From: Crenobacter luteus
Lineage (GTDB): Bacteria; Pseudomonadota; Gammaproteobacteria; Burkholderiales; Chromobacteriaceae
NCBI RefSeq assembly: GCF_004345725.1
Contig: NZ_SLXG01000011.1
Span: 1-64,000 of the forward strand
Direction of reading: 5' to 3'
DNA length: 64,000 nucleotides
The position numbers were made by a program, and so were the translations under genes. Below the pieces are notes generated by a model, which saw only the letters and a program-made list of their open reading frames with translations, made no database searches and was not told the origin of the DNA. Shown here piece after piece: positions 1 to 64,000 of the stretch. Numbering within the stretch: the stretch's first letter is position 1; each line of letters starts with the position of its first letter.

Positions 1-40
1 GAAAACCGATGATCTGCTCTTCCGTGAACCGCTTCTTCAA
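1..40 (-). CDS. IS3-type transposase OrfA, N-terminal fragment (cut by window edge)
   Basis: Only the first 13 codons are present. Read on the minus strand from a TTG at 38-40 they give (M)KKRFTEEQIIGF, the usual beginning of IS3-family OrfA helix-turn-helix proteins. A good ribosome-binding site (GAGGAG) lies just upstream. OrfA normally works with OrfB, produced by frameshifting, as the transposase. The remainder is outside the window, so whether it is intact is unknown. Confidence 0.55.
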   Translation of the reverse strand, partial: MKKRFTEEQIIGF

Positions 41-108
41 GTCCGTTCTCCTCGTATAAAACGAACTTTACTAAGTTTCAGGTGGCCCTGTTTAGGGGGA
101 GCAGGTCA
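1..108 (-). mobile_element. IS3-family insertion sequence, right end only
   Basis: The terminal motif TGACCTGCTCCCC reads on the minus strand at 96-108 and looks like an IS3-family terminal inverted repeat. A transposase start follows internally (see 1-40). The rest of the element lies left of the window, so the family is inferred from the IR and from the first residues of OrfA. It borders the left end of the mobile-element genes. Confidence 0.6.
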
Positions 109-277
109 TGCCGCTGAAAAGCGCTTTTAGATTGACTCTTGTTTGATACTTCAACACGCCGCCCCGCTGGTGCGGCGGCGAAAGGCGGCTCTGCCGCGAT
201 GGCGCTCGGTACCATCTGTGCGACAACGCAGACCAATAATGACCTGCACCAACTCCAAACTCACATAGAGGGAAAAT

Positions 278-736
278 ATGGAAATTCACGACACCGGCAC
301 CATGACGGTGCTATCGCGCACCCGCCGCCTGAATGTTTCGCAGATCGGTGAGGAGGCGGCATTGGTGTACGGCGAGCTTCATACTGAGGCTGCTGCGCGA
401 GGTCTTGCGGTTAACGGGCCGGCAGTCTTTGTTGCTCGATCCATGCCGCAGGACGCACACACCCTTTTCGAGATTGATTTTTGCTTGCCAGTCGCTGGTG
501 ACGACCTGCCCACGTTGCCACCCTTGCGATGCGCTCGCCTAATTTACGAGGGGCCGCTAGCCAACCTGTTCGTTCAGGGCTATCAAACGCTGCTTCAGAG
601 TATGGCCGATAAAGGTCTGACTCCGAACGGCGAATCCCGAGAGGTCTACCATGTTTGGTATGGACCAGAATCAGATGACAACCGGATTGAAGTACAGATT
701 GGCGTCGCAAGCTCGACAGACGACAAAGCGCAGTAA
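278..736 (+). CDS. Small GyrI-like / effector-binding domain protein (hypothetical)
   Basis: 152 residues, ATG preceded by GAGGG. It has no signal peptide or membrane segment. The layout (an FEIDFCLPV-type strand near residue 65, an EGPLANLF turn and a C-terminal VYHVWYGPESDDNRIEVQIGV stretch) resembles the GyrI-like/AraC-type effector-binding fold that binds small molecules or gyrase. This is a fold-level impression and no catalytic motif is visible. It is the only plus-strand gene in the mobile region, lying between the IS end and the terminator of the minus-strand operon, and is probably cargo. The 150 bp before it hold a small GC-rich hairpin (157-177) and no clear promoter. Confidence 0.5.
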   Translation: MEIHDTGTMTVLSRTRRLNVSQIGEEAALVYGELHTEAAARGLAVNGPAVFVARSMPQDAHTLFEIDFCLPVAGDDLPTLPPLRCARLIYEGPLANLFVQGYQTLLQSMADKGLTPNGESREVYHVWYGPESDDNRIEVQIGVASSTDDKAQ

Positions 737-881
737 TTGATTGATGTTGCGCCGTCGTCGGTGATTTGCTGTCATTCCCCTGTTTGCGATAGTATTTGTA
801 ATAGTTTTACTACTACGATTACTACCGATTGCCATCAAGATGGCGACACAAACCTGGCCAGGCCCCGATGCCGCTGTCACC

Positions 882-908
882 AAAAGAAAGCCCCGCCGAG
901 GCGGGGCC
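882..908 (-). terminator. Terminator of the minus-strand mobile-element operon
   Basis: GCCCCGCC (890-897) pairs with GGCGGGGC (900-907) and is followed on the minus strand by TTTCTTTT. It lies just beyond the last small ORF (926-1084). The sequence between 737 and 880 shows no coding or regulatory feature. Confidence 0.75.
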
Positions 909-925
909 GTGGTGCAGACCGAGAA

Positions 926-1084
926 TTACCGCCGACGCAGCGCAAGCCGGACATGACGCCAGAAGATGCGCCATTCGCCACGCTGGCCGCCATCGAGCAG
1001 CAGCGACCGGAACATGGCGAAGGCTTCGGCGGGGCGCTTGCGGTACGCCTGGGCCATCGCTTCGTCGTGCGGCTTGTCCTTCAT
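926..1084 (-). CDS. 52-residue protein, possible HTH antidote-like fragment
   Basis: The ATG overlaps the stop of the upstream gene (ATGA at 1081-1084), which supports translation by coupling. The protein starts MKDKPHDEAM and continues with AQAYRKRPAEAF. Its first 30 residues resemble the N-terminus of the 'probable addiction module antidote' HTH family (K-P-H-D-x-A-M followed by a helix), but it ends at RLALRRR, about half the usual length. No toxin partner is visible. It could be a genuine small protein or a truncated antitoxin; the family resemblance is from memory. Confidence 0.45.
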   Translation of the reverse strand: MKDKPHDEAMAQAYRKRPAEAFAMFRSLLLDGGQRGEWRIFWRHVRLALRRR

Positions 1085-1392
1085 CGCTCAAACTCCATTG
1101 CCGGGAGAGGATGCGCCCGCGCGATGTTCTCCATGTTGAAGACGTACTCGCGGCGGCCGAGCGTCGAGGGCTTGGCCCACGTCGCTTGCGCCGCCTGTGC
1201 CAGCAGGCGAACGTCTCGCGCATGATCGGTGGCAAGGCCGGAAACATGGTCGGGGATATCCCGAGGGTCTTCGGCGCGCTCCCAGGCTTGCAGCCAGTGG
1301 GCGATGCGGCGGCTGTCGGGCACAAAGCCGAGCGCGTAGCGCATGAGCCGCATCAGCGCGGCGTGTTCTGCATTTCCGAACATCGTTGTCAT
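1081..1392 (-). CDS. Hypothetical protein following trbL in the mobile element
   Basis: 103 residues. The start is the ATG that overlaps the trbL stop (ATGA). The protein begins MTTMFGNAEHAALMRLMRYA and has no signal peptide or membrane segment. It is mostly helical in character, with R-R-I-A-H-W-L-Q-A-W-E-R-A-E near residue 30. Small proteins of this size and composition commonly accompany type IV secretion genes in integrative elements, but I cannot assign a function. Confidence 0.6.
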   Translation of the reverse strand: MTTMFGNAEHAALMRLMRYALGFVPDSRRIAHWLQAWERAEDPRDIPDHVSGLATDHARDVRLLAQAAQATWAKPSTLGRREYVFNMENIARAHPLPAMEFER

Positions 1393-2465
1393 CCTCGCTT
1401 CAGGCTGCCGCCGTTGGCGCGCCCCCAGTTGCTTTGCATGTGCTCCTTGACTGCCTGCTTGTAGGCCGGGTTCCACATCGTCCGGCCCATCATGAAGTGT
1501 TCTGCGCGACTACTGGTGGTTTGCAGGCCGGTTCGCGGGTCGAGCTTCGTCCGCTGCGCAAGCGGATTGACGGCATCGGCCAATGGCTTAGCGGGCGCAA
1601 GGATTTGCCGCAACCCAAGCGCCGCCATCGACACGCCGCCTGCAAGCCCCGCCGCGATGCCGGTCGCCTGCTTGGCGATGAAAGTGAGCGCCACCGTCAG
1701 CCCCAGCACTTGCAGACCGACCATAAACGGATGCTGTTGGCCATCGCCGGACAAGTTGGCCGACGCGACGAAGTGATCGAAGGCAACGATGCCGAACGAC
1801 ATGATGAGCGCCAGAATGACCACGGTGAAGGTGTAGTTGAGAACCTGCCCCATCCAGCTGTCGAAGAACTTCGACGTAACGGGGAACATCAGGGCCAGGA
1901 TAAACAGCGGTCCCAGCGCGAACAGGATCGCCAGCGCGAACTTTGCCATGATGATGTTGACGCCGCCGACCAAGGCGAAGGCCAGCGTTCCCAGAGAGAT
2001 GAACACGGCGGCCAGTACCCAACTAACGGCCGCGCCGATGTTCCAGCCTGCTTCCAGCGCATGATCGAGGCACGTTGAGGCCATCGTCGCCCCCTTGTTG
2101 AGCACGCCGTCCAGCGTTTCGTAAATCGACGTCGGTGGCGTTGCCGAACTGGCATCCAGCACGCTGGAAAGGCCGGTTTCCAGCCCCTGGAACGTCTCGA
2201 CGACGTGGGCGTGATAGCCGTCCGCCGTGAGAGCGAAAGACGCGATGATGACAATCTTTACGCACTGCTTGATGAAGGTCGGAAAGGGAGCCTCAATCGA
2301 TCCCGTCGCGATGGCATAGCCCGTCAGCACGAAGTACAGCGTCACGCCCAGCAGCGCGGTCATCTGGAGCTTGTAGATCAGGTCCGCAGCGGCGGGCACC
2401 ACGAACGCATTGGTGGCGTTCGTGACCGTCTCGCCGATGAAGGTGAAAAGGGTCCAGTCCGGCAT
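1389..2465 (-). CDS. trbL: TrbL/VirB6-family conjugal transfer membrane protein
   Basis: 358 residues with several hydrophobic segments: around 35-55 (ALLGVTLYFVLTGYAIA), 68-82, 145-200 and 210-260. The N-terminus MPDWTLFTFIGETVTNATN is soluble and the C-terminal 100 residues are polar. This is the pattern of TrbL/VirB6, the polytopic inner-membrane component of the type IV secretion channel through which DNA and pilus subunits pass. It sits directly after an EexN-like gene, as in IncP-type trb clusters (trbK/eex next to trbL). No other trb/vir genes are in the window, so the set is either incomplete or continues elsewhere. Confidence 0.75.
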   Translation of the reverse strand: MPDWTLFTFIGETVTNATNAFVVPAAADLIYKLQMTALLGVTLYFVLTGYAIATGSIEAPFPTFIKQCVKIVIIASFALTADGYHAHVVETFQGLETGLSSVLDASSATPPTSIYETLDGVLNKGATMASTCLDHALEAGWNIGAAVSWVLAAVFISLGTLAFALVGGVNIIMAKFALAILFALGPLFILALMFPVTSKFFDSWMGQVLNYTFTVVILALIMSFGIVAFDHFVASANLSGDGQQHPFMVGLQVLGLTVALTFIAKQATGIAAGLAGGVSMAALGLRQILAPAKPLADAVNPLAQRTKLDPRTGLQTTSSRAEHFMMGRTMWNPAYKQAVKEHMQSNWGRANGGSLKRG

Positions 2466-2468
2466 GGT

Positions 2469-2732
2469 TTACTCCCCCTTCTTCTTGAACGTCGGAGCCG
2501 TTGCGTTGACCCCGGACTGTGTCCCGAAAGCAATCGCATCCCTGGCCGCCTGAGCGTTGACACAGTTGGGGGTGAGCGCGAGTTCGCCGGGATTGGCTTT
2601 GCACTTGGCAAGCATCGCCTCGCGCTCGGCCTTGTGCGCTTTGTACCAGTCCACCGACTGGACGGGTTCGGGAGCCTTGTTGCAGCCCGCCAGAATGGCC
2701 GCTGCTGCGATGGAAAAGACGATCTTTCTCAT
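2469..2732 (-). CDS. eexN: EexN-family lipoprotein (entry exclusion)
   Basis: 87 residues. A lipoprotein signal (MRKIVFSIAAAAILAGC) puts the acylated Cys at residue 17. The mature part holds the family core VDWYKAHKAEREAMLAKC ... NPGELALTPNC, with two conserved Cys. EexN proteins sit in the envelope of donors and block redundant conjugative entry. The start ATG overlaps the stop of the upstream membrane-protein gene (ATGA), and trbL follows after 3 bp. The combination with trbL points to a conjugative ancestry for the element. Confidence 0.8.
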   Translation of the reverse strand: MRKIVFSIAAAAILAGCNKAPEPVQSVDWYKAHKAEREAMLAKCKANPGELALTPNCVNAQAARDAIAFGTQSGVNATAPTFKKKGE

Positions 2733-3217
2733 TTTCGCATCTCCCGCGCTTCCGCTTCGATAATGCGGCCTGCCTCGCCATGCCGGCGTTCGGCTTCGTG
2801 GGCGCGCAGATAGTCCAACGCATGGGCCAGCTCGGCGGCATCGATGATGCGCAGGGCCGCTACCGTGCGCAGCGCGCTTTCGCGGGTGCCGGCCCAACTG
2901 CCGGCGAGCCGTTCGCCCGAGTTGCGCAACGCGAACAATGCAATGCCGATGCATGCGGCCGAGCACAGAACGGCGACGTAGGAATTGATCGGGTCTGCCT
3001 GGTGCGGCAGCGAGAAGCCGAGCCAATCGGCGGCCGCCATGGCGAACGGCATCACGCACATGATGGCGGCCACGTGATCGTTCTGGCGCAACGACGGCGC
3101 ACGGCGGGCGACTTCCTGGGCGTAGCCCAGACGGTCGATACAGACCCAGAAGCGCCACAGAAACAGCAGCACGAAGGCCGATGCTGCCATCAGCCACAGG
3201 TGAACATAAGTGATCAT
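2729..3217 (-). CDS. Conserved mobile-element membrane protein, unknown function
   Basis: 162 residues beginning MITYVHLWLMAASAFVLLF. Three or four hydrophobic segments (about residues 5-25, 50-68 and 78-98) precede a charged helical C-terminus rich in E-R-R-H-E-A. It is preceded by a strong ribosome-binding site (AGGAGGGGC) and translationally coupled to eexN. Its position with eexN and trbL suggests a role in mating-pair formation or exclusion, but no recognised family motif is visible. Confidence 0.6.
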   Translation of the reverse strand: MITYVHLWLMAASAFVLLFLWRFWVCIDRLGYAQEVARRAPSLRQNDHVAAIMCVMPFAMAAADWLGFSLPHQADPINSYVAVLCSAACIGIALFALRNSGERLAGSWAGTRESALRTVAALRIIDAAELAHALDYLRAHEAERRHGEAGRIIEAEAREMRK

Positions 3218-3262
3218 GGGTTGCCCCTCCTTTCGATGTAGTGACCGGTTACCCCGGCCGGA

Positions 3263-3547
3263 TTACCAACAGCTTCGATCGACGAGAAACGCGTCGTGCA
3301 GATACGGAACATTCGCCAGCTCCTCCAAGGCTTCATCCACGGTTCGGAACCACAATTGACGCCCGTGGTCGTCAATGACGCGCCGGAGGTCTCCGGCGTC
3401 CTCCACGCTCAAGGCGTATCCGCGCCGCCGATTCGCCTTGAGGATCACGCGCACGAGGCCGGTTCGCTCCAGGCTGTCGCAGTAGGCGTCTAGGTCTCGA
3501 TAGCGCAAGGGCGCTGTCGGGCGGCGGCGTTGCGGCCGTTCGCTCAT
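3263..3547 (-). CDS. 94-residue hypothetical protein of the mobile element
   Basis: The ATG overlaps the preceding stop (ATGA at 3544-3547). The basic N-terminus (MSERPQRRRPTAPLRYRDLD) is followed by a mixed alpha/beta sequence ending AFLVDRSCW. There are no membrane segments or Cys clusters. The charged head suggests nucleic-acid binding, but this is only a compositional guess. It belongs to the putative replication/regulation block 3263-4623. Confidence 0.5.
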   Translation of the reverse strand: MSERPQRRRPTAPLRYRDLDAYCDSLERTGLVRVILKANRRRGYALSVEDAGDLRRVIDDHGRQLWFRTVDEALEELANVPYLHDAFLVDRSCW

Positions 3548-4014
3548 CCGATGGCGTTCTCCCTTCTGCCCAAGATCGCGCCAATGCGCGCCATGTGGTG
3601 CCGGATCGTCTCGGGCGAAGCTGCGCGAGTCGGCGGCTCGATGGGTGCGGACTGCGAGCGAAGCCGCTTTTCCTTCACTGCCAGTCCCGCCGAAGGCGCA
3701 AAGTGTCCTTGCCGGTAGCGCGCCACAATCGCGCGGAACCATCGTTCGGGCGTGGTCTTGAGGCTTCGGGTCGCCATCACACCCGCCAGCTCGTCCAGCA
3801 GCATTTGGGCGTCGCTGCCATCGATGCCGGCGAGCATCCGGGACATCACAAGCCGTTCGCCCGGCTCCATCCGCGAAGGCCACACCAAAGCGCCGCAGGC
3901 GCCTTTCTCCGCCTCGCCCGGCATGGGCGAGGGGGGCGGCGTGTGGATAACTTTCGCCGGTAGTGGTTGTGACGGTTCATTGATGGTTCTGTGTGGTGGT
4001 TCATGGGGTGACAT
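3544..4014 (-). CDS. 156-residue hypothetical protein, possible replication or regulatory factor
   Basis: It starts 7 bp after the stop of the upstream HTH gene, and its ATG (4012-4014) lies inside a GGTGACA-N6-TGTCACC dyad. The N-terminal 40 residues are Pro-rich and probably disordered. A helical region follows (ERLVMSRMLAGIDGSDAQMLLDELAGVM, then TTPERWFRAIVARYRQGHF). The latter resembles the tails of helix-turn-helix replication proteins in integrative elements. No firm family assignment can be made. Confidence 0.5.
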   Translation of the reverse strand: MSPHEPPHRTINEPSQPLPAKVIHTPPPSPMPGEAEKGACGALVWPSRMEPGERLVMSRMLAGIDGSDAQMLLDELAGVMATRSLKTTPERWFRAIVARYRQGHFAPSAGLAVKEKRLRSQSAPIEPPTRAASPETIRHHMARIGAILGRRENAIG

Positions 4015-4066
4015 AGCTCTGTCACCGGGGGGGGTGACAGAGCTGTGTCACCCCCGGGGTGTCACC
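4007..4066. promoter_or_regulatory. Tandem GGTGACA/TGTCACC dyads overlapping a gene junction
   Basis: Two perfect dyads, GGTGACA-N6-TGTCACC, lie at 4007-4026 and 4033-4052 (centres 26 bp apart), with a further TGTCACC half-site at 4060-4066. They span the end of the HTH gene (4022-4387) and the start of the next gene (4012-4014). Being partly coding, they may act as an operator or as an RNA hairpin. The neighbouring HTH protein is an obvious candidate ligand, by inference only. Confidence 0.45.
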
Positions 4067-4387
4067 GGTGCCGCCCCCCGGTGCCAATCTGTCGGAGGGG
4101 GGTGACGATTTGTCGGAGGGAGGGGCGAGGCTGAGGCTGTAGACGTTGGACGACTGGCCCCCGTCTTTCCGGTAGTTACGTTCGATGTGCAAGAAGCCTG
4201 CTGCTTCCAGCTCCTTCAATACACGCTGCACGGTGCGTTCGGACGTACAGCACTTTTCGGCAATGAGGCGGACACGTGGCCAGCATTGGCCGACCTCATC
4301 GGCTGCATCGGCCAGCGCCATCAGGATCAGCTTTGAATTGGGCGGCAGTCGCTGCTCCCACGCCCAGTTCATTGCCTTGATGCTCAT
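4022..4387 (-). CDS. Winged helix-turn-helix protein (replication-initiator-like)
   Basis: 121 residues. The N-terminus MSIKAMNWAWEQRLPPNSKL, a helix (ILMALADAADEVGQCWP) and a recognition segment (LIAEKCCTSERTVQRVLKELEAAGFL) form a winged helix of the type common at the N-terminus of plasmid and prophage replication proteins ('helix-turn-helix domain-containing protein'). The C-terminal 40 residues are low complexity and carry a PPSDK/PPSDR duplication. The ATG overlaps the preceding stop (4384-4387). It probably binds DNA for replication control or for autoregulation at the dyads beneath its own 3' end. Confidence 0.65.
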   Translation of the reverse strand: MSIKAMNWAWEQRLPPNSKLILMALADAADEVGQCWPRVRLIAEKCCTSERTVQRVLKELEAAGFLHIERNYRKDGGQSSNVYSLSLAPPSDKSSPPSDRLAPGGGTGDTPGVTQLCHPPR

Positions 4388-4623
4388 CGCACCGCTGCTC
4401 CCGACGCGCTGCCATCGAGAGCCAGCGCGTCTTTCACCTGAAGAGTGCGGAAATACACGCGTCGTCCGACACGCAGCATCGTGGGCTTGAGCTTGCGGGC
4501 TACGTCGGTATCCGAATACAGGGCGACCCGAATGCCATCAGGGGAGCGGCCAAGTAATCCGGCGACATCGCCGAGACTCATCAGCGGACCATATCGCTGA
4601 AGGAGATATTCTTCCGTTGTCAT
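4384..4623 (-). CDS. Small AlpA/excisionase-like DNA-binding protein
   Basis: 79 residues from the ATG at 4621-4623. A GTG four codons upstream is the alternative, without a better ribosome-binding site. The segment [22 protein letters not shown] is a helix-turn-helix, and VGRRVYFRTLQVKDAL resembles the wing of MerR/excisionase-type proteins. Such genes often head mobile-element operons and steer excision or transcription. It is the first gene of the operon running to 926. The roughly 240-bp AT-rich stretch upstream (4624-4867) probably holds its promoter, though I see no consensus sigma70 pair. Confidence 0.6.
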   Translation of the reverse strand: MTTEEYLLQRYGPLMSLGDVAGLLGRSPDGIRVALYSDTDVARKLKPTMLRVGRRVYFRTLQVKDALALDGSASGAAVR

Positions 4624-4867
4624 CAATCCATCCACCGCAAGAAAGAGTAGATGGACGTATTTTTTGACTGGAAGAAAAACGAGTCAAACGCAAGTCATTG
4701 ATTTATAAGACCAAAATACAGCATCTTGGTCAGCCAACCTATATCGTCGGAAACAACCAAAACGGTATATCTTGGCTTTTAAGTGTTTCGCGCCCTGGCG
4801 AAAAAATCGAATCAAATCAATGTCTTGACGGGTGCATAATCGAAAACAAGATTTCAATAAATAAATT

Positions 4868-5962
4868 TCATGAATGATCCGCCTTTTTCGCTACCTGATC
4901 GAGCTTTCCGACCAAATCCTCCGCGCGCAGGTGGGTGTAGCGTTTGAGCATCTGCATCGACTTGTGGCCGCTGATGGCGGCGACTTCTTGATCGGACAAG
5001 CCTGCCTCCACGAAGCGGCTCACAGCCTCATGGCGCAGGTCGTGAAAGCGGAAGTCGGGCACGCCTGCTTCCTTCTTGATGCGCATCCACACCGGATTGA
5101 ACTGGTAGGGCCGCCGTTTGCCGTCGCGCCCCGGCTCGCCGAAGAAGATCAGGTCGGTATCGATGGGGCGCACCGGGTTGTTCAGCGCTTCGCGGAGCAG
5201 GCGTGTCGCCTCGGTGGTCAGCGGCACGGTGCGCGGCAGGGTGTTCTTCGTTTCCTGAAGGCGCACCACGCGCCGGGCCAGATCGACCTGACTGCGGCGA
5301 AGGCCCACGATCTCCGAGGAACGCATCCCCGTTTCCAGGGCAATGCGAACGATCCAGCCGAGCATCGGGTTCGAGTGAGCATCAACGGCCACTATCAGCC
5401 GCGCTTCTTCCTCGCGCGTCAGCCGCCGATCACGGCCCGGACTGGGTGCGGGTCGGCGAATGCTCTGCACCGGGTTATAGGTCAGCCCGATGCCCCACTC
5501 CTTGATCGCCACGTTGTACAGGTGGCCGAGTAAGGCGAGGTCGAGCCGCACCGTGTTAGGCGAGCGAGGCTTCGGCGCAGGCTTGCCCTTGGCGTCCTTG
5601 CGATCCAACCCGGCGAGCCGGTCGTCGCGGTACTTGGCGATGAGTTCAGGCGTCAGCGCGGCCAGCGAGTACTTGCCCAGGTGCTGCATCAGCGGCTTAG
5701 CGTGGCGCGCGTCGCTGGCGGCCGATGCCGGGCGCTTGGTCGGTGAGACTTCGGACAGGTAGCGCTTGAGCGCTTCTTCGATGGTCATCCGCTCGGACGG
5801 CGCACGTTGGATGTAGACGCCGCGCACCATCTCGTCTTCGGTGCGCCGCGCCCAATCCTCAGCGTCGCGTTTGGTGCGGAAGGTTTTGGCTGTGGTCGGC
5901 CATCCCGTCTTGCGGATGACCGCCTTCCACGTGCCGGAGGGTGTCTTGACGATGGTCGCCAT
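4868..5962 (-). CDS. int: Tyrosine recombinase / integrase of the mobile element
   Basis: 364 residues with start ATG preceded by GGAG. The N-terminal 55 residues (ATIVKTPSGTWKAVIRKTG) form an AP2-like arm-binding domain. A SAM-like core-binding domain covers about 60-165. The catalytic domain shows the Arg of ETGMRSSEIVGL, the box FHDLRHEA, GHKS, and the nucleophile Tyr in MLKRYTHL. It catalyses integration and excision by strand exchange at att sites. The gene begins 75 bp from the 3' end of a tRNA-Ile(CAT), the usual arrangement for an element integrated at a tRNA gene. Confidence 0.93.
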   Translation of the reverse strand: MATIVKTPSGTWKAVIRKTGWPTTAKTFRTKRDAEDWARRTEDEMVRGVYIQRAPSERMTIEEALKRYLSEVSPTKRPASAASDARHAKPLMQHLGKYSLAALTPELIAKYRDDRLAGLDRKDAKGKPAPKPRSPNTVRLDLALLGHLYNVAIKEWGIGLTYNPVQSIRRPAPSPGRDRRLTREEEARLIVAVDAHSNPMLGWIVRIALETGMRSSEIVGLRRSQVDLARRVVRLQETKNTLPRTVPLTTEATRLLREALNNPVRPIDTDLIFFGEPGRDGKRRPYQFNPVWMRIKKEAGVPDFRFHDLRHEAVSRFVEAGLSDQEVAAISGHKSMQMLKRYTHLRAEDLVGKLDQVAKKADHS

Positions 5963-6036
5963 TCGGTTGCTCCAGAACAGGGCTCGTGTACCGCCACTGT
6001 ACCGAAACTGTACCGAAGCGCCAGCGCACGCGAAGA

Positions 6037-6113
6037 TGGTGGGCCCAGCAGGACTTGAACCTGCAACCGACGGATTATGAGTCCGCTGCTCTAACCTATT
6101 GAGCTATAGGCCC
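6037..6113 (-). tRNA. tRNA-Ile(CAT), likely lysidine-modified; integration target
   Basis: A complete 77-nt cloverleaf with encoded CCA: acceptor GGGCCTA/TGGGCCC, D-stem GCTC/GAGC, anticodon loop CTCATAA, T-arm GCAGG-TTCAAGT-CCTGC. A CAT anticodon could also mean Met, but the body and the location after rpoD fit tRNA-Ile2. Its 3' end faces the integrase gene. The D-loop and anticodon stem differ from the broken copy at 6188-6229, so at least part of this gene may have come with an element. Confidence 0.85.
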
Positions 6114-6229
6114 TTTTTGACTTTTCGCGGTTCGTCTTGCCGCCGCTTCCGCCTTGCTCTCGCCCTGCCGATCCGGTCTCGATCAGTGGATTATGAGTCC
6201 TCTGCTCTAACCGACTGAGCTACAGGCCC
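6072..6229. repeat. Direct repeats of tRNA-Ile 5' half bracketing about 116 bp (candidate att sites)
   Basis: Positions 6072-6113 and 6188-6229 are direct repeats (42 nt, four mismatches) sharing the identical core GGATTATGAGTCC on the plus strand. The 74 bp between them encode nothing visible. The arrangement is consistent with successive integrations, or excision leaving a scar, at the tRNA anticodon region. Confidence 0.55.
6188..6229 (-). pseudogene. Truncated tRNA-Ile(CAT), 5' half only
   Basis: The minus-strand sequence starts GGGCCTGTAGCTCAGTCGG and runs through the anticodon stem to GGACTCATAATCC. It then changes to unrelated sequence with no T-arm or acceptor 3' strand. It matches the intact neighbour over 42 nt with four differences. 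It lies 28 bp downstream of rpoD, where a native tRNA-Ile gene would be expected, and looks like an att half-site. Confidence 0.75.
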
Positions 6230-6257
6230 GAGGGTTGGCATGATAGCAGATTATGGC

Positions 6258-8189
<1,932 letters not shown>

Positions 8190-8241
8190 TTCGATTCCTG
8201 CTCGAAAAAAAGCCGAAAAAACACTCAATTATACCACAAAA

Positions 8242-10032
8242 TCAGCTGTCTGCCGGGCCGCCGGCTTGGGTGCGGCTCAGCAACAGAGCCCAGAGCAATC
8301 GCTTCTCTTCCGGGCTTAGACCTTCGTGTTGACTCTTCAGTTTTAACTCGTCCAGCTGCGCGTCGTTCAAGACGCGCCACAAACGCGCGACCCCCTCGCG
8401 GAAACCCTCGCGGTCGGCCTCGTCCGGCTCGGCGAACTCGCTCGCTTCCTTAAGCGCGTGGTTCAGGATGCTGTCGATCAGCGCGTGGTAGGGGGTGTCG
8501 CGCAGGCTCTCGACCAGTTGCCCTGTCGACGGCGGCACCTCGTAGCCCTGCAGGCGCTCGACCAGCATCGCGAAACAGGCGGCCTCGTCGGTGAGTGGCA
8601 CGCTATCGGGGATCACGATGTCGGCGGCCCAGCCCGGGTTCATCAGCAGCCAGCGGATCTGGCGCCGCACGATCGGCGTCACGTCGCGCCGCTGCGACTG
8701 CGCCGGCAGGCGGAACTCGCGCCTGCCGCGCGGCGCCGCCGGCTTGCCCTGCCCGCTCAGCACGTCCAGTTCGTCGAGCGTCACGCCGGCCAGCTCGGCC
8801 AACCTTTTTTTGACGATCAGCCCCAGGGCCGGCGCGGCGATCTGCGCCAGCAGCGGCGACGCGAGCTTGAGCAGATGCGCGCGCCCCTCGGGCGACTCCA
8901 TGTCGACGCGGCGCGTCAACTCCTGGGTGAAGTACACCGACAGCGGCAGACTGTCGGCCAACAATCTCTCTTCGAAGCGTTCGGCGCCGAATTCGCGCAC
9001 GAAGCTGTCCGGGTCGTGCTCGGCCGGCAGGAACAAAAAGTGCAGCGCCTTGCCGTCGACGAGAAAAGGCAGGCTGTTTTCCAGCGCCCGCCACGCCGCC
9101 TTCTGCCCGGCCGCGTCGCCGTCGAAGCAGAAATAGACGTCGTCGGCGTGGCGCAGCAACTTCTTCACATGCTCGCCGGTGGTGGCGGTGCCGAGCGTCG
9201 CCACCGCGTAGCCGACGCCGTGCTGCGCCAGCGCGACCACGTCCATATAGCCCTCGACCACCAGCACGCGGTTCTTGTCGCGGATCGCCTGGCGCGCCTC
9301 GTACAGGCCGTACAGCTCGCGGCCCTTCTCGAACAGCGGCGTCTCGGGCGAATTCAGGTACTTGGGCTCGCCCTTGCCGAGCACGCGGCCGCCGAAGCCG
9401 ATGATCGCGCCGCGCTGGTTGCGGATCGGGAACATCACCCGCTCGCGGAAGCGGTCGTAGCGCTTGCCTTCTTCGCCGGCGATCACCAGCCCGACCTCCT
9501 CGAGCCGAGCGTCCTGATAGTCGGGAAACACCTCGGCCAACCCTTGCCAGCCGGCCGGCGCGTACCCGAGGCCAAAGCGGGCGGCGACCTCGCCGGTCAG
9601 GCCTCGGCCTTTCAGGTAAGTGATTGCATTGGGGGCGGTTTTCAACTGCTGGCGGTAAAACTGCGCGGCCCGCTCGAGCAGGTCCTCGAGGCTGACCGCG
9701 CGCTCGCGCGCGGCGCGCGTCGCCTCGGGGTTGGCCGAGCGCACCTCCGGCACAGGCATGCCCATCTGCTCGGCCAACAGGCGCACCGAGTCGACGAAGC
9801 CCAGCCCCTGGTACTCCATCACGAAGCCGATCGCCGAACCGTGCGCGCCGCAGCCGAAGCAGTGATAGAACTGCTTGGCCGGGCTGACGGTGAACGACGG
9901 CGACTTTTCCTTGTGGAAGGGGCAGCAGGCCAGGTAGTTCTGACCGGCCTTCTTGAGCGGGACGTAGCGGTCCACCACGTCGACGATGTCGACGCGGGAC
10001 AGCAACTGGTCGATGAAGTCCTGCGGGATCAT
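8242..10032 (-). CDS. dnaG: DNA primase DnaG
   Basis: 596 residues. It synthesises RNA primers at the replication fork in partnership with the replicative helicase. The N-terminal CHC2 zinc finger is clear (CPFHKEKSPSFTV then FHCFGCG-type CFGCGAHGSA, residues 37-65). The TOPRIM core includes VVEGYMDVVALAQHG and FCFDGDAAGQKA. The C-terminal part is the helicase-binding domain. It starts 9 bp after yqeY in the macromolecular synthesis operon. Three repeat-family copies lie in the gene (8794 reading RLAEL, 9532 reading GLAE, 9728 reading SANP). Confidence 0.96.
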   Translation of the reverse strand: MIPQDFIDQLLSRVDIVDVVDRYVPLKKAGQNYLACCPFHKEKSPSFTVSPAKQFYHCFGCGAHGSAIGFVMEYQGLGFVDSVRLLAEQMGMPVPEVRSANPEATRAARERAVSLEDLLERAAQFYRQQLKTAPNAITYLKGRGLTGEVAARFGLGYAPAGWQGLAEVFPDYQDARLEEVGLVIAGEEGKRYDRFRERVMFPIRNQRGAIIGFGGRVLGKGEPKYLNSPETPLFEKGRELYGLYEARQAIRDKNRVLVVEGYMDVVALAQHGVGYAVATLGTATTGEHVKKLLRHADDVYFCFDGDAAGQKAAWRALENSLPFLVDGKALHFLFLPAEHDPDSFVREFGAERFEERLLADSLPLSVYFTQELTRRVDMESPEGRAHLLKLASPLLAQIAAPALGLIVKKRLAELAGVTLDELDVLSGQGKPAAPRGRREFRLPAQSQRRDVTPIVRRQIRWLLMNPGWAADIVIPDSVPLTDEAACFAMLVERLQGYEVPPSTGQLVESLRDTPYHALIDSILNHALKEASEFAEPDEADREGFREGVARLWRVLNDAQLDELKLKSQHEGLSPEEKRLLWALLLSRTQAGGPADS

Positions 10033-10041
10033 CCGCGCCGA

Positions 10042-10488
10042 TCAGCCGGCCAGACGGGCCTTGATCGCCGCCGACACCTTGGCCATGTCGGCGCGGCCGG
10101 CCATCTTCGGCTTCACCAGCCCCATCACCTTGCCCATGTCGGCGACGCCGGCAGCGCCGCTCTCGGTCACCGCGGCGTCGATCAGCGCGGCGATCTCGTC
10201 GTCGCTCAACGGCTGCGGCAGGTAGGCGGCCAGCACGGCCATCTCGGCGCGCTCCTTGTCGGCCAGATCCTGGCGCGACGCGGCCTCGTACTGGGCGATC
10301 GAGTCGCGGCGCTGCTTCTGCATCTTGTCGACCAGCGCGACGATCGCGGCGTCGTCGAGTTCGACGCGCTCGTCGACCTCCTTCTGCTTGATCGCGGCCA
10401 ACAGCAGGCGGATGGCGGCGAGGCGTTCGGCGTCCTTGGCCTTCATCGCGGCCTTCATGTCGTCGCTGATACGGGTCTTCAGGCTCAT
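10042..10488 (-). CDS. yqeY: GatB/YqeY domain-containing protein
   Basis: 148 residues from MSLKTRISDDMKAAMKAKD. The all-helical YqeY fold is shared with the tail of the GatB amidotransferase subunit and is thought to bind tRNA; its cellular role is not settled. Typical family motifs KQKEVDERVEL and YLPQPLSDDEI are present. It sits between rpsU and dnaG, as is common in beta- and gammaproteobacteria. Confidence 0.93.
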   Translation of the reverse strand: MSLKTRISDDMKAAMKAKDAERLAAIRLLLAAIKQKEVDERVELDDAAIVALVDKMQKQRRDSIAQYEAASRQDLADKERAEMAVLAAYLPQPLSDDEIAALIDAAVTESGAAGVADMGKVMGLVKPKMAGRADMAKVSAAIKARLAG

Positions 10489-10559
10489 GGGATATCTTTC
10501 TCGGAACGGATCGATGAGGCGCGCCGGCGCGGGATCGGCGCGCACCGTGCACAAAAGCC

Positions 10560-10587
10560 AAGACCGCAGGCCGGGGCCTGCGGTCTT
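10560..10587 (-). terminator. Internal terminator/attenuator after rpsU
   Basis: A perfect 13-bp inverted repeat (AAGACCGCAGGCC at 10560-10572, GGCCTGCGGTCTT at 10575-10587) is followed on the minus strand by GGCTTTTG. A partial terminator between rpsU and dnaG is characteristic of this operon and lets rpsU be expressed above dnaG and rpoD. Confidence 0.75.
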
Positions 10588-10611
10588 GGATTCACGCCTG
10601 ACGCGAAGCTC

Positions 10612-10824
10612 TTAGTAGAGTTTCGGCGGCAGCTGCTGGCTGCGCAGACGCTTGAAGTGGCGCTTCACGGCGGCAGCGGCTTTGCGCTTGCGCTCGGCGG
10701 TCGGCTTCTCGTAGAACTCACGGGCGCGCAACTCGGTCAGCAGACCGGTTTTCTCGACGGAGCGCTTGAAGCGACGCATGGCTACTTCGAACGGCTCGTT
10801 CTCTTTGACGCGAATGATCGGCAT
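10612..10824 (-). CDS. rpsU: 30S ribosomal protein bS21
   Basis: 70 residues, the usual length, [22 protein letters not shown] with the basic C-terminus [17 protein letters not shown]. It binds the 30S platform near the anti-Shine-Dalgarno sequence and helps initiation. It is the first gene of the macromolecular synthesis operon, with a promoter just upstream and a hairpin just downstream. Confidence 0.97.
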
Positions 10825-10872
10825 GGGCTGAAATCCTTAAATTCTTGTAGAGCGTTGAACTCTAAAAACAAT

Positions 10873-10901
10873 ATTCTAGCAAGTTGCGCGGGAATAGAAA
10901 A
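10873..10901 (-). promoter_or_regulatory. Candidate rpsU operon promoter
   Basis: On the minus strand an extended -10 (TGCTAGAAT; hexamer at 10873-10878) is preceded after 17 bp by a weak -35, TTTTCT (10896-10901). The leader to the rpsU start is about 45 nt. It is the only good -10 in the gap between thiG and rpsU. Confidence 0.55.
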
Positions 10902-10942
10902 CCCTGCAACCGATATGACAAGCCAACTGTGCGGTTTGCGCC

Positions 10943-11737
10943 TCAGGACTTGTGCGAAGCAATCACCCCCTCGCTTGGCGAGCTGGGCGTCGCACTGTAA
11001 AAGCGTTTAGGCATGCGGCCGGCCAGATAGGCTTCCCGCCCGGCCTCGACCCCCATTTTCATCGCGCGCGCCATCCGCACCGGGTCACGGGCGGCGGCGA
11101 TCGCGGTATTCATCAGCACGCCGTCGCAACCGAGCTCCATCGCGATCGCCGCGTCGGACGCGGTGCCGACGCCGGCGTCGACCAGCACCGGCACGCGGCT
11201 CTGCTCGATGATGAGCTGCAGGTTCCACGGGTTCAGGATCCCCATGCCGGAGCCGATCAGGCTCGCCAGCGGCATGATCGCGCAGCAGCCGATGTCCTCG
11301 AGCTCGCGGGCGATGATCGGGTCGTCCGAGGTGTAGACCATCACGTCGAAGCCCTCGCCGACCAGCACTTCGGCGGCCTTCAGGGTTTCCCTGACGTTCG
11401 GGTACAGATTGCCCGGATCGCCCAGCACCTCGAGCTTCACCAGACGGTGGTCGTCCAGCAGTTCACGCGCCAGACGCAGCGTGCGGATCGCGTCGTCGGC
11501 GCTGTAGCAGCCGGCGCTGTTCGGCAGCAGCGTGTAGCGCCCCTTGGGCAGCGCGCTCAGCAGGTTGGGCGTGTTCGGGTCCTGCCCGAGGTTCACGCGG
11601 CGGATCGCCACGGTGACGATCTCGCAACCGGAAGCGTCGAGCGCCCGCGCGGTTTCGTCGAAATCCTTGTATTTGCCGGTACCCACCAGCAGCCGCGAAC
11701 CGTATTCGCGGCCCGCGATCACGAGCTTGTCGTCCAC
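10943..11737 (-). CDS. thiG: Thiazole synthase ThiG
   Basis: 264 residues from a GTG start preceded by AAGGAG. It forms the thiazole phosphate of thiamine from deoxyxylulose phosphate, dehydroglycine and the ThiS thiocarboxylate. A (beta/alpha)8 fold is indicated. The Schiff-base Lys is probably in [10 protein letters not shown], and the phosphate site lies near [11 protein letters not shown] and [12 protein letters not shown]. It follows thiS by about 90 bp on the same strand. ThiH/ThiO and the other thi genes are not in the window. Confidence 0.95.
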
Positions 11738-11827
11738 CCGTTGACTCCTTCCTGTCGGTTCTGTCTCTTTTGTGTAAGTCCCGCGCGCGCCGTGTTGTCG
11801 TTGTTGTCGTCGCCGCGCCCGTCGCGC

Positions 11828-12034
11828 TCAGCCGCCGCCGACCGCCACGACCACCTCGAGGCGGTCGCCCTCGGCCAACGTCTGCTCGGCGTGCCGGCTG
11901 CGCGGCACGATCTCGCCGTTGCACTCGACGGCGATGCGCTGGCCGGTGAGGCCGAGCGCGACGAGCAGGTCGTGTACCGAGGACACGCCGTCGAAACTGC
12001 GCGCCTCGCCGTTGACGTAAATATTCAATGTCAT
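11828..12034 (-). CDS. thiS: Sulfur carrier protein ThiS
   Basis: 68 residues with a ubiquitin-like fold ([20 protein letters not shown]) and the essential C-terminal Gly-Gly (VVVAVGGG), which becomes a thiocarboxylate that donates sulfur to ThiG. The ATG overlaps the spoT stop (ATGA at 12031-12034), so it is translationally coupled to the stringent-response gene, an unusual pairing. Confidence 0.93.
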
Positions 12035-14184
12035 CTCCTCTCCACCCGCTGCACGAAGGGCACCTGGCCGACCGCGGCCAACACCTGCTCGAGGTGGGCG
12101 AGGTCTTCGACCTGCAGGCGGAAATGAATGTGGATGTAGCCGTCGCCACCGTGGGTGTCCTGGGTGTCGACCGACTCGATGTTGGCCGAGGCGTTCGAGA
12201 TCGCCGCCGCGATCTCGGCCAGCGAACCGCGCTCGTTGCGCGCGATCACGCTGACGTTGACACCGAACATGCGGTCCTTCTGCGCGTCCCAGGTCACCTC
12301 GAGCAGCTTCTCGGCGTCGACCTTGCGCACGTTGGCGCAGTTGCTGCGGTGGATCACCAGCCCCTGGCCCTTGGTCATCACGCCGACGATCTCGTCGCCG
12401 GCGATCGGGTGGCAGCAACCGGACAGGTGGACCGCGCCGCTCTCGGTGCCGCGGATGGTGACCGGGCCGACGCGCACCGCCTCGCCGAGCCGCTCGCCGG
12501 CCAGTTCGACCAGACGACGCGCGGCGACCACCGGCAAGAGCTTGCCGACGCCGATGTCGGTCAGCACGTCGGCGAAGGCGTGTCCGCCGTAGGCCTGCAG
12601 GTAGGCGGCGCGCAGCTCGTCGCCGAGCTGCAACGGCGGCGACGACAATGCGGCGAGCGCCTGCTTGAGGAGCCGCTCGCCCAGCTGGGTCGCCTCGCTC
12701 TTTTGCAGGCCCTTCAGATAGTTGCGGATGCCGGAGCGCGCACGCCCGCTGGCGACGAAGTTCAGCCACGACGGGTTGGGCTTGGCCTGCGTCGCGGTGA
12801 TGACCTCGATCGTGTCGCCGTTCCTGAGCACGGTGCGCAGCGGCACCAGCGTGTGGTTGACGCGCGCGGCGATGCAGCGATGGCCGACGTCGGTGTGCAC
12901 CGCGTAGGCGAAGTCGACCGGCGTCGAGCCCTGCGGCAGCACCATGATCTTGCCCTTCGGGGTGAACACGTACACCTCGTCCGGGAACAGGTCGATCTTG
13001 ATGTGCTCGAGGAACTCGATCGCGTCGTCGCTCTCGGCCTGGATGTCGAGAATGCTCTGCAGCCACTGGTGGGTGCGCTGCTTGGCCTCGTCGAGCGAGC
13101 CGTCGCCGCTCTTGTACATCCAGTGCGACGCGACGCCCGCCTCGGCGACGCCGTTCATCTCGCGGGTGCGGATCTGGATCTCGACCGGCGTGCCGTAGGG
13201 GCCGAACAGCGTCGTGTGCAGGCTCTGGTAGCCGTTGCCCTTCGGGATCGCGATGTAGTCCTTGAACTTGCCGGGAATCGGCTTGTACAGGCTGTGCAGC
13301 GCGCCGAGCGCCAGATAGCAGCTGGGCACGTCGTTGACGATCACCCTAAAGCCGTAGATGTCGAGCACCTCGGAGAACGACAGGTGCTTTTCCTGCATCT
13401 TGCGGTAGATGCTGTGCAGGTTCTTCTCGCGCCCCTTGATTACCGCCTCGATATTGCACTCGACCAGCTTCTGGCTGATCGCGCGCAGGATCTTGCTGAC
13501 CACCTCGCGACGGTTGCCGCGCGCGGCGCGCACCGCCTTAGACAGCACGTGGTAGCGGTGCGGATGCAGGTGCTTGAACGCCAGATCCTGCAGTTCGCGG
13601 TAGATCTTGTTCAGGCCGATGCGGTTGGCGATCGGCGCGTAGATCTCCAGCGTTTCGAGCGCGATGCGCTTGCGCTTGTCCTCGCGCATCGCGTCGAGCG
13701 TGCGCATATTGTGTAGACGGTCGGCCAGCTTGACGAGGATGACGCGGATGTCGCGCGCCATCGCCAACACCATCTTGCGAAAGTTCTCCGCCTGCGCCGC
13801 CTCCTTGGTCTCGTACTCGAGCCGCTCGAGCTTGGAGAGACCGTCGACCAGGTCGGCGATGGTCTTGCCGAACTCGCCGATCAGCGTCGGCTTGGTGACG
13901 CCGGTGTCCTCCAGCGTGTCGTGCAGCAGCGCGGCTGCCAGGCCCTGCGCATCCAGCCGCCACTCGATCAGCAGGGTCGCGACCGCCAGCGGATGGGTGA
14001 TGTAGGGCTCGCCGCTCTTGCGCGCCTGCCCTTCGTGCGCGTCGCGGCTGACGACGAAGGCGCGCCGCAGCATCGCGACATCCTCCGGCTTGAGGTAACG
14101 CCCCGCCGCCGAGAAAAAGGCCTCGGCGTCGGCGTCGATCAGCGCTTTGTAATCGATGGCGGAGACGGGGACTTCAGACGTCAT
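12031..14184 (-). CDS. spoT: Bifunctional (p)ppGpp synthase/hydrolase SpoT
   Basis: 717 residues. The intact HD-type hydrolase site ([10 protein letters not shown], around residue 85, and ADRLHNMRT) marks a bifunctional SpoT/Rel rather than hydrolase-dead RelA. The synthetase domain ([23 protein letters not shown]) is present, then TGS ([19 protein letters not shown]) and a C-terminal ACT domain ([21 protein letters not shown]). It sets the alarmone level in nutrient stress. It follows rpoZ by 40 bp in the classical gmk-rpoZ-spoT order. Confidence 0.96.
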
Positions 14185-14224
14185 TGCAAGCGAAGGGATG
14201 AGCGTGCCGGGACGGATGGGCCGA

Positions 14225-14431
14225 TCAGGCCTTGCCGCGGTTCAGGACTTCCTTGCCGACGTGGCCGGCGGAAATCTCGCGCAGCGCGACCACGGTCGGC
14301 TTGTGGCGGCCGCCCTCGACGAAGGCGGTCGCGCCGGACGCCAGCTGGCGCGCGCGGTAGGCGGCGGCCAGGGTCAGGTCGAAGCGGTTCTCGATGCGGT
14401 CGAGGCAGTCATCAACGGTAATACGGGCCAT
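14225..14431 (-). CDS. rpoZ: RNA polymerase omega subunit RpoZ
   Basis: 68 residues, [30 protein letters not shown]-type sequence typical of omega. It chaperones the beta' subunit into RNA polymerase and, with beta', forms one ppGpp-binding site. It lies between gmk and spoT. Confidence 0.96.
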
Positions 14432-14507
14432 TGTCGTTCCTTGAATGTAAAGCCGCCGTTCAGGCGAAAACTATATAAAAAACCGGCGTATCGACCAAGC
14501 ACCCCGA

Positions 14508-15134
14508 TCAGGGCGCGGTCTTCATCGACGCGATCAGCGCCGCGTGGCGGGTCAGCTGCTTAGTCGCGCGCAGGCGTTCGGCGCGAATGATGCTGATCAG
14601 GTCCTGCTTGGCAACCTCGATGTCGTCGTTGACCAACACGTACTCGAAATTGCCGACGTGGTCGATTTCGGAGCGGACCACCGCGAGGCGGCGCTCGATC
14701 ACCTCGTCGCTGTCGGTCGCCCGGCCGCGCAAGCGCGCCTCCAGCTCGTCGAGCGACGGCGGCAGGATGAAAATGCTGATCGCCTCGGGGAAGGCCTCGC
14801 GCACCTGCTGCGCTCCCTGCCAGTCGATTTCGAGCAGGATGTCGTCGCCCTCGGCCAACCTTTCGCGAATCCACAGCGAACTGGTGCCGTAGTAGCGGCC
14901 GTAGACCTCGGCGTGCTCGAGGAACTCCCCCCGTTCCAGGCGCGCGAGGAAAGCGTCGCGATCGACAAAATGATAGTGCACGCCGTCTACCTCGCCCTCA
15001 CGCGGCGCACGCGTCGTGTAGGAGACCGACAGCTTCACACCGGGTTCGGCGGCGAGCAAGGCGGCGACCAGCGTGGTTTTACCGGCGCCGGACGGGGCCG
15101 TGACGATATAGATGTTACCACCGGGCTTGGCCAT
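14508..15134 (-). CDS. gmk: Guanylate kinase
   Basis: 208 residues. It phosphorylates GMP to GDP. The P-loop APSGAGKTTLV is at residues 13-23, and the GMP-binding segment (SYTTRAPREGEVDGVHYHF) follows. It heads the gmk-rpoZ-spoT-thiS-thiG group. A copy of the dispersed repeat at 14850 encodes R-L-A-E. Confidence 0.96.
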   Translation of the reverse strand: MAKPGGNIYIVTAPSGAGKTTLVAALLAAEPGVKLSVSYTTRAPREGEVDGVHYHFVDRDAFLARLERGEFLEHAEVYGRYYGTSSLWIRERLAEGDDILLEIDWQGAQQVREAFPEAISIFILPPSLDELEARLRGRATDSDEVIERRLAVVRSEIDHVGNFEYVLVNDDIEVAKQDLISIIRAERLRATKQLTRHAALIASMKTAP

Positions 15135-15242
15135 GATCGTTGCGATAGTCTGTAAAGATTAATTTTTCAGAATACCACAACCGTCCCCGCTGAATAAGCG
15201 CACACGGGAAAATCCCAAGCCAGGCCGCGCCGCCGCCCGGGC

Positions 15243-15275
15243 AAAAAAACAAACCCTCCGCCCTAAGGCGGAGGG
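15243..15275 (-). terminator. Terminator of the purine permease gene
   Basis: CCCTCCGCC (15254-15262) pairs with GGCGGAGGG (15267-15275). On the minus strand it is followed by TTTGTTTTTTT, a classic Rho-independent terminator between the permease gene and gmk. Confidence 0.85.
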
Positions 15276-15326
15276 TGAGACTTGCCCGGCGCGACGCTGC
15301 CGCCGCGCCTTTGGACGGGGGCGCGA

Positions 15327-16706
15327 TCAGATCGCCCAGCCGCCCGCGTAGAACACCGCCAGCGCCACCGCGATCAGCACGGTACCGACGTTGAGCTTCT
15401 TGAATTCGCCACCGACGATGCGGCCGACGACGAGGGTGCAGAAGCCGAGCATGATGCCGGTCACGATGTTGCAGGTCAGCACGATGAACACCGCGCACAC
15501 CAGACCCGCCATCGCGTCGATCATGTCGTCCATGTGCAGCTTGCTGATGCTGCCCAGCATCAGGAGGCCGACGTACATCAGCGCGGGAGCGGTCGCGTAC
15601 GACGGCACCAGGGCGGCCAGCGGCGAGAAGAAGATCACCACCAGGAACAGCAGACCCACGACCACGGCGGTCAGGCCGGTCTTGGCGCCGGCGGCCACGC
15701 CGGCGGCCGATTCGATATAGGCAGCCGCCGGGGCGCCACCAAAGAAGCCGGCGAAGATCGAGCTCACCGAGTCGGTGGTCAGCGCCTTGTTGCCGTTGAT
15801 GATCTGGCCGTCCTTGTCGAGCTGGCCGGCCTGACCCGCGACGGCGCGGATGGTGCCGGTCGCGTCGAAGATGGCGGTCATCACCAGCGCGAGCACGCTC
15901 GGGATCACGGCGGCCGTCAGCGCGCCCTGGATGTCCATCGAACCGATCAGCGACTGACCCGCAGCGCCGAGGCTAGGCATCGCGAACACGCCGGAGAACT
16001 TCACCGCCGGGTCGAAGGCCAGGCCGACGAGCGAGATCGCGACGATCACCAGCAGAATGCCACCCGGCACGCGCAGGCGCTCCATGCCGAAGATCGCGGC
16101 CAGCCCCAGCAGGGACATGTAAACCGGGAAGGCGGTGATGTCGCCCAGGTGCACCGGCAGGCCCGGGTGCGGATTCTTGATCACCAGACCCACGCCGTTG
16201 GCGGCGATCAGCAGCAGGAACAGACCGATGCCGACGCCGGTGCCGTGCGCGATGCCGGCCGGCAGGTTGCGCAGGATCCAGGTACGCACACCGGTCACGG
16301 TGATCGCGGTGAATACCACACCCATCAGGAACACGGCGCCCAGCGCCACCTGCGGCGACAGACCCTTGCCGAGCACCAGACCGAAGGCGGTGAAGGCGGT
16401 CAGCGAGATCGCGCAGCCGACGGCCAGCGGCAGCTTGGCCCACAGCCCCATCAACAGGGAGCCGAAGGCGGTGGTCAGGCACACGGCGACGAACACCGCG
16501 CTCTTGTCGAAGCCCGCCTCACCCAGCATGCCCGGCACGACGATGACCGAATAGACCATCGCCAGGAAGGTGGTGACACCCGCGATCACCTCTTGGCGCT
16601 GCGTACTGCCGCGCGCGGTGATCTGGAAATATTGATCGAGTTTGCCTCTGCCCGCAGAAGCCCCCACCCCGGCACCAGTCAACGGCTGGCAATCTTGTTC
16701 ATTCAT
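15327..16706 (-). CDS. NCS2-family adenine/guanine/hypoxanthine permease (AzgA-type)
   Basis: 459 residues with about a dozen membrane segments. The N-terminal block [20 protein letters not shown], the [19 protein letters not shown] stretch and the [13 protein letters not shown] region are characteristic of the PbuG/AzgA branch of NCS2 proton symporters. It imports purine bases. The start is preceded by AAAGGAG. It is divergent from apt, which salvages adenine, so the two probably serve the same pathway from a long shared control region. Confidence 0.9.
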
Positions 16707-17714
16707 GATACAGCTCCTTTATCAGCGTGCTGAAACGGCCGGCAATCCGTCCGTCATCAGGTTTGCTCTCATGTCTTACGTGTTTGTGAACAAGGGAAAG
16801 GTCAGACAAAGCCATGCGGCCCGCGCTTCTCTTTTTCCCTGCAGTTTGCAATTGCAACCGGAGCGGCACGGAGGGATCACCCCCGCAAACAACCCCGATA
16901 GTTTGGGCTGAAGCGAGCAGAAGGGAAAGCGCAGGAGGGACAAGGACAAGCGCAGCGCCCGTATCAGGCACGCCGCGACATCGCCACCCACGCCGCCGAC
17001 GCGGCGCGGACGCGCGCCATCCCGATGCGGGACGGTACGAGTTTTCTCCTCCTGGACGGTCGGCGCCGCCAAGCGGTCGCGACCCTCTCTTTCTCTTTGC
17101 AGAACACGCTCCCGAACGGAACTCTTTTTATCGTTGGTTTCCGTTACACCTCGGGTTGATCGGCCAACCCTAGTCGGGCGCCGAGTCGTGAACTTATCTT
17201 ACAAGGAAGATACTTTTTTGCACAACCGATTCTGTGCCCGGCCGTTTCGCGGGCCACCGCCACGAAAAAAATCGCCAAAACACGGAAAAACACGCACAAA
17301 TTCGGCAAAAATTGCACAAAAATATGTTGCAAAATCACCCATCACCCGAGCCGTCACCGCCATCGCCACCCGAATTGCCGCCAGAAAAGCCGCTTCGGCG
17401 GCGCGGATGGCTGCCCCCTCCGCCGCCGTAGCGGTCGCATATCGACAAACTTGGCGATAACAGCCTGACAATACAAAACAAAAAGAAATAACGACCACCC
17501 GGCTCGCGCAAGAAAAAGCGCCTTCACAGTCTCTTTTTATAAAGCAAAGCACGGGCGCGGCCGCCCCACCCGTTTCGCCGGGCATCGCATACCCCACCTG
17601 CCCCGCACCCGGCAGACCAAGCCGACGCGCTGCTGGCGGCCGTGGCATGGCTTTTAGTCTAGACTGGCAGGGTTTTCCTTTCCTGCGCCGTTCGCCGGCC
17701 GCGACGAGTTGCCC
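16707..17714. other. 1-kb divergent intergenic region between the permease and apt genes
   Basis: I find no convincing gene here; ORFs in it lack ribosome-binding sites and family resemblance. It holds a perfect palindrome TTGCAATTGCAA (16846-16857), a markedly AT-richer stretch (about 17200-17340) and a GC-rich repetitive stretch (17340-17450). Promoters for both genes must lie here, but I could not fix them, and I see no recognisable purine riboswitch. An unannotated small RNA or long leader is possible. Confidence 0.5.
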
Positions 17715-18266
17715 ATGCCAACCTCCTTCGACTACGCCACCCATCTGAAGAGCGCGATCCGCACCGTGCCCGACTGGCCGCAGCCGGGCGTGATGTTCCG
17801 CGACATCACGCCGCTGCTGCAAACCCCTAGGACCTTCCGGCTGCTGATCGACGTGTTCGTGCACCGCTACATGGACGCCGACGTCGACCTGATCGCCGGG
17901 CTCGACGCACGCGGCTTCATCATCGGCTCGGTGCTCGCCTACGAACTGAACCTCGGCTTCGTGCCGATTCGCAAAAAGGGCAAGCTGCCGTTCACCACGG
18001 TGGCCGAGGAGTACGAACTCGAGTACGGCAACGCCACCGTCGAGATGCACACCGACGCCTGTCGCGCCGGCGACCGCGTCGTGCTGGTCGACGACCTGGT
18101 CGCGACCGGCGGCACGATGATGGCCGGCTACAAGCTGCTGCAAAAGCTCGGCGCCGAGGTGGTCGAGGCCGCCGCGATCATCGAGTTGCCCGAACTGAAG
18201 GGCGGCGAGCTGATCCGCACCGCCGGCCTGCCGCTCTACACCGTATGCAGCTTCGACGGCGAGTAG
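17715..18266 (+). CDS. apt: Adenine phosphoribosyltransferase
   Basis: 183 residues from ATG 17715; a TTG two codons upstream extends the frame but is not needed. It converts adenine and PRPP to AMP. Apt hallmarks are [15 protein letters not shown] near the N-terminus and the PRPP loop [15 protein letters not shown]. It is divergent from the purine permease across a 1-kb region. Confidence 0.95.
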
Positions 18267-18284
18267 CTCGATACCGGCAACGAA

Positions 18285-18309
18285 AACGGCCGCCCTCGGG
18301 GCGGCCGTT
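18285..18309. terminator. Bidirectional hairpin between apt and the DUF3149 gene
   Basis: AACGGCCGCCC (18285-18295) pairs with GGGCGGCCGTT (18299-18309), 11 bp. It lies between convergent genes. No long T-run follows, so termination strength is uncertain. Confidence 0.65.
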
Positions 18310-18332
18310 CTGCCTAGGTGCTCGCTGTCGGG

Positions 18333-18506
18333 TCAGCCCGCCTGCGGGCCTTGCCGGTGGGCGCGCCGCCGCTCGGCCTCCTCGGCCTCGCGCGCCTTGC
18401 TGATGAACAACCACACGCAATAACTGACCATGCCGGTCGCGACGACGATGGTGAGCAGGCTCAGAATGCCCACGTAGGACGACAGCAGCTCTTTCCACAA
18501 TTCCAT
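18333..18506 (-). CDS. Small DUF3149-type membrane protein
   Basis: 57 residues from MELWKELLSS, chosen over a longer reading because the shorter form matches the family and follows a plausible ribosome-binding site. One membrane helix (about residues 13-37, ILSLLTIVVATGMVSYCVW) is followed by a charged tail rich in E/R. DUF3149 proteins are short single-span membrane proteins of unknown function common in betaproteobacteria. Confidence 0.7.
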   Translation of the reverse strand: MELWKELLSSYVGILSLLTIVVATGMVSYCVWLFISKAREAEEAERRRAHRQGPQAG

Positions 18507-18699
18507 GGTCTTGCCCTTTCCCGCATCGCCGGTCTCGCGACCGGCTTCGTGTATGGATACCACTGCAGGATAAGGAGGCGGGCCGCACCCGGCCTTGACC
18601 CAAGTCAAGCATCATAAGCATGCCAAAGACGGCGCGGCCATGCCTTCAAAGCCGTCGTTTCACACATTCCGCAGCAATCCGGAAAACCCTGCCCCAAAC

Positions 18700-18723
18700 A
18701 CGAAGCCCCGCACAGGGCGGGGC
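18700..18723 (-). terminator. Candidate terminator after the iron-sulfur flavoprotein reductase gene
   Basis: GCCCCGC (18705-18711) pairs with GCGGGGC (18717-18723), followed on the minus strand by TTCGTGTTTGG. An exact repeat-family copy (18738-18749) lies between this hairpin and the reductase stop codon. Confidence 0.55.
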
Positions 18724-18750
18724 GGAAAGGCGGTTCAAGGTTGGCCGAGC

Positions 18751-19785
18751 TTACTTCTGGCCGAGGTCCTTGGCGAGGAAGAAGGCGTCGGAGAAGAACT
18801 CCTCCTCGGGCAGGGCGCGCTCGGCGGTGAAGCTCTTGTGCGCCGCCTCGACCATCACCGGCGCGCCGCAGGCGTAGACCTGGTAACCCGACAGGTCGTC
18901 GAAGTCGTCGAGCACCGCCTGGTGGACGAAGCCGGTGCGGCCGGTCCAGTTGTCTTCCGGCAGCGCCTCGGACAGCACCGGGATGAACGAGAAGCCCGGC
19001 AGCTTTTCTTGCCACGAGCCGGCCAGCTCGGCCATGTAGAGGTCGGCCTTGGTGCGCGCGCCCCAGTACAGCACCATCGGTCGGGTGATGCCGTTGTGGA
19101 TCGCGTGCTCGACGATGCCCTTGATCGGCGCGAAGCCGGTACCGCTGGCGATGAACACGATCGGCTTGTCCGACTCCTCGCGCAGGAAGAACGAACCCAT
19201 CGGCCCCTTGAAGCGCATGATTTCGCGCTCCTTCATCGTGTTGAACACGTACTCGGAGAAGCTGCCGCCCGGCTGGTTGCGGATGTGCAATTCGAGGAAG
19301 GCGTCGTCGTGCGGCGCGTTGGCGATCGAGAAGCTGCGCTTCTTGCCGTCCTTCATCAGAATGTCGATGTACTGGCCGGCGCGGAACTGCAAGCGCTCGG
19401 ACACCGGCAGCTTGAGCTTGAGAATGGCGACGTCGTGGACCTTGACGATCGACTCGACGCGACAGGGCAGCGTCTTGATCGGGATGTCGCCGATGCCGGT
19501 CACCTCGCGCGCCTCGATCGCGATCTCGGCCTGACCCTCGGCAGGGCGCGCGCAGCAGAACAGCGCGAAGCCCGCCGCGCGCTCGGAGTCGGTCAGCGCC
19601 TTTTCCTGGTGCGCGCCGTGCTCGACGACACCCGACACCACCTTGCCCTTGCAGGCGCCGCATGCGCCGTCGCGGCAGCCGTACGGCAAGCCAATGCCCT
19701 GACGCAGGGCCGCTTCCAGCAGCGTTTCACCCGCCGCCACCGCAAAGCCGTGGCCGCTCGGGAGCACCTTGACCTGACACGTCAT
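18751..19785 (-). CDS. 2Fe-2S/FAD oxidoreductase (CDP-6-deoxy-glucoseen reductase-like)
   Basis: 344 residues. The N-terminal plant-type ferredoxin domain has Cys at about 37, 42, 45 and 76 (CRDGACGAC...CC). The FAD domain contains RSFSIAN, and the NAD(P) domain contains GTGFAPIKGIVEHAI and a C-terminal CGAPVMVEAA. It passes electrons from NAD(P)H through FAD to the 2Fe-2S centre and then to a partner. Betaproteobacterial members are usually annotated as AscD/DdhD-like, but no sugar genes are nearby, so the partner is unknown. Confidence 0.82.
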   Translation of the reverse strand: MTCQVKVLPSGHGFAVAAGETLLEAALRQGIGLPYGCRDGACGACKGKVVSGVVEHGAHQEKALTDSERAAGFALFCCARPAEGQAEIAIEAREVTGIGDIPIKTLPCRVESIVKVHDVAILKLKLPVSERLQFRAGQYIDILMKDGKKRSFSIANAPHDDAFLELHIRNQPGGSFSEYVFNTMKEREIMRFKGPMGSFFLREESDKPIVFIASGTGFAPIKGIVEHAIHNGITRPMVLYWGARTKADLYMAELAGSWQEKLPGFSFIPVLSEALPEDNWTGRTGFVHQAVLDDFDDLSGYQVYACGAPVMVEAAHKSFTAERALPEEEFFSDAFFLAKDLGQK

Positions 19786-19815
19786 CTCGTTCCTCTACTT
19801 CAAAAGATCGCTAAA

Positions 19816-20700
19816 ATGCGCGGCATGCGAACCCTGCTGATAGCCGGCCTCGGCGACGTCGCCCGCCGCGCCCTGCCCCTCCTCGCCCGCCGCTGGCGGA
19901 TCCTGGCGCTCGCGCGCTCCGACGAAGCCGCCGCGCGCGCCCGTGCGCTGGGGGTGCTGCCGGTGCGGGCCGACCTCGACGACGCCGCCTCGCTCGCGCG
20001 CGTCGCGAACCTCGCCGACGCGGTGCTGTACACCGCGCCGCCGCCGCTGTCCGGCGACGTCGACCCGCGCGTTCGCAAGCTGTTGTCCGCGCTGGGAAAA
20101 GGCGCAAGCATACCACAGCGCTGGGTCTACATCAGCACCACCGGGGTCTACGGCGACGCCGGCGGCGCCTGGATAGCCGAAACCGCGCCGACGCGCCCGG
20201 GCAGCGCGCGCGCGCGGCGCAGGCTCGACGCCGAGACGCGCCTGCGCGCCTTCGCCGCGCGCCACGGCGCCGCCCTGACCATCCTGCGCGCGCCCGGCAT
20301 CTACGCCGCCGAGCGGCTGCCGCTCGAGCGGCTCAAGGCCGGCACGCCGTGCATCGAGTCGGGCGACGACGCCTGGTCCAACCACATCCACGCCGACGAC
20401 CTGGCGGCGATCTGCGTCGCCGCGCTCGCCCGCCCTGCCGGCATCCGCGTCTACAACGCCTGCGACGACGCGCCGTGCGCGATGGGTGACTGGTTCGACG
20501 CGCTGGCCGACGCGCACGGCCTGCCGCGCCCGCCACGGCTGCCGCGCGACGCGGTGCGGCAGGCGGTATCGCCGGCCTTGTGGTCCTTCCTCGCCGAATC
20601 GCGCCGCGTGTCGAACGCGCGCCTTCGGCACGAACTCGGCGTCGAACTGGCGTGGCCGAGCGTGCACGACTGGCTCGCGCGCGGGCTCGGCCAGGCTTGA
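19816..20700 (+). CDS. NAD-dependent epimerase/dehydratase-family protein (YeeZ-like)
   Basis: 294 residues from ATG 19816; the next ATG (19825) gives MRTLLIAGLGDV and is equally likely. The N-terminus is a nucleotide-binding Gly motif (AGLGDVARR). RWVYISTTGVYGDAGG is the extended-SDR Ser/Tyr region, and SNHIHADDLAAI is typical of the YeeZ branch. It probably acts on an unknown metabolite with NAD(P). It is divergent from the reductase with only 30 bp between them. Codon use is very GC-rich. Confidence 0.8.
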   Translation: MRGMRTLLIAGLGDVARRALPLLARRWRILALARSDEAAARARALGVLPVRADLDDAASLARVANLADAVLYTAPPPLSGDVDPRVRKLLSALGKGASIPQRWVYISTTGVYGDAGGAWIAETAPTRPGSARARRRLDAETRLRAFAARHGAALTILRAPGIYAAERLPLERLKAGTPCIESGDDAWSNHIHADDLAAICVAALARPAGIRVYNACDDAPCAMGDWFDALADAHGLPRPPRLPRDAVRQAVSPALWSFLAESRRVSNARLRHELGVELAWPSVHDWLARGLGQA

Positions 20701-20777
20701 GCGCCGCGCGGCGACTCGCGCCGCGGCGGACGATTCGGTAACATTGCCGTTTTTTTACGCTGCCATCCGCCAACGCC

Positions 20778-21458
20778 ATGGAAAACCCGGCTTTTCAACG
20801 CCATATCAAGAGCTTCGTGCTGCGCCAGGGTCACCTGTCGCCGAGCCAGCAACGCGCCATCGACGAGGGCATGCCGCGCTGGGGCATCGAATACCGCCCC
20901 GCGCCGCTCGACCTTGACGCCGCCTTCGGCCGCGCCGCGCCCAAGATCCTCGAGATCGGCTTCGGCATGGGCGGCGCGACCGCCGAGATCGCCGCGGCCC
21001 TGCCCGGCAACGACTACCTCGGCGTCGAGGTGCATTCGCCGGGCGTCGGCAACCTGTTCAAGCTGATCGCCGAGAAGGAGCTGGCCAACCTGCGCGTGAT
21101 CCGCCACGACGCGGTCGAGGTGATCGACCACATGCTCGCCGACGGCAGCCTCGACGGCATCCACATCTTCTTTCCCGACCCGTGGCACAAGAAGCGCCAC
21201 AACAAGCGCCGCCTGATCCAGACTCCCTTCGTCGCCAAGCTGGTCAAGAAGCTCAAGACCGGCGGCTACCTGCACTGCGCGACCGACTGGGAGGACTACG
21301 CGCTGCAGATGATGGAGGTGCTGTCGGCCGAGCCTGAGCTTGCCAACCGCCACGACGGCTACGCGCCGCGCCCGGACTACCGCCCGCTGACCAAGTTCGA
21401 GCAGCGCGGCATCCGCCTCGGCCACGGCGTGTGGGATCTGGTGTTCGAACGCCGCTGA
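20778..21458 (+). CDS. trmB: tRNA (guanine-N7-)-methyltransferase TrmB
   Basis: 226 residues. It methylates G46 of tRNAs using S-adenosylmethionine. The SAM-binding motif is [13 protein letters not shown]. The family signature is [16 protein letters not shown], and the C-terminal [12 protein letters not shown] is also conserved. It ends 26 bp before a terminator built from two dispersed-repeat copies. Confidence 0.95.
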
Positions 21459-21478
21459 GCGTCGTCCGCCCGCAAGGC

Positions 21479-21518
21479 AAAAGGCTCGGCCAACCCGATG
21501 AGGTTGGCCGAGCCTTTT
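21479..21518. terminator. Bidirectional terminator made of an inverted pair of the 12-mer repeat
   Basis: AAAGGCTCGGCCAACC pairs with GGTTGGCCGAGCCTTT around a CGATGA-type loop, followed by T's on both strands. The arms are repeat copies at 21485-21496 and 21501-21512. It lies between convergent trmB and the glutathione peroxidase gene. Confidence 0.9.
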
Positions 21519-22007
21519 TCAGACGGCGTCGGGCGGCACCAGCCGGGCGATGTCGTCGACCAGTTCGTGCGGCCGCACGCCCGGTTCGTAGCGCTTGACC
21601 AGCCGCCCCTGCGAATCGATCAGGAACTTGGTGAAGTTCCACTTCACCGGCTGCGGGTAGGGGCTGTCGGCGCCGGTCAGCCAGCGCCACAGCGGCGGCG
21701 CGGCCGGGCCGTTGACGTCGACCTTGGCGAACAGCGGGAAGCTGACGTCGAAACGACGCTTGCAGAACTCGGCGATCGCCGCGGCGCTGCCCGGCTCCTG
21801 GCCGCCGAACTGGTTGCACGGAAAGCCGAGCACCGCGAAACGCTCGGCACCGAAATGCCGGTACAGCTCTTCGAGCCCCTCGTACTGCGGCGTGTAGCCG
21901 CACTCGCTGGCGGTATTGACCACCAGCACCACGCGGCCGCGGTAGTCGGCGAGGGCCTCGGACTCGCCGGACAGCCGCTCGGCGTCAAAGTCGTAAAGCG
22001 TAGTCAT
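21519..22007 (-). CDS. Glutathione peroxidase family protein (Cys type)
   Basis: 162 residues with no signal peptide. The catalytic Cys is in NTASECGYTPQY (about residue 36), the Gln is in GFPCNQFGGQEPG, and the Trp is in WNFTKFL. The second Cys (FPCNQF) is typical of enzymes that use thioredoxin rather than glutathione. It reduces peroxides. The stop codon abuts the repeat-pair terminator. Confidence 0.92.
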   Translation of the reverse strand: MTTLYDFDAERLSGESEALADYRGRVVLVVNTASECGYTPQYEGLEELYRHFGAERFAVLGFPCNQFGGQEPGSAAAIAEFCKRRFDVSFPLFAKVDVNGPAAPPLWRWLTGADSPYPQPVKWNFTKFLIDSQGRLVKRYEPGVRPHELVDDIARLVPPDAV

Positions 22008-22050
22008 CGCATTCCTCCATCGCTATAATTTCCCGAGTCTTTTACTCGGT
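22001..22050 (+). promoter_or_regulatory. Candidate promoter and leader hairpin of the DUF1841 gene
   Basis: A perfect -10 TATAAT (22024-22029) lies 17 bp after TAGTCA (22001-22006). Just downstream, CCGAGT-N5-ACTCGG is followed by TTTTT, so the first transcribed bases may form a small terminator-like hairpin ahead of the ATG at 22060. Confidence 0.5.
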
Positions 22051-22059
22051 TTTTACACG

Positions 22060-22533
22060 ATGTTCACTCCCAGCCGTCAGGACGCGCGCCAGTTCTTCTT
22101 CGATACCTGGCGCAAGCACAAGGCGGGCGATCCGCTGACCGATCTGGAAAAGCTCACGCTGTCGATCCTGATCGAGCACCCCGAATACCATCCCATCGTA
22201 GACAATCCCGACCGCTATGGAGAACGCGAGTGGCGGCCGGAGGACGGCGACACCAACCCCTTCCTGCACATGGGCCTGCACCTGGCGATCGAGGAACAAT
22301 TGTCGATCGACCAGCCCTTCGGCATCCGCGCGCTGCACGACGCGCTCGCGCGCCGGCACGATGCGCGCCACGCCGCCCAGCACGAGATGATGGAATGCCT
22401 CGCCGAGATGATCTGGCACGCGCAGCGCAACGGCGGCATGCCCGACGTCAACCTGTACCTGACCTGCATCCGCGGCCGGCTCGGCCTGGGCGCCGAGGAC
22501 GTGCCGCGCGCGAATCCGGGCGACATCGACTGA
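22060..22533 (+). CDS. DUF1841-family protein
   Basis: 157 residues beginning MFTPSRQDARQFFFDTWRKH, with the family features LILIEHPEYHP-type (ILIEHPEYHPIVDNP), NPFLHMGLHLAIEEQ and HEMMECLAEMIWHAQR. The conserved His and Glu residues suggest metal binding or a helical bundle. The function is unknown. It is single-copy and widespread in betaproteobacteria. Confidence 0.85.
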   Translation: MFTPSRQDARQFFFDTWRKHKAGDPLTDLEKLTLSILIEHPEYHPIVDNPDRYGEREWRPEDGDTNPFLHMGLHLAIEEQLSIDQPFGIRALHDALARRHDARHAAQHEMMECLAEMIWHAQRNGGMPDVNLYLTCIRGRLGLGAEDVPRANPGDID

Positions 22534-22552
22534 GCCGCGGCCCCGACGCGAC

Positions 22553-22576
22553 AACGCCCGGCCAAGGCCGGGCGTT
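22553..22576. terminator. Terminator between the DUF1841 gene and the photoreceptor operon
   Basis: AACGCCCGGCC (22553-22563) and GGCCGGGCGTT (22566-22576) form an 11-bp hairpin between convergent genes. The flanking T's are short. Confidence 0.7.
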
Positions 22577-22600
22577 TGTCCGTCCGGACCAGCCCCGTGT

Positions 22601-23509
22601 TCAGGTCGCGTTCCGCCGCGCGCGCCAGTCGTCGAGCGCGACGTCGATCGCCTCGAGCGAGCCCATCAGCCGCAACCAAGGCGCCGCACTCTTGAGCCCG
22701 ACGCAACCGCCGCCGCCGATCCAGACCTCGGTCGTGTCGGACAGCAGCGGCCGCAGGCGCGCGACCTCGTCCAGCGGCGCGCCCTGGTACGCCACCGAGA
22801 ACGACAAGGCGACCACGTCGACCCGGTGCTTGGCCGCCGCCGCCGCGATGTCCGCCAGCGGCAGCTCGGTGCCGAATCCTATGGTTTGCGCGCCGGACAG
22901 GCGCAAGATGGCCTCGACCATCATCAGGCCGATCGAGTGCCCCTCGCCCTGACAGGTGGTCAGCATCACGCGCGGCGGCGCGCCGGGGACCGGCATCGCC
23001 GCCAGCGTCTCGCGCAGCAGGCGCTTGACCTCCTCGGTATAGAGGTGCTCCTCGTGCACCTGGATATCGCCGCGCATCCACGCGTCGCCGACCACGGTGT
23101 TCGCGTGCGGCAGGAATTCGGTCACGAAGCGCCGCAGCCCCAGCTCCAGCAGGCGCCGCTGCATCAGCTCGCGCAGCGCGTGCGCGTCGTGGCCGGTGAG
23201 CCGCTCGACGAAGCCGGCGCAGATCTCCGGCACCGGCCGCTCGGGCCGGTTGGCGACGGCGAGCTCGGCCAACTCGGCGTCGGACAACTTCACCAGCTTG
23301 CCCGGCCGGAACCCCATGTCCATCAGGCGCCGGACCAGACGCAGCTTGTCGACCTCGCCGGCCGTGTATACCCGGTCGCCAGCCGCGTCGCGCGCCGGCG
23401 CCGGGAAGCCGTAGCGCCGCTCCCACATGCGCAGCAGCTCCTTGGGAATGCCGGTTTCCCGCTCGACGGCGGCGATCGGCAGGCCGATCAGCCCCTCGTT
23501 CCCAGCCAT
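22601..23509 (-). CDS. CarH/LitR-type MerR regulator with B12 light-sensing domain
   Basis: 302 residues from MAGNEGLIG, chosen for its GGGAGG ribosome-binding site. The MerR HTH is IAAVERETGIPKELLRMWERRYGFP. The middle helical bundle carries W-x9-E-H (W in GDAWMRGD, EH in HEEHLY), the signature of adenosylcobalamin photoreceptors. The Rossmann part has the E-x-H-x-x-G cobalamin-ligand motif (GEGHSIG). In known members AdoCbl supports tetramer binding to the operator in the dark, and light breaks it. It is the last gene of the operon it presumably represses. Confidence 0.88.
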   Translation of the reverse strand: MAGNEGLIGLPIAAVERETGIPKELLRMWERRYGFPAPARDAAGDRVYTAGEVDKLRLVRRLMDMGFRPGKLVKLSDAELAELAVANRPERPVPEICAGFVERLTGHDAHALRELMQRRLLELGLRRFVTEFLPHANTVVGDAWMRGDIQVHEEHLYTEEVKRLLRETLAAMPVPGAPPRVMLTTCQGEGHSIGLMMVEAILRLSGAQTIGFGTELPLADIAAAAAKHRVDVVALSFSVAYQGAPLDEVARLRPLLSDTTEVWIGGGGCVGLKSAAPWLRLMGSLEAIDVALDDWRARRNAT

Positions 23510-23539
23510 CTTCCCTCCCGCCAGAATCAAAGCGCCCGA

Positions 23540-23953
23540 TTATGCCATGCGCCGTTTGAGACACCGAAGCAGGCCACCGACGATGGGCACGCGTTCGTAC
23601 ACGCCCTCGGCGGCGTCCCAGTAGTCGCGGTGCTCGGCGATCAGCCCGGCCTCGTTGAGCACAAACAGCGTGCCGCCGTGCAGACCGTGCCGGCGCCCGG
23701 CCGGGCCGTATTCGAAATCCCAGGTGACGAAGGCGCGCCGGCCGTCATGCAGGCGTTCGCGCACGACAAAGCGCGGCGCGTCGAGCCGCTCGAACATGCG
23801 CGCGTACAGCCGCGCGATCGCGTCGCGCCCCTCGAGCGCGTTGAAGGGGTCGCGAAAGCGCGCGCCTTGCGCGTAGACGCGGTCGATCGCCGTCAGCGAC
23901 GCCGGCGTCAGCGCCTCGAACCAGGCCAGGTGCGTGTCGAGCGGATCGTTCAT
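23540..23953 (-). CDS. SnoaL-like / NTF2-fold protein
   Basis: 137 residues. A cone-shaped NTF2-like fold is indicated by WFEALTPASLTAIDRVYAQGARFRDP near the N-terminus and a central strand FVVRERLHDGRRAFVTWDFEY. Such proteins accompany Cfa, DUF1365 and FAD oxidase genes in light- or singlet-oxygen-regulated clusters. The substrate is unknown. The ATG overlaps the SDR stop. Confidence 0.8.
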   Translation of the reverse strand: MNDPLDTHLAWFEALTPASLTAIDRVYAQGARFRDPFNALEGRDAIARLYARMFERLDAPRFVVRERLHDGRRAFVTWDFEYGPAGRRHGLHGGTLFVLNEAGLIAEHRDYWDAAEGVYERVPIVGGLLRCLKRRMA

Positions 23954-24726
23954 AGTCCGGTCACCTTGTGCAGCAGCGGAAAGTAAGCGCGGTAGGGCAG
24001 CTTGGCCATCAGCCTGACCTGGCGTGCAAAGCGGCGCGGGAAGGCGATGTGGAAGTCGCCGGCCTCGAAGCCGGCGATCATCGCGTCGGCGGCCGCTTCG
24101 GGCGTCAGCAGCCCGGGCATCGCGAAGTCGTTGCCGGCGGTCAGCCGGGTGGCGACAAAGCCGGGGTTGACCAGGTAGACCGGCACGCCGCGCGGCGCGA
24201 GGTCGAAGTAGAGCGTCTCGGCGAAGTTGACCAGCGCCGCCTTGGTCGCGCCGTACACCAGCGCGTTCGGCATCCCGCACAGACCCGAGAGGCTCGCGAC
24301 CACCGCGATGCCCCAGTCGCCGGCGTCGGCGCGCGCCGTCGTCAGCGGCATCAGCGCCGCGACGCCGTTCATCACGCCCAGCAGGTTGACCTCGACAAGG
24401 CGGCGCGCGGTGGCCGCGTCGAGCTCCCAGGCGCGCACCGCGCGGTAGTCGCCGGCGAGCATCACCGTCAGGTCGACGGCGCCCCACTCGTTGGCCAGCG
24501 TGCGCGCCGCGCCCTCCCAGGCCGCCGCGTCGGTCACGTCCAGCGGCAGCACCCGCATGCGGGCAGCCGCGACCTCGGCCAACGCCTCCTCGCTACGGCC
24601 GGATACCGCGACCTGCGCGCCGCGCCCGGCCAGCCGCCGCGCCAGCGCCGCGCCGATGCCGTGGCTCGCGCCGACCAGCCAGACGCGCCGGCCCTGCCAG
24701 TCTGCGATCGGCGGGTTCAGGCTCAC
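23950..24726 (-). CDS. Short-chain dehydrogenase/reductase
   Basis: 258 residues. NAD(P) binding is through VGASHGIGAALARRL (residues 18-32), and catalysis through Ser (VASLSG) and the Y-x-x-x-K of VYGATKAAL. The C-terminus is hydrophobic and ends in ALLHK-type sequence, suggesting membrane association and a lipid-like substrate. It overlaps both neighbours by 4 bp (ATGA). Confidence 0.88.
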   Translation of the reverse strand: MSLNPPIADWQGRRVWLVGASHGIGAALARRLAGRGAQVAVSGRSEEALAEVAAARMRVLPLDVTDAAAWEGAARTLANEWGAVDLTVMLAGDYRAVRAWELDAATARRLVEVNLLGVMNGVAALMPLTTARADAGDWGIAVVASLSGLCGMPNALVYGATKAALVNFAETLYFDLAPRGVPVYLVNPGFVATRLTAGNDFAMPGLLTPEAAADAMIAGFEAGDFHIAFPRRFARQVRLMAKLPYRAYFPLLHKVTGL

Positions 24727-25292
24727 GGCCGCGGCCCCTTGCGGAAGAACAGCGTCACCTCGCCCAGCCTGAGGCCGAACTTCTTCATCTCGGAGCGGTT
24801 GATCATCGTCGCGGCGTCGACCTGGTACATCCAGTCGTCGAAGTCGACCTCATACTCCTTGTCGCCGACCTGCAGCTTCAGCGTGTAGGCCCAGCGCAGC
24901 GCGTAGCCGACCGTCTTGCCGCGCGCGACGCCGACCACGTCGCTGGCGGTGCCGGTGTACTCGCCGTTCTCCCCCTTCTTGACCGTCCACACCCGCCGGC
25001 GGCGTTCGCCGTCGTCGTAGACGAAGCGCTCGTCTATCGTGCCGGTGTCGCCCTTCCAGTGCGCGTCGATCTGCACCGTGAAGCGCCGGATCACCTTGCC
25101 CGAGCGGTCCTGGAACATGCCCCAGGCGGTGATCGGGCCGTCGAAGTAGCGCACCAGGTCGAGCTGGGGGCGGGTGCCCCGGTAGTCGTCGAGCCGCGCG
25201 CTGCCGCAACCGGCGGGCAACAGCAGCAACAGCGCGACAACCGGCCACCAGCGGCGCGGCAGAAGAGAGGGGCGGAACGGGTCGGTTTTCAT
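24723..25292 (-). CDS. DUF3833 lipoprotein
   Basis: 189 residues. The N-terminus has a membrane segment (WWPVVALLLLLPAGC) ending in a likely lipobox Cys at residue 29. The mature part matches DUF3833: LDLVRYFDGPITAWGMFQDR and a C-terminal DDWMYQVDAATMINRSEMKKFG. It is envelope-localised and of unknown function, common in Cfa/DUF1365 clusters. It overlaps the MFS gene stop and start by 4 bp. Confidence 0.85.
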   Translation of the reverse strand: MKTDPFRPSLLPRRWWPVVALLLLLPAGCGSARLDDYRGTRPQLDLVRYFDGPITAWGMFQDRSGKVIRRFTVQIDAHWKGDTGTIDERFVYDDGERRRRVWTVKKGENGEYTGTASDVVGVARGKTVGYALRWAYTLKLQVGDKEYEVDFDDWMYQVDAATMINRSEMKKFGLRLGEVTLFFRKGPRP

Positions 25293-26518
25293 CGGGCGAC
25301 CTCCAGCAGGGGGCGCGAACGCACCAGGACGGCGACGGCGGCGAGCTTCACCGCGCAGGGCAAGGCGGCGTACCAGAACGACAGCGCCGCGGCGCCGGAC
25401 GGATCGCCCGGACGGTAGCCGGCCCAGTCGACCAGCGGCAGCGCGACGCCGGCCGCCAGCGCCAGCGCCAGCTTGTTGACGAGGCTGACGCCGCCGAAAT
25501 AGGCGCCGCCGGAGCCGTCGACCGCACGACCGATCGCGCGCGCGACCAGGCTGGTCGCGAACGCGAGGTCGGCGCCGAGCGCGACGCCGGTCGCCGCGCA
25601 GACCGCGACGAAGGCCGCCGCGTCTCCCGCGTCCAGCCACGGCACGGCGACGAAACCGGCGACGGCGAGCGCGAGACCGGCCAGCCAGGCGTTCACCGTG
25701 CCGACGCGCCCGGCCAGCCACACCCAGCCGGGCAGGCTCGCGACCGCGGCGAGAAAGTAGACGAGCAGGAAGGCGCCGCTCAGCTCGCGCGCCGCGAGCA
25801 CGTCGGCGACGAAGAAGTTGACCAGCGTCGCCGGCAGCGACATCGCCAGCGCGTTCAGGAACAGCACCCCCAACAGCGCGAGGTAGGCGCGGTCGGCGAG
25901 CACCGCGCGCCACGAGCCAGGCTCGGCCAACCTCGGCGGCTCGGCCGGCGCCGCCAGCAGCGCGAGTAGCGACAAGACGGCGCCGGCCGCCAGCAGCGCC
26001 GCGAACAGCAGCAGCCCGGCGTCCTGACCGTAGCGGCCGGCCAGCCACGCCGGCAGCGCGGCGGCCAGCAGCACGCCGATCACGCCGGCTCCCTCGCGCC
26101 AGGCGACCACGCGCAAGCGCGTCGGCTCGTCGCGCCCGAGCGCGGCGCCGTAGCGCAGCAGCGCGATATTGAGCCAGCCGTGCGCGGTGTAGACGCAGAG
26201 CAGGCTGAGCGCGAGCTGCCACAGCAGGCCGCCGCCGACCGGCGCGACCAGCCAGACGAAGCCGGCCAGGCCGAGCACGGCGAAGGCGCCGACGGCGGCA
26301 AGGCGCGCGGCACGGCCGAGCCGGTCCTGCCACCAGCCGATCAGCGGGTCCTGGGCGGTATCGATCAGGCGGGTGAAGAAGAACACGCCGCCGAGCACCG
26401 CGAGCGGCACGCCGTGGCGCTCGGCGTACAGGGCCGGCACGTGGACGTAGACCGGCAACGCGACCATCGCCAGCGGCAGCGCGCCGGCACCGGCGCAGGC
26501 GAGGTCGCGCGCCCTCAT
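25289..26518 (-). CDS. MFS transporter (GPH-like) of the photo-stress operon
   Basis: 409 residues with about 12 hydrophobic segments. FFFTRLIDTAQDPLIGWWQDR matches the GPH/MFS_2 signature with the D-P-x-x-G-x-x-x-D motif between helices 2 and 3. The cargo is unknown; in this context it may move a lipid precursor or a terpenoid or aromatic compound. A repeat-family copy at 25922 encodes R-L-A-E in the central loop. Confidence 0.82.
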   Translation of the reverse strand: MRARDLACAGAGALPLAMVALPVYVHVPALYAERHGVPLAVLGGVFFFTRLIDTAQDPLIGWWQDRLGRAARLAAVGAFAVLGLAGFVWLVAPVGGGLLWQLALSLLCVYTAHGWLNIALLRYGAALGRDEPTRLRVVAWREGAGVIGVLLAAALPAWLAGRYGQDAGLLLFAALLAAGAVLSLLALLAAPAEPPRLAEPGSWRAVLADRAYLALLGVLFLNALAMSLPATLVNFFVADVLAARELSGAFLLVYFLAAVASLPGWVWLAGRVGTVNAWLAGLALAVAGFVAVPWLDAGDAAAFVAVCAATGVALGADLAFATSLVARAIGRAVDGSGGAYFGGVSLVNKLALALAAGVALPLVDWAGYRPGDPSGAAALSFWYAALPCAVKLAAVAVLVRSRPLLEVAR

Positions 26519-27042
26519 GGCGCCCCCCTGCCCAGCAGGGCCTCGCGCAGGCGCGCCTCGCGGGTCGCCTCGTCCAGCCAGATCGAGAAGAAGCGGCGCG
26601 CGAAGGCCGCCTCGTCGATGCGTCCCAGGTAGCGGCCGTTGTGCCAGAACGCCGCGCCGGCGCCGTCCATCAGCCCGATGATCGTGTCGCCGCGCCGCAC
26701 GTCGGGAAACAGCCGACTCATGCGCGCGTACCAGCGCGTGCGTTCGGCCTCGCTCTGGCCGAAACGGTCCATCTCGTCGCGGCTGACCCGCGCGATCGCC
26801 GCGCCGTCGACGTCGCGCGCGTAGCTGAGCTTGAGCGCGAACGGGCGCTCCCAGGAAAACGGCGCGCCGGCCTCGGTGTAGAGCGTCGCGTCGTAGAGCT
26901 TCAGCCCCAGCCAGCGCATCGCGCCGCTGCCGCGCGCCACGAGCGCCGGCTCGCGCGCCTCGAGCACCGCGGGCAATTGCGCCCACGCCGGCGCCGCCAG
27001 CAGCGCCAGGCTAAGGACGACGGATTTCCAGTTGCCAGACAT
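26515..27042 (-). CDS. Chalcone isomerase-like periplasmic protein
   Basis: 175 residues with a signal peptide (MSGNWKSVVLSLALLAAPAWA, cleavage near residue 21). The mature sequence (GSGAMRWLGLKLYDATLYT, LKLSYARDVDGAAIARVSRDEM, FWHNGRYLGRID) matches the chalcone isomerase-like domain that accompanies Cfa and DUF1365 genes. Bacterial members may bind fatty acids; activity is not established. Its 5' end overlaps cfa by 32 bp. Confidence 0.85.
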   Translation of the reverse strand: MSGNWKSVVLSLALLAAPAWAQLPAVLEAREPALVARGSGAMRWLGLKLYDATLYTEAGAPFSWERPFALKLSYARDVDGAAIARVSRDEMDRFGQSEAERTRWYARMSRLFPDVRRGDTIIGLMDGAGAAFWHNGRYLGRIDEAAFARRFFSIWLDEATREARLREALLGRGAP

Positions 27043-28234
27043 CGGTTCGCCCCGCCGTAAAGCCGGCCTCGCAATAAGCCAGGTAGAAACGCCACAGCCG
27101 CACGAAATCCTCGTCGAAGCCCAGCGAGCGCACCCGCGGCAGCGCCGCCTCGAAGGCCCGCGCCCAGCGGCGCAGCGTTTCGGCGTAGTCGTGGCCGAAG
27201 GCGAAGCGGTCGGCCAGTTCGAGACCGGCCGCCGCGATCGCACGCGCCAGCGCCGACGGCGACGGCAGCATGCCGCCCGGAAAGATATATTGCTGGATGA
27301 AGTCGGTGCCGCGCCGGTAGCGCGGAAAGTGCTCGTCGGCGATGGTGATGCCCTGCACCATCGCGCGGCCCCCCGGCGCCAGCCGCTCGCGCAGCACGGC
27401 GAAGTAGGTCGGCCACCAGCGCTCGCCGACCGCCTCGATCATCTCGATCGACACCACGTGGTCGTAACGGCCTCCGACGTCGCGATAGTCGGCCAGTTCG
27501 AACCTGGCCGAGCCGGCCAGCCCGGCGCGCGCCAGCCGCGCGCGCGCGTAGTCGAGCTGCTCGGTCGACAGCGTGATGCCGGTCAGCTGCACGCCGCGGG
27601 TCCGGATCGCGTATTCGGCGAAGCCGCCCCAGCCGCAGCCGATCTCGAGCAACGTCGCGCCGGGCTTGGGGTCGAGCCGGGCGAGAATGCGCTCGTACTT
27701 GGCCTCCTGCGCCGACGCGAGCGAGCGCTGCGGCTGACCGTCGAACAGCGCCGACGAGTAGCTCATCGTCGAGTCCAGCCACAGGCGGTAGAAGGCGTTG
27801 CCCAGGTCGTAATGGGCGTGGATGTTGCGACGGCTGCCGCGACGGGTATTGGCGCGCCGCAGGTGGCGCAGCCAGTAGGCGAGCGTGCCGAGCAGCCGGC
27901 CGTGGATCGGCCTGCTGAAAGCCGCCTCGTTGGCGAGCGCCAGCGCCATCAGCGTGCTCCAGTGCGGGCTGTCGACCTGACCGTCGCGGTAGGCCTCGGC
28001 CAACCCGATGTCGCCCGATAGCATGATGCGGCCCACCGCACGCCAGTCGCGTATCGTCAGCTCGGCACGGCGGCCCGGCCGGTGGCCGCAGAAGCGGTGG
28101 CGCGCGCCGTCGGGCGTGCAGACTAGCAACTCGCCGGTTTCGATACGCGCCAGCGTGGCGAACAACGCGCGCGCCGCCGCCGGCGGCAGCGGCGCGACGA
28201 TGGCGGGCGAACGGGGGGACGAATCGGAGCTCAT
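27011..28234 (-). CDS. cfa: Cyclopropane-fatty-acyl-phospholipid synthase-like methyltransferase
   Basis: 407 residues from MSSDSSPRSP, with ribosome-binding site AGGAG. The SAM-dependent core has LLEIGCGWGGFAEYA (SAM loop), the Cfa block NIHAHYDLGNAFYRLWLD, and FIQQYIFPGG, YAETLRRW and FVRLWRFYLAYCEAGF. It methylates double bonds of membrane phospholipid chains. In the Rhodobacter photo-oxidative cluster a related enzyme takes part in making unusual (furan) fatty acids, a possible role here given the same neighbours. Confidence 0.9.
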   Translation of the reverse strand: MSSDSSPRSPAIVAPLPPAAARALFATLARIETGELLVCTPDGARHRFCGHRPGRRAELTIRDWRAVGRIMLSGDIGLAEAYRDGQVDSPHWSTLMALALANEAAFSRPIHGRLLGTLAYWLRHLRRANTRRGSRRNIHAHYDLGNAFYRLWLDSTMSYSSALFDGQPQRSLASAQEAKYERILARLDPKPGATLLEIGCGWGGFAEYAIRTRGVQLTGITLSTEQLDYARARLARAGLAGSARFELADYRDVGGRYDHVVSIEMIEAVGERWWPTYFAVLRERLAPGGRAMVQGITIADEHFPRYRRGTDFIQQYIFPGGMLPSPSALARAIAAAGLELADRFAFGHDYAETLRRWARAFEAALPRVRSLGFDEDFVRLWRFYLAYCEAGFTAGRTDVWQLEIRRP

Positions 28235-28980
28235 CCTGCTCTCCTTGCCGTGGTGTCGGACGGACGACCCTGTTTTCCGAAGAAAGGCACCCGCTTGAAG
28301 CCCAGGCGCAGCGCCTGCCAATGGATGCGCAGCAGCACGAGCGCACTCGAACACAAGGGGGCGATTAATCCCAGCTTAGTCAAGACACGCGCGCGACCGG
28401 AAAGAGTCGCGGAAAAGTCGGCGCTCCCCTCCTCCCGGCCATAGTCGATCCGGACGACGCAGGCCCCGTCACGCGGGTCGCGCACCCGGAAACGGTAGCG
28501 GCCCTCGACCCGGAAGAAGGGCGAGACGTGCAGGCGCTTGACCGCCACCAGGCTGTCGCCCGGCCCGATCGGCCCGCCGTCCGGGCGGCGCAGGCAGTAG
28601 TCGTGCCGCTCGCCGAAGGTATTGCGCACCTCGGCCCACAGCGCGACCAGCGCGTCGCGCTCGTCGTAGACGAAGTAGAAGCTGACCGGGTTGAACACCC
28701 GGCCGAAGAGTGCGGGCATCGTGTGCAGTTCGGCGCGCGCCGCCGCGGCGAGCCCTTGCTCGGCCAAGCGCTCGCTCAGCCACGGCCACAACGGCGCGCC
28801 GTCGCACGGACCGTGGTGCTCGCGCCGCCAACTGAGCGCCGGCCCCAGACGCAGGACGGGCTCGTCGGCCTGCGGCAGCGCCACCGCGATCCAGCCGTGT
28901 GGATAGCGAAAGGCGTGCTCGGCCACCGCGTGGCGCGCGTGCCACACCGTGCCGCGGAACAGCCGCACGCAGGCATTCAT
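28231..28980 (-). CDS. DUF1365 protein
   Basis: 249 residues. Family motifs are LFRGTVWHARHAVAEHAFRY at the N-terminus, FGRVFNPVSFYFVYD in the centre and KRLHVSPFF (a His/Lys-rich conserved site). DUF1365 proteins are always found beside Cfa-like and FAD oxidase genes and are required in photo-oxidative lipid metabolism of some species; the biochemistry is unsettled. It overlaps both neighbours by 4 bp. Confidence 0.88.
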   Translation of the reverse strand: MNACVRLFRGTVWHARHAVAEHAFRYPHGWIAVALPQADEPVLRLGPALSWRREHHGPCDGAPLWPWLSERLAEQGLAAAARAELHTMPALFGRVFNPVSFYFVYDERDALVALWAEVRNTFGERHDYCLRRPDGGPIGPGDSLVAVKRLHVSPFFRVEGRYRFRVRDPRDGACVVRIDYGREEGSADFSATLSGRARVLTKLGLIAPLCSSALVLLRIHWQALRLGFKRVPFFGKQGRPSDTTARRAG

Positions 28981-30299
28981 GCCGGCTCCCGGACCGCCGC
29001 GCTCCCGAGCGCACGGAGCCCCTCGACGGGTGCGCTGCCGCCGGCGGACAACCACGGCACCGGCGCGCCGAGCGCCTGCGCGACCGCCATGCCCGCCTTC
29101 AGCCCGTCCTCGTGGAAACCGTAACCGGCCCAGGCGCCGGCGTACCAGGTGCGATGCCGCCCCTGCAGTTCGGCAAGCCGGCGCTGCGCGGCGATGGCCG
29201 CCGAGTCGAACACCGGGTGCTCGTAGTCGAAGCTCTGCCAGACCGACTCGGGCTCGCGGTAGGGATTGAGCGTGACGATCACCGGCGAGGCGAACGGCAA
29301 GGGCTGCAGCTTGTTGATGAGGTAGCTGACCATGCTCGGCGCCTCGCTGACGCCGCCCTCGGCCATGCGGTAATTCCAGGCCGCCCAGACGGCACGGCGG
29401 CCGGGCAGGAAAGAGACGTCTGCGTGCAGCACCGCGCGGTTGCGCTGGTAGCGGATCGCCGACAGCACCGCGTATTCGGCGTCCGAAGTCTCGGCCAACA
29501 TGCGCAGCGCCTGGTCGGCGTGGCAGGCCAGCACCACCTGCTCGAAACGCTCGCGGCCGCGCGGGCTGCGCAGCGTCACACCCGCCGCGTCGCGCACGAC
29601 GCGCTCGACCGGACAGGACACGCGCACGTCGGCGACCGCCGCGACCATGCGCGCGACGTATTCGCGCGCGCCGCCGAGCACGGTGCGCCACTGCGGCCGG
29701 CCAAAGAGCTGCATCAGGCCGTGGTTGGCGCAGAACTCGAACAGCGTCGCGGCCGGGAAGTCGGCGACGTGACGGGTCGAGCCGGACCAGATCGCGGCGC
29801 ACATCGGGTACAGATACCAGTCGCGCATCGGTGCACCGAAGCGGTGGCGCGCCAGCAGTTCGCCCAGCGTCTCGCCGCTGCGCCGGGCCTCGTCGAGCAT
29901 GCGCGGCGCGCTGCGATGCAGGCGCAGCACGTCGCCCAGCATGCCCCAAAAACGCGGCCTCACCAGGTTGCGCCGCTGCGCAAACAGCGTCGCGAGGCTG
30001 GTGCCGGCCCATTCGAGCGCTTCCTTGTCGAGGCTGACCGAAAAGCTCATCTCGCTGGGATGGGTCGCCACGCCCAAGTGTTCGAACAGCGCGATCAGGT
30101 TCGGATAGGTGCGGTCGTTGTGAACCAGGAAACCGGTATCGACCGGCGCGCTCAGGCCGTTCAGCGTCACGTCGACGGTATTGCTGTGCCCGCCGACGTA
30201 GTCGTTGGCCTCGAACAGGGTGACGCGATGGCCGGCGCGGCTGAGCAGCCAGGCGGACGACAAACCGGCGATGCCGGAACCGATGACGGCGATATTCAT
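28977..30299 (-). CDS. FAD-dependent amine-oxidase-like oxidoreductase
   Basis: 440 residues from MNIAVIGSGIAGLSSAWLLS, preceded by GGAGG. The N-terminal Rossmann motif (GSGIAGLSSAWLL ... LFEANDYVGGHSNT) binds FAD. The C-terminal FAD contact is WYAGAWAGYGFHEDGLKAG. It is the first gene of a nine-gene operon (30299 to 22601) linked by ATGA overlaps. Its partner genes suggest oxidation or desaturation of a membrane lipid. The promoter and palindrome lie about 55-100 bp upstream. Confidence 0.88.
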   Translation of the reverse strand: MNIAVIGSGIAGLSSAWLLSRAGHRVTLFEANDYVGGHSNTVDVTLNGLSAPVDTGFLVHNDRTYPNLIALFEHLGVATHPSEMSFSVSLDKEALEWAGTSLATLFAQRRNLVRPRFWGMLGDVLRLHRSAPRMLDEARRSGETLGELLARHRFGAPMRDWYLYPMCAAIWSGSTRHVADFPAATLFEFCANHGLMQLFGRPQWRTVLGGAREYVARMVAAVADVRVSCPVERVVRDAAGVTLRSPRGRERFEQVVLACHADQALRMLAETSDAEYAVLSAIRYQRNRAVLHADVSFLPGRRAVWAAWNYRMAEGGVSEAPSMVSYLINKLQPLPFASPVIVTLNPYREPESVWQSFDYEHPVFDSAAIAAQRRLAELQGRHRTWYAGAWAGYGFHEDGLKAGMAVAQALGAPVPWLSAGGSAPVEGLRALGSAAVREPA

Positions 30300-30354
30300 A
30301 GTCGGCGACCTCCGACGATGGCAGGACACGGTGCGAAGGACCACCGCATGCTTC

Positions 30355-30402
30355 TTTATCCGATCACCCCGGTTATTTGTCAATATTTTGTATTATACAA
30401 AA
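30355..30402 (-). promoter_or_regulatory. Photo-stress operon promoter with 17-bp palindromic operator
   Basis: On the minus strand -35 TTGACA (30378-30383) and -10 GATAAA (30355-30360) are separated by 17 bp. Immediately upstream is the perfect palindrome TTTTGTATTATACAAAA (30386-30402), whose arms carry TNTACA-like half-sites as in CarH/LitR operators. The operon's last gene encodes such a regulator. Confidence 0.75.
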
Positions 30403-30410
30403 ATAAGAAA

Positions 30411-30441
30411 ACAAAAAAGCGGGCCCGCTCGCGCAGCCCGC
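30411..30441 (-). terminator. Terminator of the hydroxyacid dehydrogenase gene
   Basis: GCGGGC (30419-30424) pairs with GCCCGC (30436-30441). On the minus strand it is followed by TTTTTTGTTTTC. It separates this gene from the downstream photo-stress operon promoter. Confidence 0.75.
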
Positions 30442-30473
30442 CCCTGCCGGAAAACCTTACCGCCCTGCCCTCG

Positions 30474-31427
30474 CTATACGACCCGTCTCAACGCCTCGCC
30501 GCCGACGAAGGCCTCGATGTTTTCGGCCACCTGCGCGGCCAGCGCGCGCATCGCCTGCTGGCTGGTCCACGCCACGTGCGGCGTGACGATCAGATGCGGC
30601 AGCCGTGCCTTGAGCAGCGGATTGCCGTTGCGCGGCGGCTCCTCGCTCAGCACGTCGAAGCCGGCGCCGCCGAGTTGCCCGTACTTGAGCGCAGCCACCA
30701 GCGCGACCTCGTCGACCAGGCCGCCGCGCGCGGTGTTGATCAGCACCGCGCCGGGCTTCATCGCCTGCAATTCGGCCTCGCCGATCAGATGGCGGGTCGC
30801 GTCGTTCAGCGGGCAATGCAGCGAGATCGCGTCGGCACGCGCCAGCACCTCGTCGAAGGCGGTGTAGCCGTCGCGGACCGAGGCGACGCCCTTGCGCTCG
30901 GCCAACAGCACCGTCATGCCAAAGGCGCGCGCGCGCGCCGCCAGCGCCTGGCCGATGCCGCCGGAGCCGACGAGGCCCAAGGTCGCGCCGGCAAGGTCGC
31001 GCACCGGTGCACCGAAGTGGCAGAACTGCGACGAGCTCGCCCACAGACCGGCGGCCACGTCGCGCTGGTAGGCCGGCAGATTGCGCATCAGCGCCATCAT
31101 CAGCATGAAGGCGTGCTCGGCTACCGCCTCGTCGCCGTAGTGGCGCGCGTTCGCCACCGCGACACCGCGCGCCTCGCAGGCCGCAAGATCGATCATGTTG
31201 ACGCCGGTGGCGGCCACCGCGAGCATCTTGAGCCGCGGCAGCACGGCCAACGTGGCGTCGTCGAACGGTACCTTGTTGGTGATGACGATGTCGGCGTCGG
31301 CGAGGCGCTCGGCCAAGGTCTCGGGACGGCTTGCCGGGTATTCACGGTAGACGTGCGGAAAGCCCAGAACGGGAATCGGGACAGGCAAGCTGTCCCGATC
31401 GACGAAAACGATGTTCAAAGGGGTCAT
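30474..31427 (-). CDS. D-2-hydroxyacid dehydrogenase (hydroxypyruvate reductase-like)
   Basis: 317 residues. NAD-binding Gly motif LGLVGSGGIGQALAARA; signature NTARGGLVDEVAL; catalytic Arg, Glu and His in the order HCPLN, DVLSEEPP and TPHVAWTS. It reduces 2-ketoacids such as hydroxypyruvate or glyoxylate with NADH. The DUF2189 gene is 8 bp upstream on the same strand and may be co-transcribed. Confidence 0.88.
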   Translation of the reverse strand: MTPLNIVFVDRDSLPVPIPVLGFPHVYREYPASRPETLAERLADADIVITNKVPFDDATLAVLPRLKMLAVAATGVNMIDLAACEARGVAVANARHYGDEAVAEHAFMLMMALMRNLPAYQRDVAAGLWASSSQFCHFGAPVRDLAGATLGLVGSGGIGQALAARARAFGMTVLLAERKGVASVRDGYTAFDEVLARADAISLHCPLNDATRHLIGEAELQAMKPGAVLINTARGGLVDEVALVAALKYGQLGGAGFDVLSEEPPRNGNPLLKARLPHLIVTPHVAWTSQQAMRALAAQVAENIEAFVGGEALRRVV

Positions 31428-31435
31428 CTAGTGAC

Positions 31436-32218
31436 TCATTGGTCGGGTTCGAAGACGATCATGTCCCGATAGGCGTGCCAGGTAGCCAGGGCGACGAGCG
31501 GGATCAAGAACAGCAGGCCGACATAGTAGGTCAGAAAGCCGATCACCGTCATCGCCACGATGATGGCGGCCCATACCGCCATGGTCAGGATGTTCTTGTA
31601 GACCGCTTCGAGGCTGGTGACCATCGCGCTGATGGTGTCGATCTCCTTGTCGAGCATCATCGGGATCGACACCGCGCTGACCGCGAACACCAGCAGCGCG
31701 AAGAAGAAACCGGTGCCGAAATAGGCGATCAGGAAGCCGGCGTTCTCGAGCGTGAACGCCGATGCGACGATCTGCTCGAGCGTGGGCAGCGGCCCCTCGA
31801 AGAACAGCGCGAAGATCAGCAGCGAGATGCGGAACCAGGCGAACACCAGCACCGTCAGCAGCGCGGCGTACAGCGTGAAAGCCGGGATGTTGACGCGCCA
31901 GGCGGTCATCGTGTGCACCAGGTCGACACGGCGGCCGCCGAACACCTCGAGCTGGCGCGCCACGTCGTAAAGGCCGATCGCAAGAAAGGGCCCGACCAGC
32001 AGGAAGATGGTCGAGAAGGTGATCACGTACTGCGGCGCGCGGTCGAAATAGAAGGCGAGAAAGAAACCCATCACCACGAAGATCACTCCGTAGAAGGCGC
32101 AGTCGGCCGGCGCGCGCTTGAAGTCCTTGTAGCCCATCTTCAGCCACTGCAAGGTGTGGGCCGGCGTAACGTGGCGGACTACCGGGTGGTCGTGCGAAGG
32201 AAGGTGCGTGATGTCCAT
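31436..32218 (-). CDS. DUF2189 integral membrane protein
   Basis: 260 residues from MDITHLPSHDHPVVRHV, with ribosome-binding site AAGGGGAA; a longer in-frame reading overlaps the FKBP gene and is rejected. It has six hydrophobic segments (about 42-60, 65-88, 110-130, 160-185, 205-230 and 232-250), and WLKMGYKDFKRAP before the first segment matches DUF2189. The function is unknown; it may be linked to cytochrome oxidase in some genomes. Confidence 0.82.
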   Translation of the reverse strand: MDITHLPSHDHPVVRHVTPAHTLQWLKMGYKDFKRAPADCAFYGVIFVVMGFFLAFYFDRAPQYVITFSTIFLLVGPFLAIGLYDVARQLEVFGGRRVDLVHTMTAWRVNIPAFTLYAALLTVLVFAWFRISLLIFALFFEGPLPTLEQIVASAFTLENAGFLIAYFGTGFFFALLVFAVSAVSIPMMLDKEIDTISAMVTSLEAVYKNILTMAVWAAIIVAMTVIGFLTYYVGLLFLIPLVALATWHAYRDMIVFEPDQ

Positions 32219-32366
32219 GGTGATTCCCCTTGCAAGAAGATACGACACGGTGGGCAGACCCGAACTACTTCCTTTATAAGCAAGCGCGCTAGCGATTGCC
32301 ATCCGCGGCGATATGGCGCGAGCGCTGCTACAATGCCGGCACGACACAACGCGAGGACGCAAGGCA

Positions 32367-32696
32367 ATGAGCACCGAACTGATCATCGAGGACCTGGTTG
32401 TCGGCGAAGGCGCCGAAGCCCGCACCGGCCAGGAAGTCACCGTGCACTACACCGGCTGGCTGACCGACGGCACCAAGTTCGATTCGAGCAAGGACCGCTC
32501 GCAGCCCTTCACCTTCCCGCTCGGCGCCGGCTACGTCATCAAGGGCTGGGACCAGGGCGTGGTCGGCATGAAGGTCGGCGGCCAGCGCAAGCTGACCATC
32601 CCGGCCGAACTCGGCTACGGCGCGCGCGGCGCCGGCGGCGTGATCCCGCCGCACGCGACGCTGGTCTTCGAGGTGGAGCTGCTGTCGCTCGACTGA
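32367..32696 (+). CDS. FKBP-type peptidyl-prolyl cis-trans isomerase
   Basis: 109 residues with a single FKBP domain and no signal, hence cytoplasmic. Core motifs are [33 protein letters not shown], and [22 protein letters not shown] with the active-site aromatic and Asp residues. It assists folding of proline-containing chains. It is monocistronic with a strong terminator directly after. Confidence 0.95.
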
Positions 32697-32714
32697 GCCG
32701 GCACGCCATCCAGC

Positions 32715-32742
32715 AAAAAAGCCACCCCGGGGTGGCTTTTTT
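32715..32742. terminator. Bidirectional terminator between FKBP and dedA genes
   Basis: AAAAAAGCCACCCC and GGGGTGGCTTTTTT form a perfect hairpin (32715-32742) with A/T tracts on both sides, between convergent genes. Confidence 0.9.
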
Positions 32743-32763
32743 CATGACGGCCTCGGCCAACGT

Positions 32764-33399
32764 CTACTTGTGGACGGGGTCCGTCGTGGCGGCTTCGCGC
32801 GCGCGGCGCTTTTTCCAGAAGAACACGCCGAGACCGACCGCCAGCACGGCGATGAGGATCATCAGCCCGGACTGGCCGCGGTGGACCATGGTCATCAGCC
32901 AGTCGCGGTTGTAGGCGCCGAAATAGCCGAGATAGACCCAGACCGGCACCGAGATCAGCGCGGCGAAGCCGTCCATCAGCAGGAAGCGCCAGAAGCTGAC
33001 GCGCCGCGTCATGCCGGCGGTGAGGAAGATCGGCGAGCGCAGGCCGGGCAGGAAGCGGGCGACGAACAGCACCCAATTGCCGTACTTGGCGAATTTTTCC
33101 TGAACCTGCTGGAAACGCTCCTCGGTGAGGATCTTGGCGACCAGTTTCAGGCGCAGCACCTTGTGGCCGTAGATGCGCCCGAGCCCGAACATCACGCCGT
33201 CGCCGACCAGCACGCCGGCCATGCCGACCGCGAACATGGTGTGGACGTTGGTGTAGCCGAGCCCGGAGATGATGCCGCCGGCGACCAGGGTGATGTCTTC
33301 GGGGATGGGGACGCCGAAGCCGCAGGCCAGCAAGACCAGGAACACGGCCAGGTAGCCGTAACCGGTGAAGAAGTCGATGAGAGTCTGCAGGATATCCAT
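32764..33399 (-). CDS. DedA-family membrane protein
   Basis: 211 residues from MDILQTLIDF. Family motifs are CGFGVPIPEDITLVAGG, RFLPGLRSPIFLTAGM (the conserved F-x-R-x-x-P-G-x-R) and several membrane helices. DedA proteins are proton-coupled flippases, several of which return undecaprenyl phosphate or phospholipids across the inner membrane. A 10-mer repeat copy touches the stop codon (32752-32761). Confidence 0.9.
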   Translation of the reverse strand: MDILQTLIDFFTGYGYLAVFLVLLACGFGVPIPEDITLVAGGIISGLGYTNVHTMFAVGMAGVLVGDGVMFGLGRIYGHKVLRLKLVAKILTEERFQQVQEKFAKYGNWVLFVARFLPGLRSPIFLTAGMTRRVSFWRFLLMDGFAALISVPVWVYLGYFGAYNRDWLMTMVHRGQSGLMILIAVLAVGLGVFFWKKRRAREAATTDPVHK

Positions 33400-33500
33400 G
33401 TTGTCCCGGCTGTCGCTGCCGCAGGGCACGGCGCGCGGGCCCTGTATTGGGTCCGCTCAGAGCGGCTTATAATAGCACACCTCCTTAGCGGACCACTCTC

Positions 33501-34580
<1,080 letters not shown>

Positions 34581-34657
34581 GGCAAGGAACCCGGCGAAGC
34601 GAGACGGGCACCGCCGGGGACCCTGCGCCTCACCCTGCGTGCGCCGGCTCCGACATG

Positions 34658-34687
34658 AAAAACCCCGCGGCTCGCGTCGCGGGGTTT
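34658..34687. terminator. Bidirectional terminator between alr and glmM
   Basis: AAACCCCGCG (34660-34669) pairs with CGCGGGGTTT (34678-34687), flanked by A's and followed by T's, between convergent genes. Confidence 0.8.
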
Positions 34688-34715
34688 GTCGTTCCGGCCC
34701 GGGCGAACCCGGGAC

Positions 34716-36050
34716 TCAGGCGGCCGACTCGATCGCGGCGGCGATGGTCCTGGCCCAGCGGCCGGCGAGGTCGGCCTCGTCGGCCTCGACCATCACGCGC
34801 ACCACCGGCTCGGTGCCGGAGGGGCGCAGCACGACGCGACCGCGACCGGCCAGCGCCGCCTCGGCCTCGGCCAACGGGCCGGCCGACGCCGCCTTCCAGT
34901 CCTGACCGGCGAGGCGCACGTTGATCAGCGTCTGCGGGAAGGGCTGCCAGTCGCGGCCGATGTCGGCCAGCGTCATGTCGAGCTCGGCCAGGCTCTTGAG
35001 CACTTGCAGCGCCGAGATGATGCCGTCGCCGGTGCTGTGCTTGTCGAGGCACAGCACGTGGCCCGACGCCTCGCCGCCGACTTCCCAGCCCTCGGCGTGC
35101 AGCATCTCGAGCACGTAACGATCGCCGACCTTGGCGCGGCCGAAGGCGATGCCGCGCGCCTTGAGCGCCAGCTCCATCGCCATATTCGTCATCACCGTGC
35201 CGACCACGCCGCCTTTCAGCTCGCCTTTCGCCGCGCGCGCCTTGGCGATGGTGTAAATCAGCATGTCGCCGTCGTAGACCTGTCCGTTGCGGTCGACCAT
35301 GATCAGCCGGTCGCCGTCGCCGTCGAGCGCGACGCCGTAGTCGGCCTCGTGCTGCAGCACCGCCGCCTGCAGCGTCTTCGGGTAGGTCGCGCCGACCTTG
35401 TCGTTGATGTTGAAGCCGTTCGGCTCGGCGCCGATCAGCACTACCTCGGCGCCGAGCTCGTGGAAGACCTTGGGCGCGATGTGGTAGGTCGCGCCGTTCG
35501 CGCAGTCGACCACCAGCTTCAGGCCCTTGAGGTCGCGCTCGTTCGGGAAGGTGCTCTTGCAGAATTCGATGTAGCGCTCGGCGGCGCCCTCGATGCGGCG
35601 CGCACGACCCAGTTCGCGCGACGACAGCGTCAAAAGCGGCGCCTCGAGCATCGCCTCGATGTCGAGCTCGACCGCGTCGTCGAGCTTCCTGCCGCCCTCG
35701 GCGAAGAACTTGATGCCGTTATCCTGGAACGGGTTGTGCGAGGCCGAGATCATCACGCCGGCCGACAGGCGCAGCGCGCGCGTCAGATACGCGATGCCGG
35801 GCGTCGGCAGCGGGCCGGTCAGCAGCACGTTGACGCCGGCGGCGGTGAAGCCCGCCTGCAGCGCAGCCTCGAGCATATAGCCGGAGATGCGCGTGTCCTT
35901 GCCGATCAGCACCGTCGGGTGCGCGTGGCGCTCGCGGTCAACCAGTACGCGGCCGGCGGCGTAGCCGAGTTTGAGGACGAATTCCGGGGTGATCGGCGCC
36001 TTGCCGACCTCGCCACGCACGCCGTCGGTGCCGAAGTATTTTCTGCTCAT
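34716..36050 (-). CDS. glmM: Phosphoglucosamine mutase
   Basis: 444 residues from [19 protein letters not shown]. It converts glucosamine-6-phosphate to glucosamine-1-phosphate for UDP-GlcNAc synthesis. The active-site phosphoserine is in [15 protein letters not shown] (about residue 102), the metal loop is [13 protein letters not shown], and the sugar loop is GEASGHVL. It follows folP by 44 bp, the last gene of the rlmE-ftsH-folP-glmM order. Confidence 0.96.
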
Positions 36051-36094
36051 TCTGTTCTTCTCCGTCGCCGCCGCGTCGCGCGGCGGCCGTGGTT

Positions 36095-36934
36095 TCATTC
36101 TGCGGCTTCGAGGGCCCGCCACACGTCGAGCGCCTGGCGCGTCGCCTTCACGTCGTGCACGCGCACGATGGCCGCGCCGCGCTGCGCCGCCAGCAGCGCG
36201 CCGGCGACGCTGGCGCCGAGCCGCTCGGCGGGCACCGCCTCGCCGGTGATCGCGCCGAGCATGGACTTGCGCGACAGCCCGATCAGCATCGGCACGCCGG
36301 CCGCCTGCTCGAGTGCCGGCACGTGCTTCAACAGCGCGAGATTATGCGCCAAGGTTTTGCCGAAACCCAGCCCCGGGTCGCCGAGCAGCCGCGCGCGCGC
36401 GATGCCGGCCGCCTCGCACAGCGCGACGCGGCGCGCCAGGTAGCCGCCGACCTCGGCGACCACGTCGGCGTAGCACGGGTCGTGCTGCATGGTGTCCGGG
36501 TTTCCCTGCTTGTGCATCAGGCAGACTGCGACGTTGGCCGAGGCCAGCAGCTCGAGTGCACCGTCGTCCTCGAGCGCCGACACGTCGTTGATCAAGTCGA
36601 CGCCGCCGATGGCGAGCGCCTCGCGCATCACGACGGTGCGGCGCGTGTCGAGCGAGACCGGCACCCCAAGCCCGGCCAGGCCCGGCAGCACCGGCAACAC
36701 CCGCGCGAGCTCCTCCTCCGGGCTGACGAAGGGCGCGTTCGGCCGCGTCGATTCGCCGCCGACGTCGATCAGGTCGGCTCCCTCGGCGATCATCTGGCGC
36801 GCGCGTTCGAGCGCAGCGTCGACGCGGTCGAAGCGCCCGCCGTCGGAGAAGGAATCGGGGGTGACGTTGAGGATGCCCATCACCAGCGGACGGGTCAGCG
36901 GCAGCCGGAAACGGCCGCAAAGCAGTTCGGACAT
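36095..36934 (-). CDS. folP: Dihydropteroate synthase
   Basis: 279 residues. It joins p-aminobenzoate to dihydropterin pyrophosphate in folate synthesis and is the sulfonamide target. Signatures are [17 protein letters not shown] and [12 protein letters not shown], with DPGLGFGKT in the pterin pocket. It lies between ftsH and glmM. Confidence 0.96.
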
Positions 36935-36959
36935 GGATTTCGGACCGGAAAAACGAGAA

Positions 36960-36982
36960 AGGCGGCAGCCAAGCTGCCGCCT
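36960..36982 (-). terminator. Hairpin between ftsH and folP
   Basis: AGGCGGCAGC and GCTGCCGCCT form a 10-bp stem followed on the minus strand by TTTCTCGTTTTTCC. It may reduce read-through from ftsH into folP-glmM. Confidence 0.75.
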
Positions 36983-37001
36983 CGTTGCGGATGGACGGGG
37001 T

Positions 37002-38912
<1,911 letters not shown>

Positions 38913-38991
38913 TCGAACGGACTCCTATGTGCCCTGACGTTGCTTGCCCGTATATATCTGTTTCGAATTGTAAACCCGAGCCCTCCGCTTG

Positions 38992-39609
38992 TCAGCGGCG
39001 CCCCTTTCCCAACAGGTAAATCTCGCTGGAGCGGTCGCGCGACGCCTTGGGCTTGCGCGTCTGCACGTCGGAAAAGAGGTCGCGCATCGCCTTCAGGTAG
39101 GCCTGGAATTCACTTCCCTGAAAAACTTTGACGAGGAAGTGGCCACCGGGTTTCAAATGCTCGCGGGCGAAATCGAGCGCGAGTTCCGTCAGATGAAAAC
39201 TGCGCGCCTGGTCGATGGCGCTCATGCCGGAGATATTGGGGGCCATGTCGGAGATTACAAGGTCGAGCGCGCGCCCGCCCAGAAGCTGCACGAACTCGTC
39301 GAGCACCGCGTCCTCGCGGAAGTCGCCCTGGATGAAGTCGACCCCGGCGATCGGGTTCATCGGCAGGATATCGAGCGCGAAGACGCGGCCCTTGTCGCCG
39401 ACCAGGCGCGCGGCGACCTGAGACCAACTGCCCGGCGCGCTGCCCAGATCGGCGACCACCGAGCCGGGACGGATCAGCCTGTCCTTCTCGTTGATCTCGA
39501 GCAGCTTGTAGGCCGCGCGCGAGCGGTAGCCGTCCTTCTGCGCCATGTGAACGTAGTGGTCGTTCACGTGTTCCTGCAACCAGCCCTTGCTGGTCTTGCT
39601 GCGTGCCAT
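38992..39609 (-). CDS. rlmE: 23S rRNA (uridine-2'-O-)-methyltransferase RlmE
   Basis: 205 residues. It methylates U2552 of 23S rRNA. The SAM motif is [16 protein letters not shown]. The K-D-K-E catalytic tetrad is consistent with [29 protein letters not shown] and SSEIYLLG. It is the first gene of the ftsJ-ftsH pair conserved in proteobacteria. Confidence 0.96.
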
Positions 39610-39781
39610 AAAACGCCTTCTTCGGTAAAACAGGATGGCGACGACGCGTACACGCGCCGCACCACCCGCACATGATACCCGTCGGACGGCGGCACGCTAG
39701 CGGCTTGGCAGCCGAATGTGGGGAAAAACCCGAAAAAATCGGCGAAGTCGAGTAAAATCGGCTTTTACTCGGAATCCCGCC

Positions 39782-40102
39782 ATGAAAATCGAACTCAACC
39801 CGACCGAGCGCAAGTACCTGAAGGCACTCGCCCACCATATCGACCCGGTGGTCACGATCGGCAACAACGGCCTGACCGAGTCGGTCGTACGCGAGATCGC
39901 GGTCAACCTCGACGCGCACGAACTGATCAAGATCCGTGTCGCCGGCGACGACCGCGACGCGCGTGTCGCGATGTACGAACAGATCTGCGACGAACTGGGC
40001 GCCGCCCCGGTCCAGCACATCGGCAAGCTTCTGGTGCTGTGGCGCCCGTCCGACAAACAGCGCATCGTCCCACCCAAGACCAAGAAGCAGGCCAAGCAAT
40101 AA
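39782..40102 (+). CDS. yhbY: YhbY-family RNA-binding protein
   Basis: 106 residues from MKIELNPTERKYLKALAHHIDP. A single CRM domain is marked by VVTIGNNGLTESVV and HELIKIRVAGDDRD. It binds pre-50S ribosomal particles. It is divergent from rlmE. The 5' side has a CGAGTAAAA/TTTTACTCG dyad about 15 bp upstream of the start. Confidence 0.93.
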   Translation: MKIELNPTERKYLKALAHHIDPVVTIGNNGLTESVVREIAVNLDAHELIKIRVAGDDRDARVAMYEQICDELGAAPVQHIGKLLVLWRPSDKQRIVPPKTKKQAKQ

Positions 40103-40120
40103 GCGCTGCGACGCAAAAAA

Positions 40121-40149
40121 AGGCGGCTCCCGATCGGAGCCGCCTTTTT
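40121..40149. terminator. Terminator between yhbY and the DUF4149 gene
   Basis: AGGCGGCTCC (40121-40130) pairs with GGAGCCGCCT (40136-40145), flanked by an A-run and a T-run on either side; it serves both convergent genes. Confidence 0.88.
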
Positions 40150-40175
40150 CATTCCCCCGGCACGCCAAGCCGCGC

Positions 40176-40607
40176 TCAGTCCCTGACGCGCAACACGTAG
40201 ACCAGCCCCATCAGGCTCTGCACCAGATAGATCAGGCTGGAGATCGTGTGCCAGGTCGCGAAGCCGCCGCCAAAGGCGCCGCTGGCGGCCTGGCTCATCT
40301 GCGTCTTCAGGCCGGCGATGATGGGGGTCACCGCGAAGTGGTTGAGCAGGGTGCAGGCCAGCATCCCGAACACCAGCCAGAATGCCGCCCCCTTGAAGGC
40401 CTTGATGCCCTGCTGCCAGACGGTACCGACCATCAGCAAGGTGCCGCACACCAGGCCGACCCAGGCGATCGCCGCGAACAGGTGGCCGGCGACCATGCCG
40501 GCCACGCTGCGCTCGAGCGCCGAAAACAGGACCGGCGCCACCAGCAGGCCGATCACCCACATGCCGCCGATCCAGAAGGTCACGGCGACTGCACGCAAGG
40601 CATTCAT
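40176..40607 (-). CDS. DUF4149 membrane protein
   Basis: 143 residues from MNALRAVAVTFWIGGMWVIG, with ribosome-binding site GGGGGAAG. Four hydrophobic segments and the family motif FAAIAWVGLVCGTLL are visible. Its function is unknown. It is found next to greA and yhbY in many betaproteobacteria, as here (31 bp after greA). Confidence 0.85.
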   Translation of the reverse strand: MNALRAVAVTFWIGGMWVIGLLVAPVLFSALERSVAGMVAGHLFAAIAWVGLVCGTLLMVGTVWQQGIKAFKGAAFWLVFGMLACTLLNHFAVTPIIAGLKTQMSQAASGAFGGGFATWHTISSLIYLVQSLMGLVYVLRVRD

Positions 40608-40638
40608 GCTTCCCCCCATCACGGCGCCGGGCGCCGCA

Positions 40639-41115
40639 TCAGATGTAGTGCACGTCCAGGACTTCGTATTCGCGGATGCCGCCCGGCGCCATCACCTCGG
40701 CGACGTCGCCGGCCTCCTTGCCGATCAGCGCGCGCGCGATCGGCGAGTTGACCGACACCTTGCCCTCCTTGATGTCGGCCTCGTCGTCGCCGACGATCTG
40801 GTAGCGGACGGCCTCCTCGCTCTCCAGGTCCATCAGCTCGACGGTGGCGCCGAACACCACGCGCCCCTCGGCGTCGAGTTCGAGCGGGTCGATGATCTGG
40901 GCATTCGCCAGTTTACCTTCGAGTTCGGCGATGCGCCCTTCGACGAAAGCCTGCTTCTCCTTGGCCGCGTCGTACTCGGCGTTTTCCGACAAGTCGCCGT
41001 GCGAACGGGCCTCGGCGATCGCGGCGATCACCGCCGGACGCTCTTCGCTTTTCAGACGCTGCAGTTCCTGCTTGAGAAGTTCCGCACCGCGGACGGTCAA
41101 CGGCACCTTGATCAT
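40639..41115 (-). CDS. greA: Transcription elongation factor GreA
   Basis: 158 residues from [19 protein letters not shown]. The N-terminal coiled coil with the acidic tip ([16 protein letters not shown]) and the C-terminal FKBP-like domain ([13 protein letters not shown]) are intact. It enters the RNA polymerase secondary channel and triggers transcript cleavage. A terminator separates it from carB. Confidence 0.96.
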
Positions 41116-41148
41116 ATCTTTCTCCTGAAGGCGGCCCCGCCGCCTTGC

Positions 41149-41181
41149 AAAAACGGAAGCCGCCGTGCAAGACGGCGGCTT
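41149..41181 (-). terminator. Terminator between carB and greA
   Basis: AAGCCGCCGT (41157-41166) pairs with ACGGCGGCTT (41172-41181), followed on the minus strand by CCGTTTTTG. An exact 12-mer repeat copy lies upstream of it at 41233-41244. Confidence 0.8.
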
Positions 41182-41265
41182 TGGGAATCGGTTGATGGCC
41201 GACATTCTAACGGCAAATCGCGCCCGCATCAAAGGTTGGCCGAGGCGCGACCTGCCCGGGCTTCA

Positions 41266-44472
<3,207 letters not shown>

Positions 44473-44493
44473 TGCTTCACTCAAATAATCGGG

Positions 44494-45141
44494 TTAATTC
44501 ATGCTGGCGGTGGCGAGCTTGGCGCCAAAGCCGATAAACAGGGCGCCGACGCCGCCGGCCATCGACGCGGCGAGGCGCTGGCGACGGCGGAACTCGGCGG
44601 CGACGCGCGCGCCGACCAGGATCACCGCGGTCAGGTACAGCGCGCTGCAGGCCTGCACGATCGCGCCCAGCACGGCGAAGGTCAGCGCCGGGTACGGATA
44701 GCCCGGGTCGACGAACTGGATGAAGAAGGACACGAAGAACAGGATCGCCTTCGGGTTCAGCAGGCTGATCAGCAGCGCCTTGCGGAACGGGTTGCCGTCG
44801 TCGACCTTGCCCGTCGCGGCCTCGGCCAAGGTCTGGCCGCGCCTCAGGCGCCGCAGCGCGCCGATCAGCATCTGCAGGCCGATCCAGCCGAGGTAGGCGG
44901 CCCCCGCGTACTTCAGCACGAAGAACAGCGTCGGGTTCGCCTTGAGCACGCCGGCGACGCCGGTGGCCGACAGCAGCATCAGGATGAAATCGCCGACAAA
45001 GACGCCGCAGGCGCCCTGATAGCCCTTCTTCACGCCGCGTTGCGCCGCCACCGACAGCACGTACAGCGAATTGGGGCCCGGCAGCAGGATGATCGCGATC
45101 GTCCCCAGAACGTAGGTGGCCAGATCGGTGATGCCGAACAT
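44494..45141 (-). CDS. LysE/RhtB-family amino-acid exporter (LeuE-like)
   Basis: 215 residues with six hydrophobic segments. The N-terminus LGTIAIILLPGPNSLYVLSV carries the family P-G-P-N motif, and LLNPKAILFF is the second conserved site. Close relatives export leucine and related amino acids. It is inserted between carA and carB on the same strand with short gaps, so it is probably co-transcribed with them. Confidence 0.85.
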   Translation of the reverse strand: MFGITDLATYVLGTIAIILLPGPNSLYVLSVAAQRGVKKGYQGACGVFVGDFILMLLSATGVAGVLKANPTLFFVLKYAGAAYLGWIGLQMLIGALRRLRRGQTLAEAATGKVDDGNPFRKALLISLLNPKAILFFVSFFIQFVDPGYPYPALTFAVLGAIVQACSALYLTAVILVGARVAAEFRRRQRLAASMAGGVGALFIGFGAKLATASMN

Positions 45142-45195
45142 GTTTGCCTCTCTTTCGTCGTCAGGATGAATCCGTCTTGCCGGGCCCGGTGCGCC

Positions 45196-46326
45196 TTAGG
45201 CGCGCTCTTGCATCGCCTTGATGAAGCGGTCGAACAGGTAGGCGACGTCTTCCGGGCCCGGGCTCGCTTCCGGGTGGCCCTGGAAGGAGAAAGCCGGGCG
45301 GTCGGTCAGCGCGATGCCCTGCACGGTGCCGTCGAACAGCGAGCGGTGCGTGACGCGCACGTTGGCCGGCAGGCTGGTCTCGTCGACCTGGAAGCCATGG
45401 TTCTGGCTGGTGATCATCACGCGGCCGGAGTCGAGGTCCTGCACCGGGTGGTTGGCGCCGTGGTGGCCGAACTTCATCTTGGAGGTCTGGCCGCCGGCGG
45501 CCAGACCCAGCAGCTGGTGGCCGAGGCAGATGCCGAACACCGGCAGGCGGGTCTCGAGGATCTCGCGGATCGCGGCGATCGCGTAGTCGCACGGCTCGGG
45601 GTCGCCCGGACCGTTGGAGAGGAACACGCCGTCCGGATTCATCGCCAGCACGTCGCGCGCCGGGGTCTGCGCTGGCACCACGGTCAGCTTGCAGCCGCGC
45701 TCGGCCAACATGCGCAGGATGTTGTGCTTGACGCCGAAGTCGTAGGCGACCACGTGGTATTTCGGCTCGGTCTGGGCGGTGTAGCCCTGGCCGAGACGCC
45801 ATTCGCGGGTGTTCCACGCGTACGGCTCGGTGCAGCTGACGACCTTGGCGAGGTCCTGGCCGGCCATCGAGCCGAAGCCGCGGGCCAGTTCGACCGCACG
45901 CGCCGGGTCGAGGTCGTCGCCGGCCATGATGCAGCCGGCCTGCGCGCCTTTTTCGCGCAAGAGACGGGTCAGCTTGCGGGTGTCGATGTCGGCGATCGCG
46001 ACGACGTTGTTCTGCTTGAGGTAGTCGGACAAGGACGCGTCGGCGCGGAAGTTGCTGTGCAGCAGCGGCAGATCACGGATGATCAGGCCGGCCGCGAACA
46101 CGGCGCGGGACTCGGTATCTTCCGGATTCGCGCCGACGTTGCCGATGTGGGGGTAGGTCAGGGTAACGATCTGCTTCGTATAGGACGGATCGGTAAGGAT
46201 CTCCTGATACCCGGTGATGGCGGTGTTGAACACCACTTCGCCGACGGTATGGCCGGTGGCTCCGATGGCACTGCCGGTAAAGAGGGTACCGTCAGCCAAG
46301 GCAAGGATCGCGGGTACGGTTGACAC
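45196..46326 (-). CDS. carA: Carbamoyl-phosphate synthase small subunit
   Basis: 376 residues from a GTG at 46324-46326, chosen because AGGAG lies 8 bp upstream; an earlier GTG (46351-46353) has none. The glutaminase domain has Cys in [13 protein letters not shown] and the His/Glu pair in [13 protein letters not shown]. The N-terminal CPSase domain begins [14 protein letters not shown]. It supplies ammonia to CarB. Confidence 0.96.
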
Positions 46327-46386
46327 TGGCTGGCTCCTGTCTGCTGTCTGCACTTGCTGTATTTTTTCGGACGATGGATGTGAAGA

Positions 46387-46460
46387 ACGGGACCGGGCTC
46401 TCGGCCCAATCCCGTTTGGTTAAACTTTTCAATAATAACGTTTTTCTGCTTTCCGATCAA
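46387..46460 (-). promoter_or_regulatory. carA promoter and structured leader
   Basis: -35 TTGATC (46455-46460) and -10 TATTAT (46432-46437) are spaced 17 bp apart. Downstream, the leader forms an interrupted hairpin (ACGGGA/TCCCGT and GGGC/GCCC, 46387-46415) about 60 nt before the start codon. It could be a pyrimidine- or arginine-responsive leader, but no leader peptide is evident. Confidence 0.6.
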
Positions 46461-46524
46461 GCCACCAGCCGGTGGAAAACCCGCACCGCCCGCCGCCGAC
46501 GGTGGCGGCACGGGTTTGCGCCGC

Positions 46525-48309
46525 TCAGAACGCGGCGTCGTCGCAGCCGAGCACCGCGTCGGCGCCGTCCAGCAGCGACGCGGCGAGCGCCCCGACCTGC
46601 GGCAGCAAGTGCGCGCCGTAGAAGGCGGCGGTGGCGCGCTTGGCGGACAGGAAGGCGACGTCGGCGCCCTCCTCGGCCAACCTTTCCTTCGCGATCAGCG
46701 CGGCGCGCCCCATCTGCCAGCCGCCGAGCAACAAGCCCATCAGCTTGAGGAAGGCAACCGAACCGGCGGCCGGGCGGCGCGCGTCGCGCGCGAACTCGTC
46801 GACGACGTAGGCGACGCAAGCCTCGGCGCGCTCTGCGCCGTCGCGCAAGCCCTCGGCCAGACGGGCCATCTGCGCATCCGCCGACAGCGCCTCGGCGGTG
46901 CGGCGCACCTCACCGATCAGCGCACGTGCAACACGGCCGCCGTCGGCGGCGGTCTTGCGGCCGACCAGGTCGAGCGCCTGGATGCCGGTGGTGCCCTCGT
47001 AGATCGCGGTGATGCGCGCGTCGCGGTAGTACTGCGCGACGCCGGTCTCTTCGATATAGCCCATGCCGCCGTGCACCTGCACGGCGAGGCTGGTGATGTC
47101 GTTGGCCGCCTCGGTGCACCAGCCCTTGACGATGGGGATCAGGAAGTTCAGCAGCGCCTGGTTGCGCGCCTTCTCCTCGGGGTTCGGGTGACGCGCGGCG
47201 CGGTCGAGCGCGGCGGCGGCGACGCAGGCGAGCGCGCGCTGCGCCTCGATCTGCGCCTTCATTGTCAGCAGCATGCGGCGCACGTCCGGGTGGCGGATGA
47301 TGGCGACCGGCTGCTGGTCGGCGGCGCCGATGTCGCGGCTTTGCACGCGCTCGCGCGCGTATTCGACCGCCTTCTGGTAGGCGCGCTCGGACAGCGCCAG
47401 CCCCTCGACGCCGACGCCGAGGCGCGCGTGGTTCATCATCGTGAACATGTAGGCAAGGCCCTTGTTCGCCTCGCCGACCAGGTAGCCGATCGCGCCGCCG
47501 TTGTCGCCGTAGCTCATCACGCAGGTCGGGCTGCCGTGGATGCCCATCTTGTGTTCGAGCGACACGCAGTGCACGTCGTTGCGCGCGCCGAGGCTGCCGT
47601 CGGCGTTGACGAGGAACTTGGGCACCACGAACAGCGAGATGCCCTTCACTCCCTCGGGCGCGTCAGGCAGGCGCGCCAGCACCAGGTGGACGATATTCTC
47701 CGCCAGCTCGTGCTCGCCCCAGGTGATGAAGATCTTCTGCCCGCTGAGCTTGTAACTGCCGTCGGCCTGCGGCACCGCGCGGGTGCGCACCTGCGCGAGG
47801 TCGGAGCCGGCCTGCGGTTCGGTCAGGTTCATCGTGCCGGTCCACTGGCCGGTGGAGAGTCTGGGCAGGTAGGTGTTCCGCAATTCTTCGCTGGCGTGGT
47901 GCAGCAAGGCCTCGACGGTGCCGAGCGTCAGCATCGGCGCCAGCGAGAACGCGAGGTTGGCCGAGCACCACATTTCCTCGGCGGCGAGCGCCACCAGCGC
48001 CGGCAGGCCCTGCCCGCCGAAGTCCTGCGGCGCCCGCAGGCCGATCCAGCCGGCGTCGACGTACTGGCGCCACGCGTCGGCGAAGCCCTCGGGCGTCACC
48101 ACCTTGCCGTCGACCAGACGGCTGCCGGCGTCGCCGGCGCGGTTGGTCGGCGCCAGCACGCCCTCGGCGAACTTGGCGGCCTCTTCGAGGATCGCCTCGG
48201 TCAGTTCGACGCTGCAGTCCTCGTAGCCGGGCAAGGCGCACACGGCCGGCAGCTCGGCCAGCTCGTTGAGTGCGAACAGCATGTCTTTCAGCGGGGCGTG
48301 GTAAATCAT
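46525..48309 (-). CDS. Acyl-CoA dehydrogenase with extended C-terminus
   Basis: 594 residues, longer than the roughly 380-residue short-chain type, with an extra C-terminal domain. Features are MNLTEPQAGSDLAQVRT (FAD contact), the QVHGGMGYIEETG motif, and YRDARITAIYEGTTGIQALDL, which includes the catalytic Glu in I-Y-E-G. It oxidises acyl-CoAs and passes electrons to ETF. It is downstream of etfBA. Repeat copies encode R-L-A-E (46672) and S-A-N-L (47954). Confidence 0.92.
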   Translation of the reverse strand: MIYHAPLKDMLFALNELAELPAVCALPGYEDCSVELTEAILEEAAKFAEGVLAPTNRAGDAGSRLVDGKVVTPEGFADAWRQYVDAGWIGLRAPQDFGGQGLPALVALAAEEMWCSANLAFSLAPMLTLGTVEALLHHASEELRNTYLPRLSTGQWTGTMNLTEPQAGSDLAQVRTRAVPQADGSYKLSGQKIFITWGEHELAENIVHLVLARLPDAPEGVKGISLFVVPKFLVNADGSLGARNDVHCVSLEHKMGIHGSPTCVMSYGDNGGAIGYLVGEANKGLAYMFTMMNHARLGVGVEGLALSERAYQKAVEYARERVQSRDIGAADQQPVAIIRHPDVRRMLLTMKAQIEAQRALACVAAAALDRAARHPNPEEKARNQALLNFLIPIVKGWCTEAANDITSLAVQVHGGMGYIEETGVAQYYRDARITAIYEGTTGIQALDLVGRKTAADGGRVARALIGEVRRTAEALSADAQMARLAEGLRDGAERAEACVAYVVDEFARDARRPAAGSVAFLKLMGLLLGGWQMGRAALIAKERLAEEGADVAFLSAKRATAAFYGAHLLPQVGALAASLLDGADAVLGCDDAAF

Positions 48310-48370
48310 GGTCAGCTCCTTTGCGTTGCCGCCCCAGCCCGGGCGGCGCTTCCTCGTTGGACGGCCCCGT

Positions 48371-48398
48371 AAGGTTGGCCGAGAGCTCGGCCAACCCT
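48371..48398. repeat. Inverted pair of the 12-mer repeat between etfA and the acyl-CoA dehydrogenase gene
   Basis: GGTTGGCCGAG (48373-48383) and CTCGGCCAACC (48386-48396) are perfect 11-bp inverted repeats with only 2 bp between them. On the plus strand a T-run follows at 48405-48411; on the minus (transcribed) strand no T-run follows, so it is not a normal terminator for etfA. Confidence 0.85.
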
Positions 48399-48472
48399 GC
48401 CGGTTTTTTTGATGGCGGGGTCCGGATGGTAAAACCGCCCGGGAGCGGACTCGCGGGCGGCGGTATTTCGAC

Positions 48473-49408
48473 TTACTTGGACAGCTCGGCCACGAGCTCG
48501 GGCACCACGGTGAACAGGTCGCCGACGATGCCGTAGTCGGCCACCTGGAAGATCGGCGCTTCCTCGTCCTTGTTGATCGCGACGATCACCTTGGAGTCCT
48601 TCATGCCGGCCAGGTGCTGGATCGCGCCCGAGATGCCGACCGCGACGTACAGTTCCGGCGCCACCACCTTGCCGGTCTGGCCGACCTGGTAGTCGTTCGG
48701 CGCGTAGCCGGCGTCGACCGCCGCGCGCGAGGCGCCGACCGCCGCGCCCAGCTTGTCGGCCAGCGGTTCGAGCACGCCGTGGAACTGCTCGGACGAGCCG
48801 AGCGCGCGGCCGCCGGAGACGATCACCTTGGCCGAGGCCAGTTCCGGACGCTCGGACACGGTCAGCTCGGCGCCGACGAAGCGCGACAAGCCGGCGTCGT
48901 GAGCCGCGCCGACCGCCTCGATCGCGGCGGAACCGGTCTCGGCGGCGGCGTCGAAGGCGGTGGTGCGCACGGTGACGACCTTGACCGGGTCGGCCGACTT
49001 GACCGTCGCCAGCACGTTGCCGGCGTAGATCGGGCGCACGAAGGTGTCGGCCGCTTCGACGGCGACGATGTCGGAGATCTGCATCACGTCCAGCAAGGCG
49101 GCGACGCGCGGCAGCAGGTTCTTGCCGGCGGTGGTCGCCGGCGCGAATACGTGGCTGTAGTCCTTGGCGAGCTCGGCCACCAGCGGCGCGACGTTCTCGG
49201 CCAGGTTGTGCGCGTAGGCCGCGTTGTCGGCGACCAGCACCTTGGCGACGCCGGCGATCTTGGCCGCCGCGGCGGCGACGTCGCCGACGCTCTGGCCGGC
49301 CACCAGCACGTGGAGCTCGCCGCCGACGCGGGCGGCGGCGCTCGCCGCGTGGTGGGTGGCGGACTTCAGGGTTTTGCCGTCGTGTTCGGCGATCAGGAGG
49401 ATGGCCAT
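48473..49408 (-). CDS. etfA: Electron transfer flavoprotein alpha subunit
   Basis: 311 residues. The C-terminal FAD domain has the classic [16 protein letters not shown] and [28 protein letters not shown] signature. It carries electrons from acyl-CoA dehydrogenases to ETF-ubiquinone oxidoreductase. It directly follows etfB (1-bp gap). Confidence 0.96.
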
Positions 49409-49409
49409 G

Positions 49410-50159
49410 TCAGAGCACCTTCGCTTCGTTTTTCAGTTTGGCGACCAGTTCGGCGGCGTTGGCCACCTTGACGCCGGCTTTGCGCGCCGCCGGCTCGGCG
49501 ACCTTCAGCACGGTCAGGCGCGGCGCGATATCGACGCCGAGCTCCTCGACCGACAGCTTGTCGAGCGGCTTCTTCTTGGCGGCCATGATGTTCGGCAGCT
49601 TGATGAAGCGCGGCTCGTTCAGGCGCAGGTCGGTGGTCACCAGCGCCGGCAGCTTCAGTTCGACGTTCTCCAGGCCGCCGTCGATCTCGCGGGTCACGAG
49701 CAGCGCGCCGTCGGCCGCCTCGACCTTGGACGCGAAGGTGCCCTGCGGCCAGCCCAAGAGCGCGGCCAGCATCTGGCCGGTCTGGTTGGCGTCGTCGTCG
49801 ATCGCCTGCTTGCCGACGATCACCAGCTGCGGCGCTTCGCGTTCGACGACGGCTTTGAGCAGTTTGGCGACCGCCAAAGGCTCGAGCGGCGCGTCGGTTT
49901 CGACGTGCACGGCGCGGTCGGCGCCCATCGCCAGCGCGGTGCGCAGCGTTTCCTCGCAGCCCTTGACGCCGAGCGACACGGCGACGATCTCGCTCACCTT
50001 GCCGGCCTCCTTCAGGCGGACGGCTTCCTCGACGGCGATTTCGTCGAAGGGGTTCATGGACATTTTGACGTTGGCGATGTCCACATCGGAACCATCGGCC
50101 TTGGCGCGGACTTTGACGTTGTAGTCCACCACGCGTTTGACGGCGACCAGCGCTTTCAT
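49410..50159 (-). CDS. etfB: Electron transfer flavoprotein beta subunit
   Basis: 249 residues from [20 protein letters not shown]. The ETF-beta motif [16 protein letters not shown] and the AMP-binding region [18 protein letters not shown] are present. It heterodimerises with EtfA. It is the first gene of etfB-etfA-acyl-CoA dehydrogenase, whose control region holds two operator-like dyads. Confidence 0.96.
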
Positions 50160-50287
50160 AGGATTGACAGCCTCCCAAAATGAGGGGGATTGACGATGGA
50201 TGGGGCGCCCGCCGCACCGCCCGCGCCCCTGCGCGGACGGCACGACGGCGGACGCCGCCTTGAATCGATTCTTGCCCAGCCGGGCAA

Positions 50288-50305
50288 ATCAAACAATCGT
50301 TTGAT
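50288..50305. promoter_or_regulatory. PsrA-like operator in the etfB promoter region
   Basis: A perfect dyad ATCAAAC-N4-GTTTGAT. CAAAC-N4-GTTTG matches the consensus I recall for PsrA-type TetR repressors of fatty-acid oxidation. A possible minus-strand promoter, TTGTTT-N17-AAGAAT, overlaps its left arm, so binding would block etfBA transcription. PsrA-like control is inference. Confidence 0.55.
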
Positions 50306-50347
50306 CGACACGCATTCCGCCCGCGTGGCGAAAACGCAACGCGGCGC

Positions 50348-50364
50348 ACGCAAACGTTTACGCG
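50348..50364. promoter_or_regulatory. LacI/PurR-like near-palindrome in the etfB-MaoC intergenic region
   Basis: The sequence ACGCAAACGTTTACGCG is centred on AAACGTTT and matches the PurR/LacI-type box in its core. It lies between the dyad at 50288 and the MaoC gene start. There is no purine gene nearby, so the binding protein is uncertain. Confidence 0.35.
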
Positions 50365-50434
50365 ACTGCCCTTATGCCTTTGGCTTGGGCAGAATGGGCA
50401 TTCATCTGACCTGGAACAAAAAAGGGGCGCGTTT

Positions 50435-50851
50435 GTGAAAGTGTACTTCGAAGACATCCAGTTGGGCGATTTTGCCGAATACGCCAAGACCGTGACCGAG
50501 GCCGACATCCTGCTGTTCGCCGCCGTCTCGGGCGACGACAACCCGGTCCACATCAACCAGGAATACGCCGAGACGACGCCGTTCAAGGCGCGCATCGCGC
50601 ACGGCATGCTGACCGCGAGCTTCATCTCGACCATCCTCGGCACCCGCCTGCCGGGCGAGGGCTGCATCTACCTGTCGCAGTCGACCCGCTTCAAGGCGCC
50701 GGTGAAGATCGGCGACACCGTGCACGCCAAGGCGACCGTGATCGAGCTCGACCCGGCCAAAAAGCGCGTCAGGCTCGCGACCGAGTGCCGCGTGCGCGAC
50801 GTGGTGGTGCTCGAGGGCGAATCGCTGGTGATCGCGCCCAGCCGCGGCTGA
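50435..50851 (+). CDS. MaoC-like (R)-specific enoyl-CoA hydratase
   Basis: 138 residues from a GTG preceded by AAGGGG. The hydratase-2 motif is in GDDNPVHINQEYAETTPFKARIAHGM, with catalytic Asp and His. PhaJ-type enzymes divert beta-oxidation enoyl-CoA to (R)-3-hydroxyacyl-CoA for polyhydroxyalkanoate, a plausible role beside etfBA. It is divergent from etfB across 275 bp. Confidence 0.9.
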   Translation: MKVYFEDIQLGDFAEYAKTVTEADILLFAAVSGDDNPVHINQEYAETTPFKARIAHGMLTASFISTILGTRLPGEGCIYLSQSTRFKAPVKIGDTVHAKATVIELDPAKKRVRLATECRVRDVVVLEGESLVIAPSRG

Positions 50852-50868
50852 GCGCCCGCCGGCGCGCA

Positions 50869-50907
50869 AAAAGCTCGGCCAACCTCGAAAAGGTTGGCCG
50901 AGCTTTT
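50869..50907. terminator. Bidirectional terminator made of two exact 12-mer repeats
   Basis: AAAAGCTCGGCCAACCT (50869-50885) and AGGTTGGCCGAGCTTTT (50891-50907) form a 17-bp stem with loop CGAAA. Both arms are exact repeat copies, extended by GC and A/T tails. It lies between convergent MaoC and murI genes. Confidence 0.92.
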
Positions 50908-50918
50908 GTCTTGTCGCC

Positions 50919-51731
50919 TCAGCCGAGCTTGACCATTTCGAGGTCGCGCATGCTGCGGCCGAGGAAGCGCTCGCCTATGGTCTGGAAGCGCAGCGGGATG
51001 TCCGACACGTAGAAGTGGTAGTCGGGCACGCCGCGCGACGGGTTCAAGAGCCCGGCCGCGGCCAGCCGCTGCGCGGTCGCCTCGGCGGTGGTGACGGCCG
51101 AGTCGACCAGCGTGACGCGGCCGTCGGTGACGTCGGTCAGCAGGGGCTTCAAGAGCGGGTAATGGGTGCAGCCGAGCACCACGGTGTCGACCTGCTCGAC
51201 CAGCACCGACTTCATGTACTCGAGCGCGGTCAGCCGGGTGACCTCGTGGTCGAGCCAGCCCTCCTCGACCAGCGGCACGAACAGCGGGCAGGCCTGCGAG
51301 TAGACGCGGGTGTGCGGGTCGAGCTGGTGGATGGCGCGCGCGTAGGCGTTGCTGTTGACGGTGGTCGAGGTCGCGATCACGCCGATGTCGCCGGTGCGGG
51401 TCGCCTCGACCGCGGCGCGCGCGCCGGCGTCGATCACGTCGAGCACCGGGATGCCGCCGGCCATCTGCCGCACGCGGTCGGCGGCGACGGCGGCGATGGT
51501 GTTGCAGGCGATGATCAGCGCCTTCACCTCGCGCTTGAGCAGGAATTCGACGATCTGCTGCGTGAACTGCTCGATCGTGCCGACCGACTTCACGCCGTAG
51601 GGCACGCGCGCGGTGTCGCCGAAGTAGACGATGTTCTCGAACGGCAGGCGGTCCATCAGCGCGCGCACCACCGTGAGGCCGCCGACGCCGGAATCGAACA
51701 CCCCGATCGGGCGGCAGTCCATCGTGTTCAT
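50919..51731 (-). CDS. murI: Glutamate racemase
   Basis: 270 residues from MNTMDCRPIGVFDSGVGG, with ribosome-binding site GGAG. The two catalytic Cys are in ACNTIAAVA and GCTHYPLL. It makes D-glutamate for peptidoglycan. It lies downstream of queG on the same strand with 28 bp between them. Confidence 0.95.
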   Translation of the reverse strand: MNTMDCRPIGVFDSGVGGLTVVRALMDRLPFENIVYFGDTARVPYGVKSVGTIEQFTQQIVEFLLKREVKALIIACNTIAAVAADRVRQMAGGIPVLDVIDAGARAAVEATRTGDIGVIATSTTVNSNAYARAIHQLDPHTRVYSQACPLFVPLVEEGWLDHEVTRLTALEYMKSVLVEQVDTVVLGCTHYPLLKPLLTDVTDGRVTLVDSAVTTAEATAQRLAAAGLLNPSRGVPDYHFYVSDIPLRFQTIGERFLGRSMRDLEMVKLG

Positions 51732-51759
51732 GCCGAATCTCCGTGCTGCAAAGCGCGCA

Positions 51760-52830
51760 TCATACCACGACGCCGTGCCGGCCCAGCGCCCAGCGCACCG
51801 TCTCGGCCACCGGCGGCGACGGGTGGTCGAGCCGAGCGCGCAGCGCGGCGACCACCGCGTCCGAGCCCGGCGCGTTGCCGAGGCCGACGGCGAGGTTGGA
51901 CAGCCACTTTTCGTAGCCGATGCGGTAGATCGGGCTGCCGGCGAGCCGCTCCTTGAAGTCGGCCTCGCTCCAGCCGAACAGTTCGACGAGGCCGACGTCG
52001 TCGAGGCCGTGGCGCACGGAAAAATCGGCCTCGGCGGTATCGACCGCGAAGCGGTTCCACGGGCACACCAGCTGGCAGTCGTCGCAACCGTAGACACGGT
52101 TGCCGATCAAGGGACGCAACGCCTCGGGGATCGCGCCTTTCAGTTCGATGGTCAGGTAGGAAATGCAGCGGCGCGCGTCGACCTCGTACGGCGCGACGAT
52201 GGCGCCGGTCGGACAGGCCGACAGGCACTGCGAGCAGCGGCCGCAGTGACCGTTGTCGGTCGGCTCGTCGGCCGGCAGCGGCAGGTCGGTGAACAGCTCG
52301 CCGAGGAAAAACAGCGAGCCCTGATTCTTCGTCAGCAGCAGCGTGTGCTTGCCGCGCCAGCCGAGGCCGGCCTGCTGCGCCGCCTCGACCTCCATCACCG
52401 GCGCGCTGTCGGTGAACACGCGGTGGCCGTAGGCGCCGACCGCCGCCCCGACACGCTCGGCCAACTTCTGCAGCCGGTTGCGCAGCACCTTGTGGTAGTC
52501 GCGGCCGAGCGCGTAGCGCGACAGGTAGGCCGCGCTGCCGTCGGCGAGCACGTCCTCGGCGCGTTTCGCGCCGCCGGGCCAGTAGTTCATCCTGACGCTG
52601 ACCACGGAGAGCGTGCCGGGCACCAGCTCGTACGGCCGCGCGCGTTTCATGCCGTGCTGCGCCATATAGGCCATCTCGCCGTGCCGGCCCTCGGCCAGCC
52701 ACGCCGCCAGCCGCGCCTCGACCCCCTCGGGCAGCGTCGCCGGGCCGATGCGGGCGTCGGCAAAGCCCAGTTCGAGCGCCCACGCTTTGATTTGCGCCGC
52801 CAATTCGCGATAATTTGCCGGGTTTTCCAT
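51760..52830 (-). CDS. queG: Epoxyqueuosine reductase QueG
   Basis: 356 residues from MENPANYREL, with AGGA upstream; an ATG four codons earlier is the alternative. The two 4Fe-4S clusters are CGRCSQCLSACP and CDDCQLVCPWN. The N-terminal cobalamin domain and C-terminal HEAT-like repeat (WLSNLAVGLGNAPGS) are present. It performs the final B12-dependent step of queuosine tRNA modification. It is divergent from tsaE with a 10-bp gap, a common neighbourhood. Confidence 0.95.
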   Translation of the reverse strand: MENPANYRELAAQIKAWALELGFADARIGPATLPEGVEARLAAWLAEGRHGEMAYMAQHGMKRARPYELVPGTLSVVSVRMNYWPGGAKRAEDVLADGSAAYLSRYALGRDYHKVLRNRLQKLAERVGAAVGAYGHRVFTDSAPVMEVEAAQQAGLGWRGKHTLLLTKNQGSLFFLGELFTDLPLPADEPTDNGHCGRCSQCLSACPTGAIVAPYEVDARRCISYLTIELKGAIPEALRPLIGNRVYGCDDCQLVCPWNRFAVDTAEADFSVRHGLDDVGLVELFGWSEADFKERLAGSPIYRIGYEKWLSNLAVGLGNAPGSDAVVAALRARLDHPSPPVAETVRWALGRHGVVV

Positions 52831-52840
52831 AGATTCCTGC

Positions 52841-53332
52841 ATGGTCATGAATGATAGCAGCCTCGCGTCCGGCCACCTCGCCGACGAAACCGCCACGCTG
52901 GCGCTGGGCGCCGCGCTCGCGCGCGCCGTCGCCGCCGGCACGGTGATCTACCTCGAAGGCGAGCTGGGTGCCGGCAAGACCACCCTGACGCGCGGCCTGC
53001 TGCGCGCGCTCGGCCACGCCGGCCGCGTCAAGAGCCCGACCTACACGCTGGTCGAGAGCTACCCGCTGCCCGGCCTCACGGCGCACCACTTCGACCTGTA
53101 CCGGATGGCCGACCCGGAGGAGTGGGAAGACGCCGGCTTTCGCGAACTCTTCGACGAGACCAGCGTCTGTCTGGTCGAATGGCCGGAAAAGGCCGCCGGC
53201 CTGGTGCCGCCGCCGGACCTGACGCTGTCGCTCGCGATCGACGGCGACGGCCGCCGCTATCGTCTACACGCCCACACCCCGAACGGACACGCATGTCTCA
53301 ATCGACTTTCGACCCCGTCCGCCGGCGCCTAG
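52841..53332 (+). CDS. tsaE: tRNA threonylcarbamoyladenosine biosynthesis ATPase TsaE
   Basis: 163 residues. Walker [28 protein letters not shown] and [13 protein letters not shown] are typical of TsaE. It works with TsaB and TsaD to make t6A in tRNA. The 3' end overlaps the amiC start by 40 bp, implying co-expression. The start ATG has no clear ribosome-binding site; the ATG two codons later is an alternative. Confidence 0.95.
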
Positions 53333-54537
53333 TCGGCCTGGCCGCCGCCAGCTGGCTGCTGACGGTCAGCCGCGTCGGCGTGGCCGCCGCCCCGCAGATC
53401 GTCGCGGTGCGCGTCTGGCCCTCGTCCACCTACACCCGCGTCACGCTCGAAGCCAGCGAAAGCCTGCGCTTCAAGACCACCTCGCTGGCCAACCCGAACC
53501 GGCTGGTGATCGACATCGAGGGCGTCGAGCTCAACAGCCTCTTGCGCGACCTGGCCGGCCAGGTCACCGCCCACGACCCCTTCGTCAAGACCGTGCGCGC
53601 CGGCCAGTTCAACCCCGACACCGTGCGCCTGGTGCTCGACCTCAAGACCGACGTCAAGCCGCAGGTGTTCACGCTCAAGCCGGTCGCCGAATACCAGCAC
53701 CGGCTGGTGGTCGACCTCTACCCGGCCCGCGCGCAGGACGACCCGCTCCTGGCGCTCCTGGAGGACTACAACAAGAACGGCGGCCTCGCCGCCGACGCGA
53801 GCCCGGCGCGACCGCAGAAGGGCCGCGCCGGCACCGACCGGCCCATCGTCATCGTGCTCGACCCCGGCCACGGCGGCGAGGACCCGGGCGCGATCGGCCC
53901 GTCGGGCACGCGCGAGAAGGACGTGGTGCTGAAGATCGCCAAGGAGCTGCAGCGGCAGATCGAACGCGAGCGGAACATGAAGGTCTACCTGACGCGCGAC
54001 GAAGACGTGTTCATCCCGCTGGGCGTGCGCGTCGCCAAGGCGCGCAAGCTGAACGCCGACCTTTTCATCTCCATCCACGCCGACGCCTTCATCAGCCCGA
54101 CGGCGCGCGGCTCGTCGGTGTTCGCGCTGTCGGAAAAGGGCGCGACCAGCACCGCGGCGCGCTACCTCGCGCAGACGCAGAACGACGCCGACCTGATCGG
54201 CGGCGTGAAAATCGCCAGCCGCGACCGCTACCTCGCGCACACCCTGCTCGACCTGACGCAGACGGCGACGATCAACGACAGCCTCAAGCTCGGCAAGACG
54301 GTGCTCGGCCAGATCGGCGAGCTGAACACGCTGCACAAGAAGCAGGTCGAGCAGGCCGGCTTCGCCGTGCTCAAGGCGCCGGATATCCCGTCCATCCTGG
54401 TCGAGACCGCCTTCATCAGCCACCCCGAGGAGGAAAAGCGCCTGGTCGACCCGGTGTTTCAGCAGCGGATGGCCACGGCCATCCTGACCGGGGTGAAGCG
54501 CTACTTCGCGCAGGGCGCGGTGCTGGCACGGCTGTAG
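53293..54537 (+). CDS. amiC: N-acetylmuramoyl-L-alanine amidase AmiC
   Basis: 414 residues. The N-terminus [22 protein letters not shown] is a Tat-like signal. The AMIN domain (about residues 40-140) targets the septum. The zinc-amidase domain has [23 protein letters not shown] and the catalytic Glu in [11 protein letters not shown]. It splits septal peptidoglycan during cell separation. It overlaps tsaE by 40 bp. Confidence 0.95.
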
Positions 54538-54551
54538 CGCCGCGTCCGCCA

Positions 54552-54594
54552 GAACGACGGCCCCGCCTCCGGACAAGGAGCGGGGCCGTCGTTC
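54552..54594. terminator. Long hairpin between amiC and yacG
   Basis: GAACGACGGCCCCGC (54552-54566) pairs perfectly with GCGGGGCCGTCGTTC (54580-54594). No T-run follows, but the 15-bp stem between convergent genes suggests a bidirectional terminator. A variant repeat copy follows at 54609-54620. Confidence 0.7.
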
Positions 54595-54628
54595 GTCGCG
54601 CCCGGCCGGGGTTGGCCGAGGCCCGGGC

Positions 54629-54829
54629 TCAGTGACCGGACGATCGCAGCTCGTCGTCGTTCGGCGCCTCTTCCTCGGCCGGCACGCGGTAGCTCTCGTT
54701 CGCCCAGGCGCCCAGGTCGATCAGCTTGCAGCGCTCGCTGCAGAATGGCCGGTAGCGACTCTCCGGCGTCCACTCGACGGCCTTGCCGCAGGTCGGGCAG
54801 GCGACGGTGCGCGGTTTCGGCGTGCTCAT
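54629..54829 (-). CDS. yacG: DNA gyrase inhibitor YacG
   Basis: 66 residues. The zinc finger [10 protein letters not shown]...[14 protein letters not shown] matches YacG, which binds GyrB. The acidic tail is normal. Its ATG nearly abuts the zapD stop (1-bp gap). It is the last gene of the pil-coaE-zapD-yacG string. Confidence 0.94.
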
Positions 54830-54830
54830 G

Positions 54831-55589
54831 TCAGAATTTGCAGAAGGTCAGGTCGAACTCGACGTCGGCGTCGGTCTGGCGCGGGCGGACCTCGCCGGTC
54901 ACCGCCGACACGAAGCGGATGTTGAGCGCGTACTTGTTGGCGGACAGCTCGGGCAGTACGCCGAGCGCCTCGTCGAAGGCGACGCGGATCAGCTGCACCA
55001 CCTTGCCGCCGGACATCTGCTGGAACATGCCGCGCCGCGCGAGGTAGTGGTGGGTCTTGCCGCTGTCGCGCAGGATCTTGAGCAGGATGCGGCTGGCTTC
55101 GGCGGTCGGCATCAAGGGCGCGGCCCAGCGCGACAGGTCGGCGCGGCGCACCTCGGCCGGGCGCTGCTGCCACAGGAAGTAGGACGGCAAGTCGAACTGG
55201 CAGGTGCCGCCCGGAATGCCGGCGCGCTGCTTGACCGCCATCAGCCACTCGTTCTCCCTGAGGTGCTGGCCGAACTTGCCGGTCAGCTCGAGCAGGCGCG
55301 CGGTGGTCGCCTCGATCTCGTCCAGGAGCGCGTCCAGCGCGCTCGTCTCGACCGCCGGGCTGTCCTGCAAGGACTCGAGCAGCTGCTTCTGGCGCTCGAG
55401 TTCCTGCAGCAGGTCGGCCTTGAGGTCGGCGCGCGAGGCGGTCTCCATCAGCTCGAACATCGTCAGCAGCGCGCTGTGGTGCTCGAAGGGGTGTTCGCCG
55501 TCGATGAAAAACGCCAAGCGCCGGTACAACTGCTCGAGACGCAGCAAGCTGCGGGTGCGTTCGTTGACGGGAAACTCGAAACTGATCAC
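54831..55589 (-). CDS. zapD: Cell division protein ZapD
   Basis: 252 residues beginning [25 protein letters not shown]. It is helical with a middle coiled segment ([19 protein letters not shown]). It crosslinks FtsZ filaments at midcell. Classic order coaE-zapD-yacG downstream of the type IV pilus genes. Confidence 0.94.
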
Positions 55590-55628
55590 AACGACGTCTG
55601 CCTGTTGTCTGAAGGTGGGGCCGAAGGC

Positions 55629-56243
55629 CTATTCCGATGGATTAGCCAGCTTGGCAAGATAATAGCGGTGTTTGGCCGCCACTTGAAGCGCCAGACCGGC
55701 CAGATCATCATTATTAACAATCACGGCATCGGCGCGGCGCCGGCGCTCCTCGCGCGGCAGTTGCGCGGCCATGATCGCGCGCACCGCGTCGGGCGCCAGG
55801 CCGCTGCGCGCGACGACGCGCTCGATTTGCTTGTCCTCGTCGGCGTCGACCAAGAGCGTCGTCGCCACCTCGGCGAGAAAGGCCGGCGTCTCGAACAACA
55901 GCGGCACGACCAGCACCGCGTACGGGCCGGACAGCTCGGCCAACCTTCTGCGGCTCTCGGCGAGGATCAGCGGGTGCAGAATGGATTCGAGGCGCGCGCG
56001 CGCCGCCGGGTCGGCAAACACCCTGTCGCGCATCGCCGCGCGGTCGAGCGCGCCGTCGGCGCGGCGCACCGCGTCGCCGAAGGCCGCCACCAGCGCCGGC
56101 ATCGCCGCGCCGCCGGGGCCGGTCAGCGCGTGCGCGACGTCGTCGGTGTCGACCACCGGCACGCCGAGGTCGGCGAACAGCCTGGCGACGGTGCTCTTGC
56201 CCGAGCCTATGCCTCCGGTCAGGCCGACGATCTTAAGCGCCAT
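55629..56243 (-). CDS. coaE: Dephospho-CoA kinase
   Basis: 204 residues. P-loop [17 protein letters not shown] at residues 7-23; the [10 protein letters not shown] motif and the C-terminal AVIVNNDD are typical. It phosphorylates dephospho-CoA to CoA. The start overlaps the pilD stop by 11 bp. A repeat copy at 55935 encodes R-L-A-E. Confidence 0.95.
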
Positions 56244-57096
56244 TCAGATACCACCTCACGATGTCGCCGCCCCACACGTAGGCGATCCAGCCGGCCGCCG
56301 CCAGATACGGCCCGAACGGCAAGGGCTGGCCGCGCCCGTGGCGCGACAGCGCGATCAGCACGACGCCGACCAGCGCGCCGACCAGCGACGACAGCAGGAT
56401 CACCAAGGGCAGCATCGTCCAGCCCAGCCAGGCGCCGAGCGCCGCCAAGAGCTTGAAGTCGCCGAAGCCCATGCCCTCCTTGCCGGTGACGAGCCGGAAC
56501 AGCCAGTACACCGACCACAGCGACAGATAGCCGGCGATCGCGCCCCACAGCGCGTCGGCCAGCGGCAGCGTGCCGGTGACGAGGTGGAACAGCAGGCCGG
56601 CCCACAGCAACGGCAGCGTCAGGCTGTCGGGCAGAAGCTGGGTGTCGGCGTCGATGAAGGTCAGCGCGATCAGCGCCGCGGTCAGCACCAGGCCGCCGGC
56701 CAGCTGCACGCCCGGGCCGAAGTGCCAGCCCAGCAGCGCGAACAGCGCGGCGGTCAACAGTTCGACCAGCGGGTAGCGCGCGCCGATCGGCGCGCGGCAG
56801 GCGCCGCAGCGGCCGCGCAGGAACAGGTAGCTGAGCACCGGCACGTTGTGCCGCGCGGCTATCGTCGTCCCGCAGGCCGGACAGGCCGAGCGCGGCACCA
56901 TCAGGTCGTAGCGCGGCGTCTCGGGCGGCGCCTGGCCGAGAAACTCGGCGCACTCGGCGCGCCAGTCGGCTTCGAGCATCTTCGGCAGCCGGTGGATCAC
57001 CACGTTGAGGAAGCTGCCGACCAAGAGGCCGAGCAGCGCGAGCAGCGACACCAGCGCCCAGGGTTGGCCGAGCCAGAAATCGAACGCAGCCGCCAT
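56233..57096 (-). CDS. pilD: Prepilin peptidase/N-methyltransferase PilD
   Basis: 287 residues, polytopic. It cleaves and methylates type IV prepilins. The Cys tetrad CPACG and CGACR is intact. The catalytic Asp motifs are [11 protein letters not shown] and [18 protein letters not shown] (G-x-G-D). The ATG overlaps the pilC stop (TGATG). A repeat copy at 57061 reads L-G-Q-P near the N-terminus. Confidence 0.95.
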
Positions 57097-58322
57097 CAGC
57101 CCACCACCTGACCCATCTTGAAGATCGGCAGGTACATCGCGATCACCAGCCCGCCGATCAGCACGCCGAGGATGACCATGATCGCCGGCTCCAAGAGGCT
57201 GGACAGCGCGGCGACCGCGTTGTCGACCTCGTCCTCGTAGAAGTCGGCGACCTTGTCGAGCATCGCGTCGAGCGAGCCGGACTCCTCGCCGATCGCCGTC
57301 ATCTGCAGCGCCATGTTCGGGAACAGCGTCGTGCGCGCCATCGAATCCTTGAGCGTCGAACCGGCGCTGACGTCGGCCTGGATGCGTCGCGTCGCGTCGG
57401 CGTAGACCTGGTTGCCCGAGGCGCCGGCGACCGAGTCGAGCGCCTCGACCAGCGGCACGCCGGCGGCGAACAGCGTCGACAGCGTCCGCGACCAGCGCGC
57501 GATGGTGGCCTTGCGCACCACGTCGCCGAGCACCGGCATCCTGAGCAGCACGCGGTCGAGCTTCTCCTGCAGCCTCGGCGAGCGCTTCATCGCGTAGAGC
57601 GCGCCGAACACCGCCGCGCCGATCGCGCCGAACATCAGCCACCAGTAGTCGACGAACAGGTCGGACAGCCAGATCACCAGCTGCGTCGGCGCCGGCAGGT
57701 CGGCGCCGAAGCTCGAGAACAGGTCCTTGAACGCCGGGATCACGTACAGCATGATCACCGTGGTGATCACGAAGGCGGTCGCGACGATGGCCGACGGATA
57801 GATCATCGCCGACTTGATCTTGCCCTTGATCGCCATCACCTTTTCCTTGTAGGTGGCGAGCTTGTCGAGCAGGGCGTCGAGCACGCCGCCGGTCTCGCCG
57901 GCGGCGATGATGCTGCAGAACAGCTTGTCGAAGTAAAGCGGCCGGCGGCCGAAGGCCTCGGCGAGGCTCATGCCGGTTTCGACGTCGGCGCGTACCTCGA
58001 GCAGCATCTTGGTCACCGCCGGGTTGCCGTGCCCCTTGGCCGCGATGTCGAAGGCCTGCAACAGCGGCACGCCGGCCTTCATCATCGTCGCCAGCTGGCG
58101 GGTGAACAGCGTGATGTCCTTCTCGCCGATGCGCCGGCCGAAGCCGGCGCGGCGGCGGCTCACCTTGGTGACGACGATGCCCTGCCGGCGCAGCTGCGTC
58201 TTGGCCACCGCCTCCGACTCGGCGCGCAGCTCGCCGCGAATCGGCTTGCCGGCCCGATCCTTGCCTTCCCACTGCCAGATGAAGCCCGCGTTGGGCTTCT
58301 TCGCTTTAGAAACCGTCGCCAT
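57096..58322 (-). CDS. pilC: Type IV pilus inner-membrane platform protein PilC
   Basis: 408 residues. The two T2SSF domains have RQLATMMKAGVPLLQAFDI and RTLSTLFAAGVPLVEALDSVAG as the family repeat, with three membrane segments. It connects the PilB motor to the pilin pool. It is between pilB and pilD, the order seen in Neisseria (pilF-pilG-pilD) with no insertion. Confidence 0.95.
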   Translation of the reverse strand: MATVSKAKKPNAGFIWQWEGKDRAGKPIRGELRAESEAVAKTQLRRQGIVVTKVSRRRAGFGRRIGEKDITLFTRQLATMMKAGVPLLQAFDIAAKGHGNPAVTKMLLEVRADVETGMSLAEAFGRRPLYFDKLFCSIIAAGETGGVLDALLDKLATYKEKVMAIKGKIKSAMIYPSAIVATAFVITTVIMLYVIPAFKDLFSSFGADLPAPTQLVIWLSDLFVDYWWLMFGAIGAAVFGALYAMKRSPRLQEKLDRVLLRMPVLGDVVRKATIARWSRTLSTLFAAGVPLVEALDSVAGASGNQVYADATRRIQADVSAGSTLKDSMARTTLFPNMALQMTAIGEESGSLDAMLDKVADFYEDEVDNAVAALSSLLEPAIMVILGVLIGGLVIAMYLPIFKMGQVVG

Positions 58323-58353
58323 AGCGTTGGCCGTACCCTCAAGTCTTGTCGCG

Positions 58354-60063
<1,710 letters not shown>

Positions 60064-60156
60064 GACGCTCCTCGCGGGACGGGATGAATTCGACGCGCCA
60101 ATGATAATGTGATTATGACGGCTTGGCACCCGCGATCTGCCGCGCGGCCGGAAAAC

Positions 60157-60184
60157 AAAAAAGGCTGCCGAGGCAGCCTTTTTC
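60157..60184 (-). terminator. Terminator of the porin gene
   Basis: GGCTGCC (60163-60169) pairs with GGCAGCC (60172-60178), flanked by A's and T's. On the minus strand it ends CTTTTTTGTTTTC. Confidence 0.85.
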
Positions 60185-60200
60185 GCGACACAGGTTCTGA

Positions 60201-61235
60201 TTAGAACTTGTGGATCATTTGCACGCCGAAGGCGCGCTGGTCCGGCACACCGGCTTCGTTCACAGCAGTGTCGTAGTCCAGCTTGCCGTAGGACACGCCA
60301 GCGGTGGTGCGCTTGGACAGCGCGTAGTCGACGCCGACGATGTACTGCTTGTAGCCCGAGTTGTTCAGGTCTTCGCCGTTCACCTTGCTGTCAAAGCCGT
60401 GACCGTAGGAGAATTTCGGAGTGAACGCGCCGACACCGTAGGTCGCGGTCAGGGCAGCTTCGCGGATCTTCGCCTTGTTGTTCAGCACATCTTTGCCGTT
60501 CTGCTGAGCGTAGGCACCGACCAGGCCGAGGCCGAAGTCGAAGTTGTAGCCGGCTTCAACGCGCTGGTAGTAGTAGTTGTCCAGTTCGGCAACGGCGTCG
60601 CCGTTCTTGTAGTCCCAGCGCGCGTAGACGTACTTGGCGGTCAGGCCGCCGTTCTCGTAGCCGAGGCCAACCAGCTTCACGTCGCGGTTGGTGTCCGGAG
60701 CGTACGCCGGGTTGTTGCGGTCTTCGTTCACGCCGTACTGCAGCGTGAAGTCGAAGCCGGCGAATTTCGGGCTGTCGTAGCGCACCGAGTTCTTCAGACG
60801 GGTGTCCAGCGGGGTGTTGGTGTTGGCGATGGCCAGTTGCAGCGCGTCGGCTTCGCTTTCCCACGGGTTCACGATGGCCATGTCGCTGTCGGCGTAGTCG
60901 GACACGTTGCCCAAACGAACCTTACCGAAGTCGCCCTGCAGGCCGATGAAGGTGTTGCGCGAACCGAGGCGGCCCGAGCTGGAGCCGGTGCCGTCGTTCG
61001 GCGCGTCCAGACGCAGGCCGGTCTCGACTTGCCAGATGGCCTTCAGACCGTTGCCGAGGTCTTCGTTGCCCTTGAAGCCGATGCGGGAACCGAAGTCGGC
61101 GACGTTGTTGACGCGCTTTTCGCCGTCGTTCTTCACGTTCTCGAAACCGCCCTTCAGGGTACCGTACAGGGTCACGTCGGCCATAGCGGCTGCCGGCAGA
61201 GCGGCCAGTGCCAGAGCGATCAGCTTCTTGTTCAT
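60201..61235 (-). CDS. Outer-membrane general porin (neisserial type)
   Basis: 344 residues from MNKKLIALALAALPAAAMA, chosen because AGGA lies at a proper distance; an ATG two codons earlier is too close to it. After signal cleavage (..AMA|DVTLYGTLKG) the sequence is a 16-strand-type porin: alternating strands, the VRLGNVSDY loop, and a C-terminal F (VQMIHKF). It allows passive diffusion of small solutes. It is AT-richer than neighbours and probably highly expressed. Confidence 0.94.
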   Translation of the reverse strand: MNKKLIALALAALPAAAMADVTLYGTLKGGFENVKNDGEKRVNNVADFGSRIGFKGNEDLGNGLKAIWQVETGLRLDAPNDGTGSSSGRLGSRNTFIGLQGDFGKVRLGNVSDYADSDMAIVNPWESEADALQLAIANTNTPLDTRLKNSVRYDSPKFAGFDFTLQYGVNEDRNNPAYAPDTNRDVKLVGLGYENGGLTAKYVYARWDYKNGDAVAELDNYYYQRVEAGYNFDFGLGLVGAYAQQNGKDVLNNKAKIREAALTATYGVGAFTPKFSYGHGFDSKVNGEDLNNSGYKQYIVGVDYALSKRTTAGVSYGKLDYDTAVNEAGVPDQRAFGVQMIHKF

Positions 61236-61276
61236 CGCCATTCCTTTCGAAGTCAGTCTTAAGTTTTACCCGTCTC

Positions 61277-61295
61277 GCAATGCACATTGCATTGC
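61277..61295. promoter_or_regulatory. Dyad GCAATGCA-N3-TGCATTGC in the porin leader
   Basis: A perfect 8-bp inverted repeat about 45 bp upstream of the porin ATG, downstream of the predicted promoter. It could be a regulator site or an mRNA stem affecting translation or stability. Confidence 0.45.
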
Positions 61296-61344
61296 AGCAG
61301 GCTTTTCTTCACCGCCGGCGAATGCCGGGCTGGTTTCTGGTGGC

Positions 61345-61373
61345 ACTATAAAACGGACGTTGTGAAAATACAA
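61345..61373 (-). promoter_or_regulatory. Candidate porin promoter
   Basis: On the minus strand -10 TATAGT (61345-61350) is 17 bp from -35-like TTGTAT (61368-61373). This predicts a leader of about 100 nt containing the dyad at 61277-61295. Confidence 0.5.
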
Positions 61374-61612
61374 AAACGTCGCCACCCCGCCACAAGACAC
61401 GTCATCCCAGACGGCAAATCACGCCATCAAATCATTGATTAATAAGAGAAAACAAAAAAACAACAACGGTTGCGCAATTGCAACACCACCCAGCGCAAGC
61501 GCCGAATGTGTTGTAAAAGCGCCGCAGTTTCGCCCGAAAAATCCCGACCAAACGCCTTTGCCTGTCCGCTTGTCCCATACAAAATAGCGGCTGCTTTGTG
61601 AAGGAGTGTGTC
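61374..61612. other. Control region upstream of phr
   Basis: AT-rich relative to its surroundings. It holds a GTTGC-N6-GCAAC dyad (61469-61484) and two TACA-bearing half-sites (TTGTAAA near 61512, CATACAAAAT near 61577) resembling halves of the photo-stress operator palindrome. No full palindrome or strong consensus promoter is seen. Confidence 0.4.
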
Positions 61613-63046
61613 ATGCCCGACGTCAGCCACGCGCTGTGCTGGTTCCGCCGCGACCTGCGCGACTTCGACCACGCGGCGCTGTTTCACGCGCTCAAGCAGA
61701 GCCGGCGCGTCACGCCGGTGTTCGTGTTCGACCGCGCCCTGCTCGAGCCGCTGCCGCGCGACGACCGGCGCGTCGCCTTCATCTGGCAGGCGCTGGCCGA
61801 GCTGAAGGCTTCGCTGCGCACGGCTGGCAGCGATCTGCTCGTCCGCGTCGGCGACCCGGCCGAGGCGATCCCCGCGCTGGCGCGCGAGCTGGGCGCCGGT
61901 GCGGTGTTCGCCAACCGCGACTACGAGCCGCAGGCGATCGCGCGCGACGCGGCGGTCGGGAGAACGTTGGCCGAGCAGGGCGTCGCCTGGCACGACTGCA
62001 AGGATCAGGTGATCTTCGAGCGCGACGAGGTGCTCAGCGGCGCCGGCCGGCCGTACACGGTGTTCACCCCCTACCGCAAGGCGTGGCGGCAGAGGCTCGA
62101 CGCCTTCCAGTTGAAAAGCTACCCGGTCGACCGCTACCGCGAGCGGCTCGCGCGCTTTACCGCCGGCCCGCTGCCGACCCTGGCCGAGCTCGGCTTCGAC
62201 GCGGTCGACCTGGCCGCGCTCGGCGTCAGGTGCGGCATGTCGGGCGGCGCGGCGCTGTTCGCCGACTTCATCGCCCGCGTCGGCCATTACAAGGCGTGGC
62301 GCGACTTTCCGGCGGTCAAGGGCGTGTCCTACCTGTCGGCCCACCTGCGCTTCGGCACGGTGTCGATCCGCGAGCTGGCGCGCTTCGCGCACGAGGAAGG
62401 CAGCGAGGGCGCCGAGGTCTGGCTGGATGAGCTGATCTGGCGCGAGTTCTACCAGCAGCTGTTGTGGCACTTCCCGCACGTCGCGCACAGCAGCTTCAAG
62501 CCCGACTACGCCAGGCTGCCCTTCCCCAACGACGAGGCGTGGTTCGCCGCCTGGTGCGAGGGGCGCACCGGCTACCCGCTGGTCGACGCGGCGATGCGTC
62601 AGCTGAACCGCACCGGCTACATGCACAACCGGCTGCGCATGGTGGCGGCGAGCTTCCTCGTCAAGGACCTGCTGATCGACTGGCGCCGGGGCGAGCGCTA
62701 CTTCGCCGAAAAGCTGCTCGACTTCGAGCTCGCGTCGAACAACGGCGGCTGGCAGTGGGCGGCGTCGACCGGCTGCGACGCGCAGCCGTGGTTCCGCATC
62801 TTCAACCCGGTCACCCAGTCGCAGAAGTTCGACCCGCAGGGTCGCTTCATCCGCCGCTATGTGCCGGAGCTGGCGGCGCTCGACGACGCGGCGATCCACG
62901 CGCCGTGGCAGGCCAAGCGGCTGCCGGCCGGCTTCGCGCTCGGCCGCGACTATCCGGCGCCCATCGTCGAGCACGCCGTGCAGCGCGAAAAGGCGCTGGC
63001 GCTGTTCGGCCGGCGCGGCGGCGCAGCGGCCGGCGCCGACCGATAA
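61613..63046 (+). CDS. phr: Deoxyribodipyrimidine photolyase (class I CPD)
   Basis: 477 residues from ATG 61613 (AAGGAG upstream; an in-frame GTG five codons earlier overlaps that site). The N-terminal antenna domain starts CWFRRDLRDFDHAAL. The FAD domain has TGYPLVDAAMRQLNRTGYMHNRLRMV, WQWAASTG and FNPVTQSQKFDP. It repairs cyclobutane pyrimidine dimers with blue light. In other genomes it clusters with LitR-type genes; here it stands alone 31 kb away. Confidence 0.95.
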   Translation: MPDVSHALCWFRRDLRDFDHAALFHALKQSRRVTPVFVFDRALLEPLPRDDRRVAFIWQALAELKASLRTAGSDLLVRVGDPAEAIPALARELGAGAVFANRDYEPQAIARDAAVGRTLAEQGVAWHDCKDQVIFERDEVLSGAGRPYTVFTPYRKAWRQRLDAFQLKSYPVDRYRERLARFTAGPLPTLAELGFDAVDLAALGVRCGMSGGAALFADFIARVGHYKAWRDFPAVKGVSYLSAHLRFGTVSIRELARFAHEEGSEGAEVWLDELIWREFYQQLLWHFPHVAHSSFKPDYARLPFPNDEAWFAAWCEGRTGYPLVDAAMRQLNRTGYMHNRLRMVAASFLVKDLLIDWRRGERYFAEKLLDFELASNNGGWQWAASTGCDAQPWFRIFNPVTQSQKFDPQGRFIRRYVPELAALDDAAIHAPWQAKRLPAGFALGRDYPAPIVEHAVQREKALALFGRRGGAAAGADR

Positions 63047-63104
63047 GGCCGTCGGCCCCGAGTCGGGCAGCACGAGCCGGCCATCGCCCCACTCTCGGGC
63101 GCAT

Positions 63105-63135
63105 GAAAAAAGCCACCCGGCCGGGTGGCTTTTTT
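63105..63135. terminator. Bidirectional terminator between phr and the ComEA-like gene
   Basis: AGCCACCCGG and CCGGGTGGCT form a perfect stem with A-run and T-run on the two sides. Confidence 0.9.
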
Positions 63136-63150
63136 CGTCGCGCGGGCCGC

Positions 63151-63468
63151 TTACGGCTTCTTGGCCGGCTCGGCCGGTTTGGCCGCTGCCGCCGGCTTGG
63201 CCGCCGTCGCGGCGGGCTTGCCGCCGAGCGTCAGATCCTTGCGCAGGTTCGCCAGCGTCTTGTCGCCGATGCCCGGTACGTTCTTCAGGTCGTCGACCGT
63301 CTTGAACGGCCCGTTCTTGCTGCGGTAGTCGAGGATCGCCTTGGCCTTGGCCGGGCCGATGCCGTTCAGCGCCTCGAGCTCCTGCTGCGTGGCGGTGTTG
63401 AGATTGACGGCGGCGAACGCCGTGCTGCAAACGAGCAGGCCGGCAAAGAGAGTCAACAGCTTCTTCAT
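63151..63468 (-). CDS. ComEA-like helix-hairpin-helix DNA-binding protein
   Basis: 105 residues with a signal peptide (MKKLLTLFAGLLVCSTAFA). The single ComEA domain (VNLNTATQQELEALNGIGPAKAKAIL and DLKNVPGIGDKTLANL) has two helix-hairpin-helix motifs. The C-terminus is a low-complexity A/K/P tail. Periplasmic ComEA holds incoming DNA during natural transformation, which fits the type IV pilus genes and the repeat family. Confidence 0.9.
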   Translation of the reverse strand: MKKLLTLFAGLLVCSTAFAAVNLNTATQQELEALNGIGPAKAKAILDYRSKNGPFKTVDDLKNVPGIGDKTLANLRKDLTLGGKPAATAAKPAAAAKPAEPAKKP

Positions 63469-63526
63469 CGCGATGCGCTCCTTCGGGTGAGCGGGCGTCG
63501 GCGACGCCCGGAATATGACAATAGAA

Positions 63527-64000
63527 TCACACCCGGTGCAAAATCAACTCGAGGACGACCTTGCTGCCGATATAGGCGAACAGCAGCAGCGCGAAGCTCG
63601 CCAGCGTCCAGCGCACCGCGAGCCGGCCGCGCCAGCCGTGACGGCGGCGGCCGACCAGCAGCGCGCCGAACAGCAGCCACGACAGCACGCCGAACACGAT
63701 CTTGTGGTTGACGACCGCCGCCACGCCGAACAACTGTTCGGAGAACAGCACGCCGCTGGCCAGCGACAGCGTCAGCAGCGCGAAACCCCAGCCTATCGCC
63801 TGGAACATCAGCTGCTCGAGGCTCAACAGCGGCGGCAGGTTGCGCATTGCCGGCGTGCGGCGCTTGGCGTGCAGCGCGCGCTCGAGCACCAGCATCAGCA
63901 GCGCCAGCAGCGCGCCGATCGCCAGCAGACTGTAGGCCAGCATCGAGACGATCAGGTGCAGCGCGAAGTCGGGCGTGTACAGCTGGTGCGGAATCGGCCG
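63527..64000 (-). CDS. Cytochrome c assembly / YpjD-like membrane protein, partial (5' end outside window)
   Basis: The frame is open to the window edge; 157 codons of C-terminal sequence are seen, beginning RPIPHQLYTPDFALHLIVSM. Five hydrophobic segments and the VVNHKIVFGVLSWLLFGALL stretch match the CcsA/HemX-like family, which usually has about 270 residues. It probably handles haem in cytochrome c biogenesis or related metabolism. It does not overlap the ComEA gene. Confidence 0.8.
   Translation of the reverse strand, partial: RPIPHQLYTPDFALHLIVSMLAYSLLAIGALLALLMLVLERALHAKRRTPAMRNLPPLLSLEQLMFQAIGWGFALLTLSLASGVLFSEQLFGVAAVVNHKIVFGVLSWLLFGALLVGRRRHGWRGRLAVRWTLASFALLLFAYIGSKVVLELILHRV

Follow-up and report, generated by a model that had tools for sequence, protein, structure and literature searches.

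The nine-gene operon of Crenobacter luteus described here raises two questions: what its enzymes make, and to which signal its terminal regulator responds. The operon lies within a 64,000-nucleotide stretch of contig NZ_SLXG01000011.1, hereafter the window, in which nine minus-strand open reading frames fill positions 22601-30299. Pfam assigns their products, in order, to the families Amino_oxidase, DUF1365, CMAS, Chalcone_3, MFS_2, DUF3833, adh_short, SnoaL_2, and MerR_1 with a B12-binding domain (Table 1), and the operon and families proposed in the initial annotation are thus borne out. Its further remark that the genes are mostly joined by ATGA overlaps agrees with the sequence, in which six of the eight junctions are ATGA or GTGA overlaps; the UfaM and Chalcone_3 genes overlap by 32 nt, and a gap of 30 nt separates the SnoaL gene from that of the regulator. 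For litR, the ATG at 23509, situated behind GGGAGGG, is the likelier start and was preferred over the TTG at 23530. Read by eye, the N-terminus of the Chalcone_3 protein is signal-like and that of the DUF3833 protein lipobox-like, while at E ≤0.01 the MFS_2 transporter has four PDB matches, each of them an MFSD2A lysophosphatidylcholine symporter (best E 8.6e-7).

Table 1. Positions in the window of the operon genes, predicted control elements and second LitR-like site.
Feature	Coordinates	Strand	Evidence
ufaD-like FAD-dependent oxidase/desaturase	28977..30299	-	Amino_oxidase E 7.3e-25
ufaO-like DUF1365 protein, predicted O2-dependent furan-forming enzyme	28231..28980	-	DUF1365 E 4.4e-54
ufaM-like SAM methyltransferase (CMAS family)	27011..28234	-	CMAS E 2.5e-82
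Chalcone_3 (chalcone isomerase-like) protein	26515..27042	-	Pfam E 9.9e-12
MFS_2 transporter	25289..26518	-	Pfam E 1.6e-41
DUF3833 protein	24723..25292	-	Pfam E 2.5e-70
SDR oxidoreductase, start GTG	23950..24726	-	adh_short E 2.8e-36
SnoaL_2/NTF2-like protein	23540..23953	-	SnoaL_2 E 7.2e-19
litR, predicted class I CarH/LitR-type AdoCbl repressor, operon-terminal	22601..23509	-	TransRegCarH E 2.5e-37
Terminator-like hairpin downstream of litR	22553..22576	-	read from sequence; not listed by scanner
Predicted LitR operator TTGTATAATACAA	30388..30400	.	conserved in relatives
Predicted -35 TTGACA	30378..30383	-	sequence
Predicted -10 GATAAA, 17-bp spacer	30355..30360	-	read from sequence
Second LitR-like site TTGTCCCATACAA, upstream of photolyase	61570..61582	.	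TTGTNNNNNACAAAATA common to operon site
Photolyase gene, candidate regulon member	61613..63046	+	FAD_binding_7 E 8.1e-90, genome's sole match

The regulator and its predicted operator

Class II LitR proteins, which are tied to RudS according to the accessible part of PMC11417400, keep only the four-helix part and are switched by a LOV partner, whereas the window's LitR possesses a complete B12 Rossmann domain (Pfam) and is therefore not of that class. It scores 128.7 bits against TransRegCarH, below that model's cut-off of 400, and matches full-length CarH at E 9.2e-29. Its AF2 model (pLDDT 90.7) aligns with 8c73 at Z 20.2 and an rmsd of 2.5 over 193 residues, and with 5c8e at Z 20.3 over 263 residues and an rmsd of 17.4. 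The MerR recognition motif RxWERRY is present as RMWERRY, and the initial annotation was right in giving the protein both W-x9-E-H, located in the four-helix bundle (WMRGDIQVHEEH), and E-x-H-x-x-G (EGHSIG). Measured against the class I B12 motif, D/ExHx2G/P-x41-SxT/V-x22-27-GG (PMC9304148), LitR reads EGHSIG, x41, SFS, x26, GG, the Ser at the third residue of SxT/V being a small departure; both B12 motifs are kept in all 132 distinct LitRs compared. In its domain plan, its B12 pocket motifs and a model Z of about 20, the protein resembles Thermus thermophilus CarH. The genome encodes an adenosyltransferase of the PduO type (PF01923, E 1.9e-56), a search for the BtuR type having given no match in it.

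The class I CarH/LitR operator consists of tandem 11-bp repeats, nnnnTnnACAn. In the window, an exact copy of the repeat (TTGACA) lies 11 bp from a degenerate one (AATACA), and an inverted repeat accompanies them; a canonical tandem-repeat operator alone was rejected, as the inverted repeat comes first in the data. The predicted -35 is 4 bp from the 13-bp palindrome and 5 bp from its 11-bp core, and its ACA lies 11 bp from that of the palindrome. The placing of the predicted -35 within a TnnACA repeat, with 11-bp spacing to a second ACA, is shared with T. thermophilus CarH, from which the window's site differs in being chiefly an inverted repeat. The consensus scanner demands T at position 6 of the -10 and therefore does not list GATAAA; at the related loci L037-L040, GATAAC stands as the -10 with an equal spacer.

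A set of 105 divergent LitR/ufa regions was drawn from elsewhere; 51 of them contain TTGTMYNRKACAA (0.00 in shuffles) and 75 the 11-mer TGTMYNRKACA (0.24 in shuffles), the pattern having been derived in part from loci afterwards counted; the other 30 regions are without even the 11-mer. None of the 20 LitR-less ufa promoters that were parsed, of 25, contains TTGTMYNRKACAA, and at 16 sites of other loci the distance from palindrome to TTGACW equals the window's.

Further sites point to other candidate targets. The loose pattern is hardly enriched in the organism's own genome, with 13 sites against 9 for the reversed control, and its strict form fits four of these, at the ufa operon, photolyase, gpx-folE2 and PAS-MCP. 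Strict sites number 15 against 6 in the control for five LitR-bearing relatives, and 8 against 13 for six others. Within the window, TTGTNNNNNACAAAATA occurs twice, and it is absent from 100 shuffles. Photolyase was rejected as a family-conserved target, the site being missing from the 110 bases upstream in five of five sister-genus genomes; in three loci of Moraxellaceae, LitR stands after the ufa genes and photolyase after LitR. A looser site, which fails the strict pattern, precedes the ferrochelatase gene hemH; at -16..-4 it is found in four of the six family genomes that have a LitR-ufa operon and in none of six without, the absence of LitR being judged at the ufa locus only. As far as the accessible text of the sources goes (including PMC8508746, PMC12627116 and PMC8156234), a literature search returned no report of hemH under LitR. 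The MCP site is present in the own genome and in three of five relatives with the LitR-ufa operon. Many relatives carry gpx and folE2 between LitR and UfaD; folE2 was found in only two of 11 family genomes.

The missing bis-His residue and the signal sensed

In Thermus CarH, the bis-His light state is formed through His132. In the window's LitR, as a further difference from that protein, Met occupies this position, and a His after the Trp, which is common in class I but not defining for it, is found in none of the 132 distinct LitRs. This absence is the most unusual feature of the system. Among other CarHs readable at the position, that of Thermus has His and four betaproteobacterial plasmid LitRs have E, E, A and A, while two rhizobial hits gave no match in the motif search; CtMerR has Arg (PMC11796333). 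The initial annotation had mentioned neither this residue nor the operator and the further candidate targets.

It follows from the absence of the residue that either release from DNA works differently in these proteins, or the signal is not light. If the latter were so, LitR would sense AdoCbl supply and, without the bis-His ligand, remain bound after photolysis, the operon being induced by B12 shortage or by oxidised cobalamin. Such a sensor would be consistent with Met in the window and the lack of His in 132 of 132 LitRs, and with the poor monomerisation of the TtCarH H132A variant, which mostly stays tetrameric after light (PMC10442372, which also cites an older report to the opposite effect). 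Yet the adenosyl-contacting Trp and Glu are retained in LitR, the candidate targets photolyase, folE2, gpx, hemH and ufa make up a light and photo-oxidation set, and, in the accessible portion of PMC8508746, P. putida ufaM, folE2 and phrB are light-controlled through a class II LitR. A supply sensor is accordingly considered rather unlikely, and light is preferred as the signal.

The probable product and its genomic setting

Methyl-furan fatty acids are membrane scavengers of singlet oxygen. By family assignment, the first three genes of the operon bring together UfaD, UfaO and UfaM. The available part of PMC7380195 shows that in R. sphaeroides and R. palustris these families produce a methyl-furan fatty acid, notes DUF1365 in UfaO, and reports RPA2571-2569 of R. 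palustris to be sufficient for the furan acid. Because the first three genes fall in the families of this pathway, methyl-furan fatty acid is the likely product, which sharpens the initial annotation, where only a possible modified fatty acid had been offered. The nearest PDB relative of the UfaD-like protein is the LkcE amine oxidase (E 7.9e-46 to 1.1e-45). For UfaO, no solved structure is related by sequence at E ≤1, and its AF2 model (pLDDT 85.6) has no Foldseek match at E ≤0.001 and only weak calycin-like ones, the best being nitrobindin (E 7.9e-3, TM 0.32).

It could be argued that the operon serves another acyl modification, giving for example a cyclopropane or methyl-branched acid, since its methyltransferase is of the CMAS family, with CFA synthases and mycobacterial UmaA among its PDB relatives, and since a three-step furan pathway leaves five accessory genes unexplained. 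However, the UfaM-like protein scores below the cut-offs of every NCBIfam CFA-synthase model matched, and it has Gln in place of the His of CFA synthases 5z9o and 7qos, as do all 61 UfaM rows parsed of 79 (18 unparsed), the window's included. Moreover, UfaD and UfaO stand first and second, the UfaD-like gene in the relative place of RPA2571, so that the three families follow the R. palustris order as judged from the locus numbers in the published text available. Another acyl product is therefore very unlikely.

With regard to the accessory genes, R. sphaeroides RSP1087-1091 includes three that are dispensable for furan acid (PMC7380195, as far as its accessible text extends), and the ufa genes of that species belong to the ChrR/singlet-oxygen response with ufaM elsewhere, whereas the window has ufaM inside the operon. 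The window adds Chalcone_3, SnoaL and the terminal AdoCbl-type LitR. The three dispensable genes we take to be those for the MFS, DUF3833 and SDR proteins.

Of 80 UfaO-homologue regions, 54 contain the full set of eight non-regulator genes and 55 a LitR homologue; these regions are the best 80 of 162 non-own UfaO matches, and the counts are biased to the window's type because the best-scoring matches were taken. The gene grouping is not by chance. Azoarcus sp. KH32C, too, carries these eight genes. Related ufa operons elsewhere adjoin TetR-type or sigma-factor regulators instead of LitR. The Burkholderia anthina genes adjoin a sigma/anti-sigma pair whose anti-sigma factor is RskA-type, not ChrR, and in Rhizobium daejeonense ufaDOM adjoins a sigma factor and ChrR, in keeping with the RpoE-ChrR setting that the initial annotation had ascribed to relatives of the enzymes. 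Although RpoE-ChrR control thus holds for R. daejeonense and, from the available literature text, for R. sphaeroides, it is scarcely credible that the window's operon responds to singlet oxygen by this route with LitR as a minor modulator, and the idea was set aside because no linked sigma or ChrR genes are among the nine (Pfam) and the genome's single Cupin_7 match (25.1 bits) is below the cut-off of 27, the predicted promoter moreover looking sigma-70 like with the LitR site adjoining. Together, the conserved operator, the recurring neighbourhood and the recurrent targets give strong sequence support to the prediction, made already in the initial annotation, that an AdoCbl-type LitR controls the operon and that the operon has a role in the membrane lipid.

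A proposed light-controlled programme against photo-oxidation

The reading favoured here, with a probability of roughly 0.77, is that the operon serves furan-fatty-acid synthesis and is controlled by an AdoCbl photorepressor which it encodes itself. In the dark, LitR-AdoCbl would bind TTGTATAATACAA beside the -35 and repress its own operon; in the light, Co-C photolysis would free LitR from the DNA, and, the bis-His ligand being missing, this release would have to depend on adenosyl loss or another ligand change. As shown for homologues elsewhere, UfaM would then methylate cis-vaccenoyl phospholipids, UfaD would desaturate the methylated chain, and UfaO would add O2-derived oxygen to yield a methyl-furan acyl chain, which would mop up singlet oxygen in the membrane. 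LitR probably also governs photolyase, gpx-folE2, the PAS chemoreceptor and ferrochelatase. Through this shared control, repair and the removal of peroxide would increase in the light, along with the consumption of protoporphyrin IX, a photosensitiser. These predicted targets are photo-oxidation defence genes, where those of T. thermophilus CarH are carotenoid genes.

Light control of ufaM by a B12-less class II LitR is already known in Pseudomonas: the accessible parts of PMC9758184 and PMC8508746 describe, for LitR-LOV of P. putida and P. mendocina, light-regulated clusters with ufaM, FAD oxidoreductase, SDR, phrB, folE/folE2 and cryB. What is new is the B12 version, and in the source text available a literature search found no report linking class I CarH/LitR with furan-fatty-acid genes.

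A broader proposal, which we hold tentatively and at slightly less than even odds, is that a large, mostly betaproteobacterial branch of B12 photoreceptors switches without bis-His and runs an anticipatory programme against photo-oxidation. Furan lipids would be part of it, as would photolyase, glutathione peroxidase/FolE2 and a PAS chemoreceptor, and its ferrochelatase would drain protoporphyrin IX ahead of singlet-oxygen formation. On this view the ufa cassette has been rewired repeatedly, between light control through LitR, singlet-oxygen control through sigma/ChrR, and control by a TetR-type regulator. Light-controlled ferrochelatase, if true, would be a simple means to lower the photosensitiser load. 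LitRs without His132 offer a natural test of a current claim on B12 photoreceptors: should they still drop DNA in the light, bis-His ligation would not be the general trigger. Furan fatty acids are a poorly understood membrane antioxidant, and the present operon predicts that common bacteria which are not phototrophs switch them directly by light.

The operon and its predicted furan-fatty-acid enzymes

Open-reading-frame reading and Pfam bear out the nine genes of the initial annotation (22601-30299) in coordinates and all named families, and place them on the minus strand. They are, as it claimed, joined mostly by overlaps, with ATGA or GTGA at six of the eight junctions and a 32-nt overlap and a 30-nt gap at the other two, and the sequence makes ATG 23509 most likely the regulator's start. 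Because hairpins lie on both sides (see table), the operon looks like a closed unit. Downstream of litR and on its strand lies a glutathione peroxidase gene (21519-22007), separated from it by an opposing DUF1841 gene; a genome-wide pattern search found no loose LitR-like site near this gene.

The first three genes are assigned by family to UfaD, UfaO and UfaM, and their order is that of the R. palustris locus numbering. According to PMC7380195, RSP1091 (UfaD), RSP1090 (UfaO, the DUF1365 protein) and RSP2144 (UfaM) of R. sphaeroides, as well as RPA2571-2569 of R. palustris, convert cis-vaccenoyl phospholipid chains to a methyl-furan fatty acid, for which RSP1087-1089 are not needed in R. sphaeroides. 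The same study reports that the acid disappears upon exposure to singlet oxygen, and that cells unable to make it are killed by singlet oxygen. The UfaM from the window scores 275.7 bits against a CFA-synthase model, the cut-off of which is 600, and possesses a Gln in place of the His from the CFA synthases 5z9o and 7qos; this Gln is present in all 61 UfaM rows parsed, from 79 survey rows including the window's own.

For the MFS protein, all four PDB matches are MFSD2A lysophosphatidylcholine symporters, a likeness that would suit a lipid role. A sequence search with UfaO (28231-28980) for a relative of solved structure returned none; the AF2 model, rich in strands, gives no more than weak matches of calycin type (nitrobindin and the FABP-like Ycf58). 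His14, His126 and His151 are invariant among 17 aligned sequences, and together with the weak fold matches they offer a lead, and only that, toward a cofactor.

The LitR regulator and the absent histidine

LitR matches full-length Thermus CarH (5c8d) with an E-value of 9.2e-29, and its AF2 model superposes on the CarH cobalamin domain 8c73 with a Z-score of 20.2 and an rmsd of 2.5 over 193 residues. Against 5c8e the Z-score is 20.3 over 263 residues with an rmsd of 17.4, presumably because domain placement differs. The regulator retains both motifs previously noted in it, Wx9EH and the B12 motif. An adenosyltransferase of the PduO type is encoded in the genome, which gave no match to the BtuR type. 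Of three B12-binding matches in the genome, LitR is the only short one; the other two fall in reading frames 1245 and 693 aa long, of which the 693-aa one scores below cut-off.

In illuminated TtCarH, the second cobalt ligand is His132, which adjoins Trp131 (PMC10442372). The window LitR has Met at this position. The residue was read in 132 distinct LitRs (56 from the survey of the order, window included, and 80 from genome_contigs, a second source of loci, less 4 duplicates), which are the closest homologues kept by the searches rather than the whole family. All 132 have both motifs. None of these close homologues has His after the Trp, where M (35), A (30), E (17), V (17), L (16), I (7), S (5), G (2), T (2) and Q (1) are found. 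Many myxobacterial CarH homologues do have His there (PMC9304148), and one MerR protein has Arg (PMC11796333). The H132A mutant of TtCarH mostly remains tetrameric (PMC10442372, which also cites an older, opposing report). Therefore, either this LitR branch uses another release step, or light does not make it dissociate.

Distribution and predicted operator

Of 399 genomes sampled from the order, 163 (C. luteus among them) have a UfaO homologue. Among the best-scoring 80 of the 162 regions from other genomes, LitR lies within the flank in 55 and a divergent TetR-family gene in 14, never both together; 3 of the 25 without LitR are incomplete or short stretches. LitR is divergent at 48 loci of the order survey and on the operon's strand at 8 (window included). 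Among the 80 genome_contigs loci, LitR is divergent at 60 and shares the strand of the operon at 5; in the other 15, no ufa-operon gene adjoins it in either arrangement. Every operon-terminal LitR of the two sets falls in a single 13-row branch (SH-aLRT 98), which holds the window, five sister-genus genomes, loci L106 and L115 (identical to L250, Chitinilyticum aquatile), three Moraxellaceae, a Sedimenticola locus and, as thirteenth row, a Fluviicoccus LitR without ufa genes. In the three Moraxellaceae operons (L199-L201), a photolyase gene directly follows litR on the same strand. Elsewhere, Azoarcus sp. KH32C pAZKH has the same eight genes with a divergent LitR, and the ufa loci of Cupriavidus pinatubonensis, Burkholderia anthina and Rhizobium daejeonense carry a divergent helix-turn-helix regulator, a sigma factor with an RskA-type anti-sigma, and a sigma factor with ChrR, respectively.

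Upstream of ufaD, the window reads TTTTTGTATAATACAAAATATTGACA-N17-GATAAA, and four sister-genus genomes (L037-L040) read TTGTACAGGACAA-N4-TTGACA-N17-GATAAC at the same place; the fifth has TTGTACAGTACAA ahead of its ufa operon. The window's own core, TGTATAATACA, precedes ufaD in L199, and no strict match was found within the stretch examined of L200. Patterns were counted in 105 divergent LitR/ufa regions (48 from the order survey and 60 from genome_contigs, less 3 duplicates, the 20 genome_contigs loci without a divergent ufa gene being left out) and in 100 dinucleotide shuffles. Because a few of the counted loci served to derive the pattern by eye, the counts are not wholly independent. Of the 105 regions, 51 contain TTGTMYNRKACAA against 0.00 in shuffles and 75 contain TGTMYNRKACA against 0.24, leaving 30 without the 11-mer. 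TnnACA-N5-TTGACA is found in 21 regions (shuffles 0.02), in 2 with the spacer one shorter (0.07) and in 6 with it one longer (0.06). On the operon strand, TTGACW starts 5 bp after the 11-bp core, the window's spacing, at 16 sites, and at 7 the distance is 6 bp; 11 of 25 pairs of adjacent sites are 63 bp apart. TTGTMYNRKACAA, TGTMYNRKACA and TnnACA-N5-TTGACA with its spacer variants are all absent from the 20 LitR-less ufa promoters parsed from the 25, at 229 bases each versus about 330.

Candidate regulon and known light control

The loose form TTGTN5ACAA occurs at 13 places in the C. luteus genome versus 9 for the reversed control, and thus says little alone. By inspection, four of the 13 also match the strict form: those before the ufa operon, the photolyase gene of the window, gpx-folE2 (contig 3) and a PAS-PAS-MCP gene (contig 2). 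In many relatives, LitR and UfaD are separated by the genes for glutathione peroxidase (F20) and FolE2 (F13), families assigned by Pfam. The strict pattern occurs at 15 places in the five LitR-bearing sister-genus genomes (control 6), namely 5 at ufa, 3 at hemH, 3 at MCP homologues, 1 at an SDR gene near a photolyase-like gene and 3 elsewhere, versus 8 in six family genomes without the LitR-ufa operon (control 13), where the 7 places inspected include none at hemH, MCP, ufa or photolyase genes. The hemH site is intact at the identical place in genomes G027, G156 and G341 and has decayed in G223 and G392; all six genomes without the operon lack it.

Hairpins and candidate LitR sites
Feature	Position	Remarks
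Terminator-like hairpin	30430-30417	ends preceding 2-hydroxyacid dehydrogenase gene
Terminator-like hairpin	22576-22553	after litR; read by eye, absent from terminator scanner's output
LitR-like site before PAS-PAS-MCP chemoreceptor gene	L118 1501-1513 and L168 3071-3083, C. luteus contig 2	about 180 bp upstream
Looser LitR-like site TTGTCCACGACAA	L128 1501-1513, C. luteus contig 22	-16 to -4 of ferrochelatase gene hemH, three bases before start
Strict LitR-like site before SDR gene near photolyase-like gene	L152 2486-2498	genome G341
Strict LitR-like site before divergent FAD amine-oxidase-like gene	L150 2375-2387	genome G027

Protoporphyrin IX builds up in E. coli hemH mutants, which also avoid blue light (PMC12627116), and light-induced carotenogenesis is enhanced in an M. 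xanthus hemH mutant (PMC8156234); hemH and a chemoreceptor are therefore sensible partners in a light regulon. On a Comamonas endophytica plasmid (L281), a methyl-accepting chemotaxis gene lies on either side of LitR, and a BLUF gene is close by.

In Pseudomonas, ufaM, folE2 and phrB are reported to be controlled by light through a B12-less class II LitR and LOV proteins (PMC9758184, PMC8508746), and blue-light regulation in V. cholerae involves ChrR and a MerR protein (PMC5241685). No report joining a class I LitR/CarH with furan acids was found in the literature searched, which did not extend to two J. Bacteriol. papers closest to the topic.
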